From Chloroflexaceae bacterium (GTDB taxonomy: Bacteria > Chloroflexota > Chloroflexia > Chloroflexales > Chloroflexaceae), in the NCBI GenBank assembly GCA_012031225.1, contig JAAUTZ010000032.1, forward strand, positions 1-37,428: 37,428 nt of DNA. The letters are read 5' to 3'. A program made the translations under genes and the position numbers. The notes under the pieces are model-generated. The model worked only from the letters and a program-made list of their open reading frames with translations. It did no database searches and was not told where the DNA came from. Below, piece by piece: positions 1 through 37,428 of this stretch. Position 1 is the stretch's first letter; every line of letters starts with the position of its first letter.

Positions 1-74
1 TGCTCGGCAGCGGCCAGCGCGATAGACGGTCGGAGCCTCAAAGCCTTCGAGCGCATCTTGGCGCACCTCCAGCA

Positions 75-1034
75 TCACCGGTTGACTTGGCGCAGCAGCG
101 CAGGCGGAGTGGTAGGTGCGGGGGTGTGCGCTGGCTCTGGCTCGCTCGCCTGCTTGGGGGGGACTGGTTCAGGTGCGCGGGATGTAGGCGGGGCGGCTGG
201 CCCCGTGGCGGCCTGTGCTTCTGGGCGTTGGAACAAGCTCGCACGGGTTGGGCGGGCCGCAATCGGGGTTGTCACCATCTCATCCTCGCTTGCGGCGGGT
301 GCAGGTGGTGCGGGCGGGTGCGACTCACTCGGCGGGAGGGGCTTGGCTTTGCGGGCAGGGGCCGCCTCCGGCGGGGCTGCGTCGGCGGCACGCTCTGGGC
401 TACGCTGGGTTGCCCGTTGAAAGAGGCTACTCAGGGCTTTTGCCAAGCCTGTGACTGCACCAAAGATGGACAGATTGAAGGCGAGCATACCGCCTACCAG
501 CAACAGCATCAGGCTCACTACCACTGCCGCCGGACGGCCAATCGCCAGATCAAGCACACTGACCATGCCATAGCCGAGCCAGCCGCCACCAGTGACAGCC
601 GGGCGTTCGGGTGCGGCGATAGCGTGCGCGGGAAATTCGAGTATCAGCAAGAGCGCAAGCGCAAGCACCAGCGTGCCAAGAATATTCGCCCCCGTGAGCG
701 GCGTATCATACAGGCGTTCCTGCACCAAGATCACAATCCCCAGCACGCCAAGCATGAGCGGGATGCCTAATGCGCCACTCCCAAAGAGCTGCTGCACACC
801 GGCCACATACACCGTCCCAACCCCACCAGCTATGCCCGTGAGAAAGAACGTCAGCGTGAGCGCCGCGAGGGTGATCAACGCGAGCGCAAACAGTTCGCGC
901 TGGTGCTCTGGGCGCAGCGTGAGCGGGAACGCCGACTGGGGTGAGGTACGCTTGGCAGAGCTACGCCGCCGCGTACTGGGCTTGCGTGGGGGGCTGGATT
1001 TGCGCGGAGGGCTGCTGGTCTTTTTGCTTGCCAT
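75..1034 (-). CDS. ftsK: FtsK/SpoIIIE-type DNA translocase, N-terminal membrane part, frame broken at the window edge
   Basis: FtsK-type proteins sit at the division septum and pump chromosomal DNA. What is visible here is a Lys/Arg/Ser-rich N-terminus (residues 2-30), about four to five hydrophobic segments (roughly 47-69, 83-105, 116-135, 151-165, 167-189) and then a long Ala/Pro-rich linker, as in the FtsK N-terminal domain plus linker. No motor domain is present. The frame ends at a TGA at 75-77, but a second frame (codons from position 78 leftwards) reads PVMLEVRQDALEGFEAPTVYR. At 16-2 a third frame reads WPLPS, which resembles the WxLP segment that usually precedes the FtsK motor. The gene therefore seems to continue past the window with two frame breaks, from sequencing error or decay. 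The start is the ATG at 1034, downstream of a TGC-TATAAT promoter; the RBS is weak. The family call is fairly sure, the intactness is not. Confidence 0.72.
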   Translation of the reverse strand: MASKKTSSPPRKSSPPRKPSTRRRSSAKRTSPQSAFPLTLRPEHQRELFALALITLAALTLTFFLTGIAGGVGTVYVAGVQQLFGSGALGIPLMLGVLGIVILVQERLYDTPLTGANILGTLVLALALLLILEFPAHAIAAPERPAVTGGGWLGYGMVSVLDLAIGRPAAVVVSLMLLLVGGMLAFNLSIFGAVTGLAKALSSLFQRATQRSPERAADAAPPEAAPARKAKPLPPSESHPPAPPAPAASEDEMVTTPIAARPTRASLFQRPEAQAATGPAAPPTSRAPEPVPPKQASEPEPAHTPAPTTPPALLRQVNR

Positions 1035-1057
1035 AGGGTTGTATCGGTTGCTTTCAA

Positions 1058-1073
1058 TTGATCAGCTGATCAA
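1058..1073. promoter_or_regulatory. Perfect 16-bp palindrome in the ftsK leader
   Basis: TTGATCAGCTGATCAA is identical to its reverse complement. It lies 24 bases upstream of the ftsK start and roughly 25-40 bases downstream of the predicted transcription start. The TTGAT/ATCAA half-sites resemble an FNR/CRP-type box, but their spacing is 6 rather than the usual 4. It may be an operator or a leader hairpin; the binding factor is unknown. Confidence 0.4.
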
Positions 1074-1104
1074 CTGGCACAGGTACGCTGCGCCTGATGC
1101 AGGC

Positions 1105-1113
1105 ATTATAGCA
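1105..1113 (-). promoter_or_regulatory. Extended -10 promoter of ftsK
   Basis: On the minus strand the sequence reads TGC-TATAAT, a consensus -10 with an upstream TGN. No good -35 lies 16-18 bases upstream. It is about 70 bases from the ftsK start and in the right orientation. Confidence 0.5.
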
Positions 1114-1153
1114 CACTAGAGCATTGTGTTTCGGCCTCGTCTTTTGCAGATCC

Positions 1154-1182
1154 TTGCAGGATCACACCTCACCCGCTACAAT
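1154..1182 (+). promoter_or_regulatory. Promoter of the ABC ATPase gene
   Basis: TTGCAG at 1154-1159, a 17-base spacer and TACAAT at 1177-1182. The expected transcription start (about 1189) is only a few bases before the ATG at 1192, so the transcript would be leaderless or nearly so. Confidence 0.45.
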
Positions 1183-1191
1183 GCAGCAGGT

Positions 1192-1989
1192 ATGAGCAGC
1201 AACGCAGGTACAATCCAATTCGAGCAGCTCACGGTTGCGTTTGGCCCAGCTGCCCGCACCGTCATCGCCGTTGAGCAGATCAGCCTTGAGATTGCGGCGG
1301 GTAGCTTCGTTGCCCTCGTTGGGCCCAGCGGCAGCGGCAAAAGCACCCTGCTGCGAGCGGCAGGCGGGCTGATCACACCCACCAGTGGACACATCCGGGT
1401 AGGTGGGCGCAGTGCCACCGCAGCCCGCCTTGCGCGGCAAGTGAGCTTCGTCTTTCAGCAGCCGGTGCTGCTTGCGTGGCACACCGCACAGGCAAATGTC
1501 GAAGTGCCCCTGCGCATCTTCGGCTGGAGCCGTGCCGAACGCCAACGCGCCGCCCAGCAGAGCCTTGAACTCGTCGGCTTGAGCCGCTTTGCCCACGCCT
1601 ACCCGCACCAGCTTTCGGGCGGTATGCAACAGCGGGTCGCGCTGGCGCGGGCCCTCGCCTTCGCGCCATCGGTCCTCTTGATGGATGAACCGTTTGCCGC
1701 ACTGGATGAGATCACCCGTGAACGGCTGAACGGCGAACTGCTGAATGTGTGGGCGCAGACAAACGCCACCGTGCTATTTGTCACCCATTCGCTCGCTGAG
1801 GCGGCATTTCTCGCCGATGAAGTTGTGGTGCTATCTGCCCATCCCGGCCGCATCATTGCCCGCGAGCGCGTGCCCCTGCCGCGCCCACGCACGGCGGAGA
1901 TGCTGGTTGCCCCTGAGCTACTGGCGTGTGTGGCCCGCCTGCGCCTACACCTCGCCCGCAGCTTCGCGGAGCCGCATGGCCCCCCCTAG
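1192..1989 (+). CDS. ABC transporter ATP-binding protein (SsuB/TauB/NrtD-like)
   Basis: This is the ATPase subunit of an importer of the nitrate/sulfonate/taurine or pyrimidine-precursor class. All expected motifs are present: Walker A GPSGSGKST (residues 44-52), the Q-loop in FQQPVLLAWHTAQANV, the signature LSGGMQQR, Walker B VLLMDEPFAALDE and the H-loop VTHS. The length of 265 residues is normal for the family. I chose the ATG at 1192 because the preceding in-frame GTG (1126) lies upstream of the apparent promoter and adds 22 residues that do not resemble the family. No permease or substrate-binding protein is next to it, so the substrate cannot be told. It is divergent from ftsK. The class is sure, the substrate unknown. 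Confidence 0.85.
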   Translation: MSSNAGTIQFEQLTVAFGPAARTVIAVEQISLEIAAGSFVALVGPSGSGKSTLLRAAGGLITPTSGHIRVGGRSATAARLARQVSFVFQQPVLLAWHTAQANVEVPLRIFGWSRAERQRAAQQSLELVGLSRFAHAYPHQLSGGMQQRVALARALAFAPSVLLMDEPFAALDEITRERLNGELLNVWAQTNATVLFVTHSLAEAAFLADEVVVLSAHPGRIIARERVPLPRPRTAEMLVAPELLACVARLRLHLARSFAEPHGPP

Positions 1990-2087
1990 CGCACCCTACC
2001 CACCCACTCTACCCAGAGACAGGTTATTCGCGGTTGGGGCGGTTGCTCGCGCTGCAAGGCAACGCGCCCAGATGCGATTTGTTTCAT

Positions 2088-2116
2088 TTGGCAATTTGGC
2101 TACTCTCATATACAAT
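2088..2116 (+). promoter_or_regulatory. Promoter of the DUF4332 gene
   Basis: TTGGCA at 2088-2093, a 17-base spacer and TACAAT at 2111-2116, about 60 bases upstream of the ATG at 2177. The local sequence is clearly more AT-rich than the surrounding genes. Confidence 0.6.
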
Positions 2117-2176
2117 ACTTTCAACATATCCCGTAACTGCCATACTACAGCCATATCCGAATGAAAGGAGCGACTG

Positions 2177-2581
2177 ATGGAGTACGCACTGGACGAAGTT
2201 CATGGTCTTGATTCGGAGTTGCAAGAGAAGCTGAAAGCACTGGGCATAACCAATACCACAATCTTGATCGAACGTGCCCGGACCCACACCGGACGCAAAG
2301 ATTTGGCGGCCCAACTCGGTATTGAAATTGGCTTAGTCACGTACTTCTACAATCGGGCTGATCTGATGCGCCTGAACGGAGTTGGGAAAGAGATGGCAAA
2401 CTTGCTAGAGGAGTGCGGCGTAGACTCGATCAAAGAGCTTCGCCACCGCGTGCCGGCCAACTTGCAAGCGAAGCTCAAAGAAGTCAACGATCAACAGAAG
2501 ATCACCCATCACGCACCAACCCTGACCCAAGTGGAAGCGTGGATTCTCCAAGCCAAAGAGTTTGCCGTAGATGCAGGGTAG
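2177..2581 (+). CDS. DUF4332 helix-hairpin-helix-type protein
   Basis: A 134-residue protein with two segments of the kind seen in DUF4332/HhH proteins: LDSELQEKLKALGITNTTIL near the N-terminus and LMRLNGVGKEMANLLEECGV in the middle. The second is a classical 'GVG' hairpin as found in non-specific DNA-binding HhH folds. No signal peptide or membrane segment is seen. A strong RBS (AAAGGAG) lies just upstream of the ATG, and the gene has its own promoter. Its role is unknown; DNA binding is an inference from the fold, and such domains can also bind proteins. It is followed by typA but separated from it by 171 bases and a second promoter, so it is probably its own unit. Confidence 0.75.
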   Translation: MEYALDEVHGLDSELQEKLKALGITNTTILIERARTHTGRKDLAAQLGIEIGLVTYFYNRADLMRLNGVGKEMANLLEECGVDSIKELRHRVPANLQAKLKEVNDQQKITHHAPTLTQVEAWILQAKEFAVDAG

Positions 2582-2681
2582 GCGGCTTTAGGGCAAGCGC
2601 GGAGCAAGCCGTCGCCGAAGATTGTACGAGGCACATCGAGCCGTGTCACCGACCCGGCTTCCTCGCACTTGCTCTAGAACC

Positions 2682-2690
2682 TGTTATAAT
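2682..2690 (+). promoter_or_regulatory. Extended -10 promoter of the typA operon
   Basis: TGT-TATAAT: a perfect -10 hexamer at 2685-2690 with TGN in front. The -35 region is poor. It lies 62 bases before the typA ATG. Confidence 0.6.
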
Positions 2691-2701
2691 ATTGTGAGAC
2701 C

Positions 2702-2732
2702 CCTGCGCGGATTTCCCCGCAGGCTGATTTTT
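2702..2732 (+). promoter_or_regulatory. Hairpin with T-tract at the 5' end of the typA transcript
   Basis: CCTGCG (2702-2707) pairs with CGCAGG (2718-2723). There is an inner GG/CC pair after one mismatch and an ATTT loop, and the hairpin is followed by GATTTTTG. It starts about five bases after the predicted transcription start. It could be an attenuator or a 5' stabilising hairpin. Confidence 0.35.
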
Positions 2733-2752
2733 GCGTACAGAAAGTAGTACCA

Positions 2753-4585
<1,833 letters not shown>

Positions 4586-4588
4586 GTC

Positions 4589-6961
4589 ATGCCGCGTGGT
4601 GATGCCCGCCAGACGAATGCTGCCCCTCCATCCGTTGCACCTATTCCGGCGAATGGGCGCAAAGCCTTCGAGAGCAGCAAGTATGCACTGGCGGTGACAT
4701 ATTGGGAGCAAGTGCCCCACCCTGCGCCTGAGCTACAGGCGGCACTGGCGGAAGCCTGCTTTCGGGCGGCAATGAACATCCGCGAACTGCCCCGTGCCGG
4801 ACAACGCGGAGCATATCTGGAGCGGGCGGTTGCCCTATTCCCTGATGACCACACCTACCTCTATCACTACGCCATGCACCTGCACCGCACGGGCGATCTG
4901 GATGCGGCTGAAGCGATCTACCACCGCTTGCGGACAGAGGGCGCACCATGGGCTGGGCTGCCCGAACTCTTAGCACTGGTGGCCCTTCAGCGCAACCCGC
5001 ACACCGCGCTCAGCACACTCGGCAACCTTGGACCCGCAGTGCAGCAACAGCTTGCGCTCGTGCAAGCGTGGTGTAGCCCTACGTCGCCCCCGCCCCTGCC
5101 GAGTAAGCCGATCAAACTGGCGCACATGCTGCACGCGATGCAACAGGCCGCCACCCCACCCGATCCTAGCCCCACCCTCCCTGCGTATGCCCAACTCAAT
5201 GCGCTCAAAGTACCCCCGATGCTGGAACCACTGCGCCAACACTATCTTGGGATTGCGGCGTGGCAGATAGGCAATATGTCGCTCGCAAGTGAACATGCCC
5301 TCGCTGCCCTAGAACTGGGCCCTAGTGCCCCTGAACGCAGCTATGGATTATTGCATGCGGTGCTACCGATTGCCCTAAACGAACTCATCAATCGAGCCGC
5401 CCAAGTCACGCAAGCCTACGCCCTATCGTTGGCTCTACGCGCCGTAGCCATGCCCGATCTGCCGCTCGCCACTGCCCTCACCCTGCCCCCCGTTCTCGAT
5501 CATATCGCCATGCTTGCGATGCGCGAACGCAACTGGGAACAGGCGATCATAAGCTGGACCGCAGCGCACGACATCATCAAACGCAACAGCCCCAAGCTCG
5601 GCTCGCCGCGCTTGATCCTGCACAACCTTGCGCTAGCCCACGAAGCCCAAGCCACCCACGCCCCCCCCAATGGCGAACGTGAACAGGCGTGGATCGCCAC
5701 CGCCGAACAGTGGCAAGCCCTTGCGCGTACCCGCCCGCGCAGCAATGCCAAGCCCGCACCCGGCTACGATGATGCCGCATGGGGCTGGGTGCGGCGACGG
5801 GTTGTGGCATGCTATCGCAATGCCAACCGCCCCCACGAGGCGATCAAGGTCTACCGCCAGCTGGTGAAAGCCGAGCCGGAGAATCTTGCCCTGCGCCTTG
5901 AAATGGTTGAAGCGATGCTTGCCAACGATCAATACGGCACCGCCTCCAATGAGCTAGTGCGGCTCCTCCAGATTGATCCAGACAACATCGAAGCCTTGTT
6001 GCTCAAGACAGAAATCGAGGTTGAGTACACCCGCTCGTGGCGTACCATGTTTCAATACGAAACCCTGCTGCACCTGTTCGCGCTGAATCCGCGTGACCCC
6101 GATCTCCGCCAGCGGATCATGCATCTGACCTTCCTCAAGGTTGACGATCTGCGCTCTGTCCGGCGCAATGCCGAAGCCTACGAGCTACTCCAAGCCGCCC
6201 AGCACTTTGATCCGAAAAACTACACAACAATTATCTTTATGGCGCATGTCCTCATAGATACCAAAGCCCATCATCGTGTTCCGCCCCTGCTCGAACAAGC
6301 CCTTGCGCTAAGCGATACCGACCCACGAGCGTATGTGCAGATCATTGAATGTTGGGTGTTGCTGAACGAGCTAGACCACGCCCGCCACATTTGGCAGCGT
6401 GCGCTTCAGCACATTGAGCCAGAACACCGCCTACCGTTCCACCTTGATTTGGGGCGCGTGTTTGCCGCCCATAGCGCCGCCGCCCAGCGCGGGATGCAGC
6501 ATGTCGTCTTCGGGCCCTCATTCGCTCCCCACGCGCCACCGAACGACGAACTGCTAGAGATGGCGCGGGTGGCTTTTGCCACAGCCTTTGACGCTGATCC
6601 TGACAATCCTAAACTCGCCCTCCAGATCGCCCACGATCTGCTCTTGATTGACCCCGACTTGGCCCTAGGGTATGCCCGCCGCGCTGAGCAGCTTGCCCCG
6701 CACGACATCACGCCGCTCATCATCATTGGGACGATCTTAGGCTTACAGGAAGCCAACCGCGAAGCACGGCAGGTCCTCCGCCAAGCTGAGAAACTTGCCC
6801 GCGAACAGGGCGATGCCGAGCTTGCTGAACAAGCCGCACACATCCGCCAGATGATTGGCACACCAATGCTACGGATGTCGCTGCAAATGGCAATGCGCGA
6901 CGATACCTACCCGGACGATGGGTTTCCAGATGAGTATGGCGACGCTGACAACCCGTTTTAG
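4589..6961 (+). CDS. Large tetratricopeptide-repeat protein
   Basis: A 790-residue protein built mainly of helix-turn-helix pairs with TPR spacing. Clear examples are FPDDHTYLYHYAMHLHRTGD, RPHEAIKVYRQLVKAEPENL, and the segments around residues 450-480, 530-590 and 660-740. There is no signal peptide and no transmembrane segment, so it is probably cytoplasmic. The C-terminus is acidic (YPDDGFPDEYGDADNPF). No enzymatic domain is seen. It starts three bases after the typA stop, has an RBS (GAAGGAG) inside the typA end, and is followed after 15 bases by the J-domain gene. TPR proteins commonly scaffold chaperone or ribosome-associated complexes; its position between typA and an Hsp70 set suggests such a role, but this is inference only. 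Confidence 0.85.
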   Translation: MPRGDARQTNAAPPSVAPIPANGRKAFESSKYALAVTYWEQVPHPAPELQAALAEACFRAAMNIRELPRAGQRGAYLERAVALFPDDHTYLYHYAMHLHRTGDLDAAEAIYHRLRTEGAPWAGLPELLALVALQRNPHTALSTLGNLGPAVQQQLALVQAWCSPTSPPPLPSKPIKLAHMLHAMQQAATPPDPSPTLPAYAQLNALKVPPMLEPLRQHYLGIAAWQIGNMSLASEHALAALELGPSAPERSYGLLHAVLPIALNELINRAAQVTQAYALSLALRAVAMPDLPLATALTLPPVLDHIAMLAMRERNWEQAIISWTAAHDIIKRNSPKLGSPRLILHNLALAHEAQATHAPPNGEREQAWIATAEQWQALARTRPRSNAKPAPGYDDAAWGWVRRRVVACYRNANRPHEAIKVYRQLVKAEPENLALRLEMVEAMLANDQYGTASNELVRLLQIDPDNIEALLLKTEIEVEYTRSWRTMFQYETLLHLFALNPRDPDLRQRIMHLTFLKVDDLRSVRRNAEAYELLQAAQHFDPKNYTTIIFMAHVLIDTKAHHRVPPLLEQALALSDTDPRAYVQIIECWVLLNELDHARHIWQRALQHIEPEHRLPFHLDLGRVFAAHSAAAQRGMQHVVFGPSFAPHAPPNDELLEMARVAFATAFDADPDNPKLALQIAHDLLLIDPDLALGYARRAEQLAPHDITPLIIIGTILGLQEANREARQVLRQAEKLAREQGDAELAEQAAHIRQMIGTPMLRMSLQMAMRDDTYPDDGFPDEYGDADNPF

Positions 6962-6976
6962 ATTGAGGCAATCACG

Positions 6977-7351
6977 ATGAGCGACACACATCCGCCCCCG
7001 CCGAACCCGCTCCAGAGTCCCTACCTTGTGCTAGGGCTACAGCCGCACGCAACTGCGGCAGAGATCAAGCAGGCGTACTTTGCGCTCGTCCGCACCCATC
7101 CACCCGAACGCGAGCCGGAACGCTTCAAGCAGATCCGCGCCGCCTATGAGCGGCTCCGTGATCCGAAAAGCCGCCTTGAGACTGATATGCAGCTACTCCG
7201 GGCTTGGGAGCCGCCCGCCAAACTACCGCGCCTGACTGTCCCGCAGATGCAGGTTGAGGTGACCGTGGCCGACATCCTGCGCGTGGCCCAAGGCTTCAGT
7301 GATCTTGGGCGCAGCGATTGGCGCGAACACTATCGCAAGGTGCTACCGTGA
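6977..7351 (+). CDS. Short J-domain protein with HPP instead of HPD
   Basis: J-domain proteins deliver substrates to Hsp70 and trigger its ATPase. Residues 15-65 follow the J-domain pattern: SPYLVLGLQPHATAAEIKQA, then YFALVRT, HPP at 41-43, and FKQIRAAYERLRDP. The Asp of the universally important HPD motif is replaced by Pro. The rest of the 124-residue protein has no Gly/Phe region, zinc finger or DnaJ C-terminal domain. The last codons overlap a GTG that could start the next gene, suggesting translational coupling. The neighbouring GrpE-like and Hsp70 genes strongly suggest that it is the co-chaperone of this set, though it may act differently from a standard J protein. The fold call is quite sure; ability to stimulate ATPase is doubtful. 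Confidence 0.85.
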   Translation: MSDTHPPPPNPLQSPYLVLGLQPHATAAEIKQAYFALVRTHPPEREPERFKQIRAAYERLRDPKSRLETDMQLLRAWEPPAKLPRLTVPQMQVEVTVADILRVAQGFSDLGRSDWREHYRKVLP

Positions 7352-7414
7352 GCAACTCCTCAGACTTGCCCCCAACATCATCGTGGCTGCGTCGCCTGTG
7401 GGCCGGCTTGGCTC

Positions 7415-8296
7415 TTGCTTCTGCCCCGCCCCAACCACCCCGCCCCAGCCGAGCCAGTGCCCCCTCCGGTTGGAGTTGCTCGCCCGCCAGAGCCGCCCGC
7501 CGCACCCGCGCCAGAGCTTGATGCGCCGGCCCTACGCGAACTTACGGCCCAGCTAGCAACCCTCCCGACGCGCCTTGAACAGCAGCTTGAGAGCCAGCAT
7601 AGCAGCTTGCAAGCCGCCCTGCTCGAACGCCTTGCCACCCTAGAGAAGCAGGTGAGCCGGGCTGGGCGCGAACAGTTCAAGGCAACCACCCTCGCTGAGG
7701 CGCAGTATGAGCAGACCACAGCCACGCTAGAGATGCTGCGGGCCGCCGATGCCCACCACACCAGCGAACTGGAACTGCTCCAGCAGCAACTCGCCCACAC
7801 CCGTACTCAGCATCAGTACGATGTTGCCCTAGCACTGCTGCCCATCGCCGACAGCCTCGATGAAGCTCTCCGCGCTGGCGAGCAACTGCTCACCACAACT
7901 GGCGCACCAGTAGCAAGTGGCTGGCTGGCTCGCACGCTGGGCCTTGATACCCCGTATATGAGCCGCATCACCAGCATGCACGAAGCTGTCCAGCATTGGC
8001 TGGTGGGGCTGACGTATGTACGCCAGCGGGTCTTTGATCTGCTCGCGGCAGCGGGGATTGAGCCAATCCCCACCGCCAATCAAGTGTTTGATCCGCACCT
8101 ACACCACGCCCTTGACCTTGCCAGCAGCAGTGCGACGCACCCCGACGGAACCATCATCAGTGAGCTACGGCGCGGCTACTGTATGGGGCCCCGCATCATT
8201 CGCCACGCCGATGTGGTTGTTGCCAGCGATGCCTGCGCCACACCGCCCGAAGGAAGCCCCACCGCACCAGCAGACGTAGATAGGAGCAACGGATGA
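7415..8296 (+). CDS. GrpE-like nucleotide exchange factor with unclear N-terminus
   Basis: GrpE releases ADP from Hsp70. The order fits: an N-terminal Pro/Ala-rich segment, a long coiled-coil stretch ([20 protein letters not shown] to [15 protein letters not shown]), a helical part with [17 protein letters not shown], and a GrpE head signature [42 protein letters not shown]. There is no ATG in this frame; the given start is a TTG and is arbitrary. A GTG at 7348, overlapping the J-gene stop, opens another frame reading VSNSSDLPPTSSWLRRLWAG, which looks like a true N-terminus. A one-base indel around 7400-7430 would join the two. The last four bases overlap the hsp70 start (ATGA), so coupling is very likely. 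Confidence 0.8.
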
Positions 8297-10125
8297 GCAA
8301 CAACATTATTGGGATTGATCTTGGCACAACCTTTTCGGCAGCCGCGCACATCATCGCGGGTGTCCCCCAGCTGATCGCACTCGGCGATGAGCGGATTATG
8401 CCCTCAGTCGTGGGCACACTACCCAATGGGACCCTGCTGATCGGTACGCCCGCCAGAAACCAACAGGTGCTCTACCCCGATCAAACTATCCGCTCGATTA
8501 AGCGCAAGATGGGCCAGAATACACAGGTGCAGTTGGGCGGGCGCAGTTATCTGCCACAGGAGATCTCCGCCCTAATTCTGCGCGAGATCAAGCAGCGGGC
8601 TGAAGCGACGCTCGGCGCACCGGTTGACCGAGCGGTGATTACCGTGCCCGCCTTCTTCTCCGACTCCGCCCGCCAAGCCACACAAGAGGCGGGCGAATTG
8701 GCGGGCTTGACCGTCGAGCGGATCATCAATGAGCCGACTGCCGCCGCACTTGCCTATGGGCTAAATCGCAGCGACGAACGGCAGTTGGTGGCAGTCTATG
8801 ATCTCGGTGGGGGCACATTCGATGTCTCAATCATCGAGCTGGACAGTGGTGTCGTGGAGGTGCGGGCGAGTCATGGCAACACCCAACTCGGCGGCGATGA
8901 CTTCGATCAACGCCTTGTCACCTACCTCGCCGAACGCTTTGAAGCAGACTACGGCGCAGATCCGCGCAGCGATGCACGAGCCTACGCCCGCCTCTTGCGG
9001 GCTGCCGAAGCCGCCAAAATTGCGCTCTCCACGCAGCCCTTCGTGCGGGTACGCGAGGAGTTTCTGCTAACCCACGAAGGCAAGCCACTGCACCTCGATG
9101 TTGAGTTGGCGCGGATCGAATTTGAAGACTTGATCGTAGACCTGCTCGAAGGCACGCTTGAGTCGTTTGATGCCGCCCTGCGCGATGCCGCCCTGAGCAT
9201 AGCCGAACTGGACACGGTGCTGCTGGTGGGCGGCAGCACGCGCATCCCACTGGTACAGCGCATGCTAGAGGAGCATACCCAGATCGTGCCCCAAACGGCG
9301 ATCAATCCCGATGAGGCGGTTGCGCTCGGCGCGGCGGTGCAGGCGGCAATCATTGCGGGAGAGCCACTCGATGCGATACTGGTGGACGTGACCCCGCACT
9401 CGCTCGGCATTGAGGTGGCACAATGGCAGTATGGACAGATCGTGCCGGATCGCTACAGTGTGATTATCCAACGCAACACCACGATCCCCACCTCACGCTC
9501 AGAAGTCTATTCCGCGCTGCATCCGAGCCAGACGGCAATTGAGATCAAGGTCTATCAGGGCGAGCATCCGATTGCCTCGCGCAACAGCCTACTCGGTGAG
9601 TTTATGTTCGAGGATTTGCGCTCCGAAACACCGGGCCAGCCGCCGCGGGTAATGGTGCAGTTTGATTTCGACATCAACGGCATCGTGCGTGTGTCGGCAG
9701 TGGATCGGGGCAGTGGCAAACAAGCCAGCATGACGGTCAAGGCTGCACGGGCGCACCGCTCCGCCGCCGAACTTCGCGCCCGCCGCGACGAGCTAGAGCA
9801 GCTTGATCGAGCCGACGCGGATCTCCTCAGCGAGTGGGAACACGGCATCTTCGGTGGGCTGCTCGGCGATGCGGACGCTGGCTCCGATACCGCCTTGATC
9901 GAGGGCGAATACGAACCCATTACCGCCCATAGCAATGAACTCGAAAGCATTCTGCGCCGGGCCCACCGCACCCTGCAACAGACGAGTGGCGTAGCCTCTG
10001 CCGATTTGCAGGCGGCAATTGCCGCAGTGGAGGATGCGCTCAAGCGGGGCGGGCAAGAAGCCCTCGAAGAACGCGCCGAAGCCCTACTTGATCTGCTCTA
10101 CGAATTGGATGACGAAGACGAGTAA
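8293..10125 (+). CDS. Hsp70 (DnaK-family) chaperone, variant
   Basis: A complete 610-residue Hsp70. The nucleotide-binding domain shows GIDLGTTFS (7-15), [48 protein letters not shown] and [16 protein letters not shown]. The linker and start of the substrate-binding domain read [16 protein letters not shown], close to the canonical DVLLLDVTPLSLGIET. The lid is short and ends in an acidic tail (YELDDEDE), and the EEVD or DnaK C-terminal consensus is not obvious. The start overlaps the GrpE-like gene by four bases. Because it travels with its own J and GrpE partners and differs from canonical DnaK, it is likely a second, dedicated Hsp70 rather than the housekeeping one, which I expect elsewhere in the genome. 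Confidence 0.93.
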
Positions 10126-10282
10126 GCCGGCCGCAGCGGTGATCCGTAGGGATTGCCGAACCAACCGTAACCCTCGCTACCAAAAAGCGGCCCGCGCACA
10201 GGGATGGGCGTTGCGTGCCGCCTTCTTTGATTATGTCAATCAATATCGGGCCGGGTGAAGGCGATCATCGTTGCCGCCGCTC

Positions 10283-11284
10283 CTATTCGAGGTAGCCTTG
10301 CAAGCGTTGGCCTACCTGCGGATCACGCAGTCGGCGCAGGGCTTCGGCCTCGATCTGGCGCGTGCGTTCGCGGGTAATCCCAAAAGCCACCCCAACTTCT
10401 TCAAGCGTGCGCCGTTGCCCATCAGCTAGCCCGTAGCGCAGGAGCAACACCTTGCGCTCACGTTCGGGTAGCTCGCTTAGGGCTTGGGCCAGTTCAGCTT
10501 GGAGCATGCGTTGGGCCGCAATCTCCATCGGCGACTCTTGGGTCTCATCGGCAAGCAGTTCACCGATCCGCCCTTCGCGGTCATTGTTGAGCGGCTGCTC
10601 AAGCGAAACAGGCTGGGCCGCCGCTTGCAGCAAACGCCGTACCTTTCGCAGACTCATGCCGAGCGACTGGGCAATCTCTTCGGGGGTAGGCTCGCGTTCG
10701 AGCGATTGCTCCAGCTTATAGATCGCTCGGCGCAGGTGCGTGATTGACTCGCTGAGATGCACGGGCAGGCGGATCAGGCGGCTCTGCTCGGCAATCGCCC
10801 GCGTCACCGCTTGGCGGATCCACCACGTCGCATACGTCGAGAAGCGGTTGCCCCGTTTGTAATCGAACTTCTCGACGGCTCGCATCAACCCAATGTTGCC
10901 CTCTTGCACCAGATCCATAAACGACATGGAGCTGCCGATATATTTCTTAGCAACACTGACCACAAGCCGCAGGTTGGCTTGGATCAATTGGCGGCGGGCT
11001 TCGTCGGCAATGGCGATGTCACGCTCATACGGCAGGCGATCTTTCCACGACGCAAAGGAGCCTTTCTCAAGCTGCGCTTTGGCTTCCAGACCGCGAGCGA
11101 TCTTTTTTGCGAGGTCTATCTCCTGTTCTGCCGTTAGCAGGGCCACTTGCCCAATCTCGTGCAGATAGAGCTGCACCGAGTCTTCCATCAATTCGCTCCC
11201 GATGGGGCGCGTATCTATTTCTTCCTCTTCGACTAGCTCCACCACAACCTCTTGCTCATCCATCTCAGTGTTTGCGTCCCACAT
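10283..11284 (-). CDS. rpoD: RNA polymerase sigma factor, sigma-70 family (SigA/RpoD group)
   Basis: This sigma factor directs RNA polymerase to promoters. Region 1.2 is seen in [20 protein letters not shown]. Region 2 spans residues 101-170, with [18 protein letters not shown] and [17 protein letters not shown] for -10 recognition and melting. Region 3 is about 180-255, and region 4 about 268-325, with [20 protein letters not shown] for -35 binding. At 333 residues it lacks a region 1.1 of Proteobacterial size and has only a short acidic N-terminus. The RBS is strong (AGGAG, 8 bases from the ATG). Chloroflexota often carry several close paralogues, so whether this is the primary or an alternative group 1/2 factor cannot be decided here. 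The SDR gene lies 73 bases upstream on the same strand. Confidence 0.93.
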
Positions 11285-11357
11285 AGCAATACTCCTGCTT
11301 GACTATGACATTTCCAATACGACTCTTTCGCTACGTCTTGTTTGCTCTTGCGATGAT

Positions 11358-12083
11358 CTAGGATGCAACTGGCACTTGCCAGAGGGAGGTATCAATAATC
11401 TCGCCAGTGAGGCCGCGGGGCGGCTGGCTGGCAAGGTAGATTGCTGCTTCAACAACAGCATCTGGCTCAATCAAGCCTTTGTTGACTTCGGGGGCGGCTT
11501 CACGCATCAGGCGCGTATTGGCAAAGCCACCCGGATGGACGACATTCACGTTGATGCTGTAGCGACGGAATTCTTTCGCCCACGCTGCGGATAAGCCATG
11601 CACACCATGCTTGGCTGCACTGTAGGCCGAAAAGCCGGGCATTGCGAGTTTCTCAACCGGTGCGCCGATGTTGATGATATTGCCGCGCTTCTGCTCAATG
11701 AAATGCGGCAGGAAGGCGCGGGTTACAAGGAAGGTGCCGCGCAGCAGCGTGCTGTGCAACTCGTCCCACATCGCCTCAGAGGTTTCAAGCAGGGGCGCAC
11801 GCCGCCCAATCCCCGCGCTATTGACAAGCACCTGCGGTTCACCCGCCACGCGCAGCGTCTCTTGCACGAGCGCAGCCACCTGCTGGCTATCGCGCACATC
11901 AGTGGCAATAGCAAACGCCTGTTTGCCGTGTTCCTCAATTAACCAGACGGTTTCGGCGATCTCGTCAGTGCTACGTGCGGCAACCACCACCGTTGCGCCC
12001 TGCTCCGCAAAGCCGAGCGCAATCGCTCGCCCAAGCCCGCGCCCACCACCAACAATCACGGCTACCGTATCTTGCAATTGCAT
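11358..12083 (-). CDS. SDR-family oxidoreductase lacking the usual catalytic Ser
   Basis: Short-chain dehydrogenases use NAD(P)H with a Ser-Tyr-Lys triad. Seen here: the dinucleotide-binding loop VGGGRGLGRAI (11-21), the DV of TDVRD (61-65), NSAG (88-91, normally NNAG), and YSAAK with Tyr154 and Lys158. Thirteen residues before Tyr154, where the catalytic Ser normally stands (often ISS), the protein has Ala141 in NIGAPVEK. The 241-residue length is typical of FabG-like members. I chose the ATG at 12083 because GAGG lies six bases upstream; in-frame ATG 12089 and TTG 12095 also exist. The substrate is unknown. The fold is certain; activity is questionable. Confidence 0.88.
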   Translation of the reverse strand: MQLQDTVAVIVGGGRGLGRAIALGFAEQGATVVVAARSTDEIAETVWLIEEHGKQAFAIATDVRDSQQVAALVQETLRVAGEPQVLVNSAGIGRRAPLLETSEAMWDELHSTLLRGTFLVTRAFLPHFIEQKRGNIINIGAPVEKLAMPGFSAYSAAKHGVHGLSAAWAKEFRRYSINVNVVHPGGFANTRLMREAAPEVNKGLIEPDAVVEAAIYLASQPPRGLTGEIIDTSLWQVPVAS

Positions 12084-12176
12084 CCTCATCCTCAAATCTA
12101 GGGTTCTCAGCTCTTCTCAATTTCACCAACACCAAACTATCTGTAATGCCAACCCAAGCCCGACAAGCGGCACCCG

Positions 12177-13247
12177 TCAGGCTTGACGCTCAAGCACAAA
12201 CTCCGCTAATTCGATCAGGGCGGTGCGAGCAGGCGATGGCGCAAACCGATCTAGCCGAGCGATTGCCTGCGCAATGGACTGCTCTGCATCGCGGCGGGCA
12301 AGCGCAATTCCGCCCGACTGCTCGATCAGGTGCAGGGCGTGTTGCAGCTGATCGGAGGCGGCATCGCTTGCGCCGATCATGTCGCGCAGGAACGGGCTAT
12401 CCGCCTGCTGGATCGCATAGATCAGCGGCAGCGTGATGGTCCCCTCACGCAGGTCATTGCCCGCCGGCTTGCCCAGCGTCTGCTCATTGCCCGTATAGTC
12501 AAGAATGTCATCCACGATCTGGAAGGCCGTGCCTAGCTCATAGCCATACTGCCCCAACGCCTCAATCTCGGCTTCCGAGCCGCCGCCAGTTGCCATGCCC
12601 GCCTTGCAGCCCGCCTCAAAGAGGGCGGCAGTCTTTGCACCGGTCTTGTACAGGTATTGGCGCATTGCCACTGCAAACGGACTGACATCGGTGACGGGAT
12701 GCAACTCACCTTCCACAATCGTCTGGACGGCCTGCGCGTAGTAGGTGATAATGCGCGGATCGGGGCAGAGGGCCATTTCTGCCGAAGCGAGGGCGAAGAA
12801 GTAATCGCCCACCATCAGGGCTACATCGTTATCCCATAGCGTATGCACCGTGACTTGCCCCCGCCGGCGCAAGGTGTGATCTACCAGATCATCATGCACC
12901 AGCGATGCGGCGTGGATCAACTCCACCGCAGCAGCGGCATGCGCGGTCTGCTCAAAGCGATACGTCCCAAGCCGTGCCGCCAGAATCGCCAATGCTGCCC
13001 GCAGCCGTTTGCCGCCAGCTTGCACCGTATGCGCCCCAGCGCGAGTGATATATTCAGAGTGCGAGACAGTACGGGTCAGGAGCAGTTCTTCAAGGGCTTG
13101 CAGATCATGCACGATGCCCGCTTTGGCAAGGGCTTCGCGGGCAGATGTGGCGCGTGCGGGATCACCTTGCACGCGGGGGTATACGTCCGTATCGGGTGCT
13201 ACGGGAGAGGTTACAAATGGTAGTGATGCTGTCTCGGAGTGGGACAC
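12177..13247 (-). CDS. Long-chain polyprenyl diphosphate synthase
   Basis: This enzyme condenses isopentenyl diphosphate units onto an allylic primer to make the prenyl tail of quinones or related lipids. Both Asp-rich motifs are intact: DDLVD (119-123, in IHAASLVHDDLVD) and DDILD (246-250, in FQIVDDILDYTGN). The GGKRLR substrate-binding segment is at 78-83. At 356 residues, with a roughly 35-residue N-terminal extension, it is like octaprenyl/solanesyl synthases. I chose the GTG at 13247 because CGGAAAGG lies at good RBS distance; an upstream in-frame GTG at 13277 has none. The product chain length cannot be read safely from sequence. The SDR gene follows after 93 bases on the same strand. 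Confidence 0.93.
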   Translation of the reverse strand: MSHSETASLPFVTSPVAPDTDVYPRVQGDPARATSAREALAKAGIVHDLQALEELLLTRTVSHSEYITRAGAHTVQAGGKRLRAALAILAARLGTYRFEQTAHAAAAVELIHAASLVHDDLVDHTLRRRGQVTVHTLWDNDVALMVGDYFFALASAEMALCPDPRIITYYAQAVQTIVEGELHPVTDVSPFAVAMRQYLYKTGAKTAALFEAGCKAGMATGGGSEAEIEALGQYGYELGTAFQIVDDILDYTGNEQTLGKPAGNDLREGTITLPLIYAIQQADSPFLRDMIGASDAASDQLQHALHLIEQSGGIALARRDAEQSIAQAIARLDRFAPSPARTALIELAEFVLERQA

Positions 13248-13358
13248 TGTACAACCTTTCCGATGGTGGCTATGCACGTAGGGCTTGCATTACATAGGGC
13301 ATTTGCAGCACGATGCACATAGCTTGTTCATACTTTGCACAATTTTCGCTAGTTTGTC

Positions 13359-13374
13359 TGTAATCTAGATTACA
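13359..13374. promoter_or_regulatory. Perfect 16-bp palindrome upstream of the polyprenyl synthase gene
   Basis: TGTAATCTAGATTACA is its own reverse complement. It lies 112 bases upstream of the synthase start, in an AT-rich stretch between it and the rrf2 gene. It looks like a dimer-binding operator; the Rrf2 protein encoded just upstream is an obvious but unproven candidate. Confidence 0.45.
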
Positions 13375-13489
13375 TGATAGTTTGGATGTAAACAACCACT
13401 AAAAGAGCGCACTGAGCCGATCCACACAACTTCAGTATTGGGCCCGACAATGGGCGTAGGGGAGCTGCGGAATACCGCGTGTCCGTCCG

Positions 13490-13933
13490 CTAGATGTAGT
13501 ACATACTGAAGCCTGTGCGCTGCCGTTTGCGTTGGCACAGGTCTTCGAGGGTAATCTGTTGCAACGTCGTCTCGATAGCGTTGCGGAGGGCTTCCCAGAC
13601 GGCGTGGACATACTCGCCGTCTTCGGGGTTGGTCGGCGTTAGGTCTTCACGCCCGGCTTCGTAGCGGGCGAGCGGACCTTCTAACACCAAGACTATATCG
13701 TAGAGCGTGATCTGCTCTGGCGCACGGGCAAGCATGTGCCCGCCCTGCGGCCCGCGTTGGCTTTCGATCAAGCCCGCCCGCCGCAGCGAGATCAGCATTT
13801 GGTTGAGGTAGTTCGGCGGGATCCCCTGCCGCGTGGCGATCTCCTCGCTCTGCACTGGACCTTGCCCGTAGTGCTGCGCGAGATCAAAGAGGGCCCGCAC
13901 GCCATATTCGCTTTTGCTAGAAATTCGCATCAT
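13490..13933 (-). CDS. Rrf2-family transcriptional regulator
   Basis: A 147-residue winged-helix regulator. The N-terminus MMRISSKSEYGVRALFDLAQ, the recognition-helix segment IPPNYLNQMLISLRRAGLIE and the wing SQRGPQGGHMLA are typical of Rrf2/CymR/IscR. The three clustered Cys that ligate an Fe-S cluster in IscR or NsrR are missing; only one Cys is present, near residue 133, in DLCQRKRQ. It thus resembles the cluster-free, CymR-like or uncharacterised branch. The C-terminus FSMYYI is common in Chloroflexota and cyanobacterial members. It lies between the S41 peptidase and the polyprenyl synthase on the same strand. The target is unknown; the palindrome at 13359 is a candidate site. Confidence 0.9.
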   Translation of the reverse strand: MMRISSKSEYGVRALFDLAQHYGQGPVQSEEIATRQGIPPNYLNQMLISLRRAGLIESQRGPQGGHMLARAPEQITLYDIVLVLEGPLARYEAGREDLTPTNPEDGEYVHAVWEALRNAIETTLQQITLEDLCQRKRQRTGFSMYYI

Positions 13934-14017
13934 TTCGCCCGTATAATGGTGAACGCTAGCCTAAGCCTACCACGCCACTCCGATTTCGTCAAGGTGTAAA
14001 ATATCAATGTTGCGAAG

Positions 14018-15301
14018 TTACTGCGAGGCACTGTTGCCGGTCAGGATCCGGTGGGCTTCGAGAACCTGCGCGTCACCACGCTCCATCAGCTCATCGGGAT
14101 CGAGTTCGTCCACGACTGACGGCGTAATCACCTGTGCATCCAACTCTAGCCCAACCTCAATATCCGGCGCGATCCCCTGCTTGCGGATCAACCGCCCCTG
14201 CGGGGTGAGCCACTGCGATGTACCCAACAGCAGTTGGCTGCCATCTTCCAGTGCAAAGGTAGATAGCACGGTGCCAGTGCCCACCGTCGGTAGCCCCACC
14301 AACTCAGCCCGTTCCGCTTCTTGCAGTGCGCCCGACACAATCTCGGATGAACTGGCCGTGTTAGCATTGATCAGCACAACCAGCGGAATATCTTGGGCAA
14401 CGCCGGTGCGGTTGGTGCGGGATGCCTTGCGGCTCCCATCGCGGTACTCCTCTTGCAGCACCACCGAGCCTTCTGGCAGGAACTGGCTGGCAACGCCGAG
14501 AGCCTCATTCACCAAGCCCCCCGGATTGTCCCGCAGATCAAAGATCAAGCCTTGGGCCCCCGCTTGTTGGGCTTCGGTAAGCGCGGCTTCTAGCTCACTC
14601 GCCGAGCGTTGCGAGAAGGATGATAGCCGCACCAGTGCAATATCATCGGGCAGCATCGCCCATGTGACACTCGGCACTTGCACCCGATCACGGGTAATGG
14701 TTATGTCAACCGGCGCTGTCTCACCCTGATGCAGCACGGTTAGCACCACCTTCGAGCCGCGTGGGCCACGCACATTCGTCACCAGCGTCTCGACTGTCCA
14801 GCCTTCGGTAGACACGCCATCTACGGCCAGAATAATATCGTTGGGGCGAATGCCCGCTGCTTCGGCGGGGGAGCCTTCAATCGGAGCAACAATCACCGTC
14901 TGCCCCTCACGCACATCAATGTATGCGCCGATCCCCTCGAACGAACCCGACAGCGATTCCGTCCAGCGGGCGGTTTCTTCGGCAGAGAGGAAGCGTGTGT
15001 GCCCCTGATCGCCGAGACTATCAAGCATACCGATGATTGCACCTTCGGTCATACGTTGCGAGTCAACCGCTTCACTATCCACGAAATTCTGGCTAGCAAC
15101 ATTCCACGCCTGCCAAAATACCCCAAACGCGGCACACACTTCGGGGCTTTCGGGGCATTCAGTAGAGGGATTGAGCTGCCGCGCCCCAACGTAGCCGCCA
15201 CCCATGCCAAAGACGAGCGTCATTCCAAGCACGGGGGCGATCAGCCAAAGCGGAACCCGCACGCTAAAAAAATCCAGAAAGACACGCTTAAGCGCGTTCA
15301 T
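14018..15301 (-). CDS. S41-family peptidase (CtpA-like) with Lys of the dyad replaced
   Basis: C-terminal processing peptidases cleave exported or membrane proteins with a Ser-Lys dyad. Visible here: one N-terminal membrane segment (about 17-37), a short Cys pair (C49, C56), a PDZ domain (about 118-200, with GSFEGIGAYIDV and SPAEAAGIRPNDIILAVDG) and the protease core with GLIFDLRDNPGG. The nucleophile Ser317 is kept in NTASSSEIVSGAL. The residue 25 positions later, Lys in the usual GKGxVQ, is Thr342 in VGTGTVLS. At 427 residues the length is normal. The RBS AGGAG is six bases from the ATG, and a TATACT promoter lies upstream. It is anchored outside the cytoplasm. Whether it is active, uses another base or is a pseudoenzyme is open. 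Confidence 0.9.
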   Translation of the reverse strand: MNALKRVFLDFFSVRVPLWLIAPVLGMTLVFGMGGGYVGARQLNPSTECPESPEVCAAFGVFWQAWNVASQNFVDSEAVDSQRMTEGAIIGMLDSLGDQGHTRFLSAEETARWTESLSGSFEGIGAYIDVREGQTVIVAPIEGSPAEAAGIRPNDIILAVDGVSTEGWTVETLVTNVRGPRGSKVVLTVLHQGETAPVDITITRDRVQVPSVTWAMLPDDIALVRLSSFSQRSASELEAALTEAQQAGAQGLIFDLRDNPGGLVNEALGVASQFLPEGSVVLQEEYRDGSRKASRTNRTGVAQDIPLVVLINANTASSSEIVSGALQEAERAELVGLPTVGTGTVLSTFALEDGSQLLLGTSQWLTPQGRLIRKQGIAPDIEVGLELDAQVITPSVVDELDPDELMERGDAQVLEAHRILTGNSASQ

Positions 15302-15373
15302 GTACTGCTCCTGATTCTATCGCACTATGAGAGGCTGCACGGGTGTGGTGGGGCAAGCCCCCCAACGTTATGC

Positions 15374-15382
15374 AGTATACCA
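15374..15382 (-). promoter_or_regulatory. Extended -10 promoter of the S41 peptidase gene
   Basis: The minus strand reads TGG-TATACT, about 75 bases upstream of the peptidase ATG. There is no good -35. A small GC-rich stem (GGGG/CCCC around 15352-15363) follows in the leader. Confidence 0.45.
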
Positions 15383-15480
15383 TTTTCTTTGCTATCTTGA
15401 GTATCTAGCGTACCATATTCTGGAGACGGATGGGATGAAAAAATCGTGAGGATATACCATCTGTGTAGACACATAGCCCC

Positions 15481-16350
15481 CTATGCAAAGGCAATGCACA
15501 GCACCCCTGCCAGCATCACTAACGTGCCCGTCAGCCGCTCACGAAAGCCCGGCTCCTTGAACAGCACCGCCCCTAGCACCACACTGATGATGATGCCCGC
15601 CCGCTTGACCGAGATCACATACGCCACCAGCGTTAGCGTCAACGCATACATCTGCGTGATGAGTGCGAGCGCATCGAGCATGCCGATTGCCAGCAGCGCA
15701 ACGACCATGCCCGATGCTACGCGCATCTGGCGCAGCTGGCGGGTCTGGCGCAGCATCAACGGCACAAACGCCAGCGATAAGCCCATATTGACCAAGATGA
15801 TCCACACGACGGGTGAGCTTGCCTGCACGCCGAGCTTGTCGAGATTGGCGGAGATGCTCCACAGCACCGCCACCCCCAGCATCAGGCGGGGGCCCGGCTC
15901 GCGCAACAGGGCGCGGTAGGGCGCAAGGTAGCCGTTGCTGCGTTCTTGGATGTTGAGCAGATACGAGCCGATTACGACAAGCACCACCCCCACCACACCG
16001 ATCAGCGAGGGGAACTCGCCTAGCATCAGCGGCGAGGTGAGCAACATAAACAGGGGCGAAAAGGCGATCATCGGCATAGTCAGCGATAGATCGGACATCT
16101 GGATCGCCAGCGTAAACAGCAGAATCGCCAGCGTATTGATCAGCACACTAGCGAGCCAATAGCCCCACAGATTGGGCTGGAGCGTAACTGGCGGCAAGAA
16201 CCAGAGCGTTGGCAGCAGAAACAAGAGCGTGACCGTAACCCACACCCACGAGACGAACTGGGCGGGCAAGGTACTCAGCTTGCCTTTGATCACCACGTTA
16301 CGGGTTGCCTCTGCAAACGCCGTGATGGTTGCGAGCAGGATCCAGAGCAT
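15481..16350 (-). CDS. EamA/DMT-superfamily transporter
   Basis: A 289-residue membrane protein with about ten hydrophobic helices in two similar halves, the normal build of the drug/metabolite transporter superfamily. Examples are VSWVWVTVTLLFLLPTLWFL, LIGVVGVVLVVIGSYLL, VVWIILVNMGLSLAFVPLML and the C-terminal TGTLVMLAGVLCIAFA. The second-half signature ALTLTLVAYVISVKRAGIIISV resembles EamA proteins that end near a conserved Pro/Glu (FKEPGF). The substrate is unknown. It begins eight bases after the glycosyltransferase stop without a clear RBS, so it is probably translationally coupled to it. That could hint at a role in lipid-linked sugar or envelope metabolism, but DMT members are diverse and this is weak evidence. 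Confidence 0.85.
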   Translation of the reverse strand: MLWILLATITAFAEATRNVVIKGKLSTLPAQFVSWVWVTVTLLFLLPTLWFLPPVTLQPNLWGYWLASVLINTLAILLFTLAIQMSDLSLTMPMIAFSPLFMLLTSPLMLGEFPSLIGVVGVVLVVIGSYLLNIQERSNGYLAPYRALLREPGPRLMLGVAVLWSISANLDKLGVQASSPVVWIILVNMGLSLAFVPLMLRQTRQLRQMRVASGMVVALLAIGMLDALALITQMYALTLTLVAYVISVKRAGIIISVVLGAVLFKEPGFRERLTGTLVMLAGVLCIAFA

Positions 16351-16358
16351 ATATGGGC

Positions 16359-18590
16359 TTAGGAACCCACACGCAACGGCAATGCAGTGCCGACCTGTTC
16401 ACGCGGCACAAAGTAGACGAAGTAGAGCGGTTCACTCGAACGGCTTGGCACCGGCGAACGAATCTCGATCAGCTCGCCATTGGGGAAGCGGGCCTGCACA
16501 ATATCAAGCTCGCTGATCCGCTCCGGCAGAAATACAAACGCGGCATGCTTATCGGGCAGCACCACACCTAGATCGTCCAAACTGGTGATTGGGTCAAGAA
16601 AGTCTACGCCTTCCACGTCTGGTGCAAGGTAGCGGATTGTGCCAAAGCCAATGTACATGCGGGGTGGCCCAAAGAAGTACATCCGGGTATCGGCTCCGAA
16701 TTCGGTGTGGGCCCGCATGCCCAGATCAGTCGCAACGACAGCATTGTAGTTGCCGTAGATGCGGAGCGGGGTGTACTCCTGAAAGTAGAAGCGAATGTTG
16801 ATCAATCCGAGAAACAGCACAACACCAGCCAGCAGGGAGGTCTGCCAACGTTGCTGGCGGGCGGGATCGGTAGCGGGAATCAGCCCGACAACAACCTCGC
16901 TGATCTTGACCAGTGCCAGTGCCACAAAAAACATCACCGGCGCAGCGAGGGTGACAAGCCGCATCGAGGCAGGCGGATCCATTGTCAATACGCCGCCTAG
17001 AATAGTTGCGCCGCCCCACCATGCCACCATCGGGAACATGCGCCGATCAAAGGCGTGAAACAACCCGTAGATCAAGCCGATTCCAAATAGCACGCCACTG
17101 AACCCATCAAGTAACGGATCTGGCGTACCATACCAGAAGGTGCGATCCGAGTAGGCGTGGAAGGCGAGGAATGAGCGTTGGGCTTGTTCAATCAGCAGGG
17201 CTGCCACGCCTACCCCGCGCTGCTCCATCTCCTGCTCGACCCAACCATTCTGGAAAATGCCGACCATATTCACGCGGGCATTGTAGTTATTCGGAAAGCG
17301 GATCGCAAACTGGATCACGGGAGCCATCGCAATCAGCATCGCCCCAAACAGCACAACAGCTTCGCGGTAGCGTTCGCGCAGCACCTTCCAACCATATTGG
17401 AGTATGTCGCGCAGGGCAAGGAACAGCACAACGGCAATCACCAGTAGCACAATCAGGCGTGCGCCGGCGTAGAAGTATTGGGCAATGCCCGCCGTGATCC
17501 CGCACAGGGCCCAATCGCGGTAGCTGCGCTGATCGTAGCCCCGATAGAGGAACCACAGGGCAAGCGAGACAAACAGCACATCCGCAATCTGGATTGAGCC
17601 GAGCCGCGAATAGTGGATATGGAAATGGTAGCCGGTGAGCAGCCCGGCAGTGGTGGCGGCAAGGCGCAGATCGAATAGCCGCCGCACCAGCAGGAAGGTG
17701 GTGTAGATGCTGGCCACGCCAATGAGGGCCCAACCCACGCGCAGCGCAAAGATTGTCTCGCCGAGTGTGCCGATGAAGATGGCTGTGTAGTAGAACGACA
17801 TGGTAGGCACATCGAGCCAGCCGGTGATGAAGGGGTGCTTGATCTCGCCGCTCAGCACCTTCATCGCTTCCCAGCCTTGCTCGGCTTCGTCGCCGCCGAG
17901 TGTGCGCGGAATGATGGCAATATTCCACACGCGCAACACCAGTGCCGCCACCAGCACCGCCACGATGCCCGCCAGCAGTGGCGCGTGCTGCTGCCCATAG
18001 GCCCGTAGCGCGGACCAATCGAGGGTGGACTTATGGCGTGGAGGGGCAACAGCAACGACAAACAAGCCCATCGCAGCCACCCACACCCCGAATGTCCAGT
18101 TGTAATCATCGAGGCGCGGTTCGCGTTGGAAGATGTAGAGCAGGCCCCCAGTGAGCAGCAGTGCGCCTAGCACGGCCAGCTGCCGCCACAGCGCAAGCCC
18201 TACAAGCGGCTGAAGCAGGCGCGAGAAGAAGGCGATCAGGCGTTGCTCAAATGGCGAAGGTTCGCGCTGCTGTGCTGGTGGAGTGGGATCATTGGGAGCA
18301 GGAGCAGCATTGGCGGCGGTGTGCAGCAGCCCAACAATCACAAACGTTACGCCTGCGAGGAAGAACAGGATCACGCCCGTCCATGTAAATTCACGCCGAT
18401 CCATAAACACCATCTGCCCAGCCACACCGAATGCAAGGGCAAGCAGCATACCGCCTAGCGCATAGGTTTGCAGCAGCAGCGGTGATAGTGGCTCAGGTGC
18501 GGGCAACGGTGCGGCGGGTTGTTCCGGCGGTTCGGGCTGTTCCTCTGCGTCAGAGGTGAACGCCGTCAAAGGTGCAGTATCGTCTGTCAT
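16359..18590 (-). CDS. GT39/PMT-like membrane glycosyltransferase
   Basis: Enzymes of this type transfer sugar from a lipid phosphate donor on the outer face of the membrane. The protein has about a dozen hydrophobic helices. Between two of them is the acidic motif RTLGGDEAEQGWEAMKVLSG, which fits the Asp/Glu active-site loop of the PMT_2/ArnT-like family, followed by HPFITGWLDVPTMSFYY. The N-terminal 45 residues are Pro/Glu-rich and cytoplasmic. I chose the ATG at 18590 (MTDDTAPL); the frame is open further upstream, but the extra 50 residues do not look like protein of this family and the promoter lies inside them. It is divergent from galT and followed by the EamA gene. The acceptor is unknown. 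Confidence 0.82.
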   Translation of the reverse strand: MTDDTAPLTAFTSDAEEQPEPPEQPAAPLPAPEPLSPLLLQTYALGGMLLALAFGVAGQMVFMDRREFTWTGVILFFLAGVTFVIVGLLHTAANAAPAPNDPTPPAQQREPSPFEQRLIAFFSRLLQPLVGLALWRQLAVLGALLLTGGLLYIFQREPRLDDYNWTFGVWVAAMGLFVVAVAPPRHKSTLDWSALRAYGQQHAPLLAGIVAVLVAALVLRVWNIAIIPRTLGGDEAEQGWEAMKVLSGEIKHPFITGWLDVPTMSFYYTAIFIGTLGETIFALRVGWALIGVASIYTTFLLVRRLFDLRLAATTAGLLTGYHFHIHYSRLGSIQIADVLFVSLALWFLYRGYDQRSYRDWALCGITAGIAQYFYAGARLIVLLVIAVVLFLALRDILQYGWKVLRERYREAVVLFGAMLIAMAPVIQFAIRFPNNYNARVNMVGIFQNGWVEQEMEQRGVGVAALLIEQAQRSFLAFHAYSDRTFWYGTPDPLLDGFSGVLFGIGLIYGLFHAFDRRMFPMVAWWGGATILGGVLTMDPPASMRLVTLAAPVMFFVALALVKISEVVVGLIPATDPARQQRWQTSLLAGVVLFLGLINIRFYFQEYTPLRIYGNYNAVVATDLGMRAHTEFGADTRMYFFGPPRMYIGFGTIRYLAPDVEGVDFLDPITSLDDLGVVLPDKHAAFVFLPERISELDIVQARFPNGELIEIRSPVPSRSSEPLYFVYFVPREQVGTALPLRVGS

Positions 18591-18634
18591 GGAGCATGTA
18601 TCCGAATAGGCTACAGCGACTCTCCCCGCTTTGT

Positions 18635-18643
18635 ATTGTAGCA
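18635..18643 (-). promoter_or_regulatory. Extended -10 promoter of the glycosyltransferase gene
   Basis: The minus strand reads TATGC-TACAAT-A, giving TGC plus TACAAT about 45 bases upstream of the ATG at 18590. The same twelve bases occur on the other strand in front of galT. Confidence 0.5.
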
Positions 18644-18747
18644 TACTCGGCAAGCGGGCGGCAAACGTGCCGCTGTGCCGCTCAGGGGGAGTAGTTTCAA
18701 GGCGATATGCTTGGCGCGGGCAGGCTGTACGGTGGGGCACAAGCCTA

Positions 18748-18756
18748 TGCTACAAT
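18748..18756 (+). promoter_or_regulatory. Extended -10 promoter of galT
   Basis: TGC-TACAAT at 18748-18756, preceded by TA and followed by A, about 76 bases upstream of the galT ATG. There is no good -35. Confidence 0.5.
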
Positions 18757-18832
18757 ATCAGCAGCGAACCTACAACGCATAGCGTTCGGTGATGCGCGGG
18801 GCCCGCGTCGCGCCTGTTACGAGGAGGCTTGT

Positions 18833-19837
18833 ATGCCGGAACTGCGTCAAAACTATGTGACCCGCGAGTGGGTCATTATTGCGAGTGAACGTGCTAAACG
18901 CCCCAGTTCCTACGCTGAAGCACCAAATCGCTTGATCACTGCTGATCGCCCCGAATATGATCCGCGCTGCCCCTTCTGTCTTGGCAATGAGGAGTTGGAT
19001 TTGGAGGTTGAACGCTTCCCCGCCGAGGGGCCGTGGATGACCCGCGTTGTCCGCAACAAATTCCCCGCCCTTGCCAGCGATGGTGTGCCTATCGAGGCGA
19101 CTTTCGGGATCCAGACGAGTATGCCGGGCATCGGCTTCCATGAGGTATTGGTAAATCACCCGCGCCATAATATGACGCTCGCCCTCATGGATCCATACCA
19201 TGTGCAGGTGGTCTTTGAGACGATGCAACGACGCGGGCGGTATATGGTTGCAGACGCGCGGGTTCAGCAGGTCATCTTCTTCAAGAATCACGGCGAACGG
19301 GCGGGCGCATCGCTGATGCACTCGCACTGCCAGTTGATTGGCTTGCCCGTTGTGCCGGATAGCATCCGGCGGCGCATTGCCGAAACCCGGCGCTCGTTTG
19401 AGGAGCGCGGCGAGAATCCGATCCTTGCGATGCTAGAGCATGAGTTAGCGGTGCAGGAGCGAGTGGTTACGAGTAGCCAGCACTTCGTCGCGTTTGTGCT
19501 GTATGCTGCCGCTTCACCGTTTCATACGTGGATTGTACCGCGCAATGCCCGTTCGAGCTTCCTCGATGTGCCCCCAGAAGAGCTAGCCGATCTCGCGGGG
19601 ATCGTGCGTGATGTGTTGCGGCGGCTCTACGTTGGGCTGCACGATCCTGACTACAATCTGATCATCCGCACTGCCCCCGTGCGCGGCGATGAGGTGAGTA
19701 CCTTCCACTGGTACATCTCGATTGTGCCGCGCCTCAGTCGGTTGGCGGGCTTCGAGTTAGGCAGTGGCATGTACATCAACCCCTCGCTGCCGGAAGCATG
19801 TGCCTCATTCCTGCGCGATATGCACAATACCGATTAA
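18833..19837 (+). CDS. galT: Galactose-1-phosphate uridylyltransferase-like protein
   Basis: GalT moves UMP between UDP-glucose and galactose-1-phosphate (Leloir pathway) through a uridylyl-His intermediate. Seen here: the start MPELRQNYVTREWVIIASERAKRP, the CPFCLGNEE segment of the kind that binds zinc, and the HIT-type active site MHSHCQLIGLPVVP. The second His of HSHCQ would be the nucleophile; the standard GalT motif is HPHGQ. A C-terminal half carries TFHWYISIVPRLSRLAGFELGSGMYINPSLPE. The length of 335 residues fits. The start is fixed by a perfect GAGGAGG seven bases before the ATG at 18833. The HSHxQ form occurs in a divergent GalT branch, so the exact substrate is less certain than the family. 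Confidence 0.87.
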   Translation: MPELRQNYVTREWVIIASERAKRPSSYAEAPNRLITADRPEYDPRCPFCLGNEELDLEVERFPAEGPWMTRVVRNKFPALASDGVPIEATFGIQTSMPGIGFHEVLVNHPRHNMTLALMDPYHVQVVFETMQRRGRYMVADARVQQVIFFKNHGERAGASLMHSHCQLIGLPVVPDSIRRRIAETRRSFEERGENPILAMLEHELAVQERVVTSSQHFVAFVLYAAASPFHTWIVPRNARSSFLDVPPEELADLAGIVRDVLRRLYVGLHDPDYNLIIRTAPVRGDEVSTFHWYISIVPRLSRLAGFELGSGMYINPSLPEACASFLRDMHNTD

Positions 19838-19844
19838 GGTGCAA

Positions 19845-20261
19845 TTAGCCCTGTGTGGGCATTGTCTCACCCGGCAGAAACTGGTTGATCATGGCCGTGC
19901 CGGAGCGTTCAAAGTAGGTTCGCATAGCAGTGCGGGCTGGCTCCTGAATGCCAACCTCATCAATTGCGACATACATATGCTGCACCCATGCATCACGCTC
20001 GCGGTTCCCTATCGGAAAAGGGGCGTGGCGCATGCGGAGGCGCGGGTGGCCACGCTGCTCACTGTAGGCTGTCGGGCCTCCGAAGTATTGCATCAAGAAA
20101 AGATACTGATGCTTCTTGCCCGGCTCAAGATCAGCCGGAAACATCGGCCGCAACAGTTCATCTTGCTCAATCCGTGCATAGAATATATCTACAAGGCGGC
20201 GAAACGTCTCTGCGCCACCAACCAATTCATAGATCGTCATTGCCCCTGATTGCTCTTGCAT
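19845..20261 (-). CDS. Group II truncated hemoglobin
   Basis: A 138-residue 2/2 hemoglobin of the trHbO type. Key features are TIYELVGGAETFRRLVDIFYARI with the B10 Tyr, LRMRHAPFPIG with the proximal His F8, and DAWVQHM with the group II-typical Trp at G8. Such proteins bind oxygen and react with NO or peroxide, or deliver O2. There is no signal peptide. The gene is last in a minus-strand run: the response-regulator gene ends 39 bases upstream, and no promoter is obvious between them, so it may be read from the same transcript. It converges with galT; the two stops are seven bases apart. The start could be 20261 or the ATG at 20240. Confidence 0.93.
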   Translation of the reverse strand: MQEQSGAMTIYELVGGAETFRRLVDIFYARIEQDELLRPMFPADLEPGKKHQYLFLMQYFGGPTAYSEQRGHPRLRMRHAPFPIGNRERDAWVQHMYVAIDEVGIQEPARTAMRTYFERSGTAMINQFLPGETMPTQG

Positions 20262-20300
20262 CTGCTCTCATTCTCAACTACGTACAGCGAATCCTTGCAC

Positions 20301-21248
20301 CTATTGTACCATGTTGAGCAGCAGCCAACTCATCATAATCACGAGCACGAGGATCAGCATAATCACGAGGGCGGGCGAGATCGCGGCTGATGACGCGGAT
20401 GCTAATGGGGGGGCATAGCCCGGATCGCTGGTGCGGACAAGCTCGCGTAGATCAATCCCCAGATAGCTACTGTAGCGGTGCAGCACGCCGCGTAGCTCTG
20501 GGCGCGGGATGTAGCTGAAGTGCCCCCGTTCGAGGGCTTGCAGAAACTCCCAGCGCACCCCGCTCTCGCGCTCAGCATCATACAGCGAAAGCCCTAACGC
20601 CCGCCGCGTCTCTGCCAGCCGCCGCCCAAGTGTAGCATACGTCAGCGGATTGGGCACGGGATGGATCGGCTCTGGGGTATGTTCAGGCGGCTCTGCGGGT
20701 GCGGTGGGCGGAGACTGGGGGGCAGGGCTGATCGGGCTAGGCTCTGGCCCACGCTCTGGGCTGTAGCGCGGCAGCGGCGCATAGCGGACGCTCGCTGGAT
20801 TGGCAACAACGGCACTCGCACCATGCCCACCCGCCAAGCCCACAACGCCGTGCGCGGGGGTCATCGCTGGCACAGGCTCGCTGCTGCGGCTGCGGCGCAA
20901 GACCGCCTCGATCCGGGCTAAGAGCTGCACAAGGCTGTAGGGCTTGGCGATGTAATCATCCGCGCCCGTCTTTAGCCCCGTCACAATATCCAGATCAGCC
21001 GACTTTGCGGTAAGCATCACAATAGGTACAGCGGAGAACTGCCGCATTTGGTGGCACACTTCCCACCCGCTCATATCGGGCATCATCACATCCAACAGCA
21101 CGAGGTCCGGCTGATCGAGCAGCAGCCGCTCCAATGCCGGCTGCCCCTGTGCGTAGCTGGTAACGGTGTAGCCGGCTCCACTGAGCTGGTAGGTGAGCAG
21201 CTGCCGGATCAGGGCTTCATCATCTACAATCATAATGCGATATGCCAT
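20301..21248 (-). CDS. Response regulator with RodZ-like HTH and C-terminal membrane anchor
   Basis: Residues 3-120 form a full receiver domain: acidic pocket D9/D10/E11, phospho-acceptor Asp53 (LLDVMMPDMSG), Thr80 and Lys102 (AKPYS). A Pro-rich linker (about 121-200) follows. Residues 206-271 form a RodZ/HTH_25-type helix-turn-helix: LGRRLAETRRALGLSLYDAE, RESGVRWEFLQALERGHFSY, then PRPELRGVLHRYSSYLGID. The protein ends with one strongly hydrophobic helix (about 291-312) and three residues after it, so it is a tail-anchored protein with everything else in the cytoplasm. RodZ normally has the same HTH followed by a membrane helix, but no receiver. It starts five bases after the stop of the HEAT NTPase gene, with RBS AGAGGAG inside that gene, so the two are surely one unit. 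Target DNA or protein is unknown. Confidence 0.9.
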   Translation of the reverse strand: MAYRIMIVDDEALIRQLLTYQLSGAGYTVTSYAQGQPALERLLLDQPDLVLLDVMMPDMSGWEVCHQMRQFSAVPIVMLTAKSADLDIVTGLKTGADDYIAKPYSLVQLLARIEAVLRRSRSSEPVPAMTPAHGVVGLAGGHGASAVVANPASVRYAPLPRYSPERGPEPSPISPAPQSPPTAPAEPPEHTPEPIHPVPNPLTYATLGRRLAETRRALGLSLYDAERESGVRWEFLQALERGHFSYIPRPELRGVLHRYSSYLGIDLRELVRTSDPGYAPPLASASSAAISPALVIMLILVLVIMMSWLLLNMVQ

Positions 21249-21253
21249 ACACG

Positions 21254-24200
21254 TTACTCCTCTGATAGCGGGCTTGCTGTTGGGGCTAGCAGTTCAGGTT
21301 GTTGATCGTTTTGCTGATCGCTCGTCTGCCCCGCGTCCGAGACCGGCGGCGGGGGAGCAAAGATCAGCTCGAGCAGGGCCCGTTGCACCTGATCCAACTG
21401 GGCGGGGGCGGCGTGCGGATCAGCACTCAGTTCAGTCAGGATCAGGGCGGCAGGGTCAGCCAAGCCCCGCGCTACCGCCCGTGCTGCGAGGGCCGCAAGG
21501 CAATGGCGGCGCAGGCGCATGGGGGTGTGCGTGGCGACAGCACACTGGTACAGCAAGTGCGTCGTCTGGGGGTGGGTCGAGGCAATCAACAGATCCGCGA
21601 CAACTAGCCGCAGATGCTGGTCGTCGCGGTCATCGAGCAGCACCGCATGCATCCTATCATGACTGATCGGGTAGGGGCTGAGGGCGTGCGCTGCCCGCAG
21701 CCGCAGCGCAAGGGGCGCACTACGCTCGGTGAGCAGGCGTACAATCAGTGGATCGGTGGGATTGGCGTGCAGCGCGAGATCGAATGCCTGAAGTTGCAGC
21801 GATAGCACCCCGCTCTCTAGGTACGTCCGCAGCAAGCTGGCATACTCCGCACCGCGCAAGTGGATCAGCGTCGCCACAGCTTGCAGGCGGATGATCGGCT
21901 CAAGGCGGTGCTGTTGGGCAACATTCAGCATAATCGGTACGGCACTATCATCCTCCAGCAGAGCTAGCCCCTGCATCGCCGCAGTAGCGACCTGTGGGTG
22001 GCTGTGTTGGGCATAGTGCAGCAACACCGCTAGCGATTCGCGGTTGCGCTGGCGGCTGAGGGTTTGCAGCACGCCGGTGAGCAACTCAACTGGCAGGCGT
22101 TCGCCGCGCACCAGATCACGGAGCCACTGGCGCATCTGCACACGCAGATTAGCAGGCAGAGCCGCCGCCGCCGCCCCGCGCAGGCTGTCGGGAGCATTCT
22201 CGTCGCTAATAATGTGCAGCAATGAGGATTCGGTGGCGGGATCGGCGAGTGCGCCTAGTGCCAGCACCGCCTGCATCCGCAGGTAGGCCTCGCCGTCGGG
22301 TTGCTCGGCGAGGCGGCGGAGGGTGGGCAGTGCGCTCAGTTCGCCCGCTTCGCCGAGAGCCACGGCGATCCGCCCGCGCACAAACGGATCAACGCTGCGA
22401 TCTTCAAGCCAACTAAGTAGGACGGCGTTGTATCCACCGGCATTGCTCAGGAGTTCGATGATCTGCCAGCGCAGCTGCGGCGCGGTATGTGGCGAGTGGA
22501 GCAACGGCTCATATGCAAGGTGCAATGGGTAGCCGTGATCAAGCTGGGCCAGCTGGGCCAGCTGCTGCACCGCCGCCAGCTGGGTTGGGTTGCTCTGGGC
22601 AAGTTCGAGCAACAGCTCGCGGATGGCGGGCAGCAGGGCTGCATTGCGCTGGGCAAGCGTACCGAGTGCGGCAATCCCAGCGGCGTGGATGAGCTGCACT
22701 TGCTGCGCGACAAAATCATCCAAGCTAGAGGGCAGATCGGCATCGGTGCTACCCCGATCCCACAGCACTGCGAGCTGCACCTGCGTCTCGGTGGGCTGTT
22801 CTAGCGTGGGCCAGCGAGCCACAGGGGTATCCTCCAAATCGGCAACCCGCGTCTGCCAATAGGCCCGAATGGCGGGTGCAAGCTCGGCGCGTAGCACCAC
22901 GCGGATCATCTGCACACAGCTTGCCGAGCCAATTGCGCCGAGTGTGTGAAGCGCACTGCTCAAGATCAGCCAATTGCCCGGCTCGCGCTGCATCACGTCG
23001 CGCAGTGTAGCAAGCACCTGCATCCGCACATACGGTAGCTGCCCTAGCCTACCGAGCGCATCTAGCCCGATTTGGCGCACCAGCAATGCCTCGCGGCGGT
23101 TGCCTACCAAGCGGCAGACATCCGCCGTTGCCATTGCCACTTGCTCCATTCCGATCAGGCGCGTGGCTGCGGCAACGACCACATCAGGAGCCTGATCTAC
23201 AATCATGATGTGTTGCAGTGCAGCGTGGCGGGCGGCAGTGTGGGCAGAGGGCTGGGCTAGGAAGCGCACTGCCCGCAAGCGCAACAGCACGGGCAGGTGC
23301 GGGCTGAGGGCGCAGCGCAGCAGCAGCGCAAGCGCGGCGGGCGTATCCCAATGGGCAACCTGTGCGAGGGCATCGTGTTGCACCTCGCTGGCACAATCTG
23401 GATTGCAGAGCAACTCATCAAGCAAGCGCAATGCCTGTTGCGGCTCTTGGGTTGCCAGTGCCGCCAGTGCCGCTCGGCGCACAGAGGCGCGGCTATCGCT
23501 ACAGGCCCGGCTCAATACCGTGTGAGCCTGCGCCGCCGGTGCTGCCCCTTCCGGCAACAATGCCAGTGCAACCGTCCGCAGGCTCTCCGGCAGGCTATCG
23601 CTACTGAGCAGCATATGGGCGACATAGGTGCGGCGCGTCTGGTCTACGTGGGGATCAAACAATGCCGCCGCCCAGTTGTCAGTTTCAGGCGTGGTCAAAA
23701 GCTGCCGCTCGACGGCACCTGCGAGTGCCAGCAGATAGAAGCGCATAGCGCGTGCCAACGCATCAGGGGCGGGTGTATTGATCAGCAAGGCGGGAGCGTA
23801 GGAGCCATCCAAGCGGAGCAGCCCATCGGTTGCGGCCCATCGGGTCGCCGGACGTTGCCCTATGTGATCTACCAGTTGGAGCAGGCGGAGACTACCAATC
23901 AGGGCCGCGTTGGTGGTGAGCAAGCGGGATACACGCTCATCGCTCAGAGCGTTGCCCGCCAAGCGCAGGAGATCGGGTAGCTCATTGAGGAGAGCCGTGC
24001 GGTAATCGTGCAGGGGCGGCGGGGCGGTGGGTTGGTCGCTCAGGCGTTCAAGCACGCGGATCGCCCACATCGGGGCACTGCGCGGGTTCTCACGCAGGCA
24101 GACGGCCAGCGTCTGCGGATCGTTGGCTTCCCACAGCGTCGCATAGAGCGGAGCCGGGTTCGCCAGTGTGCCGCGCAGCATGCGGGCTACCTCGTGCCGG

Positions 24201-25189
24201 GCCGGGGCTTCAAGTGCAACCAGTGGCGTGATATTGCCCGTCTGGGTGATGGCTTGGGCTTGTGTGGCGCAGTGCAACATCTGCCGCCCAATCAAGAACC
24301 AGCCATCCGGCGTAGGTGTATCGAGGTCAAACGGGACTGCCATTGGCAGCGTGATCTGCTGTGCCTGTAGAATCTCTAGCACCCGTGCATACAGCTGCTT
24401 GGGCGCACTCGGCAAGCGGTGGCGGGGATAGGTTAGGGCGAGCAGGGCAAGCTCGAAGATCCGCTGGCGCACACTCCCCAATTCGGGCTGCTTGCCGAGC
24501 TGCTGCATAATCGCGGCGGTGTTGTGCTGCGGCAAGAGCGTATCCAGCCATAGCCGCACCAGCGTGGTATCGGGCGGCACAAGGCGTACCTGCGCGTAGC
24601 CCTCCCAGTTCGGCGTATCGTGTTGCACGGTGATGACCCCGTGCGTGGCGGGCAACAGGCGCGGCAGGCGGTGCAATAGCTCTTGCCACACCTCACGGCG
24701 GGCAGCGGGCAACTCTTCCCAGCCATCAATCAAGAGCAGCAATTCGCCGGTGGTGCTGGTCGGGATAGCGAGGGCCGCATCGAGGTGGTGTTGCCCTAAC
24801 ACCTGACTGAGCAGTTCACGCGGCGATTGTTCGGGGCGATCTATCAGGGCAAGCGGCACAATCAGCACCGGCGCGGTGCGGCTGCTCTGGAGCCATTGCC
24901 ATGCGAGCTGGATCAGCGCGAGGCTCCGCCCACTGCCGGGCGTGCCTGCCAGCTGCACCCACTGCCCCGCCGATAGCAAGGTGGAGGCATAGGCTGGGCG
25001 CGGCTCAAACGGGAGCGGCACACTGAGCAGCGCAGGCAGCAGCCGCAACGCCGGTTCATGGCGAATCTGCTCACGGACGTGCCCACGCACACGCTGGCTG
25101 GTGCGCCCGTGTTGCAGGCGATCCGTGATCCGTTTAGTGGGCAGGAGTTTTCCGAGCATTCTTTCTCTCACAATCGTATCACGCAGCAT
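21254..25189 (-). CDS. NACHT/STAND-like P-loop NTPase with a long HEAT-repeat array
   Basis: A 1311-residue protein. The N-terminal part is a P-loop NTPase. Walker A reads GTPGSGRS (82-89), with Arg88 where Lys is usual. Walker B reads LLLLIDGWEEL (150-160), close to the NACHT form DGxDE. From about residue 500 to 1270 the sequence is a run of roughly 30-residue helical repeats of HEAT/PBS-lyase type, for example VRRAALAALATQEPQQALRL, LRMQAVLALGALADPATESS and VATAAMQGLALLEDDSAVPI. No signal peptide or membrane helix is seen. STAND NTPases act as signal switches and scaffolds, some in defence; the function here is unknown. The ATG at 25189 is given; the ATG at 25159 has the better RBS (GAGAGAAAGA). 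The gene is coupled to the downstream response regulator. Confidence 0.82.
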   Translation of the reverse strand: MLRDTIVRERMLGKLLPTKRITDRLQHGRTSQRVRGHVREQIRHEPALRLLPALLSVPLPFEPRPAYASTLLSAGQWVQLAGTPGSGRSLALIQLAWQWLQSSRTAPVLIVPLALIDRPEQSPRELLSQVLGQHHLDAALAIPTSTTGELLLLIDGWEELPAARREVWQELLHRLPRLLPATHGVITVQHDTPNWEGYAQVRLVPPDTTLVRLWLDTLLPQHNTAAIMQQLGKQPELGSVRQRIFELALLALTYPRHRLPSAPKQLYARVLEILQAQQITLPMAVPFDLDTPTPDGWFLIGRQMLHCATQAQAITQTGNITPLVALEAPARHEVARMLRGTLANPAPLYATLWEANDPQTLAVCLRENPRSAPMWAIRVLERLSDQPTAPPPLHDYRTALLNELPDLLRLAGNALSDERVSRLLTTNAALIGSLRLLQLVDHIGQRPATRWAATDGLLRLDGSYAPALLINTPAPDALARAMRFYLLALAGAVERQLLTTPETDNWAAALFDPHVDQTRRTYVAHMLLSSDSLPESLRTVALALLPEGAAPAAQAHTVLSRACSDSRASVRRAALAALATQEPQQALRLLDELLCNPDCASEVQHDALAQVAHWDTPAALALLLRCALSPHLPVLLRLRAVRFLAQPSAHTAARHAALQHIMIVDQAPDVVVAAATRLIGMEQVAMATADVCRLVGNRREALLVRQIGLDALGRLGQLPYVRMQVLATLRDVMQREPGNWLILSSALHTLGAIGSASCVQMIRVVLRAELAPAIRAYWQTRVADLEDTPVARWPTLEQPTETQVQLAVLWDRGSTDADLPSSLDDFVAQQVQLIHAAGIAALGTLAQRNAALLPAIRELLLELAQSNPTQLAAVQQLAQLAQLDHGYPLHLAYEPLLHSPHTAPQLRWQIIELLSNAGGYNAVLLSWLEDRSVDPFVRGRIAVALGEAGELSALPTLRRLAEQPDGEAYLRMQAVLALGALADPATESSLLHIISDENAPDSLRGAAAAALPANLRVQMRQWLRDLVRGERLPVELLTGVLQTLSRQRNRESLAVLLHYAQHSHPQVATAAMQGLALLEDDSAVPIMLNVAQQHRLEPIIRLQAVATLIHLRGAEYASLLRTYLESGVLSLQLQAFDLALHANPTDPLIVRLLTERSAPLALRLRAAHALSPYPISHDRMHAVLLDDRDDQHLRLVVADLLIASTHPQTTHLLYQCAVATHTPMRLRRHCLAALAARAVARGLADPAALILTELSADPHAAPAQLDQVQRALLELIFAPPPPVSDAGQTSDQQNDQQPELLAPTASPLSEE

Positions 25190-25322
25190 TTACGCTACTT
25201 TGGGCACGAGCCACTCGCACCACGCATCTCTATAGTAAAACGGAAGCAACCCCACTCACAAGGGGAGAACATTACAGTTGGGTTGCCACCGTCCAATGCG
25301 TGACTCGCTGCCGCTCACGCGC

Positions 25323-25351
25323 TAGACGCAAGCCCATGAAGATGCTATACT
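25323..25351 (+). promoter_or_regulatory. Promoter of the AAA ATPase gene
   Basis: TAGACG at 25323-25328, a 17-base spacer and TATACT at 25346-25351, with TGC directly before the -10. It lies about 108 bases upstream of the ATG. Confidence 0.55.
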
Positions 25352-25458
25352 AGAGGGTATCTGTATCAGGCGGACGTAATGCTCTATGATGCCTAGTGTG
25401 TGTCTATTTGCAATACCCAATGAACTGTTCTGCACATTCTTCAGGAGGGTGAACTGCT

Positions 25459-27075
25459 ATGCGCTTCCTACTCGATCAGCAATCCTATGATGAAATGCGC
25501 GAGATGCCCCGCCATCCCGCCGACTGCTACGTGCGCGGGACAGAATACCTGCACCATATGTACCTCGATGGCGTAAAGTATGTGGTGGCGCGGGCGCTGA
25601 TGGAGTCGATCAAAAAGGCGACGCTTGCGAACGATGCCGATGCCCTGCTCCACCTCAACTTTCACAAAGAGGATTTGGATCGGTTGATTGCCGATGCCCG
25701 TTCGCAAGGAACCGATGTGAAAACGTTGCGGATCCTCGGCGATCCGCCACCGACTGAGGAGCAATCCCGCCCGAAGCTAGAAAACCGCTTCACCCCACCT
25801 ATGCCGCGCACGATTGCTGAGACGGGGATGAATCGCACCTTCCTCGCAGAGCATTTCCTCCGTATTCTCTACAACAAGAGCCGCACCAGTGGCTCCGAAA
25901 TGGCAGAAGAGATGCGCCTGTTTTATGCTATCGTGGATGAACTGATCCAAGAGTTGCGCGGGCAGGATTACATTGATATTGCTGGCTCGCGGGGCTATGG
26001 TGACATCAACTACGAATACGTGCTGACCCCGCGTGGCTTCCAAGCCGCCAATGATGCGATGCTGAAGACGCAGTATGTTGGGCCTGTGCCCGTGCCGCTC
26101 TCGACATGGATTGCCTCAGTCAAGCAACAAACGATCAAGAATGTCGTCGTGACGCGGCACAACATCCGCGAAGCCTTCGACGGCTTGGTGATTGACGAGT
26201 CGATCTTGAACTGGGTTGGCCCCGCAGTCAACTCTGGCGCATCGGTGATGCTGTATGGCTACCCCGGCAATGGCAAAACCAGCATCGCCGAGCGGATTAC
26301 GCTGCTGATGGGCGATGCGATTTTCATTCCGAATACGATTGATGCGGACGGGGCAATCATTAAGATGTTCGACTCGATTGTGCATGAGGAACCGAAAGAC
26401 GCACTGCCCGATGAGTTTGAGTATGATCGCCGCTGGATGCGGATCAAACGCCCAGTCGTGATTACCGGTGGGGAGCTGACCCTCGAACAACTCAACCTCG
26501 TCTATAACGACACCTCGAAAGTCTACGAAGCCCCGTTCCAAATGAAAGCGAATGGGGGCATCTTCCTGATTGACGACTTCGGGCGGCAGCAAGTGCGCGT
26601 CTTCGACTTGCTCAATCGCTGGATCATTCCCCTTGAGAAACGCTATGACTTCCTCAATACGGTGACAGGTCAGAAGATTCAGATCCCCTTCGATCAGCTC
26701 ATCATCTTCTCCACCAACCTGCACCCATCCGATCTCGGCGATGATGCGCTCCTGCGGCGGATCAAGTTCAAATTCGAGATCATTGATCCCGATGAAGACC
26801 AGTGGCGGGCGATCTGGCGCATTATGTGCAAAGTTCGCAATGTGCCCTACGATGATCGCGGGCTAGATTATCTGGTTGCCAAGTGGTTTGTACCGGAACA
26901 TCGCCCCTTTCGCATGTGCCAGCCGCGTGACATTATTGATCAGATGATCTCGATTGCCAAGTACAACATGGAGAAAGTTGCGCTTACGCCGGATCTGCTT
27001 GATGCCGCGTGCGCCACCTACTTTACGAGTGCCGCAAAGAAGGACTTCGGCGCGAAGGTACGCCTCGATCTGTAA
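25459..27075 (+). CDS. AAA ATPase of MoxR-like appearance, function unknown
   Basis: A 538-residue cytoplasmic protein. Residues 1-250 form a mostly helical N-terminal region without a recognised domain. The ATPase core has Walker A GYPGNGKT (267-274), Walker B IFLIDDFGR (368-376), a sensor-like stretch LIIFSTNLHPSDL and DALLRRIKFKFEI with a likely Arg finger. The C-terminal helical lid follows. A very good RBS (AGGAGGGTG) precedes the ATG. I recall similar proteins in Chloroflexota and Planctomycetes annotated as chaperone-type ATPases associated with Flp-pilus genes, but no pilus gene is in this window. It probably stands alone with its own promoter; the next gene, pckA, has a separate one. 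Confidence 0.85.
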   Translation: MRFLLDQQSYDEMREMPRHPADCYVRGTEYLHHMYLDGVKYVVARALMESIKKATLANDADALLHLNFHKEDLDRLIADARSQGTDVKTLRILGDPPPTEEQSRPKLENRFTPPMPRTIAETGMNRTFLAEHFLRILYNKSRTSGSEMAEEMRLFYAIVDELIQELRGQDYIDIAGSRGYGDINYEYVLTPRGFQAANDAMLKTQYVGPVPVPLSTWIASVKQQTIKNVVVTRHNIREAFDGLVIDESILNWVGPAVNSGASVMLYGYPGNGKTSIAERITLLMGDAIFIPNTIDADGAIIKMFDSIVHEEPKDALPDEFEYDRRWMRIKRPVVITGGELTLEQLNLVYNDTSKVYEAPFQMKANGGIFLIDDFGRQQVRVFDLLNRWIIPLEKRYDFLNTVTGQKIQIPFDQLIIFSTNLHPSDLGDDALLRRIKFKFEIIDPDEDQWRAIWRIMCKVRNVPYDDRGLDYLVAKWFVPEHRPFRMCQPRDIIDQMISIAKYNMEKVALTPDLLDAACATYFTSAAKKDFGAKVRLDL

Positions 27076-27111
27076 GAACAACGTATCGTTCTCATATCTG
27101 CTATATATGCG

Positions 27112-27139
27112 TTGATGCACATGCCAAGCGGGGTATAAT
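27112..27139 (+). promoter_or_regulatory. Promoter of pckA
   Basis: TTGATG at 27112-27117, a 16-base spacer and TATAAT at 27134-27139. The start of transcription should be near 27146, giving a leader of about 135 bases. Confidence 0.6.
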
Positions 27140-27165
27140 AAAGGCAACTCTATATTTTTGACAGA

Positions 27166-27215
27166 AGCCGCTTGGGTGCGTTTCTTGCTTGGGTGCAACT
27201 GCCCCTCAAGCGGCT
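27166..27215 (+). promoter_or_regulatory. pckA leader with two competing hairpins
   Basis: An 11-bp stem (27166-27176 with 27205-27215; core AGCCGCTTG and CAAGCGGCT, one G-T pair) encloses a 28-base loop. A 10-base direct repeat, GCTTGGGTGC, occurs at 27170 and at 27187. The second copy can pair with the same 3' strand (27187-27193 with 27205-27211), giving a smaller alternative stem. Mutually exclusive stems in a 135-base leader are typical of leader regulation. Confidence 0.45.
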
Positions 27216-27280
27216 GCTTTAGCGTGCCGCGGCTGCCATTGGTTGACAGACGTGCGTACACATCGAAAGCGAGCTGTACC

Positions 27281-28888
27281 ATGCAAGAACAAGGGATTCA
27301 TTCGGCGCGGAAGCTCGAAGAATTGGGCCTTACACAGGCTAAGGCCGTCTGGTGGAATCTGACCACGCCCGCCCTGTATGAACACGCTGTCAGTCGCGGT
27401 GAGGGCTTGATCTCCCATATGGGCCCGCTCGTCGTGCAAACGGGCAAGCATACGGGGCGTTCGCCCAATGATAAGTTTGTCGTGCAGGAAGCTGACAGCA
27501 CTGCCAATATCTGGTGGGGCAAAATCAACCAACCCTTCGATGAAGCTCAATTCGAGCGGCTGTATCACCGCATGCTGGCGTATACGCAGGGCAAAGAGCT
27601 GTATGTACAGGATTGTTACGCGGGAGCCGATCCCACCTACCGTTTAGCGGTGCAGGTGATTACCGAAAGCGCGTGGCACAATCTGTTTGCCCGCAACATG
27701 TTTATCCAGCCCCCGCGCCACACGCTGCCCATGTTCACGCCACAGTTTACGGTGCTGTGCCTGCCCGGTTTCCACGCCAACCCGGCGATTGATGGCACGA
27801 AGAGCGAGGTGTTTGTCATCCTCAGCTTTGCCCAGCGCATGGTGCTGATCGGCGGCACCGAGTATGCCGGCGAGATCAAGAAGTCTATCTTCACGGTATT
27901 GAACTACCTGCTGCCGTTGCAAGGTGTCCTCTCCATGCATGCCTCGGCCAACAAAGCCACCGATGGCGATAACGCGGCGGTTTTCTTCGGCTTGAGTGGC
28001 ACCGGCAAAACCACCCTCTCCGCCGACTCGTCGCGCACCTTGATCGGCGATGACGAACACGGCTGGAGCGATACGGGGATCTTCAATTTCGAGGGGGGCT
28101 GCTATGCGAAAGTGATCAAGCTCTCGCCCACTGCCGAGCCAGAGATCTATGCCACCACGCGCCGCTTTGGGACAGTTCTCGAAAATGTGGTGATGGATGC
28201 GGACACCCGCCGCGTAGACCTGAACGACGGCACGCTCACCGAGAATACCCGCGCCTCGTACCCGATCAGCTATATTCCCAATGCGGACCTGTCCGGCATG
28301 GGCGGGCATCCCACCACGATCATTATGCTCACCGCCGATGCGTTTGGCGTACTCCCGCCGATCAGTCGGCTTACGCCCGCGCAGGCTCAGTATCACTTCC
28401 TCTCCGGCTACACCGCGAAAGTTGCCGGAACCGAGCAGGGTGTGACCGAGCCGCAAGCCACCTTCTCCACCTGCTTTGGTGCGCCATTTATGGTGCTGCG
28501 CCCGGCCGTCTATGCCCGGATGCTGGCGGAAAAGATCGAGCAATACGGTGCTGCGGTGTGGCTCGTCAATACCGGCTGGAGCGGCGGGCCCTATGGCGTG
28601 GGCAAACGCATGGAGATCAGCTACACGCGAGCAATGATACGCGCCGCGTTGGAAGGCAGGCTGAACGACGGAGCGACCACGCCCGACCCGATCTTCGGGG
28701 TGCATGTGCCGCAGCACTGCCCCGGCGTGCCCGATGAGGTCTTGCAGCCGCGCCATACGTGGGCGGACAAAGCCGCCTACGATCAGCAGGCGCAGCACCT
28801 CGCCGATCTCTTCCGCAGCAACTTCACGCAGTTTGCCGCCGATGTAGATCCAGCTGTTCTCGCGGGCGGCCCGCAATCGGTGCAATAG
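27281..28888 (+). CDS. pckA: Phosphoenolpyruvate carboxykinase (ATP)
   Basis: This enzyme converts oxaloacetate and ATP to phosphoenolpyruvate, CO2 and ADP, the entry step of gluconeogenesis, and can run in reverse to fix CO2. All signature segments of the ATP-type enzyme are present: [27 protein letters not shown] (kinase P-loop), [17 protein letters not shown] and [15 protein letters not shown]. The 535-residue length is standard. The frame is open further upstream from 27158, but the extra 41 residues overlap the leader hairpin and look unlike the family, so the ATG at 27281 ([11 protein letters not shown]) is chosen; GAAAGCGAG may act as RBS. It converges with the VIT1-like gene. Confidence 0.97.
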
Positions 28889-28926
28889 GCGCAGAGCTTC
28901 TGGGCACGGGGGGAACTGCCTGCGCC
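28888..28926. terminator. Hairpin between convergent pckA and the VIT1-like gene
   Basis: GGCGCAG (28888-28894) pairs with CTGCGCC (28920-28926), a 7-bp stem with a 25-base loop that exactly fills the gap between the two stop codons. There is no T-tract, so it is only a possible bidirectional terminator. Confidence 0.35.
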
Positions 28927-29655
28927 CTAGCCTCCCAACAACAGCGCAATCACAACCATGACTACGCCGAGCGAGACCAGCAGTAGCCCAATCCGGATTG
29001 GGTTTGTGCCCGTATATCGCCCCCACTGATAGCCCGCCCCAAATAGCATCCCAAACGAGATGACGTTGGAGAGCCAGATCGCCACCCGATAGTGTTCCTG
29101 TAGCAAAAGCAACGGCGCAAGCGAAGGGGCCACGGTCAGCATGGCCACGACTACACTCGCAATCGCGCCCCGCAGATCAGCACTGGTGATGCCCACCGGT
29201 TGGGGCTGGCTCTCGCGCAGGTGTGCGTACACATCGCGGTAGAGATCCTCGCGCTGGGCATCACTGGTGATCGGCGCAATGATTGCATCGAGTTCATCCG
29301 CAATGAGAGCAAGTGCCGCTTGCTCATCTTGGACAGCCTGCAATTGGTACAGTAGCTTGTGCCGCTCGCTGCGCTGAAGCACCTCTAACAACATATACAT
29401 CACCCCATCAATTGCACCCCACGCCAGCGTTGCGCCGAGTGCCGCTAGCAGGAGTTCGTTGACCTGCGCCGCAGCAAGCGTGAAGCCGTCGTTCGCTTGA
29501 AATAGGAAGATGCGGTACGCCATCGTGAAGCTGAGCATAATCAAGATGCTGAAGATGGCTTCGGCAAGCATATCTATCGGATCGAGCAGGCGGCTCGGGA
29601 AATCCCTATCCCCCGACCTATGCAAGATGCGCCGCGCTGGTGGTCGTCCAAACAT
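28927..29655 (-). CDS. VIT1/CCC1-like integral membrane protein
   Basis: A 242-residue protein with about five hydrophobic helices. The first one, DPIDMLAEAIFSILIMLSFT, and the second, LLLAALGATLAWGAIDGVMY, match the pattern of VIT1/CCC1-type iron/manganese transporters (acidic residues inside helix 1, AWG-x-DG in helix 2). A charged cytoplasmic segment (about 90-155) is followed by LRGAIASVVVAMLTVAPSLA and two more helices. The N-terminal 25 residues are basic. RBS AGGAG lies 11 bases from the ATG. The assignment to metal transport is by family resemblance only; some VIT-like proteins of this length have no tested substrate. Confidence 0.65.
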   Translation of the reverse strand: MFGRPPARRILHRSGDRDFPSRLLDPIDMLAEAIFSILIMLSFTMAYRIFLFQANDGFTLAAAQVNELLLAALGATLAWGAIDGVMYMLLEVLQRSERHKLLYQLQAVQDEQAALALIADELDAIIAPITSDAQREDLYRDVYAHLRESQPQPVGITSADLRGAIASVVVAMLTVAPSLAPLLLLQEHYRVAIWLSNVISFGMLFGAGYQWGRYTGTNPIRIGLLLVSLGVVMVVIALLLGG

Positions 29656-29699
29656 ACGTTATCTTGCTCCTGTGTGTGATGCAGATCCCCTTCCATCCG

Positions 29700-29705
29700 A
29701 TTATA
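29700..29705 (-). promoter_or_regulatory. -10 element of the VIT1-like gene
   Basis: The minus strand reads TATAAT about 45 bases upstream of the ATG. No convincing -35 is present at normal spacing. Confidence 0.4.
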
Positions 29706-29781
29706 CCTGATTCGTGACACGGCAAGCGTGCTCCTCGCCACGATCCCCGTGCTCGCCATGATCCCGGTGATCGCCATCAGA

Positions 29782-29802
29782 CCTGTGAAACTTCTTCACA
29801 GG
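29782..29802. promoter_or_regulatory. 8-bp inverted repeat in the divergent region
   Basis: CCTGTGAA (29782-29789) and TTCACAGG (29795-29802) are perfect inverted repeats with a 5-base gap, between the divergent VIT1-like gene and the exported repeat-protein gene. There is no T-tract after it, so an operator is more likely than a terminator. Confidence 0.4.
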
Positions 29803-29898
29803 CTCTTCATATCTACGCGCTAGACTAGAGTCATCCAACAATCATCAGTTTGGAACTGGTGTGAATGTAGCGATACAGCGATAAGGAGAATGAAGATC

Positions 29899-30645
29899 AT
29901 GTTACGTACAACAGTAATGACCGGATTGATGGCAGTAGCAGGAACCGTGCTAGCGGGCACGCTGCTGTGGGGCGCACCCACTGCCCCTGCCGCCGCACAA
30001 GATGCCCCTCGCACCCAGATTGACGCAGCACTACCGATGTCCGGAATGGGGCAAATGGGACAAATGGGACAAATGGGGCAAATGGGGCAAATGGAGATGA
30101 TGCGCGGGCGCGGTGGCCCACGCGGCGAGATGATGCCACTCGGTGCGCTGCTCCGCCAGACAGCCGACTTGACCGGCTTGAGCGTCACCGAAATCATAAC
30201 ACAGGTGCGGGCGGGGAGTACGCTCGCGCAGATTGCCGCCGCCAATGGCAGCAGTGCTGAGGCAGTTGTGCAGGCCGTGTTGGCGGATGCCGAAGTGCGC
30301 CACGCCCGCGCTGTCGAGAATGGCCGCATGACCCAAGCCGAAGCCGATCAACAAGCAGCCGAACTGGAGCAACGCGCCAATGAACTGATGCAATCCACCG
30401 AGCTAGCGGCACAGCTCGAAGCCCGCATCGCGCAAGGTGTGGAACGTATGAGTACAATCCTTGCAGTACGAGCCACCGCTGATGTGACTGGGCTGTCTCC
30501 GCAGACGATCCGCATGCGCCTGCAGGCCGGCGAAACGCTGGCGCAGATCATTGCGGCGGAAGGGTTCACAACCGCAGAGGTTGAACAGAAAGCAACCGAG
30601 TTCTTGACAACGATCCAGCAGGGCGTACAGGAACAACTTCAGTAG
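29899..30645 (+). CDS. Exported protein with MGQ repeats and a duplicated helical module
   Basis: A 248-residue protein with a signal peptide (residues 1-34, cleavage likely after PAAAQ). A Met-rich tract of five MGQ units (about 50-65) follows. Then come two copies of one module: TADLTGLSVTEIITQVRAGS with TLAQIAAANG, and TADVTGLSPQTIRMRLQAGE with TLAQIIAAEG, about 97 residues apart. Each is followed by Gln/Glu-rich helices. No enzyme motif is seen. The start is the ATG at 29899, because AAGGAG lies ten bases upstream; the ATG at 29890 would be only one base from it. Met-rich tracts often bind copper in exported proteins, but this is only a possibility. It has no recognised name. Confidence 0.78.
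   Translation: MLRTTVMTGLMAVAGTVLAGTLLWGAPTAPAAAQDAPRTQIDAALPMSGMGQMGQMGQMGQMGQMEMMRGRGGPRGEMMPLGALLRQTADLTGLSVTEIITQVRAGSTLAQIAAANGSSAEAVVQAVLADAEVRHARAVENGRMTQAEADQQAAELEQRANELMQSTELAAQLEARIAQGVERMSTILAVRATADVTGLSPQTIRMRLQAGETLAQIIAAEGFTTAEVEQKATEFLTTIQQGVQEQLQ
30045..30094 (+). repeat. In-frame 9-bp tandem repeat
   Basis: Five copies of AATGGGRCA (30045-30089) and a partial sixth encode the MGQ repeat of the exported protein. The copies are nearly identical at DNA level, so the number is likely to vary by slippage without breaking the frame. Confidence 0.85.
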
Positions 30646-30675
30646 ACGGCCCACGCAAGTAAGGGATACGTGGCG

Positions 30676-30697
30676 GCGCGGGGCAATTGCCCCGCGC
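30676..30697 (+). terminator. GC-rich hairpin after the exported repeat-protein gene
   Basis: A 22-base perfect palindrome: GCGCGGGGC, AATT, GCCCCGCGC. It lies 30 bases after the stop codon and is followed by TGTTGT. It is a probable terminator with a weak U-tract. Confidence 0.6.
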
Positions 30698-30744
30698 TGT
30701 TGTATGCCTCTATTGAGGAAATCAACAAAACACACCTTTGTCCA

Positions 30745-30753
30745 TGCTATACT
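30745..30753 (+). promoter_or_regulatory. Extended -10 promoter of sppA
   Basis: TGC-TATACT at 30745-30753, about 36 bases upstream of the ATG at 30789. There is no good -35. Confidence 0.55.
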
Positions 30754-30788
30754 ACAAAGTATCAAATCTATGAGACAAAGGTATATCC

Positions 30789-32579
30789 ATGATTATACGG
30801 TTTCCATCTTGGTTGCGGATCAAGCTCAAGATACCCGCCCTCGCGTGGCTACGTGTCCAACTTGCCAATGTGTGGGTGTGGGCCCAGAATAGGTGGCGGC
30901 ATTTTCGCAAACGTTCGGTAGATTTTGTGTACCTTGAATTGACGGGCTACCTGCCCATCACCTCCGACACTCCCTCGTTAGTCGAGCGCATGCTAGGGGT
31001 ACGCCCCACGACGGGCTTTGGCGAAGTGCAGGAACAACTGCGCCTCCTCGCGGCTGATCCACAGGTGCGCGGGGTGGTGCTCGTGCTGCGGGACTTCAGC
31101 CCCGGCTGGTCAATGGCCGAGAATCTACGCGCAGAGATGCGCGCCCTGCGGGCCGCCGGCAAGCAGGTGGTGGTGTACCTCAATGGGGCGAGTACGCGGC
31201 TGTACTACCTCGCCTGTGCCGCCGACCTGATCCTGATGCCGCCATCTGCTAGCCTGTGGATCACGGGCTTGCGCTTGGAGCTATTGTTTGTGCGCGATGC
31301 CTTGCAGATGCTCGGTGTGGAAGCGGAAGTCGCTGCCGTGTCGCCCTACAAATCGGCGGGCGATTCGTTCACCCGCTCCGAGATTTCGCCCGAAGCCCGC
31401 GAACAGTCGGAACGCCTGCTTGAGCAACGCTTCGCGCATCTCGTGGCAGGCATTGGCGCAGATCGCCAGCTTGCACCGGAGCAGGTGCGCGCTCTGATAG
31501 ACGGTGCGCCCTACTTCGCGGCGCAAGCACTGGAGCTAGGCTTGGTGGATCGGCTCTGCTATGCCGATGAGATCGAGGCAGTCTTGGCTGAACAACACGC
31601 GGATAGCTCCCGCCCGTTCAAGCTCGAAAGCTGGCAAGCGGCGCAACGGGCCCTGCACCTGCCCTACCGCCGCCACCAGACGCGCTATGTGGCGGTCATC
31701 CCGATTGAGGGTACGCTGGTGGAAGGGGAACCGCGCTCCTCGCCGTTACCGTTTCCCTCGCCGCTCGATGCTGGCGGTCAAGTTGGCAGTGAGAGCGTGC
31801 TGCGGGCGTTGCGCTCGGTGGAGCAGGACAACGAACTGGTCGCAGCCGTACTCTACATTGACTCGCCGGGCGGCGATGCGTTTGCATCAGATTTGATCTG
31901 GCGCGATGTGTTGCGCCTCGCCCAAAAGAAGCCCGTAATCGCCTGCTTGGGCAACGTTGCCGCAAGCGGCGGCTACTACATCGCCGTTGCTGCAAATCGG
32001 ATCGTTGCCCACCCCACCACCATTACCGGCAGCATTGGCGTACTATCGGTGCGCCCTAACGCGCACGGCTTGTATGAGCGGCTTGGTGTGAATACGACGG
32101 TGCTGCAACGTGGGGCACGCGCTGATCTGCTCAATATCGCCGCGCCGCCAAGTGAGGACGAGCGGCAGGTGATCCACGCCGGCATCCACTACACCTACGA
32201 ACAGTTCAAGCAGCGCGTCTGCACGGGGCGCAAGCTCACCCCTGAAACCCTCGAACCACTCGCTGGCGGGCGGGTCTGGACGGGCAGCGAAGCCCATCAG
32301 CACGCGCTCGTAGATGCACTCGGCGGCTTGCCCGAAGCGGTCAAGCAAGCCTGTGCGCTGGCTCAACTAGACGAGGCTCCACCGGATACGTGGGTGTGGG
32401 TGCGCCCCACTTCGCGCCGCAGCGAAACGGGCTTGCCGCCCGCCTTCCCCGCACCCACCCCAGCCCCGCAGCCATTGCTGCATACGCTACAAGCCTTGCT
32501 GTCGGTGCTGGAGCTATCGCAGCAGCAGCTCGCCCGCCCGTTGCTGATCCTGCCGTGGTTAATCCGTGAACACGATTAA
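30789..32579 (+). CDS. sppA: Signal peptide peptidase SppA, long (67K) form
   Basis: SppA degrades signal peptides and acts on membrane or envelope proteins. The long form has two S49 domains, the N-terminal one giving Lys and the C-terminal one Ser. Here Lys188 stands in AVSPYKSAGDSF and Ser393 in GNVAASGGYYIA, with YIDSPGGDAFAS and TTITGSIGVLSV around them, so the dyad is complete. At 596 residues the length is as expected. The usual N-terminal transmembrane helix is not obvious: residues 1-40 are amphipathic and rich in Trp and Arg. The C-terminal 60 residues are Pro-rich. RBS AAAGG lies seven bases from the ATG. Confidence 0.93.
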   Translation: MIIRFPSWLRIKLKIPALAWLRVQLANVWVWAQNRWRHFRKRSVDFVYLELTGYLPITSDTPSLVERMLGVRPTTGFGEVQEQLRLLAADPQVRGVVLVLRDFSPGWSMAENLRAEMRALRAAGKQVVVYLNGASTRLYYLACAADLILMPPSASLWITGLRLELLFVRDALQMLGVEAEVAAVSPYKSAGDSFTRSEISPEAREQSERLLEQRFAHLVAGIGADRQLAPEQVRALIDGAPYFAAQALELGLVDRLCYADEIEAVLAEQHADSSRPFKLESWQAAQRALHLPYRRHQTRYVAVIPIEGTLVEGEPRSSPLPFPSPLDAGGQVGSESVLRALRSVEQDNELVAAVLYIDSPGGDAFASDLIWRDVLRLAQKKPVIACLGNVAASGGYYIAVAANRIVAHPTTITGSIGVLSVRPNAHGLYERLGVNTTVLQRGARADLLNIAAPPSEDERQVIHAGIHYTYEQFKQRVCTGRKLTPETLEPLAGGRVWTGSEAHQHALVDALGGLPEAVKQACALAQLDEAPPDTWVWVRPTSRRSETGLPPAFPAPTPAPQPLLHTLQALLSVLELSQQQLARPLLILPWLIREHD

Positions 32580-32610
32580 CACTGCCGCCGATTGTAGATT
32601 GTAGGTGCTA

Positions 32611-32637
32611 GGGGACGGGTATCAGGGGGGCAGGGGG
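32611..32637 (+). promoter_or_regulatory. G-quadruplex-like tract upstream of the STAS gene promoter
   Basis: Four G-runs in 27 bases: GGGG at 32611, GGG at 32617, GGGGGG at 32625 and GGGGG at 32633, separated by loops of 2, 5 and 2 bases. This meets the usual G3+N1-7 pattern. It lies 30 bases upstream of the -35 element. Confidence 0.45.
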
Positions 32638-32640
32638 CGA

Positions 32641-32656
32641 GGTGGCGGGTGTTAGG
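32641..32656 (+). repeat. Copy of a G/C-rich intergenic repeat, left of the STAS gene
   Basis: GGTGGCGGGTGTTAGG matches the complement of 34251-34266 at 15 of 16 positions, so the STAS gene is flanked by inverted copies. Confidence 0.5.
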
Positions 32657-32666
32657 GGGTAAACCA

Positions 32667-32695
32667 TTTACAGATCCGAACGTTTCGTGTATAAT
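32667..32695 (+). promoter_or_regulatory. Promoter of the STAS gene
   Basis: TTTACA at 32667-32672, a 17-base spacer and TATAAT at 32690-32695, the closest match to a full sigma-70 promoter in the window. The leader to the ATG at 32766 is about 64 bases. Confidence 0.7.
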
Positions 32696-32765
32696 GAAAA
32701 ATTCAATCCATATGGATCTGGCGGCGTTTCTGATAAGCTCAATCGGTAGTAGGAGACTCTTCTTG

Positions 32766-34082
32766 ATGAACAGAGTGTTGGCATGGAAGGTGACCGCGAC
32801 GTTTCTGGTATTCCTGATCCCCATCATTATTGCAACGATTATCATAACCCTTAACCTGATCGCCACCATCCAGACCATCACATACCTCAATACGGTAACC
32901 CTCCGCGAGACGCAAATCCTCAGCGGCTTTGATGCCAACTACCAACGGTTGATTGCCGAGGTGGGGTTCTTTGCGCTCTATGGCGAAGAGGACGAAGCTG
33001 ATGAAGCTGCCGAATTGATCGAGGCACTTGAACAAGCCCTCACTCAGGCTGAGGCAATCCACGAATCAATGCATGCTGGAACGATCCCGGCTTTGCAGGG
33101 GCGCATTGATATGGAGCAGCACGAGGCACTGGATGCCCAACGTGTCGAACAGCTTGAGCAATTGGTGGCACTCGCGCAGGGGGTATTCCGACGTGAACGC
33201 GAGTTCACGCCGCCAGAACTCGATGACCTGCGCGAGACGCTGGAGGAGTATGAAGCCGCGAACGCAGCAGTGCAAATTGAGGCAGCACGCCTTACCCAGA
33301 TCGAGGGCGATACGGTGCTGCGTATCTTGAATGAACAACTGCGTGCGGTGATCCTTACCTTCGGGGGTATGCTGGGCTTGCTTTTGGCTCTGATGGGGCT
33401 TGCTCTATGGCTTGTACAGCGCACACTTGTCCACCCGATCAATCGGCTGGCACAGGCAGCTGAGGCCGTGACGAGCGGGCAACTGGATCAACAGGTGGCG
33501 ATGACGAGCACGGATGAGGTGGGCATTTTACAGCGCAACTTCAATGCGATGATTGCCAGCCTACGCACGCAGTACCATACACTGGAGCAGCAGAAAGCGA
33601 TGCTCTTAACTGAACGGAGCGCACTGGAGCAGGCCCTGCATGATCTTCAGTGTACACATGAGCGCACCAAATTACAGCAGCAGATAATACAGGCGCAGCG
33701 GGATACCCTACATGAGCTATCGTCGCCGCTGCTCCCGATTGCTGACAAGGTGGTGGTGATGCCGCTGATTGGGGCGATTGACACAAGCCGCGCCGCGCAG
33801 ATCCTCGAAAGCCTGCTGAGGGGGGTGGAACAGCACCGCGCCAATGTTGCAATCATTGATATTACGGGGGTGCAGGCGGTGGATGCATCGGTTGCCCAAG
33901 TGCTGTTGCAAGCGGCGCAGGCGATCACGCTGCTGGGCGCACAGACGATGCTCACTGGCATGAGGCCGCAGATTGCCCAGACGTTTGTCTATCTTGGGAT
34001 TGACATGAAGAATATCCGAACATTCGGAACCCTCCAACAAGGGTTCTTAGCTGCTATCAAACCACAATTGGCAACCAACTAG
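32766..34082 (+). CDS. Membrane HAMP-STAS protein, RsbR-like
   Basis: A 438-residue protein with this order: membrane helix 11-37, an extracytoplasmic helical domain (about 40-190), membrane helix 194-216, HAMP 217-269 (HPINRLAQAAEAVTSGQLDQ), coiled coil about 265-315 and STAS 316-430. The STAS part (IIDITGVQAVDASVAQVLLQ, TGMRPQIAQTFVYLGIDM) is close to stressosome RsbR proteins. The first RsbR phosphosite (Thr171 of B. subtilis RsbRA) is Ala374 here; the second (Thr205) is kept as Thr406. The ATG at 32766 has a GTAGGAGA RBS. No kinase or phosphatase partner is nearby. A receptor-linked STAS protein is likely; its partners are unknown. Confidence 0.87.
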   Translation: MNRVLAWKVTATFLVFLIPIIIATIIITLNLIATIQTITYLNTVTLRETQILSGFDANYQRLIAEVGFFALYGEEDEADEAAELIEALEQALTQAEAIHESMHAGTIPALQGRIDMEQHEALDAQRVEQLEQLVALAQGVFRREREFTPPELDDLRETLEEYEAANAAVQIEAARLTQIEGDTVLRILNEQLRAVILTFGGMLGLLLALMGLALWLVQRTLVHPINRLAQAAEAVTSGQLDQQVAMTSTDEVGILQRNFNAMIASLRTQYHTLEQQKAMLLTERSALEQALHDLQCTHERTKLQQQIIQAQRDTLHELSSPLLPIADKVVVMPLIGAIDTSRAAQILESLLRGVEQHRANVAIIDITGVQAVDASVAQVLLQAAQAITLLGAQTMLTGMRPQIAQTFVYLGIDMKNIRTFGTLQQGFLAAIKPQLATN

Positions 34083-34146
34083 CATTGGGCTAGGGCGCGG
34101 AGTCGGGTTTCAGGGGTCAGTCCGCTTGAGCGGGCGGGCGTTCTCA

Positions 34147-34168
34147 GGCGGGGGATCAATCCCCCGCC
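34147..34168. terminator. Hairpin between convergent STAS and aldehyde dehydrogenase genes
   Basis: GGCGGGGGAT (34147-34156) pairs with ATCCCCCGCC (34159-34168), a 10-bp GC-rich stem. There is no T-run. It is a possible bidirectional terminator in the 198-base convergent gap. Confidence 0.4.
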
Positions 34169-34228
34169 GGGGGCGGGTGTATCCTTGCCCTCTTTGCATC
34201 CCTTCGCATTCTTCGTGGCCTGTCTGAC

Positions 34229-34277
34229 ACCTGCCACCCGCCACCTGAAACCTAGCACCCGCCACCTGCCACCCGCC
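34229..34277. repeat. C-rich intergenic repeat block, right of the STAS gene
   Basis: An exact 14-base direct repeat (ACCTGCCACCCGCC at 34229 and 34264) flanks CCTAGCACCCGCCACC, which is the inverted partner of 32641-32656. No gene is present in this block. Confidence 0.55.
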
Positions 34278-34280
34278 GTG

Positions 34281-35795
34281 TCACCGCACTCCATTCAGCC
34301 CAACCCATACCGTCTTCGTTTGGGTGTAGAGTTCATACACAGCCTCGCCCATCTCGCGCCCGTAGCCACTCTGCTTGTAGCCGCCAAAGGGAGCCGCCGG
34401 ATCAAACATGTTGTAGGTGTTGATCCAGACTGTGCCCGCCTGTATCGCCTGTGCAAAGCGGTGCGCCTTGTTGATGTCGCGGGTCCAGATTGCTGAGGCG
34501 AGGCCATACGGCGTATCATTAGCGCGAGCGATCAGCTCATCCCAATCATCAAACTCCAGTGCACATACGACAGGCCCAAAAATCTCCTCGCGCACAATCT
34601 CCATCTCATCCTGCACCTTGCCAAACACCGTCGGGGCGAGGAAGAAGCCGCCATCCGCCACGCCCGCCGGACGCACCCCACCGAGCAGCAGCTCGGCTCC
34701 AGCATCACGCCCAGCAGCAACAAAGCCGGAGACGCGGCTCAGTTGCTCCTGCGAGACGAGCGGCCCAACCTGTGTTTCGGGGTCTAGCCCATTACCGACG
34801 CGCAGGCGTTCCATCGTGCTGACTACGGTGTCGAGGACTTGATCGGCGACGTGGCGTTGCACAAACAGGCGCGATCCGGCGCAGCAGTTCTGGCCCGCAT
34901 TGCTCAGGATGGCCCACACCGCTTGGCGGGCGGCGGCGGTCACATCGGCATCGGCAAAGATCACGTTGGGCGATTTGCCGCCAAGTTCAAGCGAGATGCG
35001 TTTGAGGTTGCCCGCCGCTGCTTCGACGATTTTGCGCCCGACAGCGGTGCTACCGGTAAAGGCGAGCTTGTCCACATTGGGGTGGGCGACCAGTGCCGCG
35101 CCTGCCGTTTCGCCCATTCCGGTGACAACATTGACCACGCCGGGCGGGAAGCCAGCTTCGAGCGCAAGCTCAGCGATCCACAGGGCCGTCAGGGGCGTTT
35201 CTTCAGCGGGCTTGAGGATCACCGTGTTGCCTGCGGCAAGGGCGGGCGCAATCTTCCACGACACCATATTGAGGGGGTAGTTCCACGGGATGATGCAGCC
35301 ACACACCCCCATCGGCTCGCGCACGGTGTAGACGAAATGATTGGGGGTGGAGACGGGAACGGTTGTGCCGTGCAGCTTGGTTGCCCAGCCCGCGTGGTAG
35401 CGAAAGTGCTTGATGATGCCGGGCAAGTCGCCGTTGCGGGTGTTGCGGTAGGGTCGCCCATTGTTGGTGGTTTCCAGCCGGGCTAGCACATCCGCGTCGC
35501 GCTGGATCAGGTCAGCGAGCCGCCAGAGCAGTTCGCCGCGTGATGCCGGGGTGAGCTTGGCCCACGTAGGATGCCCAAAGGCGGCGCGGGCCGCCTGCAC
35601 CGCCCGATCTACATCGGCGGCGGCACCAGCGGCAACATTGGCAATCACTGCACCAGTCGCCGGATTGTAGGTCGGGAACGTTGCGCCGGAAGCAGCATCA
35701 GCTAGCTCACCGCCAATCAGCATGCGTACCGGCTCATCGAGCAGGCTCGCTTGCCCAGTGGCAAGGGCAAGCAAGAGCGGTTTCTGGGTGGTCAT
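34281..35795 (-). CDS. NAD(P)-dependent aldehyde dehydrogenase
   Basis: A 504-residue ALDH-superfamily enzyme that oxidises an aldehyde to its acid. Present are GVCGCIIPWNYPLNM, the cofactor loop FTGSTAVGRKI, the general base Glu in LELGGKSPN, the nucleophile Cys in GQNCCAGSR and EEIFGPVV. The C-terminus PFGGYKQSGYGREMGEAVYE is typical of betaine-aldehyde or broad-range ALDHs, but the substrate cannot be fixed. RBS GAGGAGA lies six bases before the ATG. It is preceded by the small membrane-protein gene on the same strand with a 45-base gap and may be co-transcribed, or use a weak TATACA element at 35814-35819. Confidence 0.95.
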   Translation of the reverse strand: MTTQKPLLLALATGQASLLDEPVRMLIGGELADAASGATFPTYNPATGAVIANVAAGAAADVDRAVQAARAAFGHPTWAKLTPASRGELLWRLADLIQRDADVLARLETTNNGRPYRNTRNGDLPGIIKHFRYHAGWATKLHGTTVPVSTPNHFVYTVREPMGVCGCIIPWNYPLNMVSWKIAPALAAGNTVILKPAEETPLTALWIAELALEAGFPPGVVNVVTGMGETAGAALVAHPNVDKLAFTGSTAVGRKIVEAAAGNLKRISLELGGKSPNVIFADADVTAAARQAVWAILSNAGQNCCAGSRLFVQRHVADQVLDTVVSTMERLRVGNGLDPETQVGPLVSQEQLSRVSGFVAAGRDAGAELLLGGVRPAGVADGGFFLAPTVFGKVQDEMEIVREEIFGPVVCALEFDDWDELIARANDTPYGLASAIWTRDINKAHRFAQAIQAGTVWINTYNMFDPAAPFGGYKQSGYGREMGEAVYELYTQTKTVWVGLNGVR

Positions 35796-35840
35796 AGGGT
35801 TCTCCTCATCATATGTATAGTCTGCCGAAATCCTGCGGAG

Positions 35841-36089
35841 CTAGGGGAGCGCACCGAACAGCGACAGCACCATGACTCCAAAACCCAACACGGTGAGCGT
35901 ATTGGTGATCCGTTGCCAGAGTAGGGGCAGGGGCGCGTGCTGGTTGCGCTGGTAGAGGATGCTGGCGAGCGCAAGGCAGATTGCCCCCGCCGCAAACCAG
36001 TAATCGCCCTGCCAGATATTCAATCCGGCGAGCGCAGTTAGCATCACTGCCCCGCCGTAGGTCAAGAGCCATTGTTTGGTGGATTGCAC
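35841..36089 (-). CDS. Small three-helix membrane protein, unknown
   Basis: An 82-residue protein starting at GTG, with GAGGA about six bases upstream. It has three hydrophobic segments: about 8-24 (LLTYGGAVMLTALAGLN), 29-46 (DYWFAAGAICLALASILY) and 60-81 (RITNTLTVLGFGVMVLSLFG). No known family is recognised. It lies 41 bases after the secreted-protein gene and 45 before the aldehyde dehydrogenase, all on the same strand. Confidence 0.7.
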   Translation of the reverse strand: MQSTKQWLLTYGGAVMLTALAGLNIWQGDYWFAAGAICLALASILYQRNQHAPLPLLWQRITNTLTVLGFGVMVLSLFGALP

Positions 36090-36130
36090 AGCTCGTCCTC
36101 AGCGTTGGGCTAGCAAGGCGGCGCGGCGCA

Positions 36131-37225
36131 TTAGCGTAGCCACGATGCGCCATCCGGTGTGCTGGGGAGCGTGGGTGCGCCCTGTGGGGCAGTACGCACC
36201 TGCTCGGCACGCGGAGCCGCGACGCTGACGGGTGCATTCGGGTCGGCGTAGACCCAGATCTCTTCGATTTCGGCGATGCCAATGCTACGGAACCGCCCGC
36301 GTGAATTGAACTGCTCTTTGTAGACGTAGCCAAGCTCGGACACGAAAATATCATACACGAACTGCCCGCCACTCAGCGTATTGCGCTGACGATCCAGCGA
36401 CCAGAATTGGAAGTGGCGCACGGGGATCTCCACCTCTTGCGTGATAAATTCCGGCTCTGGGGTGGGGGTGATCGGGGTGACTGGAATGATCGGGCGGGTG
36501 ATTGGCTGCGTGCCCGTGAGCGGTGGGGTACTGCTGATCGGGAAGCTGGGTATCGCTACTGGAGTTGGGATCGGTTGGGCGGGCCCATCCTGCGCCGGAT
36601 CAGCGGGATCTTCGGATGTGTCGGGCAGATTGATCGGTAGGCTAGTCGGAAAGACGATAGGCAGGCTAAAGGGGCTTGTGAAGCTGAATGGTGTAGTTAC
36701 GAAGGGCCGTGGCGTAGGCGTGGGCGCAAGCGTGCGGATGGTGGTGGCGACGGTAGCTTGCCCGATTTCGGTGAGGACACCCGCAGCGGGGAACTGCCCA
36801 TTGTTGAACAGCACCGCGTTGAGCGTGGCATCGGCGCGGTAGTTGGGGTCGCTCAGCGCATCCCAGAGCGGATCGTCGTTGCGGCGTTCGTAGTACATGC
36901 CATCAAAGAAGACATACTCAACCGTATCGCCGGCGCGTTGCTCGATCTGCAATTCAGGGATATTCAGCGTCACCAGATGATTGCATGTGCCGTGCATGCG
37001 GGTTGCGGTGGCCCATTGCTCTTGGCACACCCGCACCGGTATCTTATTAACGGTGCTGACAAAATTGGCGCGCAGTGAGGTGACAGGCGCAAGCTCAAGG
37101 CTCTGCGGGATCCGGTCACGGCTAGCGCGGGCGGAGTCGGGTATGCTGAACAGCAGGCTCAGGAGCGGCAAGACTACCGCTAGGGTTAGCACTATGGCCA
37201 TAATCCTGTGTTGTCGTGCAGCCAT
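36131..37225 (-). CDS. Secreted or anchored protein with Pro/Thr-rich middle, unknown
   Basis: A 364-residue protein with an N-terminal hydrophobic helix (about 8-27; signal or anchor). A first domain (about 35-165) has Cys67 and Cys80 (VCQEQWATATRMHGTC) and LNIPELQIEQRAGDTVEYVF, which recall outer-surface lipid-carrier (LolA/LppX-like) folds, but only faintly. Residues 170-270 are Pro/Thr/Ser-rich. The last part (EVEIPVRHFQFWSLDRQRNT, LSGGQFVYDIFVSELGYVYK) looks like the rest of a beta-rich domain. The linker thus separates two halves that may fold together. I chose the ATG at 37225 because GGGGAGG precedes it; the TTG at 37246 lies in that RBS. Confidence 0.72.
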   Translation of the reverse strand: MAARQHRIMAIVLTLAVVLPLLSLLFSIPDSARASRDRIPQSLELAPVTSLRANFVSTVNKIPVRVCQEQWATATRMHGTCNHLVTLNIPELQIEQRAGDTVEYVFFDGMYYERRNDDPLWDALSDPNYRADATLNAVLFNNGQFPAAGVLTEIGQATVATTIRTLAPTPTPRPFVTTPFSFTSPFSLPIVFPTSLPINLPDTSEDPADPAQDGPAQPIPTPVAIPSFPISSTPPLTGTQPITRPIIPVTPITPTPEPEFITQEVEIPVRHFQFWSLDRQRNTLSGGQFVYDIFVSELGYVYKEQFNSRGRFRSIGIAEIEEIWVYADPNAPVSVAAPRAEQVRTAPQGAPTLPSTPDGASWLR

Positions 37226-37318
37226 TGGATTAATCCTCCCCTGCAAACAGATGCGGCGGATCAGTGCATCCCGCCTTTAGCTAGCACATAGCGCGTGTAG
37301 CTCTTCATCATTACCGCT

Positions 37319-37347
37319 AGTATAGCACTGTTCCTCTCTCTCTACAA
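37319..37347 (-). promoter_or_regulatory. Promoter of the secreted-protein gene
   Basis: The minus strand reads TTGTAG, a 17-base spacer and TATACT, with TGC directly before the -10. The leader to the ATG at 37225 is about 87 bases. Confidence 0.5.
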
Positions 37348-37396
37348 CAACGCTTCAGGGGGCGAATCAGTTCCACGCGGCAGGGGCGGGCGGGCA

Positions 37397-37421
37397 TTCA
37401 GGGGCAGGCTTCAGGGGCAGG
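37397..37421 (+). repeat. Tandem 13-bp G-rich repeat at the window end
   Basis: TTCAGGGGCAGG occurs at 37397-37408 and again at 37410-37421, in a G-rich stretch like that near 32611. I see no gene in 37348-37428. Confidence 0.6.
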
Positions 37422-37428
37422 AAGACAA

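Follow-up and report, generated by a model that had tools for sequence, protein, structure and literature searches.

The window, a 37,428-nucleotide stretch of a Chloroflexaceae bacterium contig (JAAUTZ010000032.1), carries two adjoining genes on the minus strand. The downstream gene (20301..21248) encodes a tail-anchored response regulator of 315 residues, delimited by its reading frame, Pfam and an AlphaFold2 model; the upstream gene (21254..25189), 5 bp away, encodes a protein of 1311 residues in which a NACHT-like P-loop (Walker A GTPGSGRS) is followed by HEAT repeats. The regulator's open reading frame had been picked out in an earlier note written from the sequence alone; it exists at that place, and its strand is minus (21248 to 20301).

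Anatomy of the Regulator

The N-terminal part of the regulator (residues 1-121; 20886..21248, minus strand) is a complete receiver of OmpR/PhoB type; a complete receiver, with Asp53, Thr80 and Lys102, had been proposed in the earlier note. Pfam finds Response_reg at residues 5-114 (1.8e-28), the best NCBIfam matches are OmpR/PhoB-family regulators, and the domain has the acidic pocket, the phospho-accepting Asp, the Thr/Ser and the Lys, together with an OmpR-type α4-β5-α5 sequence; Asp10, Asp53, Thr80 and Lys102 are invariant across 26 aligned orthologues. A C-terminal winged helix (Trans_reg_C) is absent: Pfam places HTH_25 there instead, and the modelled HTH is all-helical. The AlphaFold2 model, built with 26 orthologues, contains a full, confident receiver followed by a disordered segment at about 125-200, in keeping with the long Pro-rich linker noticed earlier (residues 122-204; 20637..20885, minus strand; low pLDDT, dN/dS 0.375), although Pro is enriched in its second half only. 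Between the window and its sister species, the receiver has a dN/dS of 0.06, the linker of 0.38 and the HTH of 0.17, all on small numbers; judged from these substitutions, the receiver is under strong purifying selection.

The HTH_25 domain (residues 205-273; 20430..20636, minus strand) is matched by Pfam at residues 210-269, scoring 43.5 bits where the cut-off is 24.6, and AlphaFold2 predicts a five-helix HTH at 201-273 (pLDDT mostly 88-96), the segment (206-271) in which the earlier note had expected a RodZ-like domain. Arg232-Trp233, Gln237 and Glu240 are invariant, and an R-W-[DE]-x-x-Q patch on the domain does not vary within the regulator family. Because a search with the full-length model listed receiver matches only, the HTH was modelled alone; in structure it is closest to the MreB-bound RodZ (2wus_S; Z 11.3, 1.8 Å over 70 residues), in a tie with HipB (Z 11.0) and followed by YmfM (10.3), with SinR and ClgR also among the top matches.

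The protein ends in a membrane helix (residues 292-315; 20304..20375, minus strand), modelled as a single helix at 292-314, and as in RodZ HTH_25 is followed by just one such helix. The expectation that this helix would stay hydrophobic in homologues is borne out in 28 of 28 orthologues (mean Kyte-Doolittle 2.3-3.6), in all of which 0-5 residues lie beyond the 19-residue window of peak hydrophobicity. The 24-residue anchor is 100% identical to that of the sister species (dN = 0), and the 18-residue stretch just before it is 50% identical, with a dN/dS of 1.4 that also rests on small numbers. The domain order and the membrane anchor are not a matter of chance. The literature searched held no precedent for this order, as the earlier note had surmised: no work on membrane-bound or tail-anchored response regulators was found, and among papers naming RodZ and a receiver domain no such fusion appears in titles and abstracts.

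The RodZ-Type Domain and MreB

The RodZ HTH binds MreB and itself, not DNA (PMC6946637), so that a protein-binding role for a domain of this type has precedent. MreB binding requires F60 and Y64 in E. coli RodZ and Y66 and F70 in the Chlamydia protein (PMC4047632), and E. coli F60A has also been reported on in this respect (PMC6946637). The earlier note had suggested a phospho-switch placed in front of a RodZ-like link to MreB; the switch, the RodZ-type HTH and the tail anchor are supported by the analysis, and the MreB link is not. A RodZ-like MreB binder, through which a two-component signal would act on the cytoskeleton, could draw on the MreB-bound RodZ as top structural match and on the two MreBs encoded in the genome, but the positions aligned with the contact aromatics are Leu/Arg/Gln and Val/Ala/Ser/Thr in 24 of 24 orthologues aligned and, in an alignment read by eye, non-aromatic in the remaining four as well; when the family profile is aligned to S. 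aureus YmfM, the segment that bears them is one residue shorter; an ordinary RodZ (84.6 bits) is encoded separately in the genome; and the regulator gene comes after the HEAT/NACHT gene, not mreB. With the contact aromatics replaced and the genome's own RodZ at hand, the MreB link was rejected as the main reading, and we hold it to be very improbable.

Distribution in Chloroflexota

A survey across Chloroflexota of the kind proposed in the earlier note shows that 44 of 82 Chloroflexales genomes encode a regulator orthologue built in this domain order, all scoring at least 88 bits with a profile that covers the HTH and the anchor. The next Chloroflexales match is a second copy at 78.6 bits, and the class made up of RodZ and related proteins reaches no more than 65 bits. 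Among about 360 genomes outside Chloroflexales, taken from a phylum-wide sample of 400, no orthologue was found (top match 64.1 bits), and a receiver is absent from each of some 20 HTH_25 loci inspected there; the receiver-HTH_25-TM order is therefore confined to Chloroflexales within the sample. In a named collection, 29 regulator loci come from Oscillochloris, Candidatus Viridilinea mediisalina, Roseiflexus, Herpetosiphon aurantiacus DSM 785 and other Chloroflexales/Chloroflexi bins.

In L147 (genome G009) the regulator frame ends after the receiver, at 147 aa, and remnants of the HTH follow downstream of the break, reflecting either decay or a sequencing error, and an extra copy (L156:2544-3383, G011:C215) continues for about 25 residues past the membrane helix, with no HEAT/NACHT gene found beside it.

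A second family that combines a receiver, HTH_25 and a TM helix is also spread through the order and is represented in the same genome (G000:C98:19372-20304; L040, L078) and elsewhere (L161-L164, L176, L177, L181-L184, L186-L188). Its phospho-Asp is mostly Glu, many members have a Pro/Thr-rich extracytoplasmic tail, a divergent mnmG-like gene adjoins 8 of 15 loci, and no conserved HEAT/NACHT neighbour was seen at its loci. Both this family and the linked NACHT/HEAT gene lie beyond what the earlier note had covered.

The HEAT/NACHT Partner

The upstream gene belongs to a family of 1000-1300 aa HEAT-repeat proteins with a degenerate NACHT-like N-terminus, a family conserved mainly in its HEAT part. 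HEAT_2 is matched in 16 of 16 partner proteins scanned and NACHT in four (E<0.01); the protein of the window reaches 24.7 bits for NACHT, just below the Pfam cut-off of 26.7. The Walker A lysine is Arg in every partner protein with a readable motif, including those from genomes that have the HEAT protein alone, and the Roseiflexus partners (984-1005 aa) are missing the NACHT half. From its sequence, the NTPase looks degenerate.

The pairing of regulator and HEAT/NACHT gene is borne out by their neighbourhoods. At 37 of 37 loci clustered, the HEAT/NACHT gene lies upstream on the same strand, the next commonest neighbour family appearing at 6, and chance synteny is ruled out by the scrambling of other neighbours while this one stays constant. 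Seven loci have a 4-bp overlap between the two genes and three a 38-bp overlap; elsewhere the gap is mostly below 100 bp and in a few cases 200-425 bp, the values for L067 and L054 deriving from a deleted or fused locus and from an uncertain ORF end, respectively. In a few draft genomes (e.g., G069), the genes sit on different contigs and their spacing is invisible. Since the HEAT/NACHT gene lies directly upstream wherever this can be read, the two proteins probably work as a pair. No conserved histidine kinase gene occurs among the neighbourhoods clustered.

Across the 82 Chloroflexales genomes, 44 have both proteins, 14 the HEAT protein alone, none the regulator alone and 24 neither (Fisher 3e-11, a value that ignores kinship). 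The HEAT-only genomes comprise eleven Chloroflexus-like and g4 genomes, one with a broken regulator (G009) and two (G024, G031) whose contig breaks off at the HEAT gene or within it, where the regulator may merely be absent from the assembly. Its presence without the regulator in the Chloroflexus-like and g4 genomes implies that the HEAT protein has an independent function.

Phage defence is a known role of bacterial NACHT proteins (PMC12169576), and a partner with a NACHT-like P-loop and HEAT repeats raises the prospect of an NLR-like conflict module in which the regulator would be a membrane effector or a brake. Against this, no effector domain was found, all readable NACHT-bearing members have the Walker arginine, Roseiflexus dispenses with the NACHT half, PADLOC matches are weak only, and regulator and HEAT protein diverge in parallel (rho 0.84), as under vertical descent; a role in anti-phage conflict is accordingly improbable.

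In G032 (L034/L067), the NACHT and first HEAT part are joined in frame to the last HTH part and the membrane helix, either by a deletion that fused both genes or through an assembly error. In the window, a divergent AAA protein (25459-27075, plus strand) has weak similarity to the anti-phage ATPase IetA; a PEPCK gene follows it, and the two are therefore probably not a defence pair.

The Promoter of the Operon

Upstream of the operon (25258..25288, minus strand), a motif matrix locates a diverged 11-bp direct repeat, TGGCAACCCAACTGTAATG, then N8 and a -35-like CTTGT; a -10-like TACTAT, placed by consensus resemblance only, lies downstream (25232..25237, minus strand). The family consensus is TGTCA-N6-TGTAAT-N8-CTTG, and the element can be read as an 11-bp direct repeat preceding a putative σ70-like promoter. 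One 8-base gapped word of the motif occurs in 13 of 24 loci, against a shuffle maximum of 6. The matrix scores at least 19 bits in 29 loci, including the window, and below 0 in nine HEAT-only Chloroflexus-like/g4 loci, a separation that is partly circular because the same 29 loci built the matrix. Two regulator-bearing loci (L151, L152) have no motif and scores are low at the Roseiflexus-like loci; of the 29 motif loci, two (L147, L149) come from genomes whose assemblies contain no intact regulator gene.

With one mismatch allowed, the pattern occurs in 67 of the 82 genomes, the backward control pattern giving fewer matches. It also stands before a hexapeptide-transferase/response-regulator operon, before secreted-protein genes and, in Chloroflexus-like genomes, before the gene of a BlaI/MecI-type repressor some 3 kb away from rodZ; together with the present operon, these sites have the appearance of a Chloroflexales regulon. 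Direct repeats of 11 bp are of the kind bound by OmpR/PhoB winged helices, and since the motif is kept in genomes without the regulator, its reader is probably an order-wide OmpR/MtrA-type regulator. Autoregulation of the operon, with the regulator's own HTH reading this shared motif, is disfavoured by the survival of the motif where the regulator gene is missing.

These observations bear on a membrane-bound transcription factor in the manner of CadC or ToxR, in which phosphorylation would pair the receivers and the HTH would bind promoter DNA from the membrane. The Xre-type fold, with HipB, SinR and ClgR among the top structural matches, the invariant positions along the predicted recognition helix (233-240) and the occurrence of the motif with the regulator, set against its absence from all nine HEAT-only Chloroflexus-like/g4 loci, are in line with such a protein, but the motif is of the winged-helix kind, persists before other genes without the regulator and probably has another reader, and the RodZ HTH does not bind DNA (PMC6946637). 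We consider a transcription factor of this sort unlikely, if less so than the phage-defence module.

A Proposed Two-Gene Membrane Module

Given the observed anatomy, the conserved phosphorylation site and anchor, the operon and the co-occurrence, we tentatively favour, at slightly less than even confidence, a two-gene module in which the tail-anchored regulator would be an adaptor that, under phospho-control, positions the co-encoded HEAT/NACHT scaffold or switches it. An unlinked histidine kinase would phosphorylate Asp53, upon which the OmpR-type receivers would pair via the α4-β5-α5 face; the last helix would hold the regulator at the inner membrane; the RodZ-type HTH, the receiver or both could dock the HEAT-repeat protein; and phosphorylation would set the site of scaffold assembly or turn the scaffold's activity at the membrane on or off. 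The linkage at 37 of 37 loci, the co-occurrence, the strong purifying selection on the receiver with its invariant catalytic residues, the precedent of protein binding by the RodZ HTH and the invariant R-W-[DE]-x-x-Q patch count in favour of the adaptor, whereas the HEAT protein without a regulator in Chloroflexus-like/g4 genomes, the likeness of the HTH fold to the DNA-binding HipB, SinR and ClgR, and the weak NACHT match in the partner family (4/16) count against it.

Response regulators are normally soluble, and their outputs are DNA-binding or enzymatic. A bolder version of the adaptor, possible though doubtful, is that a two-component signal directly controls an NLR/STAND-like scaffold: the regulator would recruit or gate the HEAT/NACHT protein at the membrane, with the RodZ-type HTH repurposed as a docking module. 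If true, this would be a non-transcriptional output from a membrane-pinned response regulator with an intact phosphorylation site, and it would put a RodZ-type fold and a STAND-like protein under two-component control.

Comparison With Known Systems

The receiver has the sequence, fold (~35-49% identity to solved members) and catalytic residues of the OmpR/PhoB regulators PhoB, MtrA, YycF and KdpE, but their winged-helix output is replaced by HTH_25 and a membrane anchor. An HTH_25 fold followed by a membrane helix is shared with RodZ (E. coli, T. maritima 2wus, Chlamydia CT009) and YmfM; by contrast, the regulator has a receiver in front, lacks the MreB-contact aromatics and coexists with a separate RodZ. 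The periplasmic C-terminal domain of E. coli RodZ is absent, with 0-5 residues after the helix, as it is from Chlamydia RodZ.

CadC and ToxR are membrane-integrated one-component regulators with a cytoplasmic HTH on a single membrane helix. The regulator's cytoplasmic HTH is held at the membrane likewise, yet its input is a cytoplasmic phosphorylation receiver, with nothing outside to sense. The partner, finally, resembles bNACHT/STAND proteins in joining a NACHT-like P-loop to a repeat array, and departs from them in its Walker Lys-to-Arg change, the lack of an effector domain, a dispensable NACHT half and, in most carriers, its pairing with a response regulator.
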